DNA of 64,000 nucleotides from Bacteroidales bacterium (GTDB lineage: Bacteria; Bacteroidota; Bacteroidia; Bacteroidales; Tenuifilaceae): assembly GCA_013141385.1 (NCBI GenBank), contig JABFRB010000019.1, positions 124,001-188,000 of the forward strand, read 5' to 3'. The position numbers and the translations under genes were made by a program. Within the stretch, counting starts at the first letter, position 1. Every line of letters starts with the position of its first letter. The notes under the pieces are model-generated. The model did no database searches and was not told the origin of the DNA. It saw only the letters and a list, made by a program, of their open reading frames with translations. This document shows, piece after piece, positions 1 to 64,000 of the stretch.

Positions 1-617
1 ACACCAATAGCTATCATTAACTTATACTTGCCATACATCAAATCGACAGGAATAAGTTTTGCTCGTTCTTTCAATGTGAAATTGACTTTCCGCATGGAGG
101 GAGTTGCTTTGTACCCATTTTCAATAAATGGTTTGATGTCGCAGGCAAGAACGGGTCCATAAATAACGCTAAACCCAGATTTTTCTTTCACTTCATGAGC
201 AGCAACTCCGGGAGCACCTAATTGAGGCACAATAATTTTTCGGTGTTTTATTATTTGTTCAAGTGATGTGTTTTTAATACTTTTAATAATATTTTCTGTG
301 CTAAATGTTTTCTTTCCTGCAGCACACCAAACGTTTATGCCTTTTGTATCAAGTACAAGTACCCAAGCATTCATGCCATGCAGAGCTCGACGAAGATGAT
401 CAAAGCTTAATTTATAATTAGCAGAAACAAAAATGTCCGAATCAGCATTGGGCGTTCCAATAGCATATAATCCTTGCTTCACGCTATAGTTCATCCTTCC
501 TGTAGACCAACGCACCTTAATTGTGCTCCATAAATCTGAGCTACTCCAGAGGGTTGAAATCTGGTTTACTGTTCCAACAACAGTATCAACGGTTCCTATG
601 ATATACTTTTTATTCAT
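1..617 (-). CDS. hgcA: HgcA, corrinoid protein of mercury methylation (3' part outside window)
   Basis: HgcA is a corrinoid protein that transfers a methyl group to Hg(II), working with the ferredoxin HgcB. I translated the minus strand from the ATG at 617 and found about 205 residues with no stop before the window edge. Residues 94-105 read INVWCAAGKKTF, which holds the cap-helix motif NVWCAAGK; Cys98 would be the cobalt-coordinating cysteine. The flanking sequence (HRKIIVPQLGAPGVAAHEV, then YGPV and KATPSMRKV) also fits the corrinoid-binding domain of HgcA. The C-terminal membrane domain and any hgcB lie beyond the left edge. The gene starts 5 bp after the stop of the CcdA-like gene, so it is the last visible gene of an operon beginning at arsR. 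The motif identification is from memory of the family; methylation activity is inferred. Confidence 0.93.
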   Translation of the reverse strand, partial: MNKKYIIGTVDTVVGTVNQISTLWSSSDLWSTIKVRWSTGRMNYSVKQGLYAIGTPNADSDIFVSANYKLSFDHLRRALHGMNAWVLVLDTKGINVWCAAGKKTFSTENIIKSIKNTSLEQIIKHRKIIVPQLGAPGVAAHEVKEKSGFSVIYGPVLACDIKPFIENGYKATPSMRKVNFTLKERAKLIPVDLMYGKYKLMIAIG

Positions 618-622
618 GATGA

Positions 623-1324
623 TTAAATTGTAATCAGCAAATAAAATCCTACAACAATCATAATTATTCCACCTGTATATTTCAACGCAATTCCGAGTTT
701 TGTGAATGTTCTAGATGTTTTACCGAACCCAAGTCCAATTCCTATCATTATTGTAGTAATAGTTATACAATAGCCAAGTGCATAAGCAAACATCAATAGT
801 ATTCCCCAAATAAGGCTGCCTTTTACAAAAGAAACTGCAAGTACAATGGGGAAAACTGGATTGCAAAATGAACTTGAGGCTAGTGTCAACCCTCCAATGG
901 TTAACCCAAAAATCACCGAAGAAAAAATTCCGCTTTTATGATTGGTAGGATTAAGTGAAATGTTAGGTATTTTAAACGAAAGTAAATCAAGAGTAAAAAG
1001 TCCGAAAAATATAACTATCAAACCAGCAATTATTTTCCAATATTTACCCAAAGATGCGCTTATCAACTCGCTTGCATAACCGATGATAGCTCCAACTACC
1101 ATCATTGATATTATCATTCCAGTAAAAAAAAGCAAACTGTTTAATACTATTACTTTCGCTTTTCCCGTTGACCCGATGGAACCTGAATATCCTGCAACAA
1201 TTGCGATTATAGAAAAATTACAAGCGCAAGTAAAAATGCTGAACAACCCGAATAAGAAAATCGCTATCAGCACAGTGTAATCTGCCTGATTAGAACTTAA
1301 AGTATGCCGTATCCACTCTTCCAT
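623..1324 (-). CDS. CcdA/DsbD-like transmembrane electron-transfer protein
   Basis: This 233-residue, very hydrophobic protein has about six predicted membrane segments. Two cysteine sites fit the CcdA/DsbD transmembrane family: FTCACN in the first segment and SSSFCNP near the middle, corresponding to the paired cysteines that carry reducing equivalents across the membrane. Family members move electrons from cytoplasmic thioredoxin to periplasmic thiol proteins. The start codon overlaps the stop of the preceding gene by one base (TAATG), and hgcA starts 5 bp after its stop, so it is translationally embedded in the operon. It may reduce the cysteines of neighbouring exported proteins; that partnership is inferred. 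The first site is CAC rather than the usual single Cys-Pro arrangement. Confidence 0.8.
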   Translation of the reverse strand: MEEWIRHTLSSNQADYTVLIAIFLFGLFSIFTCACNFSIIAIVAGYSGSIGSTGKAKVIVLNSLLFFTGMIISMMVVGAIIGYASELISASLGKYWKIIAGLIVIFFGLFTLDLLSFKIPNISLNPTNHKSGIFSSVIFGLTIGGLTLASSSFCNPVFPIVLAVSFVKGSLIWGILLMFAYALGYCITITTIMIGIGLGFGKTSRTFTKLGIALKYTGGIIMIVVGFYLLITI

Positions 1325-1608
1325 TACTTCTTGGTTTGCTTACAACATGATTTAGTTTTTTCGGGGTTAGTTATTTTGATATCCCCTTTAATACCCGTTG
1401 TATCACAGCAACTTTGCTCAATTTTAGTATTTTTCTGAACTTCTTGGGCATTGTTTTTTCCAACAAGTTTAACACCTACTATAGTTACTGCAGAAAGGAC
1501 AATTGCAGCAAATAAAATCTTCTTCCAAAGTTTTCCTTTAGGAGGTTCACAACAGTTGCTATTGCTATTGCAATTGCATTTAGCTTTTTCATTCATTTGA
1601 ATTTCCAT
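1324..1608 (-). CDS. Small Cys-rich single-pass membrane protein
   Basis: This protein of 94 residues (90 if the ATG four codons downstream is used) matches no family I recognise. The N-terminus carries CNCNSNSNCC, followed by one hydrophobic segment at about residues 30-50. The other side carries two vicinal pairs, SCCD and SCCKQ. Seven or more cysteines, including three adjacent pairs, suggest binding of soft metals such as As(III) or Hg(II) or a thiol-exchange role. It sits between the ArsC-like gene and the CcdA-like gene in the hgcA operon, so a carrier or relay function is plausible but unproven. The composition is unusual enough that it is unlikely to be a chance ORF, and its stop overlaps the next start. 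Confidence 0.75.
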   Translation of the reverse strand: MEIQMNEKAKCNCNSNSNCCEPPKGKLWKKILFAAIVLSAVTIVGVKLVGKNNAQEVQKNTKIEQSCCDTTGIKGDIKITNPEKTKSCCKQTKK

Positions 1609-1650
1609 TATTTTATGGTTTATTTGAATTAAGGGTTGATAATTTAATCG

Positions 1651-2136
1651 CTACAGTTCAGTTATAGAAAAACGATGTTGTTTGGTTTTACTGTTAGCAG
1701 CACAGCCACATCCATGTTTTCCTAGTATTTGATTGTTATAAAATGCTTTAAACCCTTCACTTATCTCATCACGAACTCTACGAAAAACCACTAATTTTTC
1801 TTCGTCAGTTCCTGTTGCCTCGGCTGGGTCATCATATCCCAAGTGCCAGCGTTGCTTTACCTTTCCAATAAATGCAGGGCAGGTTTCGTTTGCACCACCG
1901 CAAACAGTAATCACATAATCCCATTCTTCGTTCAAAAATTTGTTAACATGTTTTGGATTTTGATGGCTAATATCTATTCCTATTTCGCTCATAACCTGAA
2001 TTGCAAATCGATTGATTCTATAAGCAGGTTCTGTTCCAGCAGAAAAAACCTTTAAACTCTTATCGTACGATTGTAAGAAGGCTTCTGCCATTTGGCTTCG
2101 GCAGCTATTGCCTGTGCAAAGAATTAATATTTTCAT
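1651..2136 (-). CDS. arsC: Thioredoxin-coupled arsenate reductase-like protein, copy 1
   Basis: This 161-residue protein of the low-molecular-weight phosphatase/ArsC family would reduce arsenate to arsenite. The P-loop CTGNSCRSQ gives nucleophile Cys7 and Arg13. The relay cysteines are Cys79 and Cys86 in VCGGANETC, and the general-acid aspartate is in YDDP (102-103). All three cysteines of the thioredoxin-dependent ArsC mechanism are therefore present. An extra C-terminal tail of about 20 residues carries CGC, which ordinary ArsC lacks and the second copy at 6522-6944 does not have. It lies in the arsR-hgcA operon, and no arsenite exporter is visible in the window. Arsenate as the true substrate is inferred from family membership. 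Confidence 0.88.
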   Translation of the reverse strand: MKILILCTGNSCRSQMAEAFLQSYDKSLKVFSAGTEPAYRINRFAIQVMSEIGIDISHQNPKHVNKFLNEEWDYVITVCGGANETCPAFIGKVKQRWHLGYDDPAEATGTDEEKLVVFRRVRDEISEGFKAFYNNQILGKHGCGCAANSKTKQHRFSITEL

Positions 2137-2185
2137 ACTATTTCATTTTAATAACTTGAAAATAAATTATAGAATAACTAATTTT

Positions 2186-2854
2186 TCAAATTACGACTTT
2201 TCCATTATTAAGTTTTATCCTATTACTACCATATTCTGCAGCCATAGGGCTATGTGTAACCATAATCACAGTGGTATTTTGTTTTTGGTTTATTTCTCTT
2301 AAAATACCAAGTATTTCTTCGGATAAATTAGGGTCTAGGTTGCCAGTAGGTTCATCGGCAAGCAATAGATCTGGGCTATTTGCCAATGCACGGACAATAG
2401 CAACACGTTGTTGTTGACCTGCTGATAGCTCCTTCGGGTAATGAGTGGTGCGATCATCCAAACCAACCCATTCTAGTAACTCTAACGCCCGTTTTCTATT
2501 GGCTGTTTTATCGCTGTTTTTTACATTTAATGCAATCATTATGTTTTCCAATGCAGTAAGGTATGGAACAAGAGCAAAACTCTGCATTATAAATCCCACG
2601 TGGTTACTACGGAAATTGGCAAGTTCTTCTTCATTTTGTAGGTCTATTTTCTTAAAGTTGTAAAACATTTCACCTGAAGTTGGATGCAGTAAACCACCTA
2701 GAATTAACAGAAGGGTTGTTTTGCCCGAACCAGAAGCTCCTGTAATGGTTACAAATGAACCTTTGGCTATGCCAAGTGAAAGATTGTCTACCGCATTGAT
2801 AGCCCCTTCGTGGCGTTGGTATGTTTTTGTTAGATTTTTTAACTCTATAAACAT
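2186..2854 (-). CDS. ABC transporter ATP-binding protein, LolD/MacB type
   Basis: This 222-residue ATPase belongs to the LolD/MacB/FtsE group. It has Walker A GASGSGKTTL (about residue 40), the signature LSAGQQQRVA, Walker B LLLADEPTGNLD and the switch histidine in MVTHS, so it should be active. It begins 2 bp after the stop of the FtsX-like permease, and the pair would form a mechanotransmission-type or exporter complex in the inner membrane. The group moves lipoproteins, peptides or small molecules, or drives periplasmic events without transport. Its presence in the arsR-hgcA operon points to handling of a thiol or metal compound, but the sequence does not name the substrate. Confidence 0.92.
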   Translation of the reverse strand: MFIELKNLTKTYQRHEGAINAVDNLSLGIAKGSFVTITGASGSGKTTLLLILGGLLHPTSGEMFYNFKKIDLQNEEELANFRSNHVGFIMQSFALVPYLTALENIMIALNVKNSDKTANRKRALELLEWVGLDDRTTHYPKELSAGQQQRVAIVRALANSPDLLLADEPTGNLDPNLSEEILGILREINQKQNTTVIMVTHSPMAAEYGSNRIKLNNGKVVI

Positions 2855-2856
2855 AA

Positions 2857-4074
2857 TTATTCCTCCTGCATGTTTGAGAATGGTTCGATTTTCCCTGCCA
2901 TATAAGCAGGAATTACTGATCCAAGTATTGAAATGGTGATTGAGATGATAATCGAAATAAAAAATAGCATGTACAATGGGCTTACTTCAATTCCTGCAAA
3001 TTGGGGCCCTAGCCAAATAGCCGCTAATGTTCCAACAATATATCCAGTAATTCCACCTACTATACCCATTATAACCGCTTTAAGAATGAGTATGAAATAC
3101 ACATGCTTTTTATGGTAACCAATCATACGAAGAATACCTATTTCTTTTCTACGTTCGTTTACATTTGCCCAAATGTAATTACCAATAGATATGCTACCTA
3201 CGAATAGTATGATGATGAGAAATATCAGTGATATTTTATTCATCATGCGGTTAGTTTCAATTTGGGTTGAAACAATTTGCCCAATAGTGGTTATGCGTGT
3301 ATCAGGTAAAATATTACGCATTTTGCTCAACAAGCCGTCTGAAATTGCACTACAACAACCCATAATTTCAATTGCGCTTATTTGCTCTCCTGTACCTAAA
3401 AGGGCTTGAACAGTATGTAGGTTTGCAAATACCCTATCATCATCAACAGTTCCTGTTTCGGGTAAAACCTTTACAATGGCAAAGGTTCTGTTTTCGATAG
3501 TAAGCGTACCATTTTCTTTTACACGGAGCCTTTGAGCAACAGCAGACCCAATAAAACAGTCGGATTCTGCAAGGGTATCAATTCCTTTACGCTGTAACTT
3601 CTCGTCTAAGTATTTTGCGGGTTGTGCATTGGGTTTAGGAGCACAACTTGCAGCTAACGGAGTTCCCAATAATCCACCTTTTTGCCAAATTGGCTTTGAG
3701 GCAATTTCGCTTTTAGGGAGGATACCCGTAAGCACAATACTTTCGTTGCCAATTTTTACCCTACGGGTTAATTTTGGCGACATATTATCAACACCAGACA
3801 GGGTAGAGGTTACAATTCTTTCAATATAACTTTCGGGAAAAGTAGGTGCATCAATATCGGCAGAGTAGTAATTGTCTACACTTGCTGCTTGAGGCAACAC
3901 GAGAATGTTTGCGCCTAAGTTATCAAGATTCACGGCAACCGCTTTTTCCGATATTACTGAAATTGAGCGGATGCCAACAATTACTCCGATACCAAGTGTT
4001 ATGGCGAGTAACCCCGAAATCAGTTGAGATTTGCGATGCCAAAGCTCTTTTAACGTTAAATCTATTAATGTCAT
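2857..4074 (-). CDS. FtsX/MacB-family ABC transporter permease
   Basis: This 405-residue permease has the FtsX/MacB layout: a first membrane helix at about residues 18-38, a large MacB-type periplasmic core of about 230 residues, and three C-terminal helices (about 280-300, 325-350 and 365-390). The core contains cysteines not usual for this group, including an SCAPKP segment, ESDCF and the vicinal pair in MGCCSA. It is directly followed by its ATPase gene. Unlike MacB, its ATPase is separate and no dedicated HlyD/TolC partner lies beside it. The extracytoplasmic cysteines fit with the Cys-rich neighbours and suggest that the complex senses or moves thiol-bound metal; this is inference. Confidence 0.88.
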   Translation of the reverse strand: MTLIDLTLKELWHRKSQLISGLLAITLGIGVIVGIRSISVISEKAVAVNLDNLGANILVLPQAASVDNYYSADIDAPTFPESYIERIVTSTLSGVDNMSPKLTRRVKIGNESIVLTGILPKSEIASKPIWQKGGLLGTPLAASCAPKPNAQPAKYLDEKLQRKGIDTLAESDCFIGSAVAQRLRVKENGTLTIENRTFAIVKVLPETGTVDDDRVFANLHTVQALLGTGEQISAIEIMGCCSAISDGLLSKMRNILPDTRITTIGQIVSTQIETNRMMNKISLIFLIIILFVGSISIGNYIWANVNERRKEIGILRMIGYHKKHVYFILILKAVIMGIVGGITGYIVGTLAAIWLGPQFAGIEVSPLYMLFFISIIISITISILGSVIPAYMAGKIEPFSNMQEE

Positions 4075-4102
4075 GATTCTATTGCTTTTTTAACATGTTT
4101 AT

Positions 4103-4936
4103 TTAACAGCCTTTAGAACCACAACTGGGTCCACACGTTTTTTTTACAGGAGTTTTTGCTGCTGTAACTAATTTTTCAACTTCGGGAATAGTTGTTGATG
4201 TTTCTACCACTTGCCCAAGTTTATTGAATACTATAGTAATTGATGCATTCGTTGATTTATCTATACTTAGCTGATTCATAAAACCAGTTTCGTCTGGGTC
4301 GTTCATATCTACTTCAACAAAAACGGCTTCGTCATTTAGCACTACAACTGCTACTTGGGCATTTTTTATTACCTCATTCCTATCAGCAAATGATTTTTTT
4401 GTAAATACAACTATTGATGGTTTACTTAAACCAATAGCCGTATACACCTCCTCCATTTTTGGAGTAGGGACAAGGGATGCAATTTTATCAGCAGTAGCTT
4501 GGCTGAGAATAAATCCCCCTGACAGAAGTCCTTTCGTGGATAATACTAGAATAATTGGAAGTGGTGCTCCTGAAAGTCTCCAAGCATCAACCAATTGTGC
4601 ATTTGCAGCATCATCTCTATCCAGTTGAGCAATTACTGCGTTTTTATAGATGGTAACTGCACCTTTTGCTATTTCGATTGCTTTTTCGGTATCCATTGAG
4701 CCTGTTCCCATTACGACAACAAATACTGCTTTCCCATCTCTCTTTGCCCTATCAAGTTCGGATTGTAATTTTGTATTAACAGGTTGCACAGTCTGCTGAC
4801 CTATTTCAGTTTTTTGCTGAAGGTTTTTATTATCATTAACTTTTTTATCATCAGCATTTGAATTGGTACATGCACTAACTGTTAAAGCATTTGCTATAAG
4901 TAGGCTTAATAGTTGCCATTTCTTTAGAATTCTCAT
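4103..4936 (-). CDS. Exported lipoprotein with thioredoxin-like domains and Cys-rich tail
   Basis: This 277-residue protein begins with a lipoprotein signal peptide ending TVSAC (lipid-attachment Cys23). Residues of about 55-160 and 165-265 look like two thioredoxin-type alpha/beta folds, with strands such as AVFVVVMG and SIVVFTK, but neither has a CXXC active site. Instead the protein ends with TCGPSCGSKGC, three cysteines in the last 11 residues. A redox role would therefore depend on the tail rather than on a classical active site; alternatively the tail binds metal. It is the second gene of the arsR-hgcA operon. I do not recognise a named family; the thioredoxin-like assignment is from pattern only. 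Confidence 0.72.
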   Translation of the reverse strand: MRILKKWQLLSLLIANALTVSACTNSNADDKKVNDNKNLQQKTEIGQQTVQPVNTKLQSELDRAKRDGKAVFVVVMGTGSMDTEKAIEIAKGAVTIYKNAVIAQLDRDDAANAQLVDAWRLSGAPLPIILVLSTKGLLSGGFILSQATADKIASLVPTPKMEEVYTAIGLSKPSIVVFTKKSFADRNEVIKNAQVAVVVLNDEAVFVEVDMNDPDETGFMNQLSIDKSTNASITIVFNKLGQVVETSTTIPEVEKLVTAAKTPVKKTCGPSCGSKGC

Positions 4937-4963
4937 ATTATATCAATTTATAGGTTAAATTTT

Positions 4964-5314
4964 CTATTTTGATTCTGAATGACAATCAACATTACAATCA
5001 ATGTTAATCAACTTTATGGGTTCAAAAAAACTATCGAACATTTGCAGGTATTTCTCAATTGAAGAGCCACAAAGGCAATAGTTAACCTTTAACCCATCAA
5101 TCTCACCATAGATCAGCCCTAAATCTCTTAATTCTTTAAGGTGCTGCGAAACGGTGGTTCGACTCAGAGGTATAAAATCGGAAATATCACCCGAAATACA
5201 GGTTTTTGTTTCTGCTAGATATTGCAATATTGCCAATCTAGCAGGATGGGATATAACTCTAGCAAATTTCGCAAGGTCCTGCAATGATTCATCAAATTTT
5301 TTCGCTTTATTCAT
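4964..5314 (-). CDS. arsR: ArsR-family metal-responsive repressor
   Basis: This 116-residue winged-helix regulator has the ArsR core: FARVISHPARLAILQYL, then the recognition helix LSRTTVSQHLKEL. Cysteines at 39, 80, 82, 107 and 111 (the last two as CNVDC) are candidate metal or metalloid ligands; they do not form the classical ELCVCDL site, so the ligand set is unusual. I chose the ATG at 5314, because the upstream in-frame ATG at 5341 lies inside the predicted -7 promoter box. It is first in the operon that ends in hgcA, so it probably represses its own operon and is released by As(III), Sb(III) or Hg(II). ArsR-type regulators next to hgcA are known from other mercury methylators. Confidence 0.9.
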   Translation of the reverse strand: MNKAKKFDESLQDLAKFARVISHPARLAILQYLAETKTCISGDISDFIPLSRTTVSQHLKELRDLGLIYGEIDGLKVNYCLCGSSIEKYLQMFDSFFEPIKLINIDCNVDCHSESK

Positions 5315-5329
5315 TTCTATTATTTCTAG

Positions 5330-5347
5330 TGTCGCAAACATACGACA
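5330..5347 (-). promoter_or_regulatory. Predicted arsR-hgcA operon promoter -7 box and operator
   Basis: The minus strand reads TATGTTTG at 5342-5335, a match to the Bacteroidota -7 consensus TAnnTTTG. It sits in the centre of an inverted repeat TGTCG-N8-CGACA (5330-5347). A repressor bound here would block the promoter. No clear -33 TTTG is visible upstream. The site begins 16 bp before the chosen arsR start at 5314. Confidence 0.55.
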
Positions 5348-5510
5348 TTGTTTTTAATAAAAAAATTATTGAATATTAATTTTATGATATTTTTTTGAGA
5401 AAAGTAATGAATAGTGATATTTTATTCAATCTCAATACTTTGACAAACACTATAAATAGATTTTTTCCAACAACACGATTTTAACGATACCAATGAGTAA
5501 TTAAATTATT

Positions 5511-5641
5511 TCTTAATTCTACTTTGACAGATTAGAAAAACACATGAAAAATCAACCTAATTTACCCCTGTCCCTAAAGGATAAGGGGTGAAAAAGCAGA
5601 AAAAGCAAGCACAAACGTAATCTGTCAAAGTAGAATTAAGA
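5511..5641. repeat. 131-bp palindromic element with 24-bp perfect terminal inverted repeats
   Basis: The arms at 5511-5534 and 5618-5641 are perfectly complementary over 24 bp (inner motif CTTTGACAGATTA). The 83 bp between them hold a smaller hairpin of ACCCCT and AGGGGT. No ORF is present. The right arm overlaps the last six bases of the DUF190 gene. It looks like a MITE-type element or a large terminator between the arsR promoter and the fluC/DUF190 unit. Confidence 0.8.
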
Positions 5642-5995
5642 TTGTTTTTTGACTCCCTTTTTGTGAAGAATAATATTTGCCTTTTCTACAGTAATCATAC
5701 ATCCCTTATTTAGGTCATCAAATATTGGTAGGATGACCTCAATAAATTTCTCGATTTTTTCCGACTCATCTAATATTTCCACAACAAGTGGAACTTTTTC
5801 GGTTAACTCCCAATTGGTTGGTGAATATATTGCACTGCTTGAGCCGTAGCCCATAATCCCTTTAAGAACAGTTGCTCCAGCAATTCCTTGCTGTTTTGCA
5901 TTAAAAACTATCACCTCGTAAAGGGGTTGATGCTTGAATTTATCGGTTGAACTGATGAATATTCGTAATAGTTTGGCCTCACCTTTTATTTCCAT
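5636..5995 (-). CDS. DUF190 family PII-like protein
   Basis: This 119-residue protein matches the DUF190 family, small trimeric proteins with the PII fold, from the pattern LLRIFISSTDKF, then AGATVLKGIMGYG and VEKANIILH near the end. PII-like proteins bind nucleotides and gate transporters. It lies 2 bp after fluC on the same strand, a pairing often seen with CrcB/FluC, which suggests it tunes fluoride export. No ligand residue can be confirmed from sequence alone. Its last bases form part of the inverted repeat ending at 5641, so the element may have inserted at the gene's 3' end and supplied the stop region. Confidence 0.88.
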   Translation of the reverse strand: MEIKGEAKLLRIFISSTDKFKHQPLYEVIVFNAKQQGIAGATVLKGIMGYGSSSAIYSPTNWELTEKVPLVVEILDESEKIEKFIEVILPIFDDLNKGCMITVEKANIILHKKGVKKQS

Positions 5996-5997
5996 GA

Positions 5998-6375
5998 CTA
6001 TAGAATTTTAGTGATAAGATTACCGAAATATGTAGCCATAAGCCCGAGAAATACACTTAGGCTAGTGTAGAGAGCAAAATAAAAAAAATCTCCATCCCTT
6101 AATAGAGCAATGTTCTCGTTGGCAAAAGTTGAAAATGTGGTAAACCCTCCACAAAAACCCACGGTTAGGAACATTCGCCAATCAGAATTCATTATATCCC
6201 CTTTCTCCGAAAGGCCAAAGAATAATCCAATTAGGAAACATCCGACAATATTGACAAGAAAAGTCCCGTAGGGAAATGCCGAAAGGATATGATTTTGAAT
6301 ATAACGAGATGCTAAAAATCTAGAAACCGTTCCTATAAAGCCTCCTGTACCGATTATAAGAATTAGTCGAAACAT
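5998..6375 (-). CDS. fluC: Fluoride exporter FluC (CrcB)
   Basis: This 125-residue membrane protein has four helices and the CrcB/FluC signatures: GGFIGTVSRF at the N-terminus, PYGTFLVNIVGCFLIG in the second helix and GFCGGFTTFSTFANE in the third, including the phenylalanines and the GxTTFST break that line the fluoride pores. It forms a dual-topology dimer that exports F-. A fluoride riboswitch precedes it (6416-6468), which confirms the role independently. It is followed 2 bp later by the DUF190 gene. The length is normal for the family. Confidence 0.96.
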   Translation of the reverse strand: MFRLILIIGTGGFIGTVSRFLASRYIQNHILSAFPYGTFLVNIVGCFLIGLFFGLSEKGDIMNSDWRMFLTVGFCGGFTTFSTFANENIALLRDGDFFYFALYTSLSVFLGLMATYFGNLITKIL

Positions 6376-6379
6376 ATAT

Positions 6380-6386
6380 GCTGATA
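6380..6386 (-). promoter_or_regulatory. Putative expression platform of the fluC riboswitch
   Basis: The mRNA reads UAUCAGC a few bases before the fluC AUG (6375). It is exactly complementary to GCUGAUA (6432-6426) inside the aptamer. Pairing of the two would sequester the ribosome-binding region when fluoride is absent, so control is probably at translation initiation. This is inferred from complementarity only. Confidence 0.5.
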
Positions 6387-6415
6387 TTTTACTTTAAAGA
6401 TACAAAATCTAATGT

Positions 6416-6468
6416 AAGTAGGAGTTATCAGCTTTTAAAGACGGGCAAAGGCGAACTCCATCACCTAT
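6416..6468 (-). ncRNA. Fluoride riboswitch (crcB motif)
   Basis: On the minus strand the leader of fluC reads GGTGATGGAGTTCGCC (6466-6451), a short variable hairpin, then GCTGATAACTCCTAC (6432-6418). These are the two conserved halves of the crcB-motif aptamer. GAGTT can pair with AACTC to form the pseudoknot. It lies about 40 nt before the fluC start and would switch fluC-DUF190 on when fluoride is bound. Confidence 0.93.
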
Positions 6469-6521
6469 TCAAAAATAAAAAATCTCTTGAGTAAACTATG
6501 TTTTGAGTAAAAATCGTCACC

Positions 6522-6944
6522 TTAACTCTCTTTCAAATTCTCCTGGTAAAACTTAAACAATCGCTGCTTTATTTTATCCCTAGTATATCGGAATTCACTT
6601 AGTATTCGATCCTCAGAACCTGTAACCAAGGAAGGATCGTCAAAACCAATGTGAATACGATGTTTTACTTTACCATAAAAAATGGGACAAAATTCATTAG
6701 CACTGCCACAAACGGTAATTACATAGTCCCAATCCTCTCCAAGATAAACACTTACACTTTTAGGTTTATTTGAACTGATATCTATCCCAATTTCTGTCAT
6801 AACTTTTATGGCATACTCATTAACACTTGCTGCGGGTCTTGTTCCTGCGGAATGAACTTCGAGAGAGGGGTCAAATGATTGCAAAAGACCTTGAGTCATC
6901 TGGCTTCGACAACTATTGCCTGTACATAAAACTAAAATCTTCAT
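6522..6944 (-). CDS. arsC: Thioredoxin-coupled arsenate reductase-like protein, copy 2
   Basis: This 140-residue ArsC/LMW phosphatase homologue has the P-loop CTGNSCRSQ, the relay cysteines in VCGSANEFC and the aspartates in FDDP. I used the ATG at 6944 rather than an upstream GTG (6959), because the family begins MKILVLCTGNSC. It lacks the C-terminal CGC tail of the copy at 1651-2136 and differs at many positions, so it is an old paralogue rather than a recent duplicate. It is separated from the arsR operon by fluC and the riboswitch and has its own spacing, so it may be regulated independently. Confidence 0.88.
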   Translation of the reverse strand: MKILVLCTGNSCRSQMTQGLLQSFDPSLEVHSAGTRPAASVNEYAIKVMTEIGIDISSNKPKSVSVYLGEDWDYVITVCGSANEFCPIFYGKVKHRIHIGFDDPSLVTGSEDRILSEFRYTRDKIKQRLFKFYQENLKES

Positions 6945-7049
6945 GATATTTTGAATCACTTAACATTTAATAAAAAAAGATAACAAATATATTTGAAAAT
7001 CATATAACATAAAAGTCAATGAAAAAATAAATTACTCACTTACAATGCA

Positions 7050-8630
7050 TTAAAACTCCGATCCTTTGTGCCGAGGGTAATCAATTGAGTAGTGTAGACC
7101 TCTACTCTCATGCATCTTTTGGGCATTTTTAATAATCAAATATCCAACATTAATTAGGTTACGAAGTTCACATAGATTTTGTGTTAATATCGACTTTTTA
7201 TAGAGTTCTTCTGTTTCTCGATAAATAATCTCAAGGCGATGTAGTGCTCGCTCCAAACGAAGATTAGAACGCACAATTCCCACATAATTACTCATGATCT
7301 GCTGCATTTCCTTGTAACTTTGTGTAATTAGTACCATCTCCTCGGTATGGGTTGTACCCTCGTAGTTCCAATCAGGAATTTCCTCGTTAAAGTTGATTTT
7401 TTTAGCTGCTTCTAGTGAATGTTTTGCAGCCCTTTCGGCATATACAATTGCCTCAATTAGCGAGTTAGATGCAAGTCGATTTGCACCATGCAAACCAGTT
7501 GATGAGCACTCTCCAATTGCATAAAGACGATGAATAGAACTCTCCCCATCAGTGTTAACTTTTATTCCACCACAAAGGAAATGAGCGGCAGGAACAACAG
7601 GAATCATATCTTTAGTGATATCAATTCCTATCGAAAGGCATTTCTCGTAGATATTCGGGAAATGGTGCTTTATTTCGTTTGGATCCTTAAAAGTTGCATC
7701 AAGGTAAACAAAATCGTCCCCACGCATTTTCATCTCGTGGTCAATGGCTCGGGCAACAATATCACGGGGAGCAAGAGAGCCTCGCTTATCGTATTTACTC
7801 ATCAATTCTTTACCATCCCTTGTTTTGAGTATGGCTCCAAATCCACGCATAGCCTCGGTAATAAGGAACGATGGACGTTCGCCAGGATGATAGAGTGAAG
7901 TTGGGTGAAATTGTATAAATTCCATATTCTCAACAACGCCTTTTGCACGGTATACCATGGCAATACCATCGCCAGTTGCGATAAGTGGGTTTGTGGTTGT
8001 ATGGTAAATATTGCCTGTTCCGCCTGTTGCCATTACAGTAACACGAGCCAAGAATTTACCTACTTTTTGTGTTTTTAAATCGAGGATGTACGCTCCGTAG
8101 CAGGTTACATCGGGGTTTCCCTTTTTAATTTGTACCCCCATGTGGTGCTGTGTAATTATTTCAACAGCAAAGTAGTTTTCAAAAACCTGAATATTAGGGT
8201 GTTGTTTTACTTTTTGTGATAATGCTCGTTGAATTTCGAACCCAGTATTGTCTTTGTGGTGTAATATTCTATGCTCTGAATGTCCTCCCTCACGGGCTAA
8301 ATCATACTGCCCATTTTGCTTACGATCAAACCTAACATCCCACTGAATTAGCTGGCTGATTTGTGCGGGAGCTTCCGATACGACCATTCTTACAATCTCT
8401 TCGTTACACAGTCCATCACCACAAATCAAAGTATCCTGAACATGCTTTTCGAATGTATCTGGATCATAAGTAACAGCGGCTATACCTCCTTGTGCATAGG
8501 CGGTATTGGTAACGTCGAGACTTGCTTTTGAAATTAGAATAACTTTCCCATGATCGGCTACCTTAAGTGCATAACTTAATCCCGCAATACCAGAGCCGAT
8601 AATCAAAAAATCACAATTGTAGTTTGGCAT
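7050..8630 (-). CDS. nadB: L-aspartate oxidase
   Basis: This 526-residue FAD enzyme oxidises L-aspartate to iminoaspartate, the first step of bacterial NAD synthesis; in anaerobes fumarate is the usual acceptor. The N-terminal dinucleotide fold is DFLIIGSGIAGLSYAL. The family region AYAQGGIAA follows, then EFIQFHPTSLYHPG, ITEAMRGFGA, SLAPRDIVARAID and the FAD-binding GECSSTGLHGANRLASNSLIE near residue 370. These distinguish NadB from succinate dehydrogenase flavoproteins, as does the separate C-terminal helical domain. No nadA or nadC is adjacent. Length is normal. Confidence 0.95.
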   Translation of the reverse strand: MPNYNCDFLIIGSGIAGLSYALKVADHGKVILISKASLDVTNTAYAQGGIAAVTYDPDTFEKHVQDTLICGDGLCNEEIVRMVVSEAPAQISQLIQWDVRFDRKQNGQYDLAREGGHSEHRILHHKDNTGFEIQRALSQKVKQHPNIQVFENYFAVEIITQHHMGVQIKKGNPDVTCYGAYILDLKTQKVGKFLARVTVMATGGTGNIYHTTTNPLIATGDGIAMVYRAKGVVENMEFIQFHPTSLYHPGERPSFLITEAMRGFGAILKTRDGKELMSKYDKRGSLAPRDIVARAIDHEMKMRGDDFVYLDATFKDPNEIKHHFPNIYEKCLSIGIDITKDMIPVVPAAHFLCGGIKVNTDGESSIHRLYAIGECSSTGLHGANRLASNSLIEAIVYAERAAKHSLEAAKKINFNEEIPDWNYEGTTHTEEMVLITQSYKEMQQIMSNYVGIVRSNLRLERALHRLEIIYRETEELYKKSILTQNLCELRNLINVGYLIIKNAQKMHESRGLHYSIDYPRHKGSEF

Positions 8631-8730
8631 ATATGCCTATATTTTCTGCAAATATACACTTAACCGAAGGAAGGTGATGTGTACAGTGAAAAAATATTAT
8701 TTGCGTTTTTGTGTCCTATAGTTAGATTCT

Positions 8731-10374
8731 TTATTCGTGGTTATTGGTGTACTTGGTAATTATTTGGTTTCGGAGATCAGTAAACATCTCGGTAACCCTA
8801 TTCATCTTACCATTGGAGTAATTGGTTAAATGCTCACGTGCGGATTTAGGATCCTTTTTGTAAAGAGCCAATGCCTCATCCTCAATCGCCTTTTGATTGT
8901 TGAACATTTCTGCCTCAAAAGGATCGCGAACAGCACGAACATCCTTAACTATATCCTGAAAACGGAAGTTTGCAAGATTATCGACAAAATCTATTGCCCA
9001 ACGAGCCGATTTTTCATCGTATTTGTTTGGATCGTAGGTATTATAGGTCTCAGCAACCGAAAGATTTCCTGAATAGATTGGTATATATGGGCTAAAGTAA
9101 GGATTATCGAGATAAACCCAGTATACGCCCCCAATTTCATTGGGTAGCCAACCACGAAGTTGCATTACCATCCCGTAGTGTCCACGGTGACGGGCAACTG
9201 GACGACGATATGTTTGCTTAATAAGTTTTCTCATTTCACTCCCCGGGAAAGGAGTTGCAAGTGGGCTTTTTACATATCCACCCTTTCCGTCGGGAACAAG
9301 CCATTCTGGGTACGATGTCATATCGTAGATTGTACCCTCAAAGGTTGAGCGTTGGAATGCCATTACATCTTGAACCGAAATTTTTTTCTCCGGAACTGCT
9401 GCAAATGGGTATAACGAAAGTGGCTCAACTACCTGATAGTATGGTTGCATCCCCTTAAATGGATTTGTAGGATCGAGCATTCTATCGGGCCAATTCTTTA
9501 AATTTGGAGTAAATGTATGATAGAATAGCCAGAAACGGCTTGTAGCGTACTCCTCAGGAAGTGGAGCATAAATATCTTGCCAAATAAATGGTTTCCCTGA
9601 TTTTGGGTTATACCATCCACGATCAATAGCCTCCTGCATATAGTTTGCAGAAACCATGAAGTTCTCTTTATCCTTCGCATTTATCTCTTTAATGATGCTC
9701 CAGTTTGGAATCATAGTTCCTTGATCCTCTGGTAATCTTTGTGCTGCCCAAATTGCACCAAGTTTTTTGCTTTCAGGAGTCCAACCCGCACCAACGCCAA
9801 ACACTTCAAAAACCCAAGCCTCTTCGGTATCAGCAATTACTAGGGTTTCAGAACCATCACCGCTTGAGGGGAGAAAACCATAGGTTGTTAGCAGATTACC
9901 AATGAATAGGGTTGCATCCTTTGCTTTTTTAAATCTTTGTAAAGCAAAAATCATTGCTTGCTCAATGGTCATTATTTGTTTACCATTTTCGAGGGTGCAA
10001 ATTAGCTCATCCCTTTGTGCTGTGGTACTCTCGGCTATGCCAAGCTGATACTCATTTATATGTGAGTATGCCGATTGAAAATACCCATAAGTTTTTTCAA
10101 CTTGGGGTATATATCCAAGTATTTTACCATCATCGTTTAGCGGACGATCAGCATCCTGAATTCCCCAAAAAATTGGAGCCATTTCACCTGCTTTATAGGT
10201 TTTGCCCGGAACATAGAAAATTCGTGAATCGGGGCCTGTATCGGTATGCGATATTATTACTGAACCATCGGCAGTAGCCTTTTTACCAACAGCAATAATT
10301 GTACACGAAAAGGCATTTGATGCTAGCAATGATGCCAAAAGTATTGTAACACAAATAATTCTTGGGGTTTTCAT
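8731..10374 (-). CDS. Exported peptidase family C69 dipeptidase
   Basis: This 547-residue Ntn-hydrolase belongs to peptidase family C69 (dipeptidase PepD group). A signal peptide (about residues 1-23) ends directly before Cys24 in FSCTIIAVGKKATADGS, so cleavage would expose the catalytic N-terminal cysteine. The next conserved block, SVIISHTDTG, also fits the family. The enzyme would act in the periplasm or at the cell surface on dipeptides. It lies next to a second predicted peptidase (S37 type) and an M24 aminopeptidase on the same strand, consistent with amino acid use from peptides, though gaps of 320 bp or more suggest separate transcription. Confidence 0.9.
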   Translation of the reverse strand: MKTPRIICVTILLASLLASNAFSCTIIAVGKKATADGSVIISHTDTGPDSRIFYVPGKTYKAGEMAPIFWGIQDADRPLNDDGKILGYIPQVEKTYGYFQSAYSHINEYQLGIAESTTAQRDELICTLENGKQIMTIEQAMIFALQRFKKAKDATLFIGNLLTTYGFLPSSGDGSETLVIADTEEAWVFEVFGVGAGWTPESKKLGAIWAAQRLPEDQGTMIPNWSIIKEINAKDKENFMVSANYMQEAIDRGWYNPKSGKPFIWQDIYAPLPEEYATSRFWLFYHTFTPNLKNWPDRMLDPTNPFKGMQPYYQVVEPLSLYPFAAVPEKKISVQDVMAFQRSTFEGTIYDMTSYPEWLVPDGKGGYVKSPLATPFPGSEMRKLIKQTYRRPVARHRGHYGMVMQLRGWLPNEIGGVYWVYLDNPYFSPYIPIYSGNLSVAETYNTYDPNKYDEKSARWAIDFVDNLANFRFQDIVKDVRAVRDPFEAEMFNNQKAIEDEALALYKKDPKSAREHLTNYSNGKMNRVTEMFTDLRNQIITKYTNNHE

Positions 10375-10508
10375 TATGCTATATTTTTAAGAGAATAATT
10401 AATGTTTAGTGACCATTCAGGTTTATATTTTAACAAATATTTTCTTTGAAAGTAAAGATTTCAAGTTATGGTAATCATTAAATATTAATACGTTAAGCCT
10501 TACTTGGT

Positions 10509-10670
10509 TCACGCAAAGTCGCAAAGCACGCCAAGGGATAAAAAACTAAAGGTTTTTTCTCTTTGCGTACAAACCATAGGTAAAATTTGGTGTATTCTAA
10601 TCATAATATTTCAGCTATTTTTAACCGCATTCTTCTTTTATCTTCTTTGCTCCTTAGCGACTTTGCGTGA
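10509..10670. repeat. 162-bp palindromic intergenic element with CGCAAAG motifs
   Basis: The ends TCACGCAAAGTCGC (10509-10522) and GCGACTTTGCGTGA (10657-10670) are perfectly complementary over 14 bp. Inside each arm further CGCAAAG / CTTTGCG units repeat. It fills most of the 327-bp gap 10375-10701 and contains no credible ORF. I regard it as a MITE-like element; similar CGCAAAG-rich repeats are common between genes in Bacteroidota. Confidence 0.75.
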
Positions 10671-10701
10671 GAATATTTTTTATTGTAAATAGTTACAAAG
10701 T

Positions 10702-12051
10702 TTACAATATCTGAAAAACACGCTTTGTTCCAGTAAAATTGCCTCCTCCACCATGCTTTTTTGAAGAGAGATCTACTTTCAACCACTTTTCAAGTACGGT
10801 ATAAATGCTATCCTGCATCTGAACCGGAAAACTGCTAATTCTTGTTTTATGGCTTCCTTCAGGGTTAATCATTAAAACTGCATTCGTTTTATTACCCGGA
10901 TTCACTGCTGTTGATGACCATGCATCGTTCTGACCATAGATGTAAAGCATATTGTTCCCCGATTCTTTTACCCATGAATCAATATCCTTCATTATATCGG
11001 GATTGAATACCGCTTTGTGCCCATTGGGCATTGCAAAGTTAAAAATGATATTTGAAGTATCTTTCAAATATTTGCTGAACGGTTTAACCTGATACCCATA
11101 CATCCCTATCTCGGTCATTGCTTGATAAAAGAATGGGCGGGTTTTTTCTATGTCCTCCTCATCAAAGAATGTAAACGGATTAATCATTTTCCAGTGAAGA
11201 AAGAGAATTTGGGTCGGTGATCCTTTTAATGGAATACTCTCGCATGATGAGCCCCATTGCCAGAAGGCAAAAGAATACTCTAAAACGCTTAAATCGTATG
11301 CCCTATCCAATCCCATTTTAAACTCCCAGTTATTCTTTTTTGCCAAGGCTTCAAACAATGGAAAAATCTCCTTTTTCTTTTCGAAAAGCTGTATCTGAAA
11401 ATCGTAAATCTTAAGCCTACACTCATCAGTACCCACCTTGTTTAGGAAATCGTAAACCCTTGGATCTTCGCTCGAAAAATTTAGTGGAGCAACGTAGGGT
11501 ACGCTAGCATCAACATCGTTGGGGTAAAACCGACGATGAAAAATTGTTGCCTGTCCGCTTTTGCTTATGCCCGTTGATACCCACTTGCCTTTGTAGAAAG
11601 GCTTAAAAGCCTCAATAATCTGATGCTGATCCGCAGCAGCCTGTTTCACATTTAAGTAGCTCCAAGGAATTGAATCCTTGGGACGGCTTCGATCAAAAAA
11701 CCTATGCTCAATGGTTATCTGGTTTGCATCGAGAATTCGTGTAAGCTCATTGGCTTTTGAGGTATACATGGTGTAACCATCAATCACAACAACAACGGGT
11801 TTATTAAAATCTTTATGTGAATAGTAAGCCCTTAAGGGGAATGTTGGGCTGTTGGGATTATTATGATCGAGCGGCATTTTAAACCAAACAACGTAGGTTG
11901 ATTTAAATAGCGTGTCATTGGCAATTGGTTTAATGCTATCGATAGTAGCAATTTGGGACAGCACTTCTTCTGGGGCTGAAATTTTTGGCTTGCACGATTC
12001 AAACAGTAAAAATAAGCAAGCAATTAGTGGGAGGTAGAATTTCATTCGCAT
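10702..12051 (-). CDS. S37-type secreted tripeptidyl aminopeptidase-like lipoprotein
   Basis: I read this as a peptidase S37 (PS-10) family alpha/beta hydrolase. Evidence is the block TIEHRFFDRSRPKD, followed by GKWVSTGISKSGQ with the candidate nucleophile serine, then HRRFYPNDVDASVPYVAPL, and late blocks with aspartate (YGQNDAW) and histidine (EGSHKTR) that could complete the triad. The ATG at 12051 (or 12045) gives a lipoprotein signal ending FESC; a TTG further upstream adds residues that do not fit a signal peptide. About 450 residues is normal for the family. The C-terminal tail is rich in Gly and basic residues. The substrate is unknown. Confidence 0.82.
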   Translation of the reverse strand: MRMKFYLPLIACLFLLFESCKPKISAPEEVLSQIATIDSIKPIANDTLFKSTYVVWFKMPLDHNNPNSPTFPLRAYYSHKDFNKPVVVVIDGYTMYTSKANELTRILDANQITIEHRFFDRSRPKDSIPWSYLNVKQAAADQHQIIEAFKPFYKGKWVSTGISKSGQATIFHRRFYPNDVDASVPYVAPLNFSSEDPRVYDFLNKVGTDECRLKIYDFQIQLFEKKKEIFPLFEALAKKNNWEFKMGLDRAYDLSVLEYSFAFWQWGSSCESIPLKGSPTQILFLHWKMINPFTFFDEEDIEKTRPFFYQAMTEIGMYGYQVKPFSKYLKDTSNIIFNFAMPNGHKAVFNPDIMKDIDSWVKESGNNMLYIYGQNDAWSSTAVNPGNKTNAVLMINPEGSHKTRISSFPVQMQDSIYTVLEKWLKVDLSSKKHGGGGNFTGTKRVFQIL

Positions 12052-12333
12052 ACTTCTCTCATTTAGCAACACACAATCCTTCAAAGATATAATATTTAGA
12101 TATTGAACCTCTATTTTAGTTTAAATTGATTAATGAGGTAAATGTTACTTTCCTTCGTTTGTAGGCAAAGGCATAAGCCCTCATCGAGTTCATATTTTTT
12201 TAGAATACCCCCAATAATCAATATTTCAAGCAACCGTTTTGCATTGGGTTAAACCAAGCTTGCTTTACAATAATCGCAAAATGCGATAATTTTATAGTTG
12301 GAGTTTCTAGGGGCGTTAAAGGGTACAGAGCAT

Positions 12334-12386
12334 AAAAAATACGAAGAACCTAAGGTAAATGTCTTTTACGCAGGGTTCTTCGTTTC
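12334..12386 (-). terminator. Rho-independent terminator after the M24 aminopeptidase gene
   Basis: Stem ACGAAGAACC (12341-12350) pairs with GGTTCTTCGT (12374-12383). The loop holds a second small stem GTAAAAG/CATTTAC. On the minus strand it is followed by ATTTTTT. It lies 20 bp after the stop of the gene at 12406-13797. The remaining gap to 12052 shows only a small palindrome around 12278-12292 (ATCGCAAAATGCGAT). Confidence 0.85.
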
Positions 12387-12405
12387 TTTGGTGGTTAATA
12401 ATATT

Positions 12406-13797
12406 TTACGCTTGAAAAGCCCTACTACGTTCGGCCTCAACATCTCCTATTGTTTTAGCCAAGGGTTTTCCAAGAATTCTATGTCCTGTATCGGTAATTA
12501 GCAAATCTTCCTCGTTTCGAATACCTCCAAAATTGCGATATTCATTTACTTTTTTGAAATTAATAAAATCTTTGTTAGTACCATTCTGCTCCCACAAATC
12601 AATTAATTCAGGGATAAAATAAATGCCAGGTTCAATGGTTAAAACAAATCCTTCCTTAAGCTCCCTACCCAACCGCAATGATTTTAATCCAAACTGCTTG
12701 CTTTTAGGAACACCACAATAGCCAACGTATTGTTCGCCAAGATTTTCCATGTCGTGAACATCCAATCCCATTAAGTGACCTGTTCCGCAGGGGAAAAAGA
12801 GTGCATGCGCACCATTTGCAACAGCATCATCGGTATTGCCCTTTGTGAATCCCAGTGCTTTTAAGCCATCGAAAATAGTTCTCGCTACCTGTAGATGAAC
12901 ATCACGGAAGTGAACTCCCGGTTTTAGCATTTCAATTGCTCCGTTGTGCGCTGCTAGTGTGATACGATAGATTTCTTTCTGCTTTTCGGTAAAGGTTTTC
13001 CCAACGGGGAATGTGCTACTCATATCGCCTGCATACCCTTTTAGGGTTTCGAAACCTGCATCGAGGAGAAAGAGTTGGCCCTCCTGTATTACGTTTCCGT
13101 GATAATGGTTATGCAAAGTTTGCCCGTTTATTGTAGCAATAATTGGGAAGCTGATATCGCCACCTTCGGCAAGGGCAATCTCATAAACTTTAGCAGCAAT
13201 CTGCGCTTCATTCATTCCCGGTCGTGCATATCGCATGGCTGTTTGATGCATCTCTGCGGTAACGGTTACGGCATAATCCAACTCGTTTATCTCCTCAACC
13301 GATTTAATATTCCGCTGCTCTCCAACGACTGTAATAAATGGAATGCTTGTTTTTGCATGAGCCTCTGCTGGGTTGATACCCAAAAAACTCAAAAGTTTAA
13401 GTTGATGCTCAGGTCTATATGGGGGCAAATAATTGATTTTGTTCTTGGGATAGCTGTTTATCTTTTCGGAAAATTGTGGTATATCCCCGGTATTCTTAAC
13501 ACCAATGGTTGAAGCCATATCCTTGATGGTTGGTTGAGAGCCCATCCAAACTATGCTATCGATTGTAAAATCATCGCCATAAATGAAATCGTTACCACTC
13601 TCGATATCCATTATGGCATAAAGTCCGGGTTTTTTCAGTCCAAAGTAGTAAAGAAATGTGCTATCCTGCCGAAAGTGATAGGTATTATCCTCGTAATTCA
13701 TTCCACTCTCATCATTACCAATGAATAGTAGAACTCCTGCTTTAAACTGCGACCTTAGCTGGTTGCGACGGTCGATGTAGGTTTGTTTGCTGAACAT
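12406..13797 (-). CDS. M24B metallopeptidase, Xaa-Pro aminopeptidase
   Basis: This 463-residue enzyme removes N-terminal residues ahead of proline. The N-terminal creatinase-like domain (about 1-160) includes NTYHFRQDSTFLYYFGL. The C-terminal pita-bread domain holds the dimetal ligands in LLDAGFE, GDMSSTFPVG, GTGHLMGLDVHD, TIEPGIYF and GGIRNEEDLLIT, so all five ligand positions are present. It has no signal peptide and is probably cytoplasmic. It lies in a group of peptidase genes on the same strand, but a clear terminator separates it from the S37-type gene downstream. Confidence 0.93.
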   Translation of the reverse strand: MFSKQTYIDRRNQLRSQFKAGVLLFIGNDESGMNYEDNTYHFRQDSTFLYYFGLKKPGLYAIMDIESGNDFIYGDDFTIDSIVWMGSQPTIKDMASTIGVKNTGDIPQFSEKINSYPKNKINYLPPYRPEHQLKLLSFLGINPAEAHAKTSIPFITVVGEQRNIKSVEEINELDYAVTVTAEMHQTAMRYARPGMNEAQIAAKVYEIALAEGGDISFPIIATINGQTLHNHYHGNVIQEGQLFLLDAGFETLKGYAGDMSSTFPVGKTFTEKQKEIYRITLAAHNGAIEMLKPGVHFRDVHLQVARTIFDGLKALGFTKGNTDDAVANGAHALFFPCGTGHLMGLDVHDMENLGEQYVGYCGVPKSKQFGLKSLRLGRELKEGFVLTIEPGIYFIPELIDLWEQNGTNKDFINFKKVNEYRNFGGIRNEEDLLITDTGHRILGKPLAKTIGDVEAERSRAFQA

Positions 13798-14073
13798 AGG
13801 GTTGGCTAAATAATTAGGTTACATTTGCTTGCTGCTGTTAAGGAAGAAGATTTTAGAACAAGGATTAACGAGTTTTGATTTTAGAAGTTATTTGAAATTA
13901 AGCATCAGAATTCTAAATATCCGTGACTTGTTCATCTTTACTTCAAAAATCCTAAATCGTTAATCGATATTCGTAAATCAACTCTTTAAAGATTATAATA
14001 AGTAGCAACTTGGGTTAATATTTGTTTAGAGATTCTTAGAATAAATAATATATCTAATAAGCATAAACCCGAA

Positions 14074-16437
14074 CTATACAGATTCATGCTCGGTTCTTTT
14101 GATAATCTCATTCTGTAATGCCTCGCCGAGATCGTTAAAATAGTCGGAATAACCAGCAACTCTAACAATCAGGTCTTGATGTTTTTCAGGATGTTTTTGT
14201 GCATCCCTCAGTGTTTCAGCATCAACTACATTAAACTGAATGTGATGCCCATCGAGTTTAAAGTAACTACGAATAAACCAAACCAGCCTATCCATGCTTT
14301 CTTCATCCTTAAAGAATGAGGGTGAAAACTTCTGATTTAGTAGCGTTCCTCCTGTTTTGATATGGTCGATTTTTGCAGCCGATTGAATAACACCTGTTGG
14401 CCCTCTCCTATCGGCACCCTGAACGGGGCTTATTCCCTCACTTAGCGGTTCTTTTGCTAAACGTCCATCGGGCATAGCACCTATTTTGCTCCCAAAATAA
14501 ACGTGACTTGTTGTTGGCAGCATGTTAATTCTGAATACACCTCCCCGTGATGTTGGGCGACCATTCACCGCATTATAGAAGCTATTGAAAACCATTACTG
14601 CATGACGATCCGCATAATCGTCATTATTTCCCCATTTGGGTGTTTCATAAATCACATCGTAACGAAGCTGATCATACCCTTCGAAATTGGAATGCAACGC
14701 TTTAAGTAATTCCTTTATGCTGATTTTTTTATCTTCATAAACCTGCTTTCTTATTACAGTAAGGTTATCGGTAATACTACCCAGCCCAACACCCTGAATG
14801 TAACTAGTGTTATAACGTGCTCCTCCCGCATTGTAGTCTTTACCGTTTGCGATGCAATCTTCGGTAATAAGCGATAAAAGAGGAACAGGCATATATGTAG
14901 CCCAAAGTTTCTCGATGATATTATTCCCCTCAATTTTTATATCGATGAAATAGTTAAGCTGCTTTTCGAATGCGCCGTATAGCTCATCAAATGATTTAAA
15001 ACTCTCGGGATTACCAGTTGTTAAACCTATCTGTTTTCCTGTCATTGGGTCTACTCCGTTGTTAAGAGTAATCTCAAGTATTTTATTCAGGTTGAAATAG
15101 CCCGTAAGGATATACGCCTCAGTACCAAACGCTCCCGTTTCAACACACCCGCTTGCGCCACCATTTCGGGCATCAACTAAGGCTTTACCTTGACTCAACA
15201 ATTGCTGTATTATTGCATCAGTATTGAAAAACGACGGCTGTCCAAATCCTGTTTTGGCAATCCTAACGGCACGCTTAACAAACCTGTCGGGATTTTTCTT
15301 ACTTATTTGAACCATGGAACTAGGCTGAAGCAAACGCATCTCCTCAATAACATCAAGCAGTAAATAGGTAAGCTCATTAACGGCATCGCTTCCATCCTCC
15401 TTAACGCCACCAAGGTTGATTAGAGAAAAATCGGTATACGTGTTGCTCTCCTCCGCAGTAACGCCCATTTTTGGGGGCGATGGGTGATTGTTAAATTTTA
15501 CCCAAAACGATTGAAGGATCTCTGTTGCGCTCTCTTGGGTAAGAACTCCGAGATCGATTTCCCGTTTATAAAAAGGGAACAGATGTTGATCGAGTCTTCC
15601 CGGGTTAAATGAATCCCAAGGGTTTAATTCTGTAATTATACCAAGATGAATGAACCAGTAGTGCTGAAGCATCTCATGAAAAGTTGATGGTGCCTGAGCA
15701 GGTACTTTCCGGCAAATTCTTGCCATTTCGATTAACTCTTCCTTTCGAACAGGACTTTTTTCCCATAAAATCATTCTCTCCAGCTCATCGGCATATCGAT
15801 TTGCAAAAAGGATAATTGTATCAGCAGCAATATCCATAGCCTTAAGCTCCTCTCTCCGCTCAATTGCTCTAGAATCGTTCTTAAAATCTAACTTGGCAAT
15901 TGCCTGTTTAATGTCCTCCTTATAATCGAGCATCCCTTTTTGAAAAATCTTTTTGCTAGCTACGGTATGCCCAGGAGCTCGCTGTTCCTGAAATTCAGTA
16001 AATACCCCAGCCTCGTAAGCTTGTTTCCACTCAGGACTAAGATTTTCGAAAATTCTATCGCGTTGTGTCCTCCCTTTCCAGAATGGAATAATAGTATCAT
16101 CATACACCTTACGGGTTGCAGCATCAACCTTAAATGATACTTTAGGGCGAGAGTTGATAATTGCCAAATCGGGTAGAGTATGTAAGCTTACCTCTGGGTA
16201 GGTTGATGTTGCTTTTGGTGCTGGGCCACGCTCCCCAACAATCAACTCCCCATCGTTAATGCATATCTTCTTATTAGCCATGATATGCTTAAATGCAAGC
16301 GCTCGCTGCACAGGAATGGAGTGCTTTTCTGCTTCGCCCGATTTGTAAAATTCGGTAACGAGTAAAGCCCTTTCGGGAGAAAAAGTATTAATTGCCCGTA
16401 GGCTTTGTTCTCTGAGTTTGATGATTCTATTGTTCAT
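14074..16437 (-). CDS. hypD: Glycyl radical enzyme, HypD-type (trans-4-hydroxy-L-proline dehydratase)
   Basis: This 787-residue glycyl radical enzyme fits HypD, which dehydrates trans-4-hydroxyproline to pyrroline-5-carboxylate. The active-site loop is SGCVETGAFG with thiyl Cys at about residue 430 and the catalytic Glu two residues later. The radical Gly is about residue 762 in RVAGYSDYFNDLG. The T-G-x-F-G form after CVE, rather than CVEPQ, separates it from diol and choline lyases, and its length is close to HypD. Its activase gene lies directly upstream on the same strand. No proC is adjacent. The enzyme class is certain; HypD rather than another dehydratase is likely but rests on remembered motifs. 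Confidence 0.85.
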   Translation of the reverse strand: MNNRIIKLREQSLRAINTFSPERALLVTEFYKSGEAEKHSIPVQRALAFKHIMANKKICINDGELIVGERGPAPKATSTYPEVSLHTLPDLAIINSRPKVSFKVDAATRKVYDDTIIPFWKGRTQRDRIFENLSPEWKQAYEAGVFTEFQEQRAPGHTVASKKIFQKGMLDYKEDIKQAIAKLDFKNDSRAIERREELKAMDIAADTIILFANRYADELERMILWEKSPVRKEELIEMARICRKVPAQAPSTFHEMLQHYWFIHLGIITELNPWDSFNPGRLDQHLFPFYKREIDLGVLTQESATEILQSFWVKFNNHPSPPKMGVTAEESNTYTDFSLINLGGVKEDGSDAVNELTYLLLDVIEEMRLLQPSSMVQISKKNPDRFVKRAVRIAKTGFGQPSFFNTDAIIQQLLSQGKALVDARNGGASGCVETGAFGTEAYILTGYFNLNKILEITLNNGVDPMTGKQIGLTTGNPESFKSFDELYGAFEKQLNYFIDIKIEGNNIIEKLWATYMPVPLLSLITEDCIANGKDYNAGGARYNTSYIQGVGLGSITDNLTVIRKQVYEDKKISIKELLKALHSNFEGYDQLRYDVIYETPKWGNNDDYADRHAVMVFNSFYNAVNGRPTSRGGVFRINMLPTTSHVYFGSKIGAMPDGRLAKEPLSEGISPVQGADRRGPTGVIQSAAKIDHIKTGGTLLNQKFSPSFFKDEESMDRLVWFIRSYFKLDGHHIQFNVVDAETLRDAQKHPEKHQDLIVRVAGYSDYFNDLGEALQNEIIKRTEHESV

Positions 16438-16521
16438 AACATTATTTTTTAATCTTTTAAAACCCCAACCCCTTAAATAAGGGGCTATAATTTGAGAGTC
16501 CCATATTGCAAGTCGGGAGGT

Positions 16522-17316
16522 TTAACCACCTACAGAAACTATTGGAACTACTTCTTTGAAGTAACTCTTAATCTGTTCTGCTTTCTGATTATCGTATGTT
16601 TCAGCATTGCTTAATGTATAATTCTTCCCAAACCGCTCGTATTTACTCTTTGCAATATTATGGAAGGGAAGAATATCAATCCTTTGAATTTGTGGATATT
16701 TACGAATAGTTTCTCTTAAAAGTTTTAGATTTTTATCGGTATCGGTAATATTCTGAATTAAAGGAATTCGAATGATTACCTTTTTATTCGATTTAACAAT
16801 TAAGTCGAGGTTTTTGAAGATAATTGAGTTTGATACTCCCGTGTATTTCTTGTGTTCATCCTCAGAAATTAGTTTGATATCAAAAAGAAAAAGATCCGTT
16901 AATGGGATAATACTTTCCATAACCGTTTGTGTTGCAAAACCGCTTGTATCAATTGCTGTATGAATTTCCTTGGCTTTGCAAGCCTTTAGCAATTCTCTTA
17001 AAAACTCGGGTTGCGATAGTGGTTCTCCACCCGAAAAGGTAACGCCTCCCTTTGATTCATCAAATATTGAAATATCTTTTTCAACCTCTTGAAGAACTTC
17101 GCCAACGCTCATTCTATTGCCAATAGTCTCGACAAACTCAAACTCTTTATCGTCCAAACGATGAATGCGCATGCAGGTTTCTGCCTCGAACGATTGACTC
17201 TCGGGGTTATGACACCAAGCGCAACTTAACGGGCAACCTTTAAGAAAAACGGTTACACGTAACCCAGGACCATCGTGAACAGAGAAATGACGTATATCGA
17301 ACACTAAACCATTCAT
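16522..17316 (-). CDS. Glycyl radical enzyme activase (radical SAM)
   Basis: This 264-residue radical SAM enzyme would install the glycyl radical on the neighbouring HypD-type enzyme. The cluster motif is GCPLSCAWC (Cys28, Cys32, Cys35), preceded by HDGPGLRVTVFLKGC and followed by GGVTFSGGEPLSQPEF, all typical. Unlike most activases of dehydratase-type glycyl radical enzymes, the stretch after CHNPES (about residues 40-80) has only one cysteine and no ferredoxin-like insert for auxiliary 4Fe-4S clusters. It resembles the shorter PflA form in that respect. It is transcribed first, 84 bp before the enzyme gene. A small GC hairpin (CCCCTTA-AATAA-GGGGC, near 16466-16484) lies between them. Confidence 0.93.
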   Translation of the reverse strand: MNGLVFDIRHFSVHDGPGLRVTVFLKGCPLSCAWCHNPESQSFEAETCMRIHRLDDKEFEFVETIGNRMSVGEVLQEVEKDISIFDESKGGVTFSGGEPLSQPEFLRELLKACKAKEIHTAIDTSGFATQTVMESIIPLTDLFLFDIKLISEDEHKKYTGVSNSIIFKNLDLIVKSNKKVIIRIPLIQNITDTDKNLKLLRETIRKYPQIQRIDILPFHNIAKSKYERFGKNYTLSNAETYDNQKAEQIKSYFKEVVPIVSVGG

Positions 17317-17630
17317 TATTAAATATATAAGAGGGGTAAAAATCTTAAATGCAGGGATACACTAATCCGAAAAGGACTTTAGGTGTATAGAGGAATGGTT
17401 AAGAGATAAAATCAACAAATCCAACAGGAGAATAAACCTTTGCCGTTACTATGATAGAGTGTAGATGTAATTAAATTGATCATCCGTTGTTTTATTTGTA
17501 CAAATATAATACTTCATTAATGCTGTTTGCAATGATATTAATCAAGCAACCAGATAATACATAGTCGAGTGCTCTATTATTCAAACGTTCCGAGTATATC
17601 ATGTTGTAATACTTTTGATACTATAAAACC
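17317..17630. other. Gene-free interval between activase and sensor kinase genes
   Basis: This 314-bp AT-rich stretch should hold the promoter of the activase/HypD unit (minus strand) and the 3' end region of the sensor kinase gene. I see no ORF, strong hairpin or repeat in it. Confidence 0.5.
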
Positions 17631-20600
17631 TTATGATAAGTACTTATCTAACATCGCAAATAATTTGTCCTGTAGAATTGGTTTAGATATATAATCATCA
17701 CACCCAGATTCAAGGCAAATTTTTTCATCGTTTTCCATTGCATAGGCTGTTTGAGCAATTATTGGAATATCTTTATTAATCTTTTTAATCTCTTGCGTTG
17801 CTTTTAGACCATCCATTACGGGCATTTTAATATCCATTAAAATTAAATCTATGGGATTACTAGTGGATTTCTCGATGGCTTCTTTTCCATTTTCAGCACG
17901 CAATATCCTTACATTTGTTCCTTTTAATAATACTTCAATAAGTCTAAAGTTACTATCCTCATCCTCTGCAACCAGCAATGTTTTTCCAGTCCAGTTATAC
18001 TCCATAAAATTTTTTTGAGTAGATTTAACTCTTTCCTCTTGGCTAACAATTACTTCAATCGGTATTGTAAAAAAGAATGTTGAACCGTGGTTTTTTTCAG
18101 ATTCGACATAGATCTCACCCTCCAACAATTTAGCAATACTATTACATATTGCCAATCCTAATCCAGCACCACGATATAACTTTGTGCCATCATTTTCAAT
18201 TTTAGCAAACCGGGCAAAAATTAACTTTTGCTCTTCTTGGGTTAAACCAATGCCGGTATCTTTAACGTAAAATTTAATGGTTGGCTTTGCTCGGCTACTA
18301 TCGACAAGGTAGCCAAATTCAACATATCCTTTTTCAGTAAATTTTAAAGCATTATCAATAAGATTTGTAATTACTTGCTGTGTGCGAAAAGGATCTGTAT
18401 AAATATAGAAAGATGGCGAATCAACACCAAGGTTCAGTCTCAAATCAATATCGGCATTGGTAATTGATACTTTCTTTTGTAAATAGATTGTACGGAGCTC
18501 TGTTAAAAGTTCATTGATATTGCATTTTTTCTTGTTTACTGTCATTTGTCCTGCTTCAATTTTCGCAATATCAATTATATCATCAATTAGCTGAAGCAGT
18601 GTGTTTCCATTATTTACTATTAAATGAATAATTTCTTCTTTATCCATTTCATTAATATCTTGTGCTTTAAGTAAAGTTGAAAATCCTATTATTGCATTCA
18701 TGGGGGTGCGAATCTCATGCGACATATTTGCTAAAAATGCTGATTTAAGTCGATCTGATTCTTCTGCTTTGTTTTTTGATATCTCCAATTGAGCTGTTCG
18801 TTCATTCACAATTCTCTCAAGATGATTTCTATGGTTCTCAATTTCTTCTTTTTGTGATGTTATCTCTTCATTTTTCTGTATTATTTCATTTTCGGCTTCT
18901 TTCAATTTAGATATGTTAGAATCAATAGCAACAAGTTTTTCAATCCCACCATCCGAATTAAGAATGGGGGTAATTGTTGTTTGGATATAAATTATGCCTC
19001 CCGATTTTGTTTTAGCGGTTGACTCATATTCAACTGAATGTTTGGTATCAATACACTCCTGAATAGCCGCCTTAATTTTGGATACTGAATTAGGTTCAAA
19101 AACATCTGTGATCTGTGATAAATAAATTTCTTCTTTGGTATACCCGTATAGTCGGGTTAACCCATCATTAACCCATAATAGATGACCCTTTTCATCCATT
19201 ATCATAATAGCATTGTCTGTTTCTCGGGCAACAATTGATAACTTTTCCAACTCTTCATTAATCTCCATGAGTATTTCGGATTTCTCCCGAAGTTCTTCAC
19301 TTTGCGCAGCCATTTCCTCTGCTTGCGATTGGATTTCTTCTTTTTGTCGTCGTATCTCTTTTGTACGAGCAAATACAGCCCTTTCAAGTTTAAGTTTTTG
19401 ATAGATTAATATTCGAGAATAAAACCTTATTGAGTAAATGAACAGTCCAATAATTATGAGGCTATAAATTATGTAAGCCCATATCGTTCTAAACCATGGG
19501 GGAAGAACTGTAATTTCAAATTTTGCTGTTGAACTTTCTTTATCAAAAATGTTTAGAGCTTTAACCCTAAAAATGTAATTTCCTTCTTTAATCTTTGTGT
19601 ATTCTTTATATGTTGTAGTAGACCAGTCTGACCAGGAGTCATCAAATCCTTCTAGTTTATAGCTATATCTAGTATCCTCTTCTTTATCGAAAAAAGGTGC
19701 TGCAAAATCAAACCTGATGCTATTAAAGCGGTAATCAACGTTTTTAACTCTTTTGCCATTATTTGTTTCTCCCCAAGAGATAATACTATCTTTACCTGTG
19801 CTTACTTTTCTTATAAAGCAATTAAAATCTAAATCATAATTTTCAATATCTTTTGATGGATCGTATTTGAATAATCCCTCATTTGAACCAATCCAAATAG
19901 CACCATTATCATCTACATGCATTGCTGATATTGACGCCAACTCGGGTAATCGCCGGAAGGGTTTATAGTTCCATGAAAATCCGCCTTCTGTTAAGGGCAC
20001 TAAATACCCAATACCTCCATCTCTTGTATTGGTTGAACTAATATAAATATTGCCATTGGGAGATTCTATAAAATTTTTAACTCCAATTTGCCCATTGCAA
20101 AAGAATCTTCCTAATTCGCAAAAAGGTTCAAATCTATCGTTTGAAGGGTTATAAACATATACTCCCTTTTCTGTTCCAAACACAACTCTTCCATTATAGT
20201 AAAATGGCCTACAGTCCTTTAATCCGGGCAATCCATCTGCCAGCTTATAATACTTAATTTGTTTTGGTTTTAGAATTGACCTATTGTTTACAGATATTCT
20301 TAAAACTCCATTCGTAAATGTGCCCAACCATAAGTCCCCATCTGAATCTTCGATAATACTTCGAATGTCGTCACATACACCCTCCCATTTGCCTTCGTTT
20401 ATCCATTGACCATTTTCATACAGTAGGCTAATAAAATCTGTAAAACCATCGGTACTAAAAATCCTATTCGGATTTTTTTTAGATTGAAAGATATAAAAAG
20501 CGTGAAGGTTTCCTTTGTATATCTGCCTAGCAACATCACCTTGAATTTGATAAATTCCTGTTTGTGTTCCCGCTAGCAGCATTTCATTAAACCGCTCACT

Positions 20601-21824
20601 CTTATTCTTTAGGAGATTTTCATCATTTGGAATTTTGAAATGAGCTAACTCCCAGTTCTGACCTGTAGGTATGTTTTTAACAATTAACAACTCTGAACTT
20701 TTCGACTCGTCTTGTTCTGAATATATTGTTGGAGGTAATAAAAAGTAAATGTATTGATTTGTGGCAACATATAGGGTTTTATTAAATCGAGTTATATCAT
20801 AAATATTCCCTTTAAGTCCATTGCTTTTATCCCAATATGAAATATCAAGACTTTGTTCAATTTTTGATATCCCCTGACTTAATGTTAACCATATATTTTT
20901 ACTATAATCGGTTGTATTTCCAATAATTAGATCGTTCAGTAATCCCTTTTTCTCATTATACCATTGTAAAAGGTCTCCTTTAGGGCTTATCAATAACGCT
21001 CCCTTTCCCATTGAACATAAAAGATAATTTTCGCCAACTTTCTCCGCAGCATAAATATTATTACCTTGAATGAATTGATTGGGTGCTTCAAATGGCATCA
21101 ATGAATTTTTGCTTTTGCCATATAAGTCAAGCAAATACAACCCTTTAGTTCGTGTTGAAATTAAAACTCTTGAACTATCAAATGGTAGTGCTGAAAGAAA
21201 ACTATTTTCAATAAAAAATTTAGATTCTGGAATAGGAATCAAGGCCTTATCCGTGACTTTAACAATTCCCATTAATGAATGCAGAACATAATACTCATCA
21301 TTAAAAACAAATGGAACATAAAAACTGCATCCCGCTTCGGGCTTAATCGTTTTAATTGTATTTGAAGCTTTCGAATACCGAAAAATACTCTTTTCAGTAA
21401 AGAAATAAATATCACTTCCCACCAAATTGGCATTCCATACACTTCCAATTTTCAAGGTTGAATCACCTAATAAATTTAAAAGACTTCTATATACTGTTTT
21501 ACCATTATTGTCAGAATATAGGTAACCAAAATCATCAATAGTTGTAAGATAAACCCTCCCGTCTTTGTCCTTCACCAGACTATATACTTCCGTTTTTTTT
21601 AGATTTGGAATTCCCCTCCAGGTTGTCCCATCGAATTCGAGTACACCATAATCGGTAACACCAAAATACATAAAACCCCTATTATCCTGTATGGCACTAA
21701 AAATTTGTGGTGAAAAATTATATTCTTTAGGAAGATAATTACGAATTATCGGAAATCCTTTTTCTTGAGCCAATCCAGTTGTTAGCTGGAACAAAATTAA
21801 TATCGAGTAAAAGATATATCTCAT
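17631..21824 (-). CDS. Hybrid two-component sensor kinase with Reg_prop/Y_Y_Y sensor
   Basis: This 1,397-residue protein starts with a signal peptide (LTTGLAQ, about residues 1-19). A beta-propeller sensor of Reg_prop repeats covers about 30-700, then a Y_Y_Y domain (YKLEGFDDSWSDW, about 700-770), one membrane helix (about 778-800), a coiled coil, a PAS domain (about 865-985), a second coil, HisKA with SHEIRTPMNAIIGFS (His about 1034), HATPase_c (DNALKFTEKG, DTGIGL, GAGLGLAI) and a receiver domain with phospho-Asp in LILMDIKMPVMDG (about 1325). Classical Bacteroides hybrid systems end in an AraC-type DNA-binding domain; this one ends after the receiver, so it must signal to a separate protein. 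It stands alone, so the ligand is unknown. Confidence 0.93.
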   Translation of the reverse strand: MRYIFYSILILFQLTTGLAQEKGFPIIRNYLPKEYNFSPQIFSAIQDNRGFMYFGVTDYGVLEFDGTTWRGIPNLKKTEVYSLVKDKDGRVYLTTIDDFGYLYSDNNGKTVYRSLLNLLGDSTLKIGSVWNANLVGSDIYFFTEKSIFRYSKASNTIKTIKPEAGCSFYVPFVFNDEYYVLHSLMGIVKVTDKALIPIPESKFFIENSFLSALPFDSSRVLISTRTKGLYLLDLYGKSKNSLMPFEAPNQFIQGNNIYAAEKVGENYLLCSMGKGALLISPKGDLLQWYNEKKGLLNDLIIGNTTDYSKNIWLTLSQGISKIEQSLDISYWDKSNGLKGNIYDITRFNKTLYVATNQYIYFLLPPTIYSEQDESKSSELLIVKNIPTGQNWELAHFKIPNDENLLKNKSERFNEMLLAGTQTGIYQIQGDVARQIYKGNLHAFYIFQSKKNPNRIFSTDGFTDFISLLYENGQWINEGKWEGVCDDIRSIIEDSDGDLWLGTFTNGVLRISVNNRSILKPKQIKYYKLADGLPGLKDCRPFYYNGRVVFGTEKGVYVYNPSNDRFEPFCELGRFFCNGQIGVKNFIESPNGNIYISSTNTRDGGIGYLVPLTEGGFSWNYKPFRRLPELASISAMHVDDNGAIWIGSNEGLFKYDPSKDIENYDLDFNCFIRKVSTGKDSIISWGETNNGKRVKNVDYRFNSIRFDFAAPFFDKEEDTRYSYKLEGFDDSWSDWSTTTYKEYTKIKEGNYIFRVKALNIFDKESSTAKFEITVLPPWFRTIWAYIIYSLIIIGLFIYSIRFYSRILIYQKLKLERAVFARTKEIRRQKEEIQSQAEEMAAQSEELREKSEILMEINEELEKLSIVARETDNAIMIMDEKGHLLWVNDGLTRLYGYTKEEIYLSQITDVFEPNSVSKIKAAIQECIDTKHSVEYESTAKTKSGGIIYIQTTITPILNSDGGIEKLVAIDSNISKLKEAENEIIQKNEEITSQKEEIENHRNHLERIVNERTAQLEISKNKAEESDRLKSAFLANMSHEIRTPMNAIIGFSTLLKAQDINEMDKEEIIHLIVNNGNTLLQLIDDIIDIAKIEAGQMTVNKKKCNINELLTELRTIYLQKKVSITNADIDLRLNLGVDSPSFYIYTDPFRTQQVITNLIDNALKFTEKGYVEFGYLVDSSRAKPTIKFYVKDTGIGLTQEEQKLIFARFAKIENDGTKLYRGAGLGLAICNSIAKLLEGEIYVESEKNHGSTFFFTIPIEVIVSQEERVKSTQKNFMEYNWTGKTLLVAEDEDSNFRLIEVLLKGTNVRILRAENGKEAIEKSTSNPIDLILMDIKMPVMDGLKATQEIKKINKDIPIIAQTAYAMENDEKICLESGCDDYISKPILQDKLFAMLDKYLS

Positions 21825-21900
21825 CTGTTTAAATTAAACTAACTATTTGTTTTACAACAGCAATTCTATTCAGTATAAACGAAGATTTGTTGTTACCTAT

Positions 21901-21984
21901 GATGAACCCCAAAGGACTCAGCGAAGCTAAATGTCCATAATTTAATTATTCCTTTTGGTGTGCTTTTGCTCATGGACATTCCAT
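21901..21984. repeat. Hairpin element A (TGAACCCC family)
   Basis: The start TGAACCCC, a mini-hairpin AGC-GAA-GCT (21920-21928) and a 9-bp stem AATGTCCAT (21930-21938) / ATGGACATT (21972-21980) occur in the same order as at 24207-24292, with different stem bases. The rest of the 455-bp gap 21825-22279 holds a perfect 20-bp palindrome at 22233-22252 (CTTTAGTATT and its complement), probably a terminator end for lysO, and otherwise nothing I recognise. Confidence 0.6.
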
Positions 21985-22232
21985 AGTACTATCAACCTTT
22001 TCGTAACCCTCTATGTCCAATTTATACAAAAAAAACAATCCTTTATGCTAAAATTTATCAAAAGCCACTCATTTATATACAATTATTAATTAGAATTTGT
22101 TTCATTATAAAGGTTTATTCGTCAATATAAATATTTTCGAGTGTACAACTCCCTATTTTATTGAGATTATGACATGGCAAATAATTCTGCAATAATTTGA
22201 TTAGTAGAATAAGTGAATCCTTGTATAAGCAA

Positions 22233-22252
22233 CTTTAGTATTAATACTAAAG
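22233..22252. terminator. Perfect 20-bp palindrome downstream of lysO
   Basis: CTTTAGTATT is directly followed by its complement AATACTAAAG, 28 bp beyond the stop of the second lysO half. A hairpin without a proper loop or long T-run is a weak terminator; a protein-binding palindrome is the alternative. Confidence 0.35.
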
Positions 22253-22279
22253 AAAAGGAACTACCTCAACTAAAAGAAC

Positions 22280-22882
22280 TTAAAGTGCTAGTAACAGAGA
22301 TACTATAAATGGAACTAAAATAGTGAGCACAATCCCATGAAAAAGTGAAATTATTGCATATTCCTTCCCCGATACTGTTGTTATAATAGGAAGTGTAGTA
22401 TCCATACTTGTTGCACCGCCAGAGCAGATGGGTGCTATTTTTCCAAAAAAAGTTACCATTATTGGGGCTAGTAAAAGTGTCATAATCTCCCGCATTACAT
22501 TTGATAACAATGCAACCACGCCAATTGTTTTGCTGTACGTTTCGGTTATTATTATACTCGACAAACTATAATAGCCATACCCGGCACCAACTGCTTGAAC
22601 TTCTTTAAATGATAATCCGGGTAATATTAAAAAGATCAATGAAATCCCCAGTGCCGTTCCAACAATGGTTGTAAGAGGGATCAATATTATTTTAAGGTTA
22701 AAACTTTTAAGAACTTCAAATGCTTTTGAGTCCGCACCTATACCGATACCAACTAAAAACATCAGAAAATATAACGTATAACTGCTGTAATCGTTTTTAA
22801 TTAAAAAATCGGGTAGAGCATTAGAATAACCTAACAATAGACCAACAGAAAAAAAACACAAAATAGTAAGACTTCCCCTCAT
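22280..22882 (-). CDS. LysO-family lysine exporter, C-terminal half
   Basis: This 200-residue membrane protein corresponds to the larger C-terminal part of the LysO (YbjE, DUF340) exporter, with about five to six helices. Family motifs visible are FLVGIGIG near the start, AVGAGYGYYSLSSI and ICSGGATSMDTTLP, which holds conserved polar residues of the transport path. The start codon overlaps the stop of the N-terminal half by one base (TAATG), so the two halves are translationally coupled and would assemble in the membrane. Split LysO is found in other Bacteroidota, so this is a real gene arrangement rather than a sequencing error. Export of L-lysine or toxic analogues is the expected role. Confidence 0.85.
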   Translation of the reverse strand: MRGSLTILCFFSVGLLLGYSNALPDFLIKNDYSSYTLYFLMFLVGIGIGADSKAFEVLKSFNLKIILIPLTTIVGTALGISLIFLILPGLSFKEVQAVGAGYGYYSLSSIIITETYSKTIGVVALLSNVMREIMTLLLAPIMVTFFGKIAPICSGGATSMDTTLPIITTVSGKEYAIISLFHGIVLTILVPFIVSLLLAL

Positions 22883-23160
22883 TACCTTTCCTTGCTTTTA
22901 AAGAATTTAGTGTAAGTAAACCAAGCCAACAGAATACTGCCAACTACACCTCCAGAAGAAATTGCAAGAGCTTTTAATCCAAGCGTGGGTAAACTTTTCA
23001 TAATCGTCTCATTGGTTCCAATACTAACTCCAAGCACAAAAAGTAAAAGGTAGATTGCCCACATAGTAAGCCTATTATTTATTTTAATAAGCATTGCTTT
23101 ATGCCTTAAAAAATATCCAAGGATAATCCCCACAGTCATTATCGCAACAACTACTAACAT
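22882..23160 (-). CDS. LysO-family lysine exporter, N-terminal half
   Basis: This 92-residue protein has about three membrane helices and matches the N-terminal part of LysO, including the motif LLFVLGVSIGTNETIMKSL, which is echoed in the second half as FLVGIGIGADSKAF; this shows the internal repeat of the family. The gene overlaps the downstream half by one base. Both halves together give about 292 residues, close to a single-chain LysO. A lone half is unlikely to transport by itself. Confidence 0.85.
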   Translation of the reverse strand: MLVVVAIMTVGIILGYFLRHKAMLIKINNRLTMWAIYLLLFVLGVSIGTNETIMKSLPTLGLKALAISSGGVVGSILLAWFTYTKFFKSKER

Positions 23161-23233
23161 AATAATTCTACCGTTTTATCTTTTTCTGCATGAAACTCCA
23201 GAGGGTTTCTATTGTCTTACTCCTAAATATATT

Positions 23234-24136
23234 TCACCAAAGAGGTGATGGATATTTCCTTTCACTCACAAGTTCTTTTAAACGACTCATAACCATTTGT
23301 TTGTCGCCAGGATATGTTACTCCAAACCATTCAGCCTTTGTTGGAAGAACTTCGCAGGTTGCTTTTTTATCAACAATTAGATTATTAACCGCAGTTGGTA
23401 TATAAAACTCAGCTTTAGCATTTGTAATAGCACCCGAAAAAAATCCGCTCATCATATTTTCAATATGATTAAAGAAATCGGGAGTAAATCCCCAAAAGTT
23501 CATCGATACAGAAAGATTCTCATTAATCTCTACATTATTACCCTGTTCATTGCGAAAGCAAACTTTTCCGTTTATTCGTTCAATTTGTGTATGCTCAACT
23601 ACCGTTTGAAGCATTGCTTTTTGATCGGTTGTACACACTCCCCTCGAAACAGAACCCTGCTCCGATAGCGTATTCCCTAATCTGTAACCAACCATAAAAT
23701 AGCTGCCCTTTGCAAGGTTCGGGTTAGAAAGTGCTTTGGCAAGTACCTGGAATGAATCTGCTCCATAAAAATCATCGGCATTAATTGCAGCAAATGGTTC
23801 ATTTACAACATTTCGAGCAACCCAAACTGCGTGAGCAGTACCCCATGGCTTAGTACGCTCGGCGGGGCAATTAAATCCCTTCGGGAGCATATCCAACTCT
23901 TGAAATACAACTTCAAAAGGTATTTTGCCAGTAAATCGTTTCCCGAAAACATCCATAAAATCCTTCTCGATATCTTTCCTGATTACAAAAACCACCTTTC
24001 CAAATCCGGCTCTCATGGCATCAAAAACCGAATAATCGATAATAGTTTCACCATTAGGACCAAGAGCATCTACTTGTTTTAGGCTACCATATCTACTCCC
24101 CATACCAGCAGCAAGAATAATAAGAGTTGGTTTCAT
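23234..24136 (-). CDS. Sugar nucleotidyltransferase-like protein
   Basis: This 300-residue protein starts with the nucleotidyltransferase signature LAAGMGSRYGSLKQ and has the metal-binding aspartates in INADDFYG (about residues 118-125), so it should transfer NMP to a sugar phosphate. The best family is the NTP_transferase group of RmlA/GlmU-N type, but the sugar cannot be told. Such proteins in Bacteroidota often accompany a sugar kinase; none is adjacent here. It lies between lysO and an intergenic hairpin element, apparently alone. Confidence 0.85.
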   Translation of the reverse strand: MKPTLIILAAGMGSRYGSLKQVDALGPNGETIIDYSVFDAMRAGFGKVVFVIRKDIEKDFMDVFGKRFTGKIPFEVVFQELDMLPKGFNCPAERTKPWGTAHAVWVARNVVNEPFAAINADDFYGADSFQVLAKALSNPNLAKGSYFMVGYRLGNTLSEQGSVSRGVCTTDQKAMLQTVVEHTQIERINGKVCFRNEQGNNVEINENLSVSMNFWGFTPDFFNHIENMMSGFFSGAITNAKAEFYIPTAVNNLIVDKKATCEVLPTKAEWFGVTYPGDKQMVMSRLKELVSERKYPSPLW

Positions 24137-24206
24137 TCGTACAAAATATTTAGTAAGTTAAATGTTAGTAAGTTACAATCTCGATTTTAACAAACACTAT
24201 CGAGCG

Positions 24207-24292
24207 AATGAACCCCGTAGGGCTCGCCGAAGGCAAACACCCATGTTATGTTCATTGGTATTTGTGTTAATACACATTGTGGGTGTTTCATT
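24207..24292. repeat. Hairpin element B (TGAACCCC family)
   Basis: This copy shares its layout with the element at 21901-21984: TGAACCCC, mini-hairpin GCC-GAA-GGC (24225-24233 region), then a 9-bp stem AAACACCCA (24235-24243) / TGGGTGTTT (24280-24288). It is closed by AATGAA/TTCATT at its edges. Stem bases differ between the two copies but pairing is kept. Confidence 0.6.
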
Positions 24293-24413
24293 TTAATATT
24301 CAATTAATTTATATTTCATTTATTTTCAGGCAAATGATAATTTATACCTTTTGCGAAAAAGTCGCAAAAGATAAGAATAATTTAGAATCCTATAAAATGA
24401 AATGATTCTTTAC

Positions 24414-25133
24414 TCAATTCTCCTCCCCGCTAATCACGTCAATATATGTTGTTTCACCAATTGCAGGTTCATTGGAGGCTCTTGATCTGATCATTACGCA
24501 TTTTTTGCCTTTCTTGTAACAGCTAACCATTTCTGAAAGCCTAGATGTATCGACTTGAAAACCCTGAATCACTAAATATTTTGATATTTGGTTTGCTACT
24601 TCTATCATTTCTGTTAAGCCATCGTACTTTAGCGTAACTTCTGTGGTTATTTTACTCCACTTAACAGATGAAGTAGTCCAGTCTTCGACAAATGGTTCCT
24701 TTTCTGAAAATACTACGTTAACACTATTTTTTATTTGATCAAGAATTTCGACATCACTTATGTCTGTCGCAGGAGTTTTTCCATCACCAGAACTAATGTC
24801 TCTAATATATTTCTCATCTCCATTATTAAAAATTAATGTGTCTCCAATAAAGTTAACCTTTAATTTAGTTGATGTTCCATCATCAAAATTGATAGTTAAT
24901 TCATCCCCCTCAATAGTCCATGTGCCTGATGCGGCTAAGCGATCGTAAGTAAATGCTGAATAAACAAACTCACTATCTACTTTTTCGAGTTGAATATTTT
25001 CATTTTCTCCAATAACCGTTTTCCAATAACCCATTACCTGTTCTGGGCTAATTGTGTTCTTTTTCCCATTGCATGAGCTTATTAGAATAACCCCCAGAGC
25101 TATTATGATAAATTTTAATGCCGAGATTTTCAT
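24414..25133 (-). CDS. Hypothetical lipoprotein with lipocalin-like N-terminal domain
   Basis: The protein (239 residues from the ATG at 25133) has a lipoprotein signal ending ILISSC. I chose this start because the longer reading frame to 25211 runs into the hairpin terminator of the upstream gene. Residues of about 30-110 resemble small lipocalin-like domains of Bacteroidota lipoproteins (MGYWKTV, then GTWTIEGDELTINFDDG). The C-terminal part (about 130-239) has no family I know; it contains SCYKKGKKCVMIRSR. The function is unknown. Confidence 0.75.
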   Translation of the reverse strand: MKISALKFIIIALGVILISSCNGKKNTISPEQVMGYWKTVIGENENIQLEKVDSEFVYSAFTYDRLAASGTWTIEGDELTINFDDGTSTKLKVNFIGDTLIFNNGDEKYIRDISSGDGKTPATDISDVEILDQIKNSVNVVFSEKEPFVEDWTTSSVKWSKITTEVTLKYDGLTEMIEVANQISKYLVIQGFQVDTSRLSEMVSCYKKGKKCVMIRSRASNEPAIGETTYIDVISGEEN

Positions 25134-25202
25134 TTCAATATTTTTTATTGAATAAAAATAAGTCAAAATAATGACTTTTAAAATATTCCTGTTAATTAAT
25201 GA

Positions 25203-25236
25203 AAAAGCCATTGTTTAAACTTATAACAATGGCTTA
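25203..25236 (-). terminator. Rho-independent terminator after the Yip1 gene
   Basis: The stem AAGCCATTGTT (25205-25215) pairs with AACAATGGCTT (25225-25235), 11 bp perfect. On the minus strand it is followed by TTTTC. It lies 20 bp after the stop of the gene at 25256-25840. Confidence 0.85.
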
Positions 25237-25255
25237 AATCAAAATATTTTTATAA

Positions 25256-25840
25256 TTATTGCATCACTGGAATAGTGCCGTAATTTCTACCTATTAGAAT
25301 TCCTGCTAAAACAGTAGCAAGGATTGCATAAATTGCTATTACCACTAACAGACTTACAACAAAATAGGAGGTTACCTTATCATCAGGGGTTTTCATCATC
25401 GGCTTAATGCCTATATAAAGTAAATAAAGCCCATAAATTCCAACTATAGCAAAAATGCCTAAAGCAGGAATTGCCTGGAAAGCACCCGCTAACATAACCG
25501 GTGTATATGAGTAAATAACAAGTTGCATCGCCTTACGGAGATCTTTGGTGGAGCCAAAGTTAGGTGCAAGAGCATCAATAATGTACGCAGAAATACATAC
25601 ACCAAGGAAAGTCGAAACGAATGTAATTATTGCTTGTTTAATACCCCAACTTAGTGATGGGCCAAAGATACTTACACCTATTACACCATAACCAATAAAG
25701 GCAGCAATAGCTGGGATCAATGCTAGTGGAATCAAATAAGTAACAATTAATGATATAGTTGATGTTGTTTCCTGCTCAACAACCGTCCACTCATCCTTAG
25801 GCTTAAGGATAATGCCTTTAACTCGTTCAACAATATTCAT
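25256..25840 (-). CDS. Yip1 family membrane protein
   Basis: This 194-residue protein has about five membrane helices and begins with MNIVERVKGIILKPKDEWTVVE, the pattern that opens many bacterial Yip1 domain proteins (a short amphipathic segment ending in W-x-x-I/V). Later polar positions such as YSYTPVMLAG also fit. The function of bacterial Yip1 proteins is unknown. It has its own terminator and is followed on the minus strand by the lipoprotein gene. Confidence 0.82.
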   Translation of the reverse strand: MNIVERVKGIILKPKDEWTVVEQETTSTISLIVTYLIPLALIPAIAAFIGYGVIGVSIFGPSLSWGIKQAIITFVSTFLGVCISAYIIDALAPNFGSTKDLRKAMQLVIYSYTPVMLAGAFQAIPALGIFAIVGIYGLYLLYIGIKPMMKTPDDKVTSYFVVSLLVVIAIYAILATVLAGILIGRNYGTIPVMQ

Positions 25841-25921
25841 GATTTCAAATTTTAGGGTTTAGAATTAAAGTATAAATTTAAAAAGTATTATGAATGGGTA
25901 CAATATATTAATAGTTTTTGT

Positions 25922-26275
25922 GACTCACAAAGAAAACAGATATTGTGTTGAATTATAGCTCTTCCTGACTTCTGACGTTTAGTGCGGTAGCAAACTCCCC
26001 GATTTTTCGTATTAGAGGATTAAAGTTCCTGAGAATTGCATAATTAGTCAAAAAAAGAATATGTTTTCTTTTTGGGTTCTCAAATAATTAAAATCAAATT
26101 GAGTGAGACTAAGCGAGAAAAATAGAAAATGAGCGTTAGTGCGGTAAAACACAAAATTCACAATTTTAATTGACCAATAACCAAATACATAAAAAACACT
26201 AACACGCTAAATTTCAAAAGCGTCAGAAGTCAGGACTCACAAAGAAAACAGATATTGTGTTGAATTATAACTCTT
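25922..26275. repeat. 270-bp insertion with 14-bp inverted ends between 42-bp direct repeats
   Basis: A 42-bp sequence beginning GACTCACAAAG occurs at 25922-25963 and again at 26234-26275 with one mismatch. Between them lies a 270-bp segment whose ends are CCTGACTTCTGACG (25964-25977) and CGTCAGAAGTCAGG (26221-26234), perfect 14-bp inverted repeats. The segment also holds TTAGTGCGGTA twice (about 25979 and 26135) and has no ORF. A 42-bp target duplication is far too long for a normal transposon, so duplication by recombination is as likely as transposition. It occupies most of the gap 25841-26336. Confidence 0.75.
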
Positions 26276-26285
26276 TTAAAAAAAG

Positions 26286-26317
26286 TTGCCCCCAGTAATT
26301 CCTAAATTGTATATTTG
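26286..26317 (+). promoter_or_regulatory. Bacteroidota-type promoter of the UpxY-like gene
   Basis: TTG at 26286-26288, a 21-bp spacer and TATATTTG at 26310-26317 match the TTTG / TAnnTTTG consensus. It lies 20 bp before the chosen ATG (26337) and excludes an upstream in-frame start. Confidence 0.7.
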
Positions 26318-26336
26318 CCACAGAAATACTGAAAGA

Positions 26337-26858
26337 ATGGCCTTAGTAATAAAGAACGAACCTCGCTGGTATGCAGCGTATACAAAACCCCGAAACGAAA
26401 AAAAAGTTTTTGAGAGATTAGAATCAACCGGGATTGAGGTATACCTTCCCCTTCAACGCCGTTTAAAGCAGTGGAGCGATAGAAAAAAACTAGTTGAAGA
26501 ACCTTTATTCAGATCTTACATATTTGTTAGAATTACCCCAAAGGATTACTACAATGTTTTGAATACTTTTGGCATTGTTAGGTATATTACTTTTGAAGGA
26601 AAGGCTGTTCCAATTCCTGATAATCAGATAAATATCATCAAACAATTACTTGAACAGGATGTAGAGATTGAATCCGTTGAAGAAGAACTTGAACCAGGAG
26701 CACTAGTAGAAGTTAAATTTGGCTCATTTATTGGATTAATTGGTGAGCTGGTGGAACATAAAGGGAAGAAAAAGGTGATTATTCGTATAGATCATATATC
26801 CCATTCCTTACTCGTATCATTACCAGCCCAGTATATAACAAAAGCTGTGGCAAAATAG
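26337..26858 (+). CDS. UpxY/NusG-like transcription antiterminator
   Basis: This 173-residue NusG paralogue has the N-terminal NGN domain (WYAAYTKPRNEKKVFERL, EVYLPLQRR, SYIFVRI, GIVRYITF) and a C-terminal KOW-like segment (GALVEVKFGSFIGLIGELVEHKGKKKVIIRI). It belongs to the UpxY type of Bacteroidota, which binds RNA polymerase and permits transcription of long capsule operons. Those genes normally open the operon they control, but here the next gene (rpiB) is convergent, so it is an orphan in this position. The start is set by the promoter upstream. It could act in trans on another locus. Confidence 0.87.
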   Translation: MALVIKNEPRWYAAYTKPRNEKKVFERLESTGIEVYLPLQRRLKQWSDRKKLVEEPLFRSYIFVRITPKDYYNVLNTFGIVRYITFEGKAVPIPDNQINIIKQLLEQDVEIESVEEELEPGALVEVKFGSFIGLIGELVEHKGKKKVIIRIDHISHSLLVSLPAQYITKAVAK

Positions 26859-26860
26859 TT

Positions 26861-27307
26861 TTATGTACGCTTAATGGGGATTTTTTCTACTCTCCGGGAA
26901 TGACGACCATCCTCAAAGACGCTTTCAATAAAAGTTTTTACAATCTTTTTGACCTCTTGAATATCAACAAACCTTGCTGGGATTGCACAAATATTTGCAT
27001 TGTTATGTTGGCGAGCTAAGCGAGCAATTTCATCGGTCCAGCAAAGTGCTGAACGAATTCCTTGGTATTTATTTGCCACAATGTTTACCCCATTTCCACT
27101 CCCACAAAATATTATTCCAAAATCATATTCTCCATTTTCAACAGATTTTGCTAATGGGTGAATATAATCAGGATAATCCACACTTTCCTCGCCATGGGTT
27201 CCAAAATCCCAAATAGAATAGCCTAATTCTTCTAAGTAATTTTTTATACTCTCTTTGGTTCTATAACCCGCATGATCACAACCAAGAGCAATTTTGTATA
27301 TCTTCAT
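26861..27307 (-). CDS. rpiB: Ribose 5-phosphate isomerase B
   Basis: This 148-residue enzyme interconverts ribose 5-phosphate and ribulose 5-phosphate. Family blocks are IALGCDHAGYRTKE, DFGTHGEESVDYPDY, GIIFCGSGNGVNIVANK with the catalytic Cys, and RHNNANI-like RQHNNANICAIPARF. I chose the ATG at 27307 because MKIYKIALGCDHAG is the usual beginning. It is divergent from hemW, and the two promoters overlap. The stop lies 3 bp from that of the UpxY-like gene. Confidence 0.95.
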   Translation of the reverse strand: MKIYKIALGCDHAGYRTKESIKNYLEELGYSIWDFGTHGEESVDYPDYIHPLAKSVENGEYDFGIIFCGSGNGVNIVANKYQGIRSALCWTDEIARLARQHNNANICAIPARFVDIQEVKKIVKTFIESVFEDGRHSRRVEKIPIKRT

Positions 27308-27322
27308 TTTTGAGTATTTTTG
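27293..27322 (+). promoter_or_regulatory. Promoter of hemW
   Basis: TTTG at 27293-27296 and TATTTTTG at 27315-27322 with an 18-bp spacer fit the Bacteroidota consensus. The -33 box overlaps the first codons of the divergent rpiB. Confidence 0.6.
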
Positions 27323-27363
27323 CAAAGATACTGAATTTACAGATCTATTTCAACCAAAATCAA

Positions 27364-28494
27364 ATGGCAGGAATTTACATACACGTACCTTTTTGTAAAA
27401 AAAAATGCCTGTACTGTGATTTCTACTCCATTGGAACTTCAAACAAGATTTCCGAATTCCCTTTACTCATTGAGAAAGAACTTCTTTTAAGAAAAGATTT
27501 TATTGGTGATATTCCAATAGATACCATTTACCTGGGCGGTGGTACCCCGTCGCTACTATTACCCGAAGCGGTTTCTCATGTGCTAAATAGTATATCAAAA
27601 ACCTTTTGCGTATCAAAGAATTCAGAAATTACAATTGAGACCAACCCCGACGATTTAACTAAAGATCTATTATTGAACTACTATGACGCAGGGGTTAATC
27701 GAATAAGCATTGGTATTCAGTCATTTATAGACAAAGAGCTTCTTTTTTTAGGTAGAAGACATAGTGCTTTAGCCGCAGAAAAATCAGTTGAACTTTCGCT
27801 AAATGCTGGATTTAAGAATATTAGCATCGATTTAATTTATGGACTTCCAGACTCTACAATAATTAACTGGGAATATAATCTTAGAAAAGCCTTTTCATTA
27901 GATATTAAGCATCTTTCCTGCTACCATTTAACCTACGAAAACAGCACTGTTTTATATCGCAAATTGAAAGAGAATAAAATCAAAGAGATTGATGAATCAG
28001 TAAGCGTTCAGCAATTCAATCGTCTTCGAGAATTGGCTAATCAGAAAGGTTTTATTCATTATGAGGTTTCAAACTTTGCAAAGGAGAGTTTCAATTCTCG
28101 GCATAATACTTCGTACTGGCAGGGAATACATTACCTTGGATTAGGTCCATCGGCACATTCTTACAATGGCATACAAAGGGAATGGAATCCAAATTCCTAC
28201 CTAGAATGGGAATTAGGGATAAAATTAAATAAACCAGCAACCCAATTTGAAAGTATTGATACACGAACCCGTTTCAATGAATTACTGCTTACCCATCTGA
28301 GAACTACATGGGGTGTAGATCTTGACTACTTATCGAAGGAGTTTAGCAATGCGATGGTTGAGAAATTGCTTATTAACGCCAAAATTTATCTTAAAACTTC
28401 AACCCTAGTAATAAAGAATAACCATCTTTTAATCCCTTCTGAGCATTTCTTTATTAGCGATGGTATTATTAAAGATTTACTAGATGTTGACTAG
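27364..28494 (+). CDS. hemW: HemW-type radical SAM protein
   Basis: This 376-residue radical SAM protein is of the HemW family (heme chaperone, formerly called oxygen-independent coproporphyrinogen oxidase-like). The start MAGIYIHVPFCKKKCLYCDF carries the cluster motif CX3CX2C. Further blocks are YLGGGTPSLL, NPDDLT, GVNRISIGIQSF, HLTYE and the C-terminal HNTSYWQGIHYLGLGPSAHSY region typical of HemW. It lacks the N-terminal extension of true HemN, so heme insertion is more likely than porphyrin synthesis. The ATG at 27364 lies 42 bp beyond the promoter. Confidence 0.93.
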   Translation: MAGIYIHVPFCKKKCLYCDFYSIGTSNKISEFPLLIEKELLLRKDFIGDIPIDTIYLGGGTPSLLLPEAVSHVLNSISKTFCVSKNSEITIETNPDDLTKDLLLNYYDAGVNRISIGIQSFIDKELLFLGRRHSALAAEKSVELSLNAGFKNISIDLIYGLPDSTIINWEYNLRKAFSLDIKHLSCYHLTYENSTVLYRKLKENKIKEIDESVSVQQFNRLRELANQKGFIHYEVSNFAKESFNSRHNTSYWQGIHYLGLGPSAHSYNGIQREWNPNSYLEWELGIKLNKPATQFESIDTRTRFNELLLTHLRTTWGVDLDYLSKEFSNAMVEKLLINAKIYLKTSTLVIKNNHLLIPSEHFFISDGIIKDLLDVD

Positions 28495-28540
28495 GTATCT
28501 TCCGATAGAACTACTTTAATTACTGAACCATCTAAATTTA

Positions 28541-29758
28541 CTATTGAAAATTTGGATCTCCTTGATCCATTCCAACAGCGGGGATTGTAAAACTAAATGT
28601 TGATCCTTTTCCAACAGTACTTTCAACCCAAATAGTTCCACCATGTCGTTCAACAAAATCCTTGCAAAGGATTAAACCCAATCCCGTTCCCTTCTCCATC
28701 GATGTGCCTATTGTTACTGGGTTCGAATCTATTTTGAAAAGTTTTAATTGATCCTCCAAAGATATTCCAATACCATTATCCTTAATTGAAACCCGAACAA
28801 AGGTCTTTTCTTTAAATGTATCAATTTGAATTTTTCCCTTTTGCGAGGTAAATTTAATTGCATTGGAAAGTAAATTTCTAATAACTGTGGTAATCATACT
28901 CACATCAACATATACAAAACCTTCCGAGGTAATTTTTGATTCAATGCTTATCTCCTTTTGCAGTGCATTTCCTTTTAAAAGCTCGATATTATTCGAAATG
29001 ATTTCGCTTAAACTAATTAGTTTTGGGTATAGTGACATTCTGCCTGTTTGCAACATTGACCATTGAAGAAGATTTTCTAATAAGTTGAATGTGTTTTTTG
29101 AATATTTGTAAATCTGGTTAATAAAAAACTTTTGTTTCTCTGGAGTAAAAGACTCAAAATCTTTGGTAAGTAATTCCGACAAACCTAAAACCGTACTAAA
29201 TGGATTTTTAAGATCGTGCGCAATAATTGCAAAAAATTTATCTTTTGTTGTATTTATTGATTCTAACATTTTTCTCTGAGCCTCCAACTCCTCTTTTTGC
29301 CTCCCTATCTCATTATTTTTAGAGGTTAACTCAGCCTCAAGTGTATTATAATCTCTAAGGCGAGAAATAAGATCGGTTAACATTACTCTTGTCATAGAGG
29401 GATTGGTATCCAGAAAAGAAAAAAAACATGCTTGATCTAAACCTAGGAGGATAGTAGGTTCCATTGCCGTTACAGATGTTGATCGAGGAGAGGAGTCTAA
29501 CAGTGAATACTCTCCGAAATATTGATTTTGACGAAAAATTGCATAAACATGCTCATCCACATGGGCTTTCACACAACCCTTAACAATGAAATAAAGCGTA
29601 TGATCAAAATCGCCTTTACTGAAAAGAGTCTCATTACAAATTAGTTGTCTCGTGGTTAATGCCTCCGAAATTTTAAGAAGCACATCATCATTAACTGATG
29701 CAAAAAGACCAATTTTTTTGAGAATCGAAATGCGAGAATTTATCTCTGAAGAGTACAT
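28541..29758 (-). CDS. Cyclic-nucleotide-domain sensor histidine kinase
   Basis: This 405-residue soluble kinase combines an N-terminal cyclic nucleotide-binding domain (about 18-130, with FSKGDFDHTLYFIVKG and FGEYSLLDSSPRSTSV), a coiled coil (about 140-175), HisKA with FFAIIAHDLKNPFSTVLG (His about 181) and HATPase_c (NLLSNAIKF, DNGIGI, GTGLGL). The phosphate-binding cassette FGEYSLLDSSPRST has the Glu, Arg and Ser/Thr expected for a real nucleotide pocket. There is no membrane segment. The start is the ATG at 29758, since a longer frame only adds unlikely residues. No response regulator is adjacent. Confidence 0.92.
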   Translation of the reverse strand: MYSSEINSRISILKKIGLFASVNDDVLLKISEALTTRQLICNETLFSKGDFDHTLYFIVKGCVKAHVDEHVYAIFRQNQYFGEYSLLDSSPRSTSVTAMEPTILLGLDQACFFSFLDTNPSMTRVMLTDLISRLRDYNTLEAELTSKNNEIGRQKEELEAQRKMLESINTTKDKFFAIIAHDLKNPFSTVLGLSELLTKDFESFTPEKQKFFINQIYKYSKNTFNLLENLLQWSMLQTGRMSLYPKLISLSEIISNNIELLKGNALQKEISIESKITSEGFVYVDVSMITTVIRNLLSNAIKFTSQKGKIQIDTFKEKTFVRVSIKDNGIGISLEDQLKLFKIDSNPVTIGTSMEKGTGLGLILCKDFVERHGGTIWVESTVGKGSTFSFTIPAVGMDQGDPNFQ

Positions 29759-29894
29759 TATCAATAAAAAATTTACAATCACTATCAAGATCCGTACCCT
29801 GCAAACATAATAATTTATTAGATAACGTGAGTTCGATTTAAGAAATATGATAATGTGTTTATTTGTAGAGACATATATTTACATAGTGTGGTGA

Positions 29895-29978
29895 TGGAAT
29901 TATGGAACTGGAGCGAAGCGGAACTCGACGAAGTCAAAATAAGAAATCAGATTTTTGCTTGTATCTTCCATCATTCCA
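29895..29978. repeat. Hairpin element C with GAGCGAAGC and GACGAAGTC motifs
   Basis: Arms 29895-29907 and 29966-29978 match 12 of 13 bases in inverted order. Inside lie GGAGCGAAGCGG and CTCGACGAAGTCAAA, the second matching the CTCGCCGAAGGCAAA of element B with a different but still paired mini-stem. The rest of the gap 29759-30219 shows no ORF or obvious promoter match. Confidence 0.5.
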
Positions 29979-30219
29979 ATATTCCATTGATTCAAATAAA
30001 ACAAATGGATTTATATATAGTTTAATACATTGTTTCTTGCGTCGAACTCACTTTAGATTCTTTAGTATTTGAGATATTTGTTAGTTCATTTTTTCAGTTT
30101 TACGAAACTTCTAAACTATCTTTTTATCTTTTAATAAAATATCGGAGCAGAAAAAGCAATCTATAAACTATTTTTGCTTATGTTTAGGGTTGATTTTTTT
30201 CTAAGTAAAACAGGAACCT

Positions 30220-32508
30220 ATGAAAATAAAACTTAAAATCTGGCAGAAGATAATCATCTTCATTTTAGGTACAACTATTCTAATATTTACTACCATTTTT
30301 GTTTTCATCAGTCAATCCTCAAAAAAAATCATTTACAACAATGCGCTTGAGTACTCAAATGTTTTGGCAAAACAACATGCCAATCAAATAGAAGGCTGGC
30401 TAAATAGCGATCTTGTTATAGCCCGAACATTATCTAATGCACTTCTTGAATACAAATCGCTCCCACAAGAAAAATGGCTAGAACACTATCGGAATATGTA
30501 TAATAGAGTTTACGCGGTAAACCCACAAGTCGATGCTTTATGGGATAGCTGGGAATTAAGCAACCTTGATCCTAGGTGGGATAAACCTTACGGACGCCAG
30601 TTTTATATTATTTATAAAGAGAATTCTGTAATTAAAACAAAAAGAGAATTAAGGAGTTTAACGGGTGATCCTCCAACCTATGGAGGAATGAAAAAGGCAA
30701 TTGCAGAAAGGGTTGAGGAACCATACATTTCTGTACTGCAAGGGGGTAAAATGATGACCTCGCTTTCTTCTCCTTTAGTTGAAAATGGAAAATTCATTGG
30801 CCTTATTGGTCTCGATTTACTTTTAACCAGATTTCAGAATTTGGTTAATAATATCAAACCATATCCAAATAGTTTTGCTTTTTTACTTTCGAACAAAGGA
30901 GTATTTGTAGCACATCCTGACACCGCCTTTTATAAAAAGAATATTGCCAATAAACTCCCCGAACTTGTAAAAGAGTATAAGCTCTTGGAGAGGATTCAAA
31001 GAGGAGAAGAGTTTAATTTTACCTCTAAGAACAAAGCGGGAAATGTTTTTTATTACACTTTTGCTCCAATTGTTGTTGGCAAAACAACTTCGCCGTGGTC
31101 ATTATGTATTGTTATTCCAAAAAACGAGATAATAGCCCAAGCAAATGCTAATTACAATATTAATTTCATTGCAGGAATAATTGGATTGCTTATATTAGTA
31201 ATTGTCCTTATAGTTTTCACGAATTACTTAACCCGTCCAATAAACAAAATGACCAAACTTCTCCAAGAAGTTGCAACTGGAAAAATCGATAAAACACTAA
31301 ATCTAAGCATTAACACTGGCGATGAAATTGAATTAATGTCTAATGCACTCTCTGAATCAATTGTTGGAATAAATAACAAAACAGAGTTTGCCCGTTTAAT
31401 TGGGAGTGGAAATCTTGATGTAAATCTAACCCTCCTTAGTGATGACGATGTTCTTGGTAAATCATTAATTGATATGCGCGATAGTCTCATTAAAGCTAGA
31501 GACGAAGAGGAAAAACGTAAGAACGAAGAGGAAAAGGTTAAATGGGCAAATGAAGGGCTTGCAATTTTTGGCGAAATTCTACGTCAAAATAATAGCAACC
31601 AATCAAAATTAGGGGACGAAATTATTAAAAATCTTGTTTGGTATCTAAATGCTGCACAAGGAGGGCTTTTTGTCATAAACGACAAATCCGATCAGGTATT
31701 TGAACTTATAGCAGCTTTTGCTTTTGACCGAAAAAGATTTCTGAAAAAAACGTTCGCAAAGGGAGAGGGTTTGGTTGGTGCTTGTGCTGCTGAAAAGGAT
31801 ATTATTCATTTAATTGAAATTCCACAAGAATACATTGAAATTACTTCAGGGCTTGGGGGTGCAAATCCAAATACATTATTATTGACTCCATTAATTGTAG
31901 ATGAGGAGGTTATGGGGGTTATTGAGATTACCTCCTTTAATCAATTTAAACCTCACGAAATAGATCTTGTTAAAAAACTTGCTCAGAATATTGCATCTTC
32001 ACTTCACTCAGTAAAAATTAATGCGAGAACTTCGGAGTTACTTGAGAAATCTCAGCAGCAAGCTGAAATGATGGCTGCGCAGGAAGAGGAAATGCGTCAG
32101 AATATGGAGGAACTTCAATCAACACAAGAAGAGGCATCCCGAAAAACATTTGAACTCGAAGGTTTTGTAAACGCATTAAGTGGTGCTGCATTTTTGATGG
32201 AATATGATACTGATGGAAATATCATTACTGTAAATGACTCATATCTGAATTTACTTGGAAATTCTCGCGATAAAATTATTGGAACTCATCACTCAGCAGG
32301 ACTTTTACTTACTGATATTCAAAAAATCAGCTACGATCAATTCTGGAATGAACTACGTGGAGGAGCCATTAAAAAACAAACCACCCGAATTTCTGTAAAA
32401 GGAACCGAATATCTACTTCTTGAGACCTATACGCCTATCTTTAGTCAAATGGGGGAGGTTATAAAAATATTAAAGATTGCAATTGATGTTTCAAATATAT
32501 CGAACTAA
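30220..32508 (+). CDS. dCache-HAMP-GAF-PAS sensor protein without kinase domain
   Basis: This 762-residue membrane sensor has helix 1 (about 10-31), a double-Cache extracytoplasmic domain (about 35-300, with DALWDSWELSN and GLIGLDLLL), helix 2 (about 311-333), HAMP (NYLTRPINKMTKLL), a coiled coil, a GAF domain (about 440-600), a coil with MMAAQEEEMRQNMEELQ and a C-terminal PAS domain (about 650-760). It has no HisKA, GGDEF, phosphatase or chemotaxis-signalling hairpin, so it must pass its signal through a partner. The divergent cNMP-kinase gene is a possible partner by proximity only. The coil between GAF and PAS is a pattern common in Bacteroidota sensors. Confidence 0.9.
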   Translation: MKIKLKIWQKIIIFILGTTILIFTTIFVFISQSSKKIIYNNALEYSNVLAKQHANQIEGWLNSDLVIARTLSNALLEYKSLPQEKWLEHYRNMYNRVYAVNPQVDALWDSWELSNLDPRWDKPYGRQFYIIYKENSVIKTKRELRSLTGDPPTYGGMKKAIAERVEEPYISVLQGGKMMTSLSSPLVENGKFIGLIGLDLLLTRFQNLVNNIKPYPNSFAFLLSNKGVFVAHPDTAFYKKNIANKLPELVKEYKLLERIQRGEEFNFTSKNKAGNVFYYTFAPIVVGKTTSPWSLCIVIPKNEIIAQANANYNINFIAGIIGLLILVIVLIVFTNYLTRPINKMTKLLQEVATGKIDKTLNLSINTGDEIELMSNALSESIVGINNKTEFARLIGSGNLDVNLTLLSDDDVLGKSLIDMRDSLIKARDEEEKRKNEEEKVKWANEGLAIFGEILRQNNSNQSKLGDEIIKNLVWYLNAAQGGLFVINDKSDQVFELIAAFAFDRKRFLKKTFAKGEGLVGACAAEKDIIHLIEIPQEYIEITSGLGGANPNTLLLTPLIVDEEVMGVIEITSFNQFKPHEIDLVKKLAQNIASSLHSVKINARTSELLEKSQQQAEMMAAQEEEMRQNMEELQSTQEEASRKTFELEGFVNALSGAAFLMEYDTDGNIITVNDSYLNLLGNSRDKIIGTHHSAGLLLTDIQKISYDQFWNELRGGAIKKQTTRISVKGTEYLLLETYTPIFSQMGEVIKILKIAIDVSNISN

Positions 32509-32516
32509 TCAACGTT

Positions 32517-32560
32517 AACTAAAAGCCTTGCTATTCGATAACAGGGCTTTTAGTTTATCT
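32517..32560 (+). terminator. Terminator after the dCache sensor gene
   Basis: Stem CTAAAAGCC (32519-32527) pairs with GGCTTTTAG (32545-32553), followed by TTTATCT. It lies 10 bp after the stop at 32508 and overlaps the end of the convergent DUF2797 frame. Confidence 0.8.
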
Positions 32561-33353
32561 CTACTTGATAACCACTATAATTTCTAATATTTATTACATT
32601 TCCCTCATCGAATATCAAGTATTGACCCTTAATTCCAACAAGTTTTCCTTGTATTATAGCATTCTTATCAAAACTCATCGATTTTACCTTTGTTGGATAG
32701 TTAATCACAGGATATTCAATGTCATATTCGATATCTTCCTCAATCCTAAACATAAACTCTTTCCCTTCGATAAATTCAAGAGCTTTTGCCTTTTCGCTTA
32801 CAAGTTAATCATCATTCCTAACCCCTTTTAGCATTGCCTGCCAATTTGTTTTATCTGCAAAAATTTTCTTTAACTCCACCTCAACTTCGCCTGCTCTAAA
32901 CCGATTAGGTGTTCTACAAACAATTATCGACTTAGTTGCCCCTTGATCGAGCCATCGGGTGGGAATTTGATGATGCCTTGTTATACCAACCTTCAATCCT
33001 CCTGACCATGCCAAATAAACAAATTGATCGATAAGACAATGTTGATTAGCATATTCAATATCACGAGCAACACCCTCATGAGCTCTGCATAATTCCGGTC
33101 TTAGAACACAATCCTCTGTTTCAGGAGCACTGATAAAACAAGGGTAGCAAAACCCCTGTCCAAAAGATTTTGATGTTTTCCGTCCACACTTTACACAATA
33201 GATATTTCCAAGGAATCGGATGTAAAGATGATTTCCAATAAAACTATTCAAAGGCAGTTCCCCTCCATCAAGTTTAAGGCAATAATCAGCTATTATTGAG
33301 GTTTCAGTTCCTTTATTTTGAATTGTCATTTTCCGGAGCATTCCTGTTACCAT
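32550..33353 (-). pseudogene. DUF2797 family gene interrupted by an in-frame stop
   Basis: The 5' part (33353-32805, 182 residues; an inner ATG at 33341 is also possible) has the DUF2797 pattern: a zinc-finger-like CVKCGRKTSKSFGQGFCYPC, HCLIDQFVYLAWSGGLKVGITR (a GIY-YIG-like element), IPTRWLDQGATKS and DKTNWQAMLKG. It ends in a TAA at 32805-32807. Reading through that codon in the same frame continues as LVSEKAKALEFIEGKEF and then the usual family C-terminus (INYPTKVKSM, GIKGQYLIFD, INIRNYSGYQVEIN) down to 32550. A single nonsense codon therefore splits an otherwise intact gene. A sequencing error or stop-codon read-through are alternatives to recent decay. Confidence 0.85.
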
Positions 33354-33398
33354 ATCTCTCTTTTTTGATATCTAAAGTAATGTCAGTTCGATGTAAGA

Positions 33399-33467
33399 TG
33401 TCATCCTGAGCGAAGCGAAGGATCTAATTATCTAAAGAACAGATGCTTCACTTCTTTCAGCATGACA
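33399..33467. repeat. Hairpin element D with GAGCGAAGCGAAGGAT
   Basis: Outer arms TGTCATCCTGA (33399-33409) and TCAGCATGACA (33457-33467) pair at 10 of 11 positions. An inner hairpin ATCCT...AGGAT encloses GAGCGAAGCGA. Repeats of this kind are common between genes in Bacteroidota. The remainder of the gap 33354-33735 contains the promoter at 33659-33689. Confidence 0.55.
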
Positions 33468-33658
33468 AAACAACAATCTATAACTATGCTTAAAATCAAA
33501 ATATCATACTTAAACGAACTCACGTTAAAGTAACTGATTTTTATTCAAATTCCTCAAATATGATCTTTTAGATAATTTTTTTAAATTTTTATACATCTAT
33601 TTATCAGCTAATTAGTGCTTTTTATCACGATCTGATTAAAATATTTTACTACCATGTA

Positions 33659-33689
33659 TTGCATAGTATATATTTATGTGTTATATTTG
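33659..33689 (+). promoter_or_regulatory. Promoter of the PspC-PadR-PspC operon
   Basis: TTG at 33659-33661 and TATATTTG at 33682-33689 with a 20-bp spacer match the Bacteroidota consensus. It lies 46 bp before the first ATG. Confidence 0.7.
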
Positions 33690-33735
33690 CACTATCATAA
33701 TACCTGTACAAACCGAGTAATTAATTTTATAGAAT

Positions 33736-34296
33736 ATGAAGAAAACGACAACGGTAAGTCTTAGCGGAAGCATCTTTACTCTCGAAGAGGATGCGTACAA
33801 TGTGCTAAACGGTTACCTAAAAAGACTTGAATTTCACTTTTCGAAAGAAGAGGGGAAACAAGAAATTATATCAGATATTGAATCGAGAATTGCAGAACAT
33901 TTAAGAGAAACTATTAAAACACAAAATCAGGCTGTCGACATTAATGATATTAACAGAATTATCAAAATTATGGGCGAGCCTGGTGAAATTGAAGGAGAAG
34001 AAAATATGAAAAATGATTATCAAAATGATTACAGATCGTATCGCCGGTTGTACCGCGATACTGACGACAAGATTATTGGTGGCGTTTGCGCCGGTATGGG
34101 CCATTACTGGAGGGTTGAGCCCTTGCTACTAAGAATTATTATTATTCTTTTAACTGTATTTGGTGTATTTCCAGGTCTCATCATCTACATTATCCTCTGG
34201 ATTGTGATCCCGCCTGCCCTTACCAACACCCAGAAGCTTGAAATGAGAGGCGAACCCGTTACTGCCGATAATATTGGCAAATCATTTAATAAATAG
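33736..34296 (+). CDS. PspC domain membrane protein, short form
   Basis: This 186-residue protein has an N-terminal soluble region (MKKTTTVSLSGSIFTLEEDAY, then a DUF1700-like ISDIESRIAEHLRE helix) and a C-terminal PspC domain: YRDTDDKIIGGVCAGMGHYW and an amphipathic helix followed by a membrane segment ending YIILWIVIPPA. The PspC domain is linked to envelope stress responses. Its N-terminal layout is repeated in the larger protein two genes downstream, so the two are paralogues. It is first in a three-gene operon with a PadR regulator in the middle. Confidence 0.88.
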   Translation: MKKTTTVSLSGSIFTLEEDAYNVLNGYLKRLEFHFSKEEGKQEIISDIESRIAEHLRETIKTQNQAVDINDINRIIKIMGEPGEIEGEENMKNDYQNDYRSYRRLYRDTDDKIIGGVCAGMGHYWRVEPLLLRIIIILLTVFGVFPGLIIYIILWIVIPPALTNTQKLEMRGEPVTADNIGKSFNK

Positions 34297-34320
34297 TAAC
34301 AACTTTAATACAATAACGCT

Positions 34321-34650
34321 ATGGATTTAGATAATTCAAAAGCCCAAATGAGGAAAGGTGTGCTTGAACTATGCATACTTTCTATCCTCTCCCGTGGTGA
34401 CGCATATACAACCGATTTGATTAACAAGTTAAAAGAGGCCAGAATGATAGTTGTAGAAGGGACTCTTTACCCAATGCTCACCAGACAAAAAAATGCGGGT
34501 CTCCTAAGCTATCGCTGGGAAGAATCGCCACAGGGGCCACCAAGGAAATACTATACTCTTACCGAAAAAGGTCACACCTATCTTACCGATCTTGATTCTG
34601 GGTGGAATGAACTGGTAGAAACTGTAAACGCAATTAGAACAATTCATTAA
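34321..34650 (+). CDS. PadR family transcriptional regulator
   Basis: This 109-residue winged-helix protein has the PadR pattern: QMRKGVLELCILSILSRGDAYTTDLINKL, then VVEGTLYPMLTRQKNAGLLSYRWEESPQGPPRKYYTLTEKG. It is the short subfamily with one C-terminal helix. Such regulators next to PspC genes are frequent in Bacteroidota and probably repress the operon. It lies 24 bp after the first PspC gene and 8 bp before the second. The inducer is unknown. Confidence 0.93.
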   Translation: MDLDNSKAQMRKGVLELCILSILSRGDAYTTDLINKLKEARMIVVEGTLYPMLTRQKNAGLLSYRWEESPQGPPRKYYTLTEKGHTYLTDLDSGWNELVETVNAIRTIH

Positions 34651-34658
34651 ATACTGCC

Positions 34659-36230
34659 ATGAAGAAAACAACCAAAGTAAGCCTTGGAGGTTTTACATAT
34701 GATATTGAAGAGGATGCCTATATCCTGCTCGAAAATTATATCAATTCGCTTAAACAAAAACTAAGCAACGATAAGGATAGTCAAGAGATAATTAGGGATA
34801 TTGAAGAAAGAATCGGTGAACTATTAACCGAAAAGAAAGGTAATGCAGAGGCTATTTCTATTGAAGTTATTCAGGAGATTATTGGAATTCTTGGAAAACC
34901 AGAAGAGATTGCCAATGACCCAAACGATTCAAGTCAAGCAAATTATAGCACTCGTACTCAAAAAAGATTATATCGCGATTCCGATCATTCCTACGTTGCG
35001 GGTGTTTGCTCTGGGTTAGGTGAGTATTTTGGAACGGATCCAATCGTAATGAGAATAATATTTATTGCGTTAACAATTCTTCAAGGATTCGGCCTACTAC
35101 TATACATAATTCTATGGATTGCCGTACCAAGGGCAAATTCTCCAAAACAAAAACTTGAGATGAAGGGTGAACCAATTAATGTTGCATCTATTGAAAAAAC
35201 AATTCGTGAGGAATATTCTCAGGTAAACGAAAGCCTAAAAAAGAAAGGGGTAGCAAGTTTCATTGAAAAACTGGTGTACTTCATTGGACGACTGGTATAC
35301 TGGTTCATCCAAGTTCTTCTTGTTATTGTAAAAGCAATTGCCATAATTATTGCCGTTGTTTTAATTGTTACAATGCTAATTTTACTCTTTGTTGTACTCA
35401 ATATAGTATTCTTTGGAGGGGTACTACTTAGCAGCGCCTTCCCCGAAATACATGGAATTCCACTTGATGAGGTTATAACATCGATGTTTGAGTTTAGCTC
35501 AAGTATTTGGATTACAATTCCTATTTTCTTAGTTATTGCTATTCCTATTTTCGCAATCCTTTACCTTGGAATTAGAATTCTTTTCCGATTTAAAGCTCGC
35601 GATGGTATTGTTGGTATAGTTGCAGCTGGAATTTGGATTATCTCTATTGCAATTCTAGCTATGACCATATTCTATCAGGCAAAGAGCTTTACAATTCGAA
35701 AAAACGTAATCGAAACGGTTAACCTTTCGCCAAAACTTCAAAAAGGAGAAACCTTAATAATTAAGGCGAACGAAATTGGAGATAGTTTATACACCTATCA
35801 CAATCGGTCATTCATTTTTGAGGACTATTCGATTGAAAAGACAAACGGTCAAACAATAATTAAAGGACGGCCAAGCTTAACAATCGCAAAGTGCGATAAA
35901 GAATTCCCAGTAATTACGTTTACTAGGAAAGCAAGAGGAGCTAACAACCTTGTTGCTGAGATGAATGCAAAAAAGATAGCCTATAATTACTCCCTAAAGG
36001 ATTCCGTACTAACCTTTGATTCATATTTCACAGTTCCCGCTGGAGAGAAATGGAAGTTGCAAGAACTATCAATCACATTACAAATACCAGAGGATTATAA
36101 AATATATATTGATAACTCGACTGAAAGCATTATGAATCTTAGACAGCCAGCATATAAGTACTGGCCCGATGAGATTATGGATAAGAAATGGTCAATGAAA
36201 GAAAACATATTGAAAGAACTTGAAGAATAG
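34659..36230 (+). CDS. PspC domain membrane protein, long form
   Basis: This 523-residue protein repeats the N-terminal layout of the gene at 33736: MKKTTKVSLGGFTYDIEEDAY, the RDIEERIGELL helix and a PspC domain (YRDSDHSYVAGVCSGLGEYFG, ending IILWIAVPRA). It then has about four further membrane segments (about 185-355) and an exported or cytoplasmic C-terminal domain of about 160 residues with beta-rich sequence resembling DUF2807-type adhesin-like folds; that assignment is uncertain. It probably acts with the PadR regulator in sensing envelope state. Confidence 0.88.
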   Translation: MKKTTKVSLGGFTYDIEEDAYILLENYINSLKQKLSNDKDSQEIIRDIEERIGELLTEKKGNAEAISIEVIQEIIGILGKPEEIANDPNDSSQANYSTRTQKRLYRDSDHSYVAGVCSGLGEYFGTDPIVMRIIFIALTILQGFGLLLYIILWIAVPRANSPKQKLEMKGEPINVASIEKTIREEYSQVNESLKKKGVASFIEKLVYFIGRLVYWFIQVLLVIVKAIAIIIAVVLIVTMLILLFVVLNIVFFGGVLLSSAFPEIHGIPLDEVITSMFEFSSSIWITIPIFLVIAIPIFAILYLGIRILFRFKARDGIVGIVAAGIWIISIAILAMTIFYQAKSFTIRKNVIETVNLSPKLQKGETLIIKANEIGDSLYTYHNRSFIFEDYSIEKTNGQTIIKGRPSLTIAKCDKEFPVITFTRKARGANNLVAEMNAKKIAYNYSLKDSVLTFDSYFTVPAGEKWKLQELSITLQIPEDYKIYIDNSTESIMNLRQPAYKYWPDEIMDKKWSMKENILKELEE

Positions 36231-36269
36231 AATATTGATTGGTTAGATTTGAATTTTTACAAAAGCGAG

Positions 36270-36298
36270 AGTCCCCCTTAATTCAAGGGGGATTTTTC
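36270..36298 (+). terminator. Terminator of the PspC operon
   Basis: Stem TCCCCCTT (36272-36279) pairs with AAGGGGGA (36285-36292) around a 5-base loop, followed by TTTTTCATT. It lies 40 bp after the last stop of the operon. Confidence 0.85.
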
Positions 36299-36417
36299 AT
36301 TCAACAATATGGCGAATATATTCACCATAAAACTTTTCTGTTAATCTGGCATATCAGTAGAACAAAGGCGTTGAGGAATAAAACTTTTCGTATTGGGTGT
36401 TTTTTTATTGTCAATTA

Positions 36418-36448
36418 TTTGGAACAAGGCAAAATTATATTACTTTTG
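36418..36448 (+). promoter_or_regulatory. Promoter of tRNA-Gln
   Basis: TTTG near 36418 and TACTTTTG at 36441-36448 fit the Bacteroidota consensus. The expected transcription start falls about 20 bp before the tRNA. Confidence 0.6.
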
Positions 36449-36475
36449 CCCTGCCTTTTTTGGGCGATATATGAT

Positions 36476-36546
36476 TGACCTATGGTGTAGTGGTAGCACA
36501 GCAGATTTTGGTTCTGTTAGCCTAGGTTCGAGTCCTGGTAGGTCAA
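36476..36546 (+). tRNA. tRNA-Gln (anticodon TTG)
   Basis: The cloverleaf is complete: acceptor arms TGACCTA (36476-36482) and TAGGTCA (36539-36545), D-arm GGTGTAGTGGTAGCAC, anticodon loop TTTTGGT with TTG at its centre, and T-arm with GGTTCGAGTCC. No CCA is encoded, so it would be added after transcription. A strong terminator follows at once. It marks the border of the accessory block to its right. Confidence 0.95.
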
Positions 36547-36556
36547 CAGAAAAATG

Positions 36557-36602
36557 CACAAACCCTCTTTAAACAATGTTTAAAGAGGGTTTGTTGTTTT
36601 TA
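36557..36602 (+). terminator. Terminator of tRNA-Gln
   Basis: CAAACCCTCTTTAAAC (36559-36574) is followed by AAT and its perfect complement (36578-36593), then TTGTTTTT. The 16-bp stem would also terminate transcripts of hipT coming from the right on the other strand. Confidence 0.9.
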
Positions 36603-36619
36603 GAGAGTTTATTTATGAT

Positions 36620-37606
36620 TCATCTTTTCATCAAATGTTTTAATCGACCTTGATAGGATTGCCAATAATTTTTTTTCGTACTCTCATTTAGGAAAGAGGC
36701 GGCTACCATTTTTTCAACCAAATCAGATTTTGATAGCATCAATGACAAAATACTATTAACCGTTTTTTCATTTATTCCTGTATTCTCTGCAAGGATGGCA
36801 AATTGCTCGCTAATTTTCCCTTGAGCTAAATTTCTTGGTAACAGACCATCATTAAGCGCAAAATCTTTATCATCAATATGAATACGACTATTAAGCAGAT
36901 CGTAAGCAGGGCTTAACCTATAATCGCCCATTGGCGTTTCTAACAACGAAAAGTTTTTAAAATGAGCATCCCCATTTGAAAATAGATAATTAAATACAAG
37001 CAGTTTCAAAAGTTTGGGCGATTCCAATTTATAGGCAGGTAAATGAACCTCCATTAATTTAAATAGATCCAGATAGTTTCCTAAATATTTATAATGGTCT
37101 CCATGAGTCTGTGGTGTTCTTCCTGCCAACGATGCAAAATCATCCTGTCCAAGTTTAGTTCCATCCTCTTTTACATCAAATCGCTTTGTAATATATGCCA
37201 GTGAGCCATTTTTAAAGAAAATCAGTGCATTTTCAGCGGTTTCTATTCCATAAACCTGTCGGGCAATTTGCATAGTTAAGTGCTCGTTAGCAGGCATTTG
37301 ATCAGGCTTTTTACCTATGCTTGGGATTGGTTTTAAAATATAGGTGCCACGCTCTCCCTCATTGACAAGTCGTAACTTGTTTTTTTCGAGCAATACGGAA
37401 AATTTTTCCTGCACTCCCGAAATGGACATTCGCTTTCGGTTGTCGTCAAAAAGTTCATCTGTTTCAGGATTGCTTGCTGGTGAATCATAAGGCAATATAT
37501 GATTTACCTTTTTACCTTGAAATACTCTGTTCAAACAGGTTTTGCTATAGGTATCAAAGCCTTCAGCCAATGTGCCGGGGCAATATTTTATCTTAGGTAA
37601 ACTCAT
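36620..37606 (-). CDS. hipT: HipT-like serine/threonine kinase toxin
   Basis: This 328-residue kinase matches the catalytic part of HipA without the N-terminal subdomain. The Gly-rich loop is RMSISGVQEKFS, with Ser61 and Ser63 forming the SIS motif used for autophosphorylation in HipT. The catalytic loop is FSNGDAHFKNFS (Asp213, Asn218), and Asp236 in SPAYDLLNS is the metal-binding residue, so the enzyme looks active. HipT of E. coli phosphorylates TrpS, HipA phosphorylates GltX; the target here is unknown. The gene overlaps hipS by 4 bp (ATGA). Order hipB-hipS-hipT matches HipBST. Confidence 0.9.
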   Translation of the reverse strand: MSLPKIKYCPGTLAEGFDTYSKTCLNRVFQGKKVNHILPYDSPASNPETDELFDDNRKRMSISGVQEKFSVLLEKNKLRLVNEGERGTYILKPIPSIGKKPDQMPANEHLTMQIARQVYGIETAENALIFFKNGSLAYITKRFDVKEDGTKLGQDDFASLAGRTPQTHGDHYKYLGNYLDLFKLMEVHLPAYKLESPKLLKLLVFNYLFSNGDAHFKNFSLLETPMGDYRLSPAYDLLNSRIHIDDKDFALNDGLLPRNLAQGKISEQFAILAENTGINEKTVNSILSLMLSKSDLVEKMVAASFLNESTKKNYWQSYQGRLKHLMKR

Positions 37607-37932
37607 GTGTTTTCTATGCTAACAACCCGAACAGCACCAATACTATCATTTTTTGCAGTAGTAATTAATAATCCAAAATAATCATTTTGGTCGATTCTAT
37701 TATACTTACACACTACCAGTTTATTAGAGCCTTCGGGTAGCATATTGTAAAAAAAAGGGAACAGGAATTTTGAATGATACTCTTGTTGGCTTTTAGGCAG
37801 TGTAAGGCTGATGCTGGGTTTGCTTCCGTTTTCAATCCATCCTGTGTTATATTGGAATGTGAACGAGCCATCATCATGCTGCGTTAACACACCTGCCTCC
37901 TCATCTTTATAAAATATTTTGGCTCTTCTCAT
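37603..37932 (-). CDS. hipS: HipS-like protein (HipA N-terminal subdomain)
   Basis: This 109-residue protein equals the N-terminal subdomain 1 of HipA (AKIFYKDEEAGVLTQHDDGSFTFQYNTGW, then ISLTLPKSQQEYHSKFLFPFFYNMLPEG). In HipBST systems this separate small protein, not HipB, is the main antitoxin. Its start and stop overlap its neighbours by 4 bp on both sides, so the three proteins are produced together. Whether it neutralises HipT here is inferred from the known system. Confidence 0.88.
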   Translation of the reverse strand: MRRAKIFYKDEEAGVLTQHDDGSFTFQYNTGWIENGSKPSISLTLPKSQQEYHSKFLFPFFYNMLPEGSNKLVVCKYNRIDQNDYFGLLITTAKNDSIGAVRVVSIENT

Positions 37933-38147
37933 TTGTTATGAGATAAATCCTTAACCTTTAAACACACCTCTAGCCCTAAGGCATCGGCTAATTTCTGTAG
38001 ATTTCCAAGCGTAGGATTCCCCTTTCCACTTTCGAACTGCTTTAATGTTCTTAAGCCAACACCAGATAGTTCAGCCAAAGTTTCCTGAGTTACTTGAAGC
38101 GCTTCTCTTCTATTTTTTATGGTATTTATCAGCTCCTTAAAGTGCAT
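37929..38147 (-). CDS. hipB: HipB-like helix-turn-helix regulator
   Basis: This 72-residue Cro/C1-type protein has MHFKELINTIKNRREALQVTQETLAELSG, the recognition helix VGLRTLKQFESGKGNPTLGNLQKLADALG, and a short tail. I chose the ATG at 38147, because an upstream TTG at 38177 would place the promoter -7 box inside the gene. It should bind the repeated AAAGTGCA sites around its own promoter and repress the operon, alone or with HipS and HipT. Confidence 0.9.
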   Translation of the reverse strand: MHFKELINTIKNRREALQVTQETLAELSGVGLRTLKQFESGKGNPTLGNLQKLADALGLEVCLKVKDLSHNK

Positions 38148-38280
38148 TATCTTGCTCTTTTTTATGCAAAAATACAATTAATTTAATTAATTGCAACACA
38201 AAGTGCAATTTATAGCACTTTTCGGTGCGTTTATTGTTGTGGATGCTTAATAATAATTTGAAAGTGCAGTATAATGCACT
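38139..38280 (-). promoter_or_regulatory. hipB promoter with repeated AAAGTGCA operators
   Basis: On the minus strand TTG (38196-38194), a 19-bp spacer and TATTTTTG (38174-38167) form the promoter. Two inverted repeats lie upstream: AAAGTGC-N8-GCACTTT (38200-38221) and AGTGCA-N6-TGCACT (38263-38280). A half-site AAAGTGCA (38139-38146) covers the start codon. Three copies in 142 bp suggest cooperative autorepression by HipB. The 180 bp from 38281 to 38469 show nothing else. Confidence 0.72.
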
Positions 38281-38469
38281 ATTTGGAGGAACACATCCAA
38301 ACTAAAAAACACGGAGAAATTCGAAACTACATCAACAACCAACATGTAAAATCTAAAAAACTCAATGCTTAGTTGCGATTTAGGTAAAAACCAGAGGGAA
38401 ATAGACTAATAATAATCACCTGAAATGATGCTTGATACAACGAATTAAAAAAGTAATATTTAAATCACA

Positions 38470-39165
38470 CTACTTTTCAGATTCTAATCCATTTAATACA
38501 TCCTGTGGATTTAATAATTCTTCAATCAATTCATGCACCCTAGTACAAGGATTATGGGTTGAATAGCGTTGGTCTGTATATTTTTGTTTTAACTGTTTTG
38601 CCCATTCTATTGCTTGCTCTTGATTTCCATAATTTTCTAAAAAAGAAAAAGTGCAGAAGTCGTTTTTCAAATATTTATATTTAACAAAACCCGATTTCTT
38701 TCTAATTTCTCTCTCAAGATATGCTTTATAGTCTGCTCTTTTTAACCCTGTATTTACAAATTGAAAATGCAGCAAAAACCATAATTCAAACGCCTCATTT
38801 GTCCAAGCGCAATTGACACTATTTGCATGTGCCTTTATTATTGCTCCATTAAAATTATCATCAGGAAAATCATCTTTATCAAACACAACCCAAACTCGGT
38901 CATATTTTCTACACGAAATATCACGTTGTCTAATTGCATAGTCAACTAATCCAATAGTATTTCGCCCAATACCATCAACTTTTAACTCAACCGTTCCTCT
39001 TGGTAATTTATCTTCCAATGCCTTAAAATAGTTAGGTTCCGTCTTTTCACCTTCACAAACAATAAGAAAGTAAACTAGTTTAGTACGAATCTCAACACTA
39101 CGTTTTTTCTCCTCTCTTTCAAAACGTTTTTTTATAACATTATCAATCTTTGCTACTCTCGCCAT
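38470..39165 (-). CDS. RloB-like TOPRIM-family protein
   Basis: This 231-residue protein fits the RloB family: YFLIVCEGEKTEPNYFKAL with the acidic Glu of a TOPRIM fold, DRVWVVFDKDDFPDDNF with the DxD pair, and NCAWTNEAFELWFLLHF. TOPRIM proteins of this kind can be nucleases. It overlaps its ATPase partner by 23 bp, so the two are one functional unit. The pair resembles PARIS (AriA ATPase with AriB TOPRIM) and OLD-type systems in design, which suggests phage defence; the rloA/rloB name comes from restriction-linked ORFs and does not show a function by itself. Confidence 0.87.
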   Translation of the reverse strand: MARVAKIDNVIKKRFEREEKKRSVEIRTKLVYFLIVCEGEKTEPNYFKALEDKLPRGTVELKVDGIGRNTIGLVDYAIRQRDISCRKYDRVWVVFDKDDFPDDNFNGAIIKAHANSVNCAWTNEAFELWFLLHFQFVNTGLKRADYKAYLEREIRKKSGFVKYKYLKNDFCTFSFLENYGNQEQAIEWAKQLKQKYTDQRYSTHNPCTRVHELIEELLNPQDVLNGLESEK

Positions 39166-40354
39166 TTGAAATTAATTTAGTAAAATCACCAATGAAAGGA
39201 ATAGCACCATAGCGTCCCGCAATATAATCCTTTTCAAATGAACGATCATTGCGCACTTTGTTACCATTTGGTTCAATATATTCTACAAGAGAATATAAGT
39301 CTGTTGCTTCAAATCTATTCTTCTCCGTAAAATAAATTTGATCTCTTCTGAAACAACCAAAATTCAAAAGATTCGTGTCATGAGTTGCAAAAACTAATTG
39401 CGCATTTCGATTGTTATGAATTGGAGAATTAAACAATTTTACAATAGCCATTGTAAGCAAAGGATGTAATTTAGCATCAAGTTCATCAATTACAGTAAGT
39501 GCGCCTAATTTCAACCCATATGTTAAATGGCCAGCCATATCATACAATTTATTCGTACCTGCCGATTCTTGTTTTAACAAATCGAATTCATGTTTATCAA
39601 TTACATTTCCGCTTTTATCAAACTTATTATGGATTGTTAAAATTCTACTGTCTTTTAACACAAAATCTTGAATTCCTAATCCCAAAGGAGATAAAAAATC
39701 TTTTATCCAAATAGTCAAGTCAACATCTTTTAGAAACCCTAGTGTTAAAGGTTTTCCTTTTTCATGTAGTAATCCAGAAAGGTTGCTTTGTTGATTAAAC
39801 CAATTCATTATTTTTTTTGAAATTGTACCATTGAATTGATCAACAATAGATAGAAAAAGTGCATTATCTCTAGTCTTTTCTTCAAGACCGCTTCCTTCTA
39901 CAAAATCTTTAGTTACTTCAATAGAATCATTAACTCTAATAAACAAAAGTTTCTCTTTTCTTATTTTACGTTCATATAACCATTCTGAATGAATAATCTT
40001 ATTGCTAGCTTCAAATCCATAACGATAGCGAACGCCATTAATTAAGATTAGGATTTCAAAATGTGAGGGTTGATTTTCGGTTTCTGTACTTAATAAAAAA
40101 GGCACTACATCTATCTCTGAAGTAGAATTATTTTGGGCAGAGGTCATTAGTATCCATCTCATTCTATCCATCGCTTTAAGAAAATTGCTCTTTCCGCTCG
40201 AATTTGCACCATAAATTACTGCACTTCTCAATAATTTATAATTGCCTGATTCAATTACATTCTCTAGGTTTTCTTTAATGGCTGTAGCCTCAAGGCTAAG
40301 AGTTTTTTTATCTTTAAATGAAAGATAATTACCTACTTTGAATTCGATCAACAT
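39143..40354 (-). CDS. RloA-like AAA/ABC-type ATPase
   Basis: This 403-residue ATPase of the AAA_15/SMC-like type has Walker A YGANSSGKSN (about residue 50), a signature-like ESAGTNKL, Walker B LTVIDELDAKLHP and the switch His in FATHD. It begins MLIEFKVGNYLSFKDKKTLSLEA, the typical opening of these proteins. The middle part is variable, as expected for a sensing region. It overlaps the RloB-like gene and would gate its activity. A defence role is inferred from family and from the hipBST neighbour. Confidence 0.9.
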   Translation of the reverse strand: MLIEFKVGNYLSFKDKKTLSLEATAIKENLENVIESGNYKLLRSAVIYGANSSGKSNFLKAMDRMRWILMTSAQNNSTSEIDVVPFLLSTETENQPSHFEILILINGVRYRYGFEASNKIIHSEWLYERKIRKEKLLFIRVNDSIEVTKDFVEGSGLEEKTRDNALFLSIVDQFNGTISKKIMNWFNQQSNLSGLLHEKGKPLTLGFLKDVDLTIWIKDFLSPLGLGIQDFVLKDSRILTIHNKFDKSGNVIDKHEFDLLKQESAGTNKLYDMAGHLTYGLKLGALTVIDELDAKLHPLLTMAIVKLFNSPIHNNRNAQLVFATHDTNLLNFGCFRRDQIYFTEKNRFEATDLYSLVEYIEPNGNKVRNDRSFEKDYIAGRYGAIPFIGDFTKLISNGESSKD

Positions 40355-40593
40355 GATTTCGGTGTTTTTTGAGATTTACCCTCAAATTATACATCAAATA
40401 TAATTATTTTATCAACACAATATTCTTTTTTGAGAAATAATCTCAAATTAATCATTCACTGCAACTAAATTAATTGTTGTAAAATCCAATTGGAACATTT
40501 CTAAAATATATCACGGTATTTGTTTTTAGGATGATCCACATGAATGCAATAAGTATAAAACAGATCCCCAAAAAATATTTGTAGAAATTATAC

Positions 40594-41805
40594 CTATCGC
40601 ACTATTTCAATAAAAAACGAGTAATAAAACCTATCGGCAGGGCAAATGCGGTAAATGGAAAAACCTGTGTTGCTTAGAATATCGAAGAATTTATCAAATC
40701 GTTCTGCCTCCTTAAAAACATCAACTGTATCATTCCAAAGGGTGTTGGCGTATGATATTTTATTTGCATAGTAAATCTCTATTTTCTTTGAAATGCTTGT
40801 GTCCCCTAAAATTGAGGATAAGGATACTTTTATATTCTCAATCCCTGAGTAATACTGGCATACAAGTATTCGCCCTCCGTCTGATAACATGTTGTTCAGG
40901 TGCTTAAAGAGACTCACCTTTTCGTCATGTGTAAAATAAAACAATACATAATTGAGGAGGATTAAATCAAACTTATCGTTTGATTGGTAATCGAATATGC
41001 TATTATTGTGAATTGTAACTCGTTCATTATCTTTAAACTTCTGATTAGTTGCAGCAGCAACCTCAGGGTTTAACTCAATTCCAGTAACAGAAATAGCAGG
41101 GTTATTAACTACTAAAGCATCAATATAATTACCAAAGCCACATCCAATGTCCAGCGCATTTTTTATAGCTGTTGTTTCACCAATGAGCGTAACGTGATTT
41201 ACAAACTTCTGCTTTGTATAATTGTTGAAAGCGTTTTCGCCAGAACCCGTGTAGTAACTCTCGCTGAATGGGTTTTTTATTTTTTTTCCCACCTCAAGTT
41301 TTTCAAGGTTGATAAGTGTTTCGCATAAACGGATCTCATAGTCCAACTTCTTTTCACAAATCATCTTTTTCCATGCTCTACCTATGGATACTTGAGAATC
41401 GTTATGCTTATAGTAAGCGATTAGTTGTAATATAAACTGGTAGTGGCGCAACTGTGTCTTTAGTGGTCTAAACTGGTTTGCTTCGCAATACTTTGGAAGT
41501 AAGATTACTTTGTTTCTGGTAACAGTAACCATGTCCAATTGTAAAAGTAGGTGAGCAAAATCGGAACCAGATGCCATTAGTTCCTGCCACTGTTTCTGGT
41601 TGTTAGAAATTATTTTTAAACATACAACCCTCAAAAAATCCAAAAACATATTGTAGAAGGATAACTTACGACTAGGTAATGACATTGGAATTATATGGCG
41701 CAGTAAACCAATAAATCCTTCAAGTGATCGAGAATTTTTGAGAAAATTATTTGTAATAACTGATTTCTCTATTGTTTGGAGGGGAATTGCTTGAAATTGT
41801 TTCAT
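40594..41805 (-). CDS. Class I SAM-dependent methyltransferase with N-terminal helical domain
   Basis: This 403-residue protein has a C-terminal class I methyltransferase domain: motif I ALDIGCGFGNYI (about residue 215), the acidic end of strand 2 in VTGIELNPE, and FDLILLNYVLFYF as motif II region. The first about 190 residues are helical and resemble the dimerisation region of small-molecule O-methyltransferases, though weakly. The substrate is unknown. It lies alone between the RloAB pair and the isoprenylcysteine-type methyltransferase and does not look like a DNA methyltransferase, since no catalytic (D/N)PPY or PCQ motif is present. Confidence 0.85.
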   Translation of the reverse strand: MKQFQAIPLQTIEKSVITNNFLKNSRSLEGFIGLLRHIIPMSLPSRKLSFYNMFLDFLRVVCLKIISNNQKQWQELMASGSDFAHLLLQLDMVTVTRNKVILLPKYCEANQFRPLKTQLRHYQFILQLIAYYKHNDSQVSIGRAWKKMICEKKLDYEIRLCETLINLEKLEVGKKIKNPFSESYYTGSGENAFNNYTKQKFVNHVTLIGETTAIKNALDIGCGFGNYIDALVVNNPAISVTGIELNPEVAAATNQKFKDNERVTIHNNSIFDYQSNDKFDLILLNYVLFYFTHDEKVSLFKHLNNMLSDGGRILVCQYYSGIENIKVSLSSILGDTSISKKIEIYYANKISYANTLWNDTVDVFKEAERFDKFFDILSNTGFSIYRICPADRFYYSFFIEIVR

Positions 41806-42040
41806 TAATAAATTGGAATTTAATCTTTGATTTGTAACGTTTTATAAATTTTTATATGGCCTAAATTGCCTGAATTATCATTGAGATCATTATTATTGCT
41901 ACTCATTGCGAGCAATGTGCTGTTTTTTATCAATAATACTGGTTAAAGCACGTCATCTAAAATCATCAAATTCCTATATAATAGCGCATTAACTATGGAT
42001 TTATCTCCAAATTTTTTTGCGATGACCCTACTCTTAACTA

Positions 42041-42070
42041 AAAACCGATATCGTTCGGTTTTTTTTATTT
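42041..42070. terminator. Hairpin terminator between two methyltransferase genes
   Basis: AAAACCGA (42041-42048) pairs with TCGGTTTT (42055-42062) and is followed by T-runs on both strands. It would end transcription of the gene at 42127-42594. The rest of the 320-bp gap 41806-42126 shows no ORF. Confidence 0.7.
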
Positions 42071-42126
42071 TTTATATACAAGGTTCAATTATCTCAATAT
42101 CAAATCTATTTCAAAGAAAATGGTAA

Positions 42127-42594
42127 TCACAAATATCTTCTTACATTTTTACAATACTCTACCCATTGATCTTTGAATTTACCTTGCAAGAATTTTTCCT
42201 CGCCGAGAATTATTATATGATGAATAAGGGTAGCAATTACCAAAAACGCAATATTTAACCAATGTGGCACATAAATACACGAGGCAATACCCACCATTAT
42301 TACGCTTACATATATCGGGTTACGACTAAATCGATATAAACCAGTAGTTTTTAGCGTTGTTTCCTCAGCAGGTAATCCTACTCTTAAGGATTCTCCAAGA
42401 TTGGAGAGTGAAATAATAAATATTATTAGTGCAGGAATAAATATTAGCAAAAGGTTAATTATTAGCACAATGTTGCTAAACTCATAAGCATGAACAAACC
42501 GCTTCAGAAATAGGAAAATGATATTCCCAACAAAGGATAATTTTCCAATGTAAAATACTACGGGGTTGATTGTTGCAGTTCCGAATAGTTTCAT
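42127..42594 (-). CDS. Isoprenylcysteine methyltransferase-like membrane protein
   Basis: This 155-residue membrane protein belongs to the ICMT/PEMT-type family. After about four helices it has the conserved LKTTGLYRFSRNPIYVSVI and the C-terminal EEKFLQGKFKDQWVEYCKNVRRYL, which bind S-adenosylmethionine and shape the active site. The bacterial members methylate unknown small or lipid substrates. It has its own terminator and no obvious operon partner. Confidence 0.87.
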   Translation of the reverse strand: MKLFGTATINPVVFYIGKLSFVGNIIFLFLKRFVHAYEFSNIVLIINLLLIFIPALIIFIISLSNLGESLRVGLPAEETTLKTTGLYRFSRNPIYVSVIMVGIASCIYVPHWLNIAFLVIATLIHHIIILGEEKFLQGKFKDQWVEYCKNVRRYL

Positions 42595-43020
42595 TTGTAA
42601 AGATTTTAAATTTATAATTCAAAGTTACGGATCAATTGATAATGTATCACAATTCTAATGTGCAAATGAGAACTTTTTTATGCTCATTTTATCAGAATGG
42701 ACTATAGTATTGAATTCTCCCTCGCCATTCGCACTTGCTTGGAATTTGGATACCACTCTCCTACTGATATTTACTTAAAAACAAGTATTATTTTGATCTG
42801 AGAACTTTTTGGCATAATTACCCCATCGCAAATTGCGATTTTAATAGTTTACATTAACTCATAGGGCATTGCTATGCTTGGATTGTGAATGGCTTGTATT
42901 TTAAAAGGTTTACTAATATTTTGCTACCCCGAAGATTTTTCAAGAGATACGTTAACCTCTCGTATATCAAAATAATCCATCATTTTTAAGCCCCAATCTT
43001 ATAAGAATAATATTATCCTG
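42595..43020. other. Gene-free interval before the teneurin-like gene
   Basis: This stretch has no credible ORF. A palindrome ATCGCAAATTGCGAT is at 42835-42849, similar to one near 12278-12292. The promoter of the large gene follows at 43021-43059. Confidence 0.5.
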
Positions 43021-43059
43021 TTTAATGCTTTGCATTAAATGGTGTAATTTATATTTTTG
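43021..43059 (+). promoter_or_regulatory. Promoter of the Rhs/NHL gene with overlapping palindrome
   Basis: TTTG (43029-43032), a 19-bp spacer and TATTTTTG (43052-43059) are an exact Bacteroidota promoter. The palindrome TTTAATGC-TTT-GCATTAAA (43021-43039) covers the -33 box, so a repressor may act here. The ATG follows at 43084. Confidence 0.7.
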
Positions 43060-43083
43060 TAATAACCCTAATACTAAAACCCT

Positions 43084-46000
43084 ATGTCACCAATAGTTCT
43101 TGGAATATTAGCATGGATTGTCATAATTATTCTGATAGTTAAATACCGGAAAAAGAAACAGGAATTACCTCAATGGCCTAGCGGCACTAAATTAACTGCA
43201 AATGATGTAACCCCGAATTCATTTACTTTATCGTGGTCGCCAATTTCTGATAAAAACGAAGTATCGTACGGGATTTATATAGATGGTGTATTTCAAAAAG
43301 AACAATCCACAACATCTGCGTTAATTAATGTGTATAAACCAGAGACTGTGGCAATTTATAAAATAGAAGCACGCTATAAAAATGGGACGTGGACAACGAA
43401 TGGTCCTCTGTTGAGTTTTGCTACGTCTACACCAGTTGTTGATAATTTGCCATATTGGGTATCAGGAAGTGTTTTGAAGATCTCGTTAGTAAATGATATT
43501 TTATATTTAGAATGGCCCAAGGCAAACTCCAATAATTCAACTATTCTGAACTATCTGCTTTATCTTGAAAACGATGTTATTGCGATTTTATCCTCTGATA
43601 GTTTAAACTTTAAAATTCCAGGGTTGGCTTCTGGAAAAAAATATCGTTTTATTCTTAAAGCAAAGGATACAAATGGAACTATCTCAAAAAACAGTTTATT
43701 TGCTGAAGTTGATATTCCAGCAAGCAATCCGCAAGTGATAACAATACCTAAAGAAGATTTTACTACATCAAAACCTTTGAGTAATTCACTCGATTTTTTG
43801 TATAAAGGCGAAAATCCCATTCAAATTGGGGTTGCAGCAAATACTTTGGACGAAAAAAGAACCTGCCTGTTAAAGGGAAGGGTGAAAAACAGCAACGATC
43901 AATATCTTAAAGATGTGAGGGTTGAAATTATCAACCACCCAGAATATGGTTATACCCTAACAAATGAAAGCGGTGAATTCAATCTTTTGGTCAACGGGGG
44001 TAAGCAACACACAGTAATTTACACAAAGGAGAATTTTCTAAAGGTTCAAAGAATTGTAATTACAGGCTGGGAGTCTTATTATGTAATACCTGAGGTTGTG
44101 ATGATTAACAGGGCTACTGAGTCTGTTAATGTTCAACTTGCCAATACAACTCAGATGACTTCAATCCACGGAGCAGCAAATACCGATGAGCATGGTTCAC
44201 GATCTGCAAGCATATTTATTCCAACAGGAACAATAGCAAACAAGGTAAAACCCGATGGTTCACTTGTACCCATATCAACATTAAATATTAGGTTAACAGA
44301 ATACACGGTTGGGTCTAACGGTGTAAAATCTATGCCAGGAGAACTTCCCCCAACTTCGGGTTACACATATGCAATTGAACTCACCGCCGATGAGGTTGAT
44401 GCAAAGGTTAATGGTAAGGATATTGTATTTGATAGAGACGTTTACATTTGTGTAAATAACTTTTTAAATTTTCCTGTAGGAAATCCAGTTCCTGCTGGAT
44501 ATTATGATGATAAAAAACACTGCTGGATTCCTTCCAATGATGGGCGTGTAATAAAAATTTTATCGGTTTCTAATGGTGTGCCTCAAGCGGATATTGAAGG
44601 AACAAATCAATCAGCAACAGAGGATAAATTGAAGGAATTAAATATCTCGGAGGAAGAAAGACGAAAATGGTTAGATCACTTTAAGGTTGGCGATTCTTTT
44701 TGGAGAATTCCGCAAAGGCATTTTTCAGTTTGGGATTACAATTGGCCTTTTGGCCCGCCTCCTACTGCACAACCCTCTCCTTACCCTAAAGACCAAAATC
44801 CGAAGCCTAAACAAAATCCATGCCCCCAAACAAAGGGTTCTATTATCGGCATTCAAGATCAAGTTTTAGGTCAAAAAGTCAATATTTCGAGAACAGGGAT
44901 GTCTCTTATCTACCAAAGCGATAGAGTTGAAGGGCATTATCAGAATTATTCTATAACATTTCCCATTAGCGAGAGTACAATTCCAAAGGAGTTGAAAAAC
45001 ATTGTTATTGAAATAAGTGTGCTTGGACGCACTTTTACTGATAACTTAGCACCAAAAGAAAACCAGACATATACATTTATTTGGGATCGTAAAGACTCTT
45101 TCGGTCGTGTTGTCCAAGGATCGCACCCTGTTGTTGTTAAAGTTGGTTACACATACGATGGCACATATCAGAAACCGGCTGGTTTCAATTCGAGTTTTGG
45201 GCAATCGTCCGGTCAAAAAATTACTGGAAACCGCACACGGCAAGAGATTACAATGTGGAATACGTGGAATGGTTGGATTGGCAACTGGGGCTCTCGTAAT
45301 TTAGGCTTGGGTGGTTGGACGTTGGATGTTCACCACGTTTATGACCCAAGAAAAAAGGTAGTATACTTTGGCAATGGAAATATTAAATCTGCCGAACTAT
45401 TAGGTCGAACTATTTCAACATTTGTGGGAACGGGGGTTTATGGTTTTTCTGGTGATAATGCCCCTGCAAATAAAGCACAGATCTATTCTGGTCAATCTAC
45501 ATGTATGGGGCCAGATGGAAGTATATATATTGCCGATTGGGGGAATAACCGGGTTAGAAAAGTATCTCCAAACGGTGTTATAACCACAATAGCAGGAACT
45601 GGTCAGCCAGGTTATGATGGTGATGGTGGTCCCGCCACATCTGCAAAAATCAACCAGCCACACCGTGTAGCATTAAGCCCTGATGGAACAATCTATTTTA
45701 CAGACCTATCAAACAACGCAATACGAAAAATAGATACTAATGGCATTATCTCTACAATTGTAAAAAGCGAAAAAGGGTATGCAGGTGATAACGGACCAAT
45801 TAAAGATGCTCAAGTAAAGGATCCTCGGTGCATAACATTGGGATTTGATGGTTGTATTTACTTCTCCGATTCAGGTAATCATCGTGTAAGGAAAATATCA
45901 CCTGATGGAAATATTGTAACCGTTGCGGGTAATGGAGTAGCTACTTTTGGAGGTGATAGGGGCTTTGCAATATCAGCCTCTCTGAATAATCCTCAGGATG

Positions 46001-49000
46001 TTGTTCTTACAAAAGAGGGATATTTGTATATCTGCGATCAGGATAATTGCAGAATTAGGTGTGTATCTCCAGATGGAATAATTAAAACCTTGGTAGGAAA
46101 GGGAGTTGCTGGGTATTCTGGGGATGGAGGAAAAGCAGTAGATGCTTGTATTAACAAACCCGAAGGTATTGCGGTTGATACTGATGGAACAATCTATATA
46201 GCCGATTCCGAGAATCATTGCGTAAGGCGAGTTACACCAGATGGAATTATTACAACAATAGCAGGGGATGGCGTTTCGGCGTATTCAGGAGATAACGGGC
46301 TTGCAAAAAATGCAAGATTCGTTAAGCCTCATGCAATTGTAATTGCCCCTGACGACACCCTTTATGTTTCCGATTTGGATAATCATAGAATCAGAAAACT
46401 ATCTGCACCACTAGCAGGATTTTCTTCTGGAGATCTTTTTATTCCCTCACAGGATCGATCCTTGCTATATGTGTTTAACAGCTATGGTAGACATCTGTCA
46501 ACTCTTGATGCATCCACCAACAATATTATTTTAAAATTTCAGTACGATCCTAATGGCTACCTAATTGGAGTGTCGGATAACACAAAACTTTTACTTGGAA
46601 TAGAAAGAGACAAGAATGGTTTTCCGCTCAGAATATCAAATTTATGGGGTCAAAAATTCTCTTTGCAGATCAATCAAATGGGGTATCTAAGCCAATTTCA
46701 GGATGATATTGGAAGATCCCTAAACTTTGAATATTTCCAAGGAGGGTTAATGTCCAAATTTACTGATCCTACTGGGCTCTCCAGTAAATATGAATTTGAT
46801 AATTTAGGTAAACTAACTAAAGCAATTGACACTTCAGGAAATGCTAAAACCTTTTCCTCAAAACAATCGGGGAAAAATCATACCGTACAATTAACAACGG
46901 CAGAAGGAAACACGGAATTGTATTCCTATGAAGAACTCTCCAATGGTGAATCAAAAACAGTTAACACCAATTCATGTGGGAGCAAAACAGAGACCTATAG
47001 TAAAGACAACTCTTTTCAGCAAACTATTTATTCTGATGGGACTATTGTTGAGAAAAAATTCCTATCCGATCCTCAATTTGGTGTGCTTACACCCTATACC
47101 TCTGAAATAGTAACCAAAACTCCTAATGGATTAAAGAGTATTGTTAAAACCAAACGTAGCCTTGAATTAACCAATCCCAATGATATAAATAGCGTAAAAT
47201 CAATCAATCATGAAATTGATAACAATGGAAATCTAACTACCATTTATTCAAACATTCCCGACAAGAAGAATATTATCAAAACAGCTTACGGTTCAGAAAA
47301 GATTACATGGTTTAACAATGATGGACTAGTTCATCAAGTACAAGATGAATTAGGTATTTTAACTAAATTTACCTACGATGAAAGAGATCTTTTGACCGAA
47401 ACTAGCACTGAAGCGAGGAGCTTCAAAAGCAAATATAATGAAAAAGGATGGGTTGTTGAGCAAATTGACTCTTTAGGTAAAACAATAAAATTCGAGTATG
47501 ACGAAAGGGGTCGAAAAGTAAAAGATAAATTCTACGATAAAGAAATAAAATATTCATTCAACAGTAACGATCTTTTAACTTCTATGGAGTTACCCGGAGG
47601 AAGGATACACTCCTTTACCTATAACTCACAAAATCTTAAAGAGTCATATCAACCCCCAAGCGAAAGTAATGAGAATAATAAAATTACATATCTCTATAAT
47701 CAGCAGAATATCCTTACCGAAGTAAGATATGGTGCCGAAGCCAAAATAATGTTTGAACATGATTGCTCTGCTCGATTACAATCGGTATTAAAAGGAAATC
47801 GAAAAACTTCTTTTTTCTACGATAGCAACAGCGGGAATCTAAACAAAATAACCTCCCCAGATGGTATAGAAACTAGCTATAAATACGATGGAAGTACTCC
47901 TCTATCAATTGAATGGTTAGGCAATGTGAATGGAAAAATTGAATTTTCATATAACCCCGATTGTGGCCTTGCTTCGTATGTTATTTGTGGGCAACAACCA
48001 ATAAGTTTTAAATATGATTCATCCTTTAGGATAACGAATATCGGAAATATTGTTATCCAATATTTCCCAAACAGGCCACTGGTTAAGGAGACTGCCTTAA
48101 ATAGCATTAAGGAAAGTTTCGAATACGATAAATATGGAGGACTTTCCTCCTCTGCCTACAAAAACAATGAAAAAGAGTTGATTAGATTTACTTATCTGCG
48201 AGATATTTCAGGAAGAATTACTCAAATAAACGAAATATTAAATGGTAAAGAGAACATAAATAATTTTGAATACGATGACTTTGAGCGCATAATAAAATGG
48301 TCAATGAATAAAAAGGAAATGATTTTATATAGTTACGATGATAATGGTAATCGTCTACTATTTAGAAATCAGGGGGTTGAAATTAAAGCTGTTTACAACA
48401 AAATCGATCAAATTTTACAATTTGGCGGTATAAAATGCAAGTATAATGTTCGGGGTGATTTAACAGAAAAAACAGACGGCAATGGCATCACCAAATATCA
48501 ATACGATGATACAGGCAATATTCTATCAATAGAATTGCCGGAAGGAAAAAAAATAGAATATCTTCTTGATGGTTCGGACAGAAGGGTTGCTAAAAAAATC
48601 AATGGCAAAATAGTCCAACGTTTCATCTATAAAGATGGTTTAAATCCAATTGCAGAGCTTGACGAAAACGGCAATATCAAAAGCCAATTCATTTACGCTA
48701 CCAAAGTAAATATTCCAGATTATATGATTAGAGATAATAAAACATATCGATTTATCTCCGATCATCTGGGAAGCGTTCGCTTGGTTGTAGACTCAAATAC
48801 TGGAGAGGTAATCCAAAAAATGGATTATGATATTCAAGGAAACGTCCTTGCCGACTCAAACCCAAAATTTCAACCTTTTGGTTTTGCAGGAGGAATTTAT
48901 GATACTGACACCGGCCTAATTCTTTTTGGTGCCAGAACTTACAGCCCTTTGTTTGGATGTTGGATGTCAAAAGATCCAATATTGTTTGCTGGAAAAGACA

Positions 49001-49590
49001 CTAATTTATATCGCTATGCAAAGGCAGATCCGATAAACTTCATTGATCCGACAGGCAAGGAAAATAATTTTCCCTGTCCTCAATATGGACCAGCCCCAAC
49101 ACCATATAAACCAAATCCTAATAATTTTCCACCCATTCCGTTAAGACTTCCTGACTCATATACTTATAGCTACTCAAGTGGGTTGTCTAATTATGCTCTA
49201 ACAGTCGATTCATTTGGGAGAGTTTATCCTTCATTTGGAGTAAACGATGTACCTAGTACTCCCAACTGGAGTATAACTGCAAATTGGATAGCACAATCAA
49301 AAGCCCCAACGGAGCAAGAATCTAGGGACTTTTATACAGGTATGGCATTCAATACAAGTGCAAATGTATTCAACGTGGCTGTAGGAACAACATATTCTGG
49401 CGGTAAGATGGGGTATAGTATTGGGGCTTCTCCTGGCGCTGGTTATTCTAGTGGCTTTAGTGTATCACCAGAGCAATTTTCTTATTCTATCCCTGATAAT
49501 GCAAATAACACAGCATACCAATTTTCGACTGAATTCAAACAGATTTTAGGGCTAAATGATGCGGGATTTATGATGAATTTTTCGAATTAG
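43084..49590 (+). CDS. Giant teneurin-like Rhs protein: FN3, NHL and YD-repeat domains
   Basis: This 2,168-residue protein has an N-terminal membrane anchor (about 4-22), two fibronectin III-like domains (about 30-215), a carboxypeptidase-regulatory-like domain (about 255-350, RVKNSNDQYLKDVRVEI), a Pro-rich linker near 560-590, then six NHL repeats (about 777-1108, each near TTIAGTGxxGYSGDGG and ending NHRVRKVSPDG), a long run of YD repeats and an Rhs core (FISDHLGSVRLVVDSNTGEV, GARTYSPLFGCWMSKDP, NFIDPTGKE at about 1988). A 177-residue tip follows the core. This order matches the teneurin layout (NHL propeller then YD shell). The tip has no toxin motif that I recognise, and no small immunity gene follows. 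It is monocistronic. Confidence 0.93.
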   Translation: MSPIVLGILAWIVIIILIVKYRKKKQELPQWPSGTKLTANDVTPNSFTLSWSPISDKNEVSYGIYIDGVFQKEQSTTSALINVYKPETVAIYKIEARYKNGTWTTNGPLLSFATSTPVVDNLPYWVSGSVLKISLVNDILYLEWPKANSNNSTILNYLLYLENDVIAILSSDSLNFKIPGLASGKKYRFILKAKDTNGTISKNSLFAEVDIPASNPQVITIPKEDFTTSKPLSNSLDFLYKGENPIQIGVAANTLDEKRTCLLKGRVKNSNDQYLKDVRVEIINHPEYGYTLTNESGEFNLLVNGGKQHTVIYTKENFLKVQRIVITGWESYYVIPEVVMINRATESVNVQLANTTQMTSIHGAANTDEHGSRSASIFIPTGTIANKVKPDGSLVPISTLNIRLTEYTVGSNGVKSMPGELPPTSGYTYAIELTADEVDAKVNGKDIVFDRDVYICVNNFLNFPVGNPVPAGYYDDKKHCWIPSNDGRVIKILSVSNGVPQADIEGTNQSATEDKLKELNISEEERRKWLDHFKVGDSFWRIPQRHFSVWDYNWPFGPPPTAQPSPYPKDQNPKPKQNPCPQTKGSIIGIQDQVLGQKVNISRTGMSLIYQSDRVEGHYQNYSITFPISESTIPKELKNIVIEISVLGRTFTDNLAPKENQTYTFIWDRKDSFGRVVQGSHPVVVKVGYTYDGTYQKPAGFNSSFGQSSGQKITGNRTRQEITMWNTWNGWIGNWGSRNLGLGGWTLDVHHVYDPRKKVVYFGNGNIKSAELLGRTISTFVGTGVYGFSGDNAPANKAQIYSGQSTCMGPDGSIYIADWGNNRVRKVSPNGVITTIAGTGQPGYDGDGGPATSAKINQPHRVALSPDGTIYFTDLSNNAIRKIDTNGIISTIVKSEKGYAGDNGPIKDAQVKDPRCITLGFDGCIYFSDSGNHRVRKISPDGNIVTVAGNGVATFGGDRGFAISASLNNPQDVVLTKEGYLYICDQDNCRIRCVSPDGIIKTLVGKGVAGYSGDGGKAVDACINKPEGIAVDTDGTIYIADSENHCVRRVTPDGIITTIAGDGVSAYSGDNGLAKNARFVKPHAIVIAPDDTLYVSDLDNHRIRKLSAPLAGFSSGDLFIPSQDRSLLYVFNSYGRHLSTLDASTNNIILKFQYDPNGYLIGVSDNTKLLLGIERDKNGFPLRISNLWGQKFSLQINQMGYLSQFQDDIGRSLNFEYFQGGLMSKFTDPTGLSSKYEFDNLGKLTKAIDTSGNAKTFSSKQSGKNHTVQLTTAEGNTELYSYEELSNGESKTVNTNSCGSKTETYSKDNSFQQTIYSDGTIVEKKFLSDPQFGVLTPYTSEIVTKTPNGLKSIVKTKRSLELTNPNDINSVKSINHEIDNNGNLTTIYSNIPDKKNIIKTAYGSEKITWFNNDGLVHQVQDELGILTKFTYDERDLLTETSTEARSFKSKYNEKGWVVEQIDSLGKTIKFEYDERGRKVKDKFYDKEIKYSFNSNDLLTSMELPGGRIHSFTYNSQNLKESYQPPSESNENNKITYLYNQQNILTEVRYGAEAKIMFEHDCSARLQSVLKGNRKTSFFYDSNSGNLNKITSPDGIETSYKYDGSTPLSIEWLGNVNGKIEFSYNPDCGLASYVICGQQPISFKYDSSFRITNIGNIVIQYFPNRPLVKETALNSIKESFEYDKYGGLSSSAYKNNEKELIRFTYLRDISGRITQINEILNGKENINNFEYDDFERIIKWSMNKKEMILYSYDDNGNRLLFRNQGVEIKAVYNKIDQILQFGGIKCKYNVRGDLTEKTDGNGITKYQYDDTGNILSIELPEGKKIEYLLDGSDRRVAKKINGKIVQRFIYKDGLNPIAELDENGNIKSQFIYATKVNIPDYMIRDNKTYRFISDHLGSVRLVVDSNTGEVIQKMDYDIQGNVLADSNPKFQPFGFAGGIYDTDTGLILFGARTYSPLFGCWMSKDPILFAGKDTNLYRYAKADPINFIDPTGKENNFPCPQYGPAPTPYKPNPNNFPPIPLRLPDSYTYSYSSGLSNYALTVDSFGRVYPSFGVNDVPSTPNWSITANWIAQSKAPTEQESRDFYTGMAFNTSANVFNVAVGTTYSGGKMGYSIGASPGAGYSSGFSVSPEQFSYSIPDNANNTAYQFSTEFKQILGLNDAGFMMNFSN

Positions 49591-49637
49591 CTTGAAATTT
49601 ATTGTATTGAGAACGCTTTTTTTGAACAAAAAATAGA

Positions 49638-49676
49638 AAGAGGAGCAATAAGCTCCTCATTTTAAAGTTTTTAACT
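49638..49676 (+). terminator. Terminator of the Rhs/NHL gene
   Basis: GAGGAGC (49640-49646) pairs with GCTCCTC (49652-49658) around a 5-base loop, then an A/T-rich tail with TTTT runs. It lies 50 bp after the stop. Confidence 0.8.
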
Positions 49677-49833
49677 AGCAACTTTTTAGAATTATTTGCT
49701 GTTCAGGGAATAAATACTTCACCGATATTTTGGATTTTTTTTCATACCTAAATGACTTATACTTGGAAACCACAAAGCTCTTTTGTAGTTTTAAAAAATC
49801 ATTTATTGAATCTCCCTTAAAATCTGATATACC

Positions 49834-50694
49834 ATGATTATTATTCTTAAAGCCTTACTTGGAGTATTTGCAAGTATTTTCAGTTTCTTCTACATAAAAG
49901 ATTTAACAAAAAATAGAAAAACTTATTCTGATAAATCATGGTTTGGACTGTCTGCAACTGGGTTCATCACAAATTTTTTAGATACCCTAGGAATTGGAAG
50001 TTTTGCCCAGCAAACTGTAATATTCAAATTTTTCAAATTTGTCGATGATCGGCTAATTCCAGGCACCATGAATGTTGGCAATTTAATTCCCACCGTTGTG
50101 CAAGCATTCATTTTTATGACCGCTGTTAATGTTGATCCCATTACTATTTTTTCCATATCAGCCGCTACAGCATTTGGCGCAATCTTAGGGGCAGGAGTAG
50201 TTTCAAAAATGCCACGCCAGAAAATACAACTCGGAATGGGTATTGGTTTAATGGTTGTTGCCTTCATCATTCTTGCAGGTTTTTTAAATATCATGCCATT
50301 GGGTGGCACTGCTAATGGGCTTATAGGATGGAAACTTGTACTTATTATTTCTTTAAGTTTTGTTTTTGGCGCATTACAGACAATTGGTATCGGTTTTTAT
50401 GCTCCTTGCATGGCAATGGTATATACCCTTGGAATGCATCCATTAACTGCTTTCCCAATTATGATGACAGCAACAGCAATGCTAATGCTGGCAGGTGGTT
50501 TTAGGTTTATGAAAGAAAATGCTTATGATAGGAAAACATCAATTGCGCTTACTATTGCAGGCACGGTAGGCGTTTTCTTAGCTGCTTATGTGGTAAAATC
50601 CTTACCACTTCAAGTTCTCAAAGGGGTTGTATGTGGAGTTGTAATGTACACATCAATTTGGATGTTCAAATCTGCAATAAGTAAAGAACACTAA
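49834..50694 (+). CDS. TauE/SafE family sulfite exporter-like permease
   Basis: This 286-residue membrane protein has about eight helices and an internal repeat. Family features are GFITNFLDTLGIGSF in the first half and FGALQTIGIGFYAPCMAMVYTLG in the second. TauE/SafE proteins export sulfite, sulfoacetate and other anions; the substrate here is not visible. It is separated from the neighbours by more than 200 bp on both sides and is probably transcribed alone. Confidence 0.9.
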   Translation: MIIILKALLGVFASIFSFFYIKDLTKNRKTYSDKSWFGLSATGFITNFLDTLGIGSFAQQTVIFKFFKFVDDRLIPGTMNVGNLIPTVVQAFIFMTAVNVDPITIFSISAATAFGAILGAGVVSKMPRQKIQLGMGIGLMVVAFIILAGFLNIMPLGGTANGLIGWKLVLIISLSFVFGALQTIGIGFYAPCMAMVYTLGMHPLTAFPIMMTATAMLMLAGGFRFMKENAYDRKTSIALTIAGTVGVFLAAYVVKSLPLQVLKGVVCGVVMYTSIWMFKSAISKEH

Positions 50695-50917
50695 TAAAAT
50701 AGTTTGACAAGTTAACTTATCAAAGAGATGATATGCAATCCCATATTGGGGATTAAAGAACCCTCCATATTCTTAACATAAATAGAGGAATTTTAGTTAA
50801 ACAGCCTAATACTAAAGGGTGTTTTTACAATATTAGCTTTCTTTAATTATTCTATTTCAAATTATTCAACTAATTTCGAAGGTTAATTATAATCATTATC
50901 AACTTAATTATTAGTCT

Positions 50918-52291
50918 ATGCAAAAAAAATATTCTTTGATTATCGTATTGTTTCTGTTCCTATCTTCTGTAACCTTAAAGGCACAAGAAACTTGGTCGTT
51001 AGAAAAGTGCATCAAATATGCCTTCGATAATAATATTCAGATTAAACAGCAAATGCTTAATGTTAAGGTGAGCGAAGGAAAACTGTTTCAATCAAAAATG
51101 AGCGCCCTACCTAATCTTAATGTATCTAGCAGTCATGCTTACAGTTTTGGACTTGCTACAAACTATTTAACTAACCAAAAAGAAGCACAAAATACACAGG
51201 CAACTAGTTTTTCGATTAATACTTCAATGACTCTCTTTAAGGGTTTTCAAATTTCTAACACAAAAAAACAGGATAAATTTGACTTATTAGCCACAATAAG
51301 TGATGTTGAAAAGGTAAAAAATAACATCGCATTATCCATTGCTTCGGCATACTTACAAATACTATACAGCGAGGATCTAGTCGCTTCTGCCGATAAACAA
51401 CTTGAACTTTCTAAAATGCAGATAGAAAGAACAAGCATGCTTGTAAAAGCGGGTAGTTTACCAGAAGGTAATCTTTTAGAAATTGAAGCACAAGCCGCTA
51501 GTGATGAACTTCAACTTGTTAATGCTCAAAATCAACTTGATATAGCATATCTTACCTTAACTCAATTTCTTGATATAAAAACCACAGAGGGTTTTAAAAT
51601 TCAAAAACCAACCCTTGATGCTACTGAGAGTAAACTAGTGGATCTCTCCCCTGCTGGAGTTTTTGAAACATCACAACAAACCATGCCTCAAATTATTAGC
51701 GCAGGGCATCGGGTCACAAGCGCTGAGTTTGGCGTAAAAATTGCAAAAGGAGGAATGAGCCCCCACCTTTCACTTAATGGAAATTATAATACTGGTGCTC
51801 AATTTTACTTAACAAAAGTTTATAAATTAAATACAACAACTGGTCTACTAGAAGTGATTAACGAGGATCCGTTTATGACCCAAGTAAAAAACAATGCAAG
51901 TAAAACCATTTCCTTAGGATTATCTATTCCCATTTTCAATGGGTATCAAGTTCACAATAATATCTCAAACGCTAAGATTTCACTTGAAAATGCTCGGTTA
52001 AATTTTGATAACGAAAAGAATGTTCTTTATAAAGACATTCAACAAGCCTATACCGATGCTCTTGCTGCCCAAAAAAAACTTAAAGCAACTCAAAAAAGTT
52101 TGGTATCCCTCGAAGAGGCTTTCAGATACTCGGAACAGAAATTCAACGTCGGAATGGTTACTTCAGTCGATTACACAACTGCCAAAACAAAACTATCAAA
52201 AGCTGAAACGGATCTATTACAAGCCAAGTACGAGTTGATTTTTAAATCTAAAATTCTTGAATTCTATAAAGGCGTTCCACTAAGTTTATAA
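50918..52291 (+). CDS. TolC family outer membrane efflux protein
   Basis: This 457-residue protein has a signal peptide (SSVTLKAQ) and two TolC-type repeats of long helices and beta strands, beginning WSLEKCIKYAFDNNIQIKQ, and ending with the second-repeat helices (EEAFRYSEQKFNVGMVTSVDYTTAKTKLSKAETDLL). It forms the outer membrane channel of a tripartite exporter. The adaptor gene follows 18 bp later. The inner membrane pump that should complete the system is not next to it. Confidence 0.93.
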   Translation: MQKKYSLIIVLFLFLSSVTLKAQETWSLEKCIKYAFDNNIQIKQQMLNVKVSEGKLFQSKMSALPNLNVSSSHAYSFGLATNYLTNQKEAQNTQATSFSINTSMTLFKGFQISNTKKQDKFDLLATISDVEKVKNNIALSIASAYLQILYSEDLVASADKQLELSKMQIERTSMLVKAGSLPEGNLLEIEAQAASDELQLVNAQNQLDIAYLTLTQFLDIKTTEGFKIQKPTLDATESKLVDLSPAGVFETSQQTMPQIISAGHRVTSAEFGVKIAKGGMSPHLSLNGNYNTGAQFYLTKVYKLNTTTGLLEVINEDPFMTQVKNNASKTISLGLSIPIFNGYQVHNNISNAKISLENARLNFDNEKNVLYKDIQQAYTDALAAQKKLKATQKSLVSLEEAFRYSEQKFNVGMVTSVDYTTAKTKLSKAETDLLQAKYELIFKSKILEFYKGVPLSL

Positions 52292-52309
52292 CTACAAAAT
52301 ATACCACAA

Positions 52310-53623
52310 ATGAAAAAGAAAAATACACTAAAATACTTAATTGGGGTTGTTATAATCCTTATTGTATTTGTAGTTATTGGTAAAAAAGCTGGGTGGTTTG
52401 GAAAACCCGAGACAATAGAAGTTTTTGTTGAAAAACCCTTAAAAAGAACAATAACAGAAAGTATTACCGCCAACGGTAAAATTCAACCTGAAATTGAGGT
52501 TAAAATTAGCCCTGAGGTATCCGGAGAAATTATTGAACTTCCTATAAAGGAAGGAGAACAGGTTGAAAAAGGTAAAATACTTTGTAGAATCAAACCCGAC
52601 ACATACAATTCATATAAAGAAAGAGCTATTGCGGCTGTAAATACATCCAAAGCACGACAGACCCAATCAGAAGCACAACTTGCGCAACAACTACTAGCAT
52701 TTAATCGCAGCAAACAACTTTTTAATCAAAAAGCCATTTCTGAATCGGATTTTGAAACTGCCAAAACTAATTATGAAGTTGCGCTAGCAGATGTAAAGTC
52801 TGCCCGATTTGGGGTTGAAAGCTCTGAGGCTTCGCTTAAGGAAGCCGATGAAAATCTTCTGAAAACCACAATCTATGCTCCAATGAGTGGAACTATTTCC
52901 AAACTCAACGTTGAACTAGGAGAAAGAGTTCTAGGAACAATCCAAATGGCTGGTACTGAAATTCTTCGAATTGCAAATCTTGGTCGTATGGAAACACGAG
53001 TAGACGTTAATGAAAATGATATCGTTCGCGTAAAAATGAACGATACTGCTCTTATTGAGGTCGATGCGTATCTAAATCGTAAATTTAAAGGTATTGTAAC
53101 CCAAATAGCCAATTCTGCAAGCGTGCAAGGAGCCTCAACGGATCAGGTAACTAGCTTTGAGGTAAGAATTTTACTGCTCGAAGATTCTTATAAAGATCTG
53201 ATAAATAGCAAAAATCCAAGCCCATTTAGACCGGGTATGTCAACAACAGTTGATATTAGAACCCAAACAAAGTATGATATATTATCAGTCCCCATACAGG
53301 CGGTTACCACTCGTTCGGACTCTTTGAATAACAATGCCGCCATAGGACTTTCAGAATCAAACCAAGATCAGCAGAACAAAGTGGCTGTAAAACCAAGTGA
53401 ATTAAAAGAGATCGTTTTCATTGCTAGGAAAGATTCTTCAAAAATAGTTGTAGTAAAAACGGGTATACAAGACAATCAATATATTGAAATTAAGGAAGGG
53501 TTAAAAGGTGATGAAGATGTAATCTCTGCCCCATTTAGCGCAATATCAAGAAAACTTAAAGATGGGAAGCTGGTTAAAAAGGTTGCAAAAGACAAATTAT
53601 TTAAAGACGAAAGCAAGAAGTAA
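52310..53623 (+). CDS. HlyD-family periplasmic adaptor (membrane fusion protein)
   Basis: This 437-residue adaptor has one N-terminal membrane helix (about 10-28), a lipoyl-like half (ITANGKIQPEIEVKISPEVSGEIIELPIKEG), a helical hairpin (about 100-175), the second half-lipoyl (TIYAPMSGTISKLNVELGERVLG) and beta-barrel and membrane-proximal domains. It resembles adaptors of MacAB-type exporters, so an ABC pump elsewhere in the genome is the expected partner. It lies in an operon with tolC, and tsaB begins 8 bp after it, probably by read-through. Confidence 0.92.
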   Translation: MKKKNTLKYLIGVVIILIVFVVIGKKAGWFGKPETIEVFVEKPLKRTITESITANGKIQPEIEVKISPEVSGEIIELPIKEGEQVEKGKILCRIKPDTYNSYKERAIAAVNTSKARQTQSEAQLAQQLLAFNRSKQLFNQKAISESDFETAKTNYEVALADVKSARFGVESSEASLKEADENLLKTTIYAPMSGTISKLNVELGERVLGTIQMAGTEILRIANLGRMETRVDVNENDIVRVKMNDTALIEVDAYLNRKFKGIVTQIANSASVQGASTDQVTSFEVRILLLEDSYKDLINSKNPSPFRPGMSTTVDIRTQTKYDILSVPIQAVTTRSDSLNNNAAIGLSESNQDQQNKVAVKPSELKEIVFIARKDSSKIVVVKTGIQDNQYIEIKEGLKGDEDVISAPFSAISRKLKDGKLVKKVAKDKLFKDESKK

Positions 53624-53631
53624 TTTACGGG

Positions 53632-54348
53632 ATGTGTAGTTTCCTTTTAATTGAATCGGGTGCAAATGTTTGTTCAGTAGCCATTACTATTGATAAGAGG
53701 ATTGTTGGGTTAAAAGAAAGCACTGATGAAAAAGCCCATGCAACCCAACTAACAGTTTTTATCGGTCAACTAATTAAGGAAACAGGTATTAGTATCGCTC
53801 AGCTAGATGCAATAGTAATAAGTAAAGGGCCAGGCTCATACACTGGCTTAAGAATTGGTGTTTCGGCGGCAAAAGGCATTTGTTATGCCGCAGAAAAACC
53901 TTTAATATCGATTTGTAGTCTTAATTCGATGTCATCTGGGGCATTCTTTTTATACCCTTCAATTATTGAAAAAAACAAAATCGATCTCCTTTGTCCGATG
54001 ATAGATGCCCGTAGAATGGAGGTCTATACCGCACTATACGATAAATCTTGCTCTCAAATCAAGGACATAGAAGCATTAATTGTCTATACAACAACATTCA
54101 ACAATTATTTAGAAACAAATAAAATTTTATTCTTTGGCAACGGGGCATCAAAGTGCAAATCGGTGATTAACCATCCGAATGCTTTTTTTGTTGATGATTT
54201 TTCACCCTCGGCACAATTTATGGTTCCACTAGCCTTGGAGGCTTTTGAAAAAAAAACATTCGAAGATGTTGCCTATTTTGAACCATACTACCTTAAAGAC
54301 TTTATAGCAACTCGATCTCATAAAAATATTTTTGTCGGATTGCAATAA
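53632..54348 (+). CDS. tsaB: tRNA N6-threonylcarbamoyladenosine modification protein TsaB
   Basis: This 238-residue protein of the ASKHA fold is needed, with TsaD and TsaE, for making t6A at position 37 of tRNAs that read ANN codons. Family blocks are LLIESGANVCSVAI at the start and the GPGSYTGLRIGVSAAKGICYA loop, followed by PMIDARRMEVYTALYD. It lacks the metal-binding histidines of TsaD, so it is TsaB rather than TsaD. The downstream gene begins 10 bp after its stop. Confidence 0.95.
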   Translation: MCSFLLIESGANVCSVAITIDKRIVGLKESTDEKAHATQLTVFIGQLIKETGISIAQLDAIVISKGPGSYTGLRIGVSAAKGICYAAEKPLISICSLNSMSSGAFFLYPSIIEKNKIDLLCPMIDARRMEVYTALYDKSCSQIKDIEALIVYTTTFNNYLETNKILFFGNGASKCKSVINHPNAFFVDDFSPSAQFMVPLALEAFEKKTFEDVAYFEPYYLKDFIATRSHKNIFVGLQ

Positions 54349-54358
54349 TATTAGAACT

Positions 54359-55147
54359 ATGATTATACCTATTAAGTCAAAAAAACACATCTATTTGCTT
54401 TGTGCTCTTATCCTTAATTTCACGGGGATATCTGCTCAACAGAAAAAATCTTTTACCACGGGTGAACTTTTAAAATATCAGGTTCATTATGGTTTTATTC
54501 GGGGAGGAGAAGCCATTCTTTCAGTTAGAGAAGGCACCTATGAGGGGAAGTCGGTTAATAGTCTTTACTTAAATGGCAAATCGGTTGGCCTTGCAAGTTC
54601 TCTATATCTTGTCGATGACACCTATGAAAGTTTTACTGATAAAGAAACCAACTGGCCCTATAAATCAATCCGAAATATACATGAAAATAGATATAAGCAC
54701 TATAGTACACAGGTATTCGATCATTGGTCAAGAAAGGATTCTTCAATCTGTAATAGTTCAATAACAGGAAAAGTTGTTGTCGTCAAAGGATGTCAGGATA
54801 TACTATCATCATTCTACTACTTACGTACTCTAATGCTTGATAAGAAACCAACCCTTGATGAACTTTTTATTGTTAACACATACTTTACCGATGAAAAATA
54901 TCCACTGGTAATTCGTTTTAAAGGCTTTGAAAAGATAAAAACCAAATTTGGCACTATTGATTGTATGAAGTTTATGCCTGAAGTACTCACCGGAAGGGTG
55001 TTTAAATCTAAGGATGATATGGCAATATGGTTCTCAAACGACTCAAACTTTATCCCCATAAGAATTAAGTTTGATATATTTATAGGTTCAGTGTATTGCG
55101 ATTTGATAGAATATTCCGGTATTCTCTACCCATTAAAATTAGAATAA
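54359..55147 (+). CDS. DUF3108 family exported protein
   Basis: The protein (262 residues from the ATG at 54359) has a signal peptide (ALILNFTGISAQ) and the DUF3108 pattern: FTTGELLKYQVHYGFIRGGEAILSV, GLASSLYLVDDTYESF, and the C-terminal DMAIWFSNDSNFIPIRIKFDIFIGSVYCDLIEYSG. Proteins of this family are exported beta-rich proteins of unknown function, conserved in Bacteroidota. A longer frame starting inside tsaB adds residues that break the signal peptide, so I prefer the later start. Confidence 0.88.
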   Translation: MIIPIKSKKHIYLLCALILNFTGISAQQKKSFTTGELLKYQVHYGFIRGGEAILSVREGTYEGKSVNSLYLNGKSVGLASSLYLVDDTYESFTDKETNWPYKSIRNIHENRYKHYSTQVFDHWSRKDSSICNSSITGKVVVVKGCQDILSSFYYLRTLMLDKKPTLDELFIVNTYFTDEKYPLVIRFKGFEKIKTKFGTIDCMKFMPEVLTGRVFKSKDDMAIWFSNDSNFIPIRIKFDIFIGSVYCDLIEYSGILYPLKLE

Positions 55148-55317
55148 ACCGTATAAATTGCTTATTCTTAGATTTTTTAGCCTTAGTCTTATTTCAAAAA
55201 GCCATTATTTGTTTGCTTTTTATTTTTATTATTACAATCATAAAAGACTTCTAAGGAATAAGTTTTAGATTTTCATTGATTTACTATTTTTGCAAGAAAT
55301 TTATTTATAATAATCAT

Positions 55318-55884
55318 ATGGCAACTACTGCAGATTTTAAAAATGGGATGTGTCTTGAGTTTAACGGGAAACTTTACACAATCGTTCAATTTCAACACGT
55401 TAAACCAGGTAAGGGGGGTGCATTTGTTCGTACTAAACTTAAAAACCTCGAAACAGGAAAAGTAATTGAAAATACTTTTAACGCAGGAGTAAAAATTAAT
55501 CAGGTTCGCATTGAACGCAGACCTTATCAATTTTTATATAAGGATGATTTGGGATATCATTTTATGCATCAGGAGACTTTTGAGCAATTTTCACTTCAAC
55601 AAGATCTCGTTGACAATAGCGATCTGTACAAAGAAGGTCAATATGTTGAAATGATGATACATGCTGAAGAAGAGCGCATACTTTCTTGTGAACTTCCTCC
55701 GTTCGTTGAAATGACAGTTACCTATACAGAACCAGGCTTAAGAGGTGATACCGCCTCATCAACTGCTTTAAAAGCAGCAACTATTGAAACTGGAGCTATC
55801 ATTCATGTGCCTCTTTTCATTAATATCGGGGATAAAATCAGAATCGATACACGAACCAGAGATTATTACGAACGAGTTAAATAA
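55318..55884 (+). CDS. efp: Elongation factor P
   Basis: This 188-residue protein has the three OB/KOW-type domains of EF-P, which rescues ribosomes stalled on polyproline. The loop that enters the peptidyl-transferase centre is [13 protein letters not shown], with Lys32 (counting from the chosen start) or its equivalent at the tip. The C-terminal signature is [42 protein letters not shown] chose the ATG at 55318, preceded by TATTTTTG (55285-55292) as a -7 box. No epmA or epmB is nearby. Confidence 0.97.
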
Positions 55885-56027
55885 ACTCTTTTTCTCTGTA
55901 TTCTCTGTTGCAAAAAGGATGATTTATAATTCTACTTTTTTATAATCTATATAATTTTGAAAGAGTAGAAATAAGCCAATAGTAATATACATTTTGATAT
56001 TTACTTTTAGTTTAACATGCTGATTAT

Positions 56028-57263
56028 ATGTCACTAACCTCGTCATCAAAAAGACTTAAGCAGAGTACGTTTAAATTGAATGCTCTTTTAACGATGGCGC
56101 AGGCTATTAGTGCAGATTTAAAAACCGAAAATTTACTCCAACGGTTTGGCACTATTCTAAACGATGATCTTGGGATTGATCGAGTTCTTTTCTATAAAAA
56201 GGAGGAAACATGGGAGTTGTTACTTAAAACGAACTGTCCAGATTCAGTTATTGAGAATATTGATGTTGAGCGAGATCTTATCTCCTTTAACGAAATTACT
56301 ATTATTAGCACTATTGAGAGTTCAGTATTACAAGAACTTGATATCATCATTCCTGTAATTCAGAATAACACTCCTTTAGCTTTTATTTTAATTGGTGATA
56401 CAAATGATTTAGAAAAAGGGGTGAGTGCATCAATTAGGCATCTAAATTTTGTACAAACACTTTCAATTATCATATTTGTTGCAATTGAAAATCTCCGCCT
56501 ATTTTATAAAAGCCTTGAACAGGAGGCCATTAGAAAAGAGTTAGAACTTGCATCGAAGATGCAAAACATGCTAATACCCAGTCCCGAGAATTTACCAAAA
56601 TTCGAAAAACTCAAAATTACTACATACTATAACCCACACTACGAGGTAGGTGGAGATTATTATGATGTTATTGAACTTAGTCCAGGGGAGATAGGTTTTT
56701 GTATTGCTGACGTATCTGGCAAAGGTATTTCAGCTGCACTATTAATGTCGAATTTTCAAGCCAACCTTAGAGCTCTTTTTACACACGAAATTCAACTTAC
56801 AAAACTTGCCGAAAAACTTAATGAAAGAGTTATGGCAACGGCTAAGGGAGAAAAATTTATTACGATCTTTATTGGTCGATTTAATCTCCAAAAACGCCAT
56901 CTCGAATACATCAATGCAGGACATAACCCTCCCCTTCTGTACAATAAATTCTCAAAGCAAATCAACCAACTCACAAGTGGCTGTGTTGGGCTTGGAATGC
57001 TCGATGAAATTCCTATTATGAATGTTGGTTCAATACTAATAAATCAACCATCAAAGCTAATCTGTTTTACAGATGGTTTGGTTGAATTTCTAAGCGAGAA
57101 TAAGGTAGAGAATGGAACAAAAGCTATTGAAATAAATATTTCAAACACTTCTAGCCTTGATGATAATATAAAGTTTATTGTGGAGGCACAAGAACAGGAT
57201 TCAGGGAATAACAATATTGTTCTTTTCGATGATATATCTATCCTTGGTTTTGAATTCCTCTAA
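56028..57263 (+). CDS. GAF and SpoIIE-type PP2C serine phosphatase
   Basis: This 411-residue soluble protein has an N-terminal GAF-like domain (about 20-155) and a PP2C/SpoIIE phosphatase domain (about 190-411): LELASKMQNMLIPSP, GGDYYDVIELSPGEIGFCIADVSGKGISAALLM with the metal-binding aspartates, YINAGHNPPLLY and ICFTDGLVEF. Such enzymes dephosphorylate anti-anti-sigma factors in partner-switching. No STAS or anti-sigma gene is adjacent. The last 4 bp overlap the convergent O-antigen ligase gene. Confidence 0.92.
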   Translation: MSLTSSSKRLKQSTFKLNALLTMAQAISADLKTENLLQRFGTILNDDLGIDRVLFYKKEETWELLLKTNCPDSVIENIDVERDLISFNEITIISTIESSVLQELDIIIPVIQNNTPLAFILIGDTNDLEKGVSASIRHLNFVQTLSIIIFVAIENLRLFYKSLEQEAIRKELELASKMQNMLIPSPENLPKFEKLKITTYYNPHYEVGGDYYDVIELSPGEIGFCIADVSGKGISAALLMSNFQANLRALFTHEIQLTKLAEKLNERVMATAKGEKFITIFIGRFNLQKRHLEYINAGHNPPLLYNKFSKQINQLTSGCVGLGMLDEIPIMNVGSILINQPSKLICFTDGLVEFLSENKVENGTKAIEINISNTSSLDDNIKFIVEAQEQDSGNNNIVLFDDISILGFEFL

Positions 57264-58690
57264 AGAGTTTGGTTCCTAAACCGAATATCCATTGCTACAA
57301 TAAAGGCAATAAATCCCCAAAAGGGAGCAGCAATTTTATCGCTATCAAGAAAATCATTCAAGAAACCATGAATTGCATAGGTAACAATTCCTAATAATGC
57401 CCCGATTAATAAAATTCGAATATTTCTATCTTCAATTTTTCTGGTTAATGTAAATCCACGGTAGAATACAAAAATCAAAATTAGAATATAGCCTAACATT
57501 GCAATAACACCTGAATCAGCAAGTAATCCAAGGTATTCGCTATGTGCATTTCCACCAGTACCAAAATTTGTGCTGATTATTGTTTTTTGGTATGAACGCT
57601 GAAATGGGGCATAGTAAAACATGTAAGTTCCTGGACCCCATCCAAAAAATGGTCTTTCGCTAAACATTCTAGTTGCACAACTCCACCGATTTATCCTTTC
57701 TAAATTGGAAGCATCGGTAGAGACATTTATTGCTGAGTTCAAGTGTTCTTTTAAATTTCCACTAGAATCTGTGGTATTACTGCTTAACCATTGACCAATC
57801 TCAAGCTGAAACGAGATTAACAAACTAACAACGACTATAAATCCCGCAATCAGTATTGAAAACCTAATTCTTATATACCAAACAACCCATACCGCAATTG
57901 CCACAGCCACACTAAGCCAAGCAGCTCTTGAGTATGAAAAAATTAATGCTACAGTAAAAAAGAGGGTCAAACCCGATAAAACTATCTTTCGACCTATTTT
58001 CTTAGAGATAACAATTAAACTAACTAAAAAAGGCAGGATTATAGCTATTGCAGCACCATATGAGGTGTGATCGATGAAGAACGGAGCACTAGTTCCATGA
58101 GCGGCTTTCTCGTTAAAAATACCAAGCCCTATGTGTTTAATTAGGGAAATAGTAACAACAACCAGTAGACCTAAAATAAAACACCATAGAAAAATTTTAA
58201 AATACCTTAATTCCGATTTAAAAAGAATATATCCTAGGTAGAAAAAAACGCCTATAAACCATAATCTAACTAACAAGTACTTCATAGAAACCAAAGGCAT
58301 TTCGCTAGGAATAATGCAAATAAAAATCCAACCTAGGTATAGTAGTATAGCCCAAAAAACAGGATGATTCATTAGCTGTTTATCAAAATACCTCTCCTTT
58401 AATGATTTTAAAATGAGTATTACTAAAATACTTAAGATTATCGGTTCGGTTGGAAACCAAAAATCAAAAGAAAGTCCAGGTATAATTCTATACAACGGTA
58501 TTGAAAGTGGAGCCAAAAAAACAAGTAAGAAGAAAAGTTGTCTTAATGAAAAGAAAAGAAGGGTTATAAAGATTAATAAAACAGGGAGGATATTCAATAA
58601 AAAAATACTCCTTGATGTGAGAAATGCATTTAAAAGGATAAACAGGGTTGAAACCCCAATAATGCCGATAGTATACTTTCGCTGATTCAA
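57260..58690 (-). CDS. O-antigen ligase/Wzy family membrane protein
   Basis: This 476-residue membrane protein has about ten to twelve helices. The Wzy_C-type region contains SYSRAAWLS and the long periplasmic loop with GWGPGTYMFYYAPF and GNAHSEYLGLLADSGV, where the His and Arg residues of O-antigen ligases sit. It could ligate O-antigen to lipid A-core or polymerise a polysaccharide. Its start lies 3 bp from the Wzz stop, so the two form a pair without the other genes of a polysaccharide cluster. Confidence 0.9.
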   Translation of the reverse strand: MNQRKYTIGIIGVSTLFILLNAFLTSRSIFLLNILPVLLIFITLLFFSLRQLFFLLVFLAPLSIPLYRIIPGLSFDFWFPTEPIILSILVILILKSLKERYFDKQLMNHPVFWAILLYLGWIFICIIPSEMPLVSMKYLLVRLWFIGVFFYLGYILFKSELRYFKIFLWCFILGLLVVVTISLIKHIGLGIFNEKAAHGTSAPFFIDHTSYGAAIAIILPFLVSLIVISKKIGRKIVLSGLTLFFTVALIFSYSRAAWLSVAVAIAVWVVWYIRIRFSILIAGFIVVVSLLISFQLEIGQWLSSNTTDSSGNLKEHLNSAINVSTDASNLERINRWSCATRMFSERPFFGWGPGTYMFYYAPFQRSYQKTIISTNFGTGGNAHSEYLGLLADSGVIAMLGYILILIFVFYRGFTLTRKIEDRNIRILLIGALLGIVTYAIHGFLNDFLDSDKIAAPFWGFIAFIVAMDIRFRNQTL

Positions 58691-58693
58691 AGT

Positions 58694-59707
58694 TTATTTT
58701 TCCCCTTTGAGTACATTTTTAATAAAATCGGCTATAACAATCAAAAATATTCCAAAAAATAGTGCCGATAGAGTAGATAGTATAATTACTATGGATTTCT
58801 TTGGATAATCTTTTTTATCGGGAATAGAAGCCCAATCAACAACAAACTGGCTAGGTATTTTTTGAGATGCTTCAATCTGCATTGTTTTTAAACTATTGCT
58901 TAACTCAGTTATCTGAATGGCCTTATTCTGAATTTCTTCCATATATATTACATATTTTCCACCATATTTTTTTAATGGTTCCATCTTTTTATCAAGAGCC
59001 AGAATAGCGTTGGTTTCATTTTTTGCAACGGCTTTAGCATAGGCTCTATAGAATTCCTGTGTCTGAGATTGTAGATGAATCACCCCATTCGACATTGTCT
59101 TAGTTAGGGAATCCTCCAAATTCTTCATTTCTGCTAAGCCCAGTTTATACTGCTCCTCAACAACCAATAACCCTTTTTTAGCAACTTGAGCCTTAATGGC
59201 TAGCATCAAACTATCCTCAACAGCAACAATAGTGTTAGCGATCTTTGCAGACATCGCCGGAGAGGCATCCATAACCTCAACCTCTACGCTAAGATATTGC
59301 GTTGGCCTAAATTTGATATTATCATTATAAATACCATAGGTCTTATGCCGAGCATACATATCATCGGATTTTATTCCCCAATTTGCGGTAAGATTTAGTT
59401 TCTTAATAACAATATCCCTTAACGTGCTTGATGAGAGAACCTGTAGAAGTTGCTCAGATTCTTTACTATCTCCAAATACAGTTAATCCTGCTTGTATATT
59501 TGAAGTTAATAACTCCTTTGAAGGTTGGTTATTAATGGGTGGATAGATAATTGCCGTTGCCTTAAACATTGGAGTAATTAGAAATGAAGCCACCATTGAA
59601 ACAACAAATGCGATTGCACCAATCCACATCAATAGTTTGCGTTTACTCAAAACCAATTGTATAAGATTGGTTGAGTTAAGGTTAAATTCGTTCTTAGTAG
59701 ATTCCAT
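58694..59707 (-). CDS. Wzz-type polysaccharide chain-length determinant
   Basis: This 337-residue protein has the Wzz layout: a first helix (about 27-48) ahead of MFKATAIIYPP, a periplasmic part with predicted coils (about 155-270), and a second helix near the C-terminus (about 305-330) preceded by IPDKKDYPKKS. It has no kinase domain. It sets chain length for the polymerase/ligase encoded next to it. A NusG-like UpxY gene elsewhere in the window may belong to the same type of pathway, but it is 31 kb away. Confidence 0.9.
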   Translation of the reverse strand: MESTKNEFNLNSTNLIQLVLSKRKLLMWIGAIAFVVSMVASFLITPMFKATAIIYPPINNQPSKELLTSNIQAGLTVFGDSKESEQLLQVLSSSTLRDIVIKKLNLTANWGIKSDDMYARHKTYGIYNDNIKFRPTQYLSVEVEVMDASPAMSAKIANTIVAVEDSLMLAIKAQVAKKGLLVVEEQYKLGLAEMKNLEDSLTKTMSNGVIHLQSQTQEFYRAYAKAVAKNETNAILALDKKMEPLKKYGGKYVIYMEEIQNKAIQITELSNSLKTMQIEASQKIPSQFVVDWASIPDKKDYPKKSIVIILSTLSALFFGIFLIVIADFIKNVLKGEK

Positions 59708-59816
59708 CTATATAAGGCTCTAGTTATTGTTACCAAAAATGAGTTATAAATCATTGCTAGTTGAACAATGATTTAATAACGAAAATGTTCTGCTTTTTGT
59801 ATGTAAAATTGAAAAT

Positions 59817-61109
59817 TTAGATCGCTCGAATAATGCTATAATTCTTCTTCCCTTTCTGAACTAAAAGATATTTCTTATTTATCAGATGATTGGTATTAAT
59901 CAGCATCTCCGAATCGGTTACCTTTTCCTTATTAATGCTAATCCCACCACCCTGAATCAATCTGCGAAGTTCTCCTTTAGAGGCAAAGACCGCAGCGCTC
60001 TCCACTGCTAACATTGAGAATGGAGTTCCTTTTTCAAAACTATCAAAAGAAACATCAAATGTAGATACTCCTTCAAATACCGAGAGGAAAGTTTCTTCAT
60101 CAAGTTTTTTTAACGTATCGGCTGTTGCATTTCCAAAAAGAATTCCAGATGCTTCAACCGCCATCTGATAATCCGCTTCGGAATGTACCATTGTTGTAAT
60201 TAATTCGGCAAGTTTTTTCTGCAATATTCTAAGATGTGGTGCTTGACTATGCTCAAGAGTCAATGCCTCAACCTCCTGCTTTGTAAGCAAGGTAAATATC
60301 TTGATATACTTTGCAGCATCATCGTCCGAAACGTTAAGCCAAAATTGGTAAAAACGGTAAGGTGATGTATATCTCGAATCGAGCCAAACATTTCCCTGTT
60401 CGGTCTTACCAAATTTGCCACCATCCGATTTTGTAACAAGTGGAATAGTTAAAGCGAATGCTTCACCACCGGTTTTTCGTCTTATAAGTTCAGTTCCTGT
60501 GGTAATATTTCCCCACTGATCAGAGCCGCCCATCTGAAGTTTGCAGTTATTATTCTGATATAGGTGAAGAAAATCGTAGCCTTGTACCAGTTGATATGTA
60601 AATTCTGTAAAGGACATGCCTGTTTTTGACTCTTCGCCTAAGCGTTTCTTTACAGAATCTTTCGACATCATGTAATTAACGGTGATGTGCTTGCCAATAT
60701 CGCGAATGAATTCAAGAAAGGTATAATCTTTCATCCAATCGTAGTTATTTACCATTTCCGCTCTATTCGGAGCATCTGAATCAAAATCGAGAAATTTTGA
60801 TAGCTGTGCTTTTATCCCATCCAGATTTTTCTGAAGGGTCTTTTCATCGAGCAAATTTCGCTCCTGCGATTTCCCTGACGGATCACCAATCATTCCTGTT
60901 GCGCCACCAACCAGTGCGATAGGTTTATGTCCCGCAAGTTGAAAGTGTTTCAGTAGCATTATTTGGGCAAAACTACCCACATGTAATGAATCGGCAGTTG
61001 GGTCAAAACCGATATATGCTGCGGTCATCTCTTTCTTCAACAGATCCTCGGTACCAGGCATAATATCATGGATCATGCCTCTCCATGTTAATTCTTCAAC
61101 AAAATTCAT
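59817..61109 (-). CDS. tyrS: Tyrosyl-tRNA synthetase
   Basis: This 430-residue class I synthetase has the HIGH-type motif [10 protein letters not shown], the tyrosine-binding region [24 protein letters not shown], the KMSKS-type loop KFGKTEQGN (that is, KFGKT) and a C-terminal S4 domain ([12 protein letters not shown]). I chose the ATG at 61109 ([13 protein letters not shown]), the usual start; an upstream TTG adds six residues. It is the standard bacterial TyrRS. It has no T-box leader, as expected in this phylum. Confidence 0.97.
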
Positions 61110-61184
61110 ATCAAAAAAATTTCTCAAAGATAATAATCAATTCTAAACAAGACTTACAATGAATCGCTACAACTAGCAACTTTT

Positions 61185-62489
61185 TTATTCTTTGAGAGGA
61201 TATACAGAAAGGGATTTATTGAGATGTTCAGCCTTCCAAATCATTGCGTTATGTACCCTTGTTCTCCCGCTTGGGTGATCAAAGAAAATAATTTCCTCCA
61301 AATGTCCGGGGCTAATTTTTCTATATTCGGACAACTTCATTGCAATGGAAGCAAATCCATCGGGTTCCTGCGCAGCGTTCAAACTAAAGTAATCGGCCTC
61401 AATTTCAATTGTTCGTGAAAAGTTGTTAATTATAGGTTTCGAAAAATGGAAAAACAAAGTGAATAATAACACGAGTAGGGGCAAACTTCCAATATCAGCA
61501 ATAGTGCTGATGCTCCATTTTTTGCCCCACCTATAAATTAATTTATTTAAACACCAATTAATTAGAGCAAAGGCAATTACAAGAACAATTATCAAAAGAA
61601 TAATTCCTTTGTAAATGTGGTTTAGAACATAATGACCCATTTCGTGAGCCATTACGGATCTTATTTCGGAAATTGAGCATCTTTTTAATAAATTATCATT
61701 CAATGAAATCCTTACCGTACTCCCCAAACCGCTAACATTTGCGCTAATCCTTTTACTCTGCTTTGAGGCATTGAATTGGTAAACATTTTCTGCCGGGACA
61801 CCATTTGCTTTTGCTAATGATAAAATCTCATTTTTTAATTTTCCCTCTTCGAGTGGTTTGTATTTGTTAAAAAGTGGAGTAATTATAATGGGTCCTATAA
61901 ACATTCCAAATACTATAAAAACAAAAGCAATCCCGCTAGCCCAAATCCACCAGTCCTGTTTCACTTTTCTAATCGCCTTATAAATAGCAAGTAAAATAAT
62001 GCTTCCAAAAACTAAAGTCAAAATAAGAATTATTAACTCATCGGCGAACCATCCACAAAACAATAAATTCGACAGATTATACTGATGTTCCCGAATATAC
62101 CCTTGATAAATATTAAACGGAAAGATTAATAGGAAGGCAAACAAAAAATATAGGAGGATGTATATTAAGTTTTGGAGGTTAACATTTTTTACCCTAAAGG
62201 CTATTCCCTTTATCCATTGTGATAATCCTAGCGACAAAAACACCCAAGTGATAACAATTTCTAGGATAATATTCCACAGCATTAGCCAGTAATCACCTTC
62301 AAAATATGTATCTGATTTTTTCTTTTCCTCTGGAGTAAGAGTATCAAGATATTTTTGAGTGGCTATTTCTGGATCAAAAACTTCGGTTTTAACAGCTATG
62401 GTATCTTTATTTGATGGTACTGTTGAAGTATTATTCGCCTTTGTAAGTGTAGCAAGACTTATTAAACCAGCAAGAAATAGGGTTTTCAT
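61185..62489 (-). CDS. M48 family zinc metalloprotease (Ste24/CAAX type)
   Basis: This 434-residue membrane protease has HEMGH (about 285-289) in VMAHEMGHYVLNH and the third zinc ligand in EIEADYFSL. About seven helices surround the active site, as in Ste24-type CAAX proteases rather than the smaller HtpX. The N-terminus looks like a signal peptide (about 1-18) followed by a polar segment. It probably works in membrane protein quality control. It is 75 bp from tyrS. Confidence 0.92.
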   Translation of the reverse strand: MKTLFLAGLISLATLTKANNTSTVPSNKDTIAVKTEVFDPEIATQKYLDTLTPEEKKKSDTYFEGDYWLMLWNIILEIVITWVFLSLGLSQWIKGIAFRVKNVNLQNLIYILLYFLFAFLLIFPFNIYQGYIREHQYNLSNLLFCGWFADELIILILTLVFGSIILLAIYKAIRKVKQDWWIWASGIAFVFIVFGMFIGPIIITPLFNKYKPLEEGKLKNEILSLAKANGVPAENVYQFNASKQSKRISANVSGLGSTVRISLNDNLLKRCSISEIRSVMAHEMGHYVLNHIYKGIILLIIVLVIAFALINWCLNKLIYRWGKKWSISTIADIGSLPLLVLLFTLFFHFSKPIINNFSRTIEIEADYFSLNAAQEPDGFASIAMKLSEYRKISPGHLEEIIFFDHPSGRTRVHNAMIWKAEHLNKSLSVYPLKE

Positions 62490-62542
62490 ATTCTAATAAT
62501 CACTGCATGAGATTTTTTAAGATTTATATTTCCTGTTGTAGA

Positions 62543-63088
62543 TCAAATTGAACCATTTCGTTGAAACCACTCCTTTGAAGAGTCCGCAAAATTTTCGCAA
62601 ATAACTTTTTGTTCAAGTTTTTGCTGTGCCCTCACGATTGACTTACTAATCATTGGGTGCTCTATCATCTCATCCTCCTTCATTCCTAAACTTTTCATCA
62701 TCCGGATTATCTCATCGCTTCCAAATATCTCAAATAACGGTTCATCCAAAGAACTTAAAACTATAACCTGTGAGGGATTTAAGTTAATAATAAAAGTTTC
62801 CTCTTTCCCACGTAAAGGAAAGTGCTCAAGCAGAATAAGTTTTTTATCAGATATTTGGGTCGATATGGCGGTTTGTGCAAGTTGAATTTCAACGCCAAGT
62901 CCATGCTGTTCATTCAAAAATTGATGAAACTCCTCTTGCGTTTTTGAGAACCATGCAACAACCACAAATTCTTTTTGCTCCTGTAAAAGTTTAAAACAAC
63001 CCGTTAATTTTGCGGATTGGCTCATCCAAATCATATCCTTTATGTTTGGAGTTGCTTTTTTTTTCTGAGAAAAATTGAATATTCCCAT
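62543..63088 (-). CDS. Stand-alone SecA-like motor fragment
   Basis: This 181-residue protein has no usual name. Its residues of about 105-165 (LSSLDEPLFEIFGSDEIIRMMKSLGMKEDEMIEHPMISKSIVRAQQKLE region) follow the SecA segment SLEDDLMRIFGSD...LGMEEDEPIEHPMVTKAIERAQKKVE almost step by step. The N-terminal part resembles the second nucleotide-binding domain, but the Walker-type and arginine-finger motifs (GRxGRQGD) are lost. It cannot be a motor by itself. It may interact with SecA or another partner. It lies between the M48 protease gene and cvpA. Confidence 0.75.
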   Translation of the reverse strand: MGIFNFSQKKKATPNIKDMIWMSQSAKLTGCFKLLQEQKEFVVVAWFSKTQEEFHQFLNEQHGLGVEIQLAQTAISTQISDKKLILLEHFPLRGKEETFIINLNPSQVIVLSSLDEPLFEIFGSDEIIRMMKSLGMKEDEMIEHPMISKSIVRAQQKLEQKVICENFADSSKEWFQRNGSI

Positions 63089-63132
63089 TGTTGGTTTTTT
63101 TCAAAGACAATAATAGCTTACTGTTATATTTC

Positions 63133-63660
63133 CTAAGGATTAACAGGTGCAAAAGTTTCCTTAATCTTAGTTTTGATCTCATCAAAATTTAGATCGGGAA
63201 AGATTGATGGTGCTAACCGTTCAATCGGGTGGTAGAAAAGTGATTTTTGAGAAATGTCCTGTGGTAAAAACTTCATTTTAATATCTGCTTTTCCCATAAT
63301 AACCAAGATAACACTAAGAATAAACGCCGTCTTAAGAACACCAAAAACCACTCCAAGTATACTATTTGCAAAACCCAGGAATGCCATTTCGAATAATCCC
63401 TCAACCATATTACCAAGAAAATGAACCCCAACTACAATAATACCAAAGGTTATTGCGAATGCAATTAAAGGTAAATACTCTGTTGTAATATGGAGATGTT
63501 CTGTCAATAATCCCGCTGTATAATCTGAAAATTTAATTGCGCCCCAGATACCGAGGAGTAATCCAGCTAATGATGCAAACTGGCTAACAAAACCTTTTTG
63601 ATAGCCACGAAATCCCGCAAAAATAAAAACTGCGATTAGAATGATATCAATAAAACTCAT
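63133..63660 (-). CDS. CvpA family membrane protein
   Basis: This 175-residue protein has about four membrane helices: MSFIDIILIAVFIFAGFRGYQKGFVSQ at the start, then FANSILGVVFGVLKTAFILSVILVI. This is the CvpA pattern (colicin V production protein), a widespread family of unclear function. The tail (about 140-175) is soluble. It starts 18 bp from the polyprenyl synthase stop on the same strand, and may be co-transcribed with it. Confidence 0.88.
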   Translation of the reverse strand: MSFIDIILIAVFIFAGFRGYQKGFVSQFASLAGLLLGIWGAIKFSDYTAGLLTEHLHITTEYLPLIAFAITFGIIVVGVHFLGNMVEGLFEMAFLGFANSILGVVFGVLKTAFILSVILVIMGKADIKMKFLPQDISQKSLFYHPIERLAPSIFPDLNFDEIKTKIKETFAPVNP

Positions 63661-63678
63661 AGGATATAATATTATTAA

Positions 63679-64000
63679 CTATTTGCTCCTTTCCACAACA
63701 TAATCCGTTAACATCTCAAGAGATGATCTAAACTCTGATTCTGGATAAAGACTCAATATTTGTAAAGCCTTGTCTTTGAATTCCTGCATTTTTTGGGTTG
63801 AATAATCAAGTCCACCATTCTTTTGCACAAAAGCAACAACCTTTTCAACCGCTTTGCTGCTTTTTTTACTGCTCCTCACCAATTTTAAAATATCAGATTG
63901 TTCACTTTTTTGAACTTTGGTGAGAGAATAAATCAAGGGAAGAGTAAGTTTTTTCTCTTTAATGTCATTTCCTGTTGGTTTACCAATTATACCTTGAGGT
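63679..64000 (-). CDS. Polyprenyl synthetase, C-terminal part (5' end outside window)
   Basis: The frame reads from the right edge as PQGIIGKPTGNDIKEKKLTLPLIYSL and ends with ...EMLTDYVVERSK at 63679. GKxxGxDIxEKKxTLPLIY is a conserved C-terminal block of long-chain polyprenyl diphosphate synthases (octaprenyl/IspB type). The catalytic DDxxD motifs lie upstream, outside the window. About 107 residues are visible. The product would be the side chain of menaquinone. Confidence 0.92.
   Translation of the reverse strand, partial: PQGIIGKPTGNDIKEKKLTLPLIYSLTKVQKSEQSDILKLVRSSKKSSKAVEKVVAFVQKNGGLDYSTQKMQEFKDKALQILSLYPESEFRSSLEMLTDYVVERSK

Follow-up and report, generated by a model that had tools for sequence, protein, structure and literature searches.

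To our knowledge, the route by which Hg(II) reaches HgcAB and the exit of methylmercury from the cell are open questions. In the words of a structural study, it is "from an unknown source" that HgcB takes Hg(II) (PMC7305189). The link between hgcAB and ars genes is already in print, in the legend to Fig. 6 of PMC7438021 and in passages on Prolixibacteraceae in PMC10504345. Among mercury transporters, a Cys pair in the first transmembrane segment (TM1) is critical for the transport of Hg(II) and CH3Hg(I) in MerE and takes part in the transport of Hg(II) by MerT, as stated in sections of PMC5715351. In bounded literature searches, we found no publication that connects hgcA with a protein of the CcdA/DsbD type. 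Here we describe an hgcA locus at the left end of a 64,000-nucleotide stretch of Bacteroidales DNA (the window), in which hgcA is preceded by genes for a small "CC" protein and a CcdA-like membrane protein.

Gene content of the locus

Eight minus-strand genes, spaced by -1 to 49 bp, run from arsR to hgcA, as an earlier note on this DNA had described, and three further genes follow beyond the window's left edge.

4964..5341, minus strand: regulator of the arsR/smtB type, 125 aa, opening the operon (55.4 bits to NCBIfam NF033788, cut-off 55; also Pfam HTH_5)
4103..4936, minus strand: thioredoxin-like lipoprotein without CxxC, with a Cys-rich C-terminal tail; general ars block (PF13848 weak, 14.5 bits; lipobox by eye)
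2857..4074, minus strand: FtsX/MacB-type ABC permease; general ars block (PF02687, 74.5 bits)
2186..2854, minus strand: LolD/FtsE-type ABC ATPase; general ars block (PF00005, 110.9 bits)
1651..2136, minus strand: ArsC arsenate reductase, thioredoxin type, with an extra CGC tail (PF01451, 74.6 bits, cut-off 23.2; TIGR02691, 131.6 bits, below the cut-off of 174.3)
1324..1608, minus strand: CC protein with an N-terminal CxC..CC motif, a single hydrophobic segment and CC pairs in its C-terminal part; it partners the CcdA-like protein
623..1324, minus strand: membrane protein of the CcdA superfamily whose TM1 has a Cys pair (CxC) and no Pro-Cys; hgcA-linked family
1..617, minus strand: hgcA, first 205 of 341 codons (NF040863, 287.9 bits for this part); the gene runs on to the left of the window
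L002:11291-11590, beyond the left edge: hgcB (129.2 bits, cut-off 99)
L002:10867-11247, beyond the left edge, after hgcB: 23S-IVP four-helix protein gene
L002:9741-10817, beyond the left edge: acr3 (438.1 bits, cut-off 282.8)

Judging by the gap sizes, the eight genes are probably co-transcribed; inverted repeats 5' of arsR are weak, AT-rich ones only. All cysteine clusters named earlier were found: CNVDC in ArsR, the lipoprotein tail, MGCCS in the permease, the CGC tail of ArsC, and the small protein's three CC pairs. The protein previously called simply a lipoprotein does carry the Cys-rich tail and is better described as thioredoxin-like without CxxC; its relative at L048 matches PF13848 with 34.1 bits (cut-off 27), and its homologues adjoin the permease. 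The operon contains arsR, arsC, and acr3 together, as an ACR3-type ars operon does, with acr3 above its cut-off, arsR barely above, and ArsC above the Pfam cut-off only.

The earlier note had proposed extending the contig leftward, and this extension revealed a full-length hgcA of 341 aa followed by hgcB, the IVP-type gene, and acr3. The whole HgcA scored 408.6 bits against an NCBIfam cut-off of 275 and covered model positions 1-324 of 325; it includes the C-terminal membrane domain and the cap-helix Cys motif NVWCAAGK, of which NVWC is invariant in 8/8 aligned proteins. HgcB, also above its equivalog cut-off, has two CxxCxxC clusters and a Cys tail with CDC and CC. A truncated or look-alike hgcA was thus ruled out, since the gene is full length, exceeds its cut-off, and is accompanied by hgcB. 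By gene identity, HgcAB of this operon would methylate Hg(II).

The permease block belongs to arsenic operons in general

The eight genes had been taken for one dedicated module handling a soft metal. True hgcAB do share an operon headed by ArsR with soft-metal genes, but the module as a single hgcA-dedicated unit had to be rejected. Of the order's 295 genomes, 18 have the permease, 12 without hgcA and 6 with it, and among those 6 genomes only the window's own carries permease and hgcA on one contig; the permease block is therefore a part of the general arsenic operon. The 17 other permease copies of the order are all near arsR or acr3 (acr3 in 16/17). The block does recur with hgcAB in five further loci (L031, L033, L036, L048, and L053). 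Literature searches on FtsX in ars operons yielded nothing on the subject in the texts as far as these were accessible.

Two parts make up the operon. One, comprising arsR, the thioredoxin-like lipoprotein, the FtsX permease, the ATPase, ArsC, and ACR3, is an arsenic operon of the kind ordinary in Bacteroidales; the other is a mercury-methylation cassette, CC-CcdA-like-hgcA-hgcB, whose CC protein is predicted to be bitopic. The cassette sits between arsC and acr3 of the ArsR-headed operon.

The CC/CcdA-like pair recurs beside hgcA

The cassette is tied to mercury methylation. In the survey of the order, 15 of the 295 genomes encode the CcdA-like protein, 13 of them just 5' of hgcA, and hgcA occurs in 7 of the 280 genomes without it (Fisher p = 5e-16); the order's 20 hgcA genomes were counted at E <= 1e-30, and 19 are above the family cut-off. 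The cassette recurs in Calditrichota, Phycisphaerales, and Zixibacteria, and the pair adjoins hgcA in four phyla. Conservation in relatives, named earlier as a check on all eight genes, is seen for CC and the CcdA-like gene. A chance neighborhood, with the CcdA-like gene beside hgcA in this lineage only, might be suspected from the loci that lack the gene: 62 of 74 named hgcA loci, including 25/25 labelled delta/Desulfobacterota (phylum labels follow record titles, and "delta" covers more than one group), as well as the same-genus loci L016 and L017, which also lack the permease block. Nevertheless, the association in the order and the recurrence in other phyla contradict this reading and leave it hardly credible. 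For the named-loci count, 6 of 80 loci were dropped for having < 900 bp upstream. L035, L169, and L177 had been removed from the hgcA loci as duplicates.

Five family-first surveys yielded 30 positive genomes (4 being seeds), 22 of which have hgcA 3' of the CcdA-like gene on the same strand, or 18 of 26 with the seeds left out, a tally biased by the profile of four surveys, which consisted mostly of hgcA-linked members. Two of the 22 (G265 and G286) carry other genes in between. The stop codon of the CcdA-like gene precedes the NVWC codon of HgcA by 262-478 bp in 25 of the 28 pairs, the other 3 having intervening genes. Distances among HgcA and among CcdA-like proteins correlate (r = 0.73, above 5000/5000 shuffles), and HgcB tails at loci with the pair are slightly poorer in Cys (3.9 versus 4.3, p = 0.03), opposite to a richer tail; spacing, correlation, and tail statistics left out L096 (pair 3' of hgcB), L013 (contig edge), and duplicates. 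On the HgcA tree, from which two HgcA rows were dropped, CcdA-like presence changes at least 16 times. Because of these changes and because most hgcA loci are devoid of the CcdA-like family, methylation does not require it.

The window's HgcA itself looks mosaic, with aa 1 to ~104 near the CcdA-linked type and the remainder near the L054 type; the two compared groups were picked after the tree was seen, and the shuffle count is nominal. The N-terminal type was rejected as a strict cassette marker, as L021 has it without a CcdA-like gene.

Eight of the 30 family genomes lack hgcA: in 6 the CcdA-like gene is beside arsM, and in 2 it is with acr3 only. In Phycisphaerae, 3/4 family genomes are without hgcA and 4/5 hgcA genomes are without the family, and strict hgcA exclusivity was rejected on this survey. 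Same-strand acr3, arsC, or arsM genes were found within 6 kb of hgcA in 18/26 Bacteroidota loci, in a count made with Bacteroidota and Phycisphaerae queries. Opposite-strand acr3-like matches were seen at L098 and L100. Members without hgcA, ars genes near hgcA, and weak matches to ArsG (NF040495) in 7/23 family members (best E 9e-12) all agree with the view that the pair is an arsenical efflux module of ars operons, an ArsG-like permease, and that hgcAB were inserted for As(III) co-regulation, with no role of the pair in Hg handling. This view is unlikely, however, given that five Zixibacteria loci (L219-L223) have CC-CcdA-like-hgcA-hgcB but, within 3.5 kb, neither acr3 nor arsC nor arsM, and that the pair adjoins hgcA in four phyla; an ArsR-type gene is present at L219, L220, and L221 (BLAST) and L223 (by eye), with none seen at L222. 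Furthermore, the family branches separately from the ArsG and CcdA sequences included in the tree, with a long-branch warning on its clade, and lacks the TM1 Pro-Cys. The NF040495 cut-off (200 bits) is far from reached, with no match for the window protein and 29.5 bits for L095; at L018, a true ArsG (304.9 bits) co-occurs with a family member.

Sequence features of the pair

Pro-Cys in TM1 is the redox motif of CcdA/DsbD carriers. It is present in 14/14 paralogues versus 0/38 members of the CcdA-like family. At least two Cys fall in the TM1 window of 37/38 members, in L068 not as a pair; L218 was scored as a miss since its ORF start was called too late. The label "CcdA" given earlier holds at the superfamily level and not beyond. 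The window protein had no Pfam or NCBIfam match at E 0.01; at E 0.1, NCBIfam gave none and Pfam gave MerE alone (14.3 bits, cut-off 22.8). DsbD_TM (PF02683) is above cut-off in 4/8 relatives scanned, not in the window's own protein, and the family profile matches the CcdA structure 5vkv (E = 2.2e-6), which place the family in the CcdA/DsbD superfamily. A plasmid search for the CcdA-like protein gave no match. A CC-type ORF lies directly 5' of the CcdA-like gene in 37/39 loci, and 36/37 CC proteins have Cys on both sides of the hydrophobic segment.

A DsbD/CcdA-like gene is present, as previously noted, and a true carrier of this type could keep periplasmic thiols of CC or of the lipoprotein reduced, or feed HgcAB turnover. 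Superfamily membership fits such an electron relay, and one TM1 Cys is invariant and one TM4 Cys nearly so, for which reason thiol redox chemistry is possible for the family; moreover, the source of reducing equivalents for HgcAB is called unknown in part of a published text (PMC11588087). On the other hand, the reductant-carrier role proposed earlier is doubtful because the TM1 Pro-Cys is absent from all 38 members. Long CC forms also lack CxxC in the body (0/12), the window's genome encodes two further proteins of the superfamily, each with Pro-Cys, and outward electron flow would presumably not serve the cytosolic HgcB. We consider the electron relay improbable, even more so than the efflux module.

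Proposed role of the pair

Our preferred reading, with a probability of roughly 0.48 on the present sequence comparisons, is an ArsR-headed arsenic operon carrying a cassette whose CC/CcdA-like pair would act across the membrane as a thiol relay for soft-metal species, most likely exporting the methylated product. On either face of the membrane, Cys clusters of CC would pass metal to, or take it from, the paired TM1/TM4 Cys of the CcdA-like protein, which in turn would take it from, or pass it to, the HgcB Cys tail. The most likely direction would be export of CH3Hg+, or, with ArsM as the partner, of methylarsenite; import of Hg(II) would be the alternative direction. We infer transport, its direction, substrate, and topology, as well as arsenic control of expression, from these features.

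More tentatively, HgcAB of several phyla might have their missing membrane partner in this pair: a translocator of mercury (methylmercury) evolved from the CcdA/ArsG superfamily, in which Pro-Cys was swapped for Cys pairs, exchangeable between HgcAB and ArsM and under arsenic control in Bacteroidota. Located beside hgcA across phyla and equipped with mercury-transporter-like Cys pairs, the CC/CcdA-like pair offers a directly testable two-gene candidate for this partner. Since hgcAB are inside an arsenic operon here and near ars genes in 18/26 Bacteroidota loci, the data suggest that methylmercury production in Bacteroidota may follow arsenic rather than mercury.

Comparison with known systems

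The hgcAB genes resemble described pairs in having a full-length HgcA with NVWCAAGK and the membrane domain and an HgcB with a C-terminal Cys tail, both above NCBIfam equivalog cut-offs; they differ in that the window's hgcA is mosaic-like and preceded by the CC and CcdA-like genes. Published ars-linked hgcAB (PMC7438021, PMC10504345, and PMC10349881) likewise have arsR, arsC, acr3, and arsM beside them, but in the passages covered here neither the CC/CcdA-like pair nor the FtsX block comes up.

With the CcdA/DsbD transmembrane domain (PF02683, 5vkv), the CcdA-like family shares superfamily, length, the conserved TM1 Cys, and the nearly invariant TM4 Cys, whereas it has paired TM1 Cys in place of Pro-Cys and a branch separate from the CcdA rows used. 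The aromatic arsenical efflux permease ArsG (NF040495), found in arsenic operons with ArsF, belongs to the same superfamily, but ArsG rows keep SPC. The commonest NCBIfam near-match was TsoB, the Tso rhodanese/DsbD fusion selenoprotein (NF045694; 15/23 family members, best E 2e-10), from which the family differs by scores of 14.3 and 24.4 against an 805-bit cut-off and by the lack of a fused rhodanese. The mercury transporters MerT and MerE have no significant homology to the family, which has about six hydrophobic segments by eye versus two predicted in MerE; nevertheless, the family shares with them, as described in part of PMC5715351, a Cys pair inside TM1, C-C or C-x-C.

The operon ending in hgcA and its surroundings

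The earlier note had described eight minus-strand genes running from arsR to hgcA, and this run was indeed found at positions 1-5341 of the window, with intergenic gaps of -1 to 49 bp. Upon leftward extension of the contig (locus L002), which the note had called for, HgcA proved complete (341 amino acids [aa]; 408.6 bits over its full length, cut-off 275), and it is followed by hgcB (99 aa; 129.2 bits, cut-off 99), a 126-aa four-helix protein and acr3 (438.1 bits, cut-off 282.8). Neither outcome that the note had set as a refutation was obtained, although conservation with hgcA extends to some of the neighbours only. The features discussed below are as follows:

L002:10867-11247, between hgcB and acr3: four-helix protein of the 23S rRNA intervening-sequence type
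Window 623-1324, minus strand: CcdA-superfamily membrane protein (CcdA-like protein)
Window 1324-1608, minus strand: small bitopic Cys-rich protein (CC protein)
Window 5636-6959, directly upstream of the operon: DUF190 protein, CrcB fluoride channel and a second arsC

Relatives of the four-helix protein recur in the ars/hgc loci L016, L018, L047, L153 and L171. The second arsC shares 58% identity with the operon's first; DUF190 and crcB are kept upstream of the operon in the same-genus loci L016 and L017, and the two also occur together in L049.

The permease block is a general part of arsenic operons

Among 295 genomes of the window's order, the FtsX permease was found in 18 and hgcA in 20 (E <= 1e-30 for both). 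The two occur together in 6 genomes (Fisher p = 5e-4), among which only the window's own carries them on one contig, some of the other contigs being short. At the 17 other permease loci, acr3 is present in 16, the remaining one being a 3.7-kb contig with arsR, and the usual gene order is arsR, lipoprotein, permease, ATPase, arsC and acr3. Moreover, the same-genus hgcA loci L016 and L017 contain arsR, arsC, hgcA and hgcB and lack the block of lipoprotein, permease and ATPase. For these reasons the block is a general arsenic-operon part, and the proposal that all eight genes form a single hgcA-dedicated module had to be abandoned: conservation with hgcA holds for some of the neighbours only. The block and hgcAB recur together in L031, L033, L036, L048 and L053.

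A CcdA-like family is linked to hgcA

The CcdA-like protein was detected in 15 of the 295 genomes (E <= 1e-10), and hgcA is present in 13 of these 15 versus 7 of the 280 others (Fisher p = 5e-16). Profile scores are bimodal, with family members at or above ~184 bits (135 for the contig-cut L013) and canonical CcdA or ArsG at or below ~95. A family member occurs in 24 of 99 non-redundant hgcA loci, and, among named loci, in 12 of the 74 that have 900 bp or more of upstream sequence, drawn from the best 80 of at least 550 HgcA matches ranked by similarity to the window's HgcA. By titled group, these comprise Bacteroidota (7/26), Phycisphaerales (3/3), Calditrichaeota (1/1) and Zixibacteria (1/1), with none in loci labelled delta (0/25) or titled Phycisphaerae (0/1); in L096 the CcdA-like gene lies downstream of hgcB. 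From the CcdA-like stop to the hgcA NVWC codon the distance is 262-478 bp in 25 of 28 pairs, and genes unrelated by eye intervene in the remaining three (L023, L168 and L173). HgcA and CcdA-like distances are correlated over the 28 pairs (r = 0.73, reached in 0 of 5,000 shuffles), for which shared descent alone could account.

Surveys starting from the family yielded 15/295 genomes in the window's order, 4/218 in Phycisphaerae, 3/39 in Calditrichota, 7/132 in Zixibacteria and 2/277 across the phylum Bacteroidota (one being the window's genome again). A same-strand hgcA lies 3' of the CcdA-like gene in 22 of the 30 positive genomes, a tally skewed towards hgcA because four of the five surveys relied on a profile built mostly from hgcA-linked members; with the seed genomes (G000, G318, G321 and G322) removed, hgcA is found in 18 of 26. 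Genes intervene between the two in G265 and G286, and the contig of G072 starts within the CcdA-like gene. Six of the 30 have arsM without hgcA (G119, G178, G430, G511, G515 and G961), two have acr3 only (G556 and G571), and an extra copy in G220 (L176) has neither hgcA nor arsM nearby. All six methyltransferases checked, five from hgcA-free loci and one from L217, score above the arsenite-methyltransferase cut-off, as does the ArsC-ArsM fusion of G178. In Phycisphaerae, hgcA is missing in 3/4 family genomes and the family in 4/5 hgcA genomes, which argues against a strict link. ArsC-ArsM fusions lie upstream of the CC/CcdA-like pair at L154:1984-3216 (family matches), L031:7615-8850 and L041:471-1865 (both by length and BLAST).

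Such contexts would be expected if the pair were an arsenical efflux module with hgcAB merely beside it. Five Zixibacteria loci (L219-L223) speak against this: they read CC, CcdA-like, hgcA and hgcB, and no acr3, arsC or arsM lies within 3.5 kb, which argues for a pair working with HgcAB itself. The efflux-only explanation is thus weakened but still plausible. BLAST places an ArsR-type gene upstream in L219, L220 and L221; inspection by eye adds one in L223 and showed none at L222. The HgcA proteins of these loci bear CC-containing N-terminal extensions, provided that their called start codons are right.

The window's hgcA appears mosaic

The window's HgcA groups with CcdA-less HgcA (L054, L019, L022, L024, L025 and L179; 100, starred). 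Over residues 1-60, however, it is 52-65% identical to the CcdA-linked HgcA of L167, L014, L018, L023 and L168 and 41-54% to five further CcdA-linked ones, versus 25-35% to the six clade members listed above; residues 261-341 show 40-46% to CcdA-linked proteins versus 52-68% to its clade. The change point falls near residue 104, and the observed range was met by 0/10,000 shuffles, the groups having been picked after the tree. The pattern fits recombination that may have brought the cassette's 5' end into a pre-existing hgcAB; constraint differing along the protein could also account for it. The same N-terminal type (67%) is found in the HgcA of L021, a locus that lacks a CcdA-like gene. On the HgcA tree, family presence changes at least 16 times, indicating that the pair was often gained or lost. 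The hgcA match at L180 (G193:C99:3217-3810), set among arsR, arsC and acr3, is interrupted by in-frame stops and is either a decaying gene or an assembly error.

The CC partner and the TM1 motif

Directly upstream of the CcdA-like gene, 37 of 39 loci have an ORF whose product contains four or more Cys and a single strongly hydrophobic segment; the exceptions are L013 (contig edge) and L218, where a CCTrx-like ORF is nonetheless present. Cys residues flank the segment on both sides in 36/37, and most proteins have CxC and then CC ahead of it. No Pfam family reached its cut-off in seven CC proteins. There are 25 short and 12 long forms, the latter taken for carriers of a thioredoxin-like domain, with an invariant Pro in 11/11 aligned. 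At L029:8554-9291, ArsC and CC are fused in frame. Rhodanese-like proteins occur near arsR/arsC, upstream of CC, at L014:8019-8486, L018:7311-7742 and L033:8480-8893 (identified by eye, except in L018, where a family matched below its cut-off); they bring to mind TsoB, a rhodanese/DsbD fusion.

With topology and TM numbering taken from hydropathy and by eye, Pro-Cys is present in TM1 of all 14 paralogues in the fetched loci and in 0/38 family members. At least two Cys lie in the TM1 window in 37/38 (L068 has its second Cys outside this window); the TM4 window has at least two Cys in 32/38 and CNP in 33/38. In the tree, all 38 family rows share a single starred branch that is separate from the six CcdA/ArsG rows, although long branches are flagged as meeting there, and contexts switch between hgcA-linked and other at least seven times. 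The missing Pro-Cys and the lack of CxxC in the body of the long CC forms (0/12) count against a CcdA/DsbD-type electron carrier and make that explanation weaker.

A possible metal path and known systems

Beyond the observed gene layout, association and motif, we infer that metal could pass by thiol exchange from the periplasmic Cys of CC via the TM Cys of the CcdA-like protein and the cytosolic CxC..CC of CC to the HgcB tail, or in reverse. The preferred direction would be outward, for the methylated product, since ArsM and HgcAB both methylate soft metal(loid)s and ArsG, a relative, is an efflux permease by name; Hg(II) import would be the variant. The two acr3-only loci are consistent with efflux, not with methylation.

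Passages of PMC7438021, PMC10504345 and PMC10349881 already describe ars genes adjoining hgcAB, and the last relays, second-hand, ArsR control in P. mercurii ND132. Within the set of papers searched, one selenoprotein review has both hgcA and DsbD, in passages without a tie between them; no paper was found for hgcA with "cytochrome c biogenesis", and none on topic by title among the matches listed in a mixed-term search that included CcdA. Haft and Gwadz (2023) and Haft and Tolstoy (2025) reportedly treat related selenoprotein operons, which could bear on the novelty of the link.

Against Pfam (E up to 0.1), the window's CcdA-like protein matched MerE alone, over TM1 (14.3 bits, cut-off 22.8). 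According to PMC5715351, transport of Hg(II) and CH3Hg(I) by MerE depends critically on its TM1 Cys pair, and the corresponding pair of MerT has a part in transporting Hg(II); we treat the resemblance to MerE as convergence, not homology.
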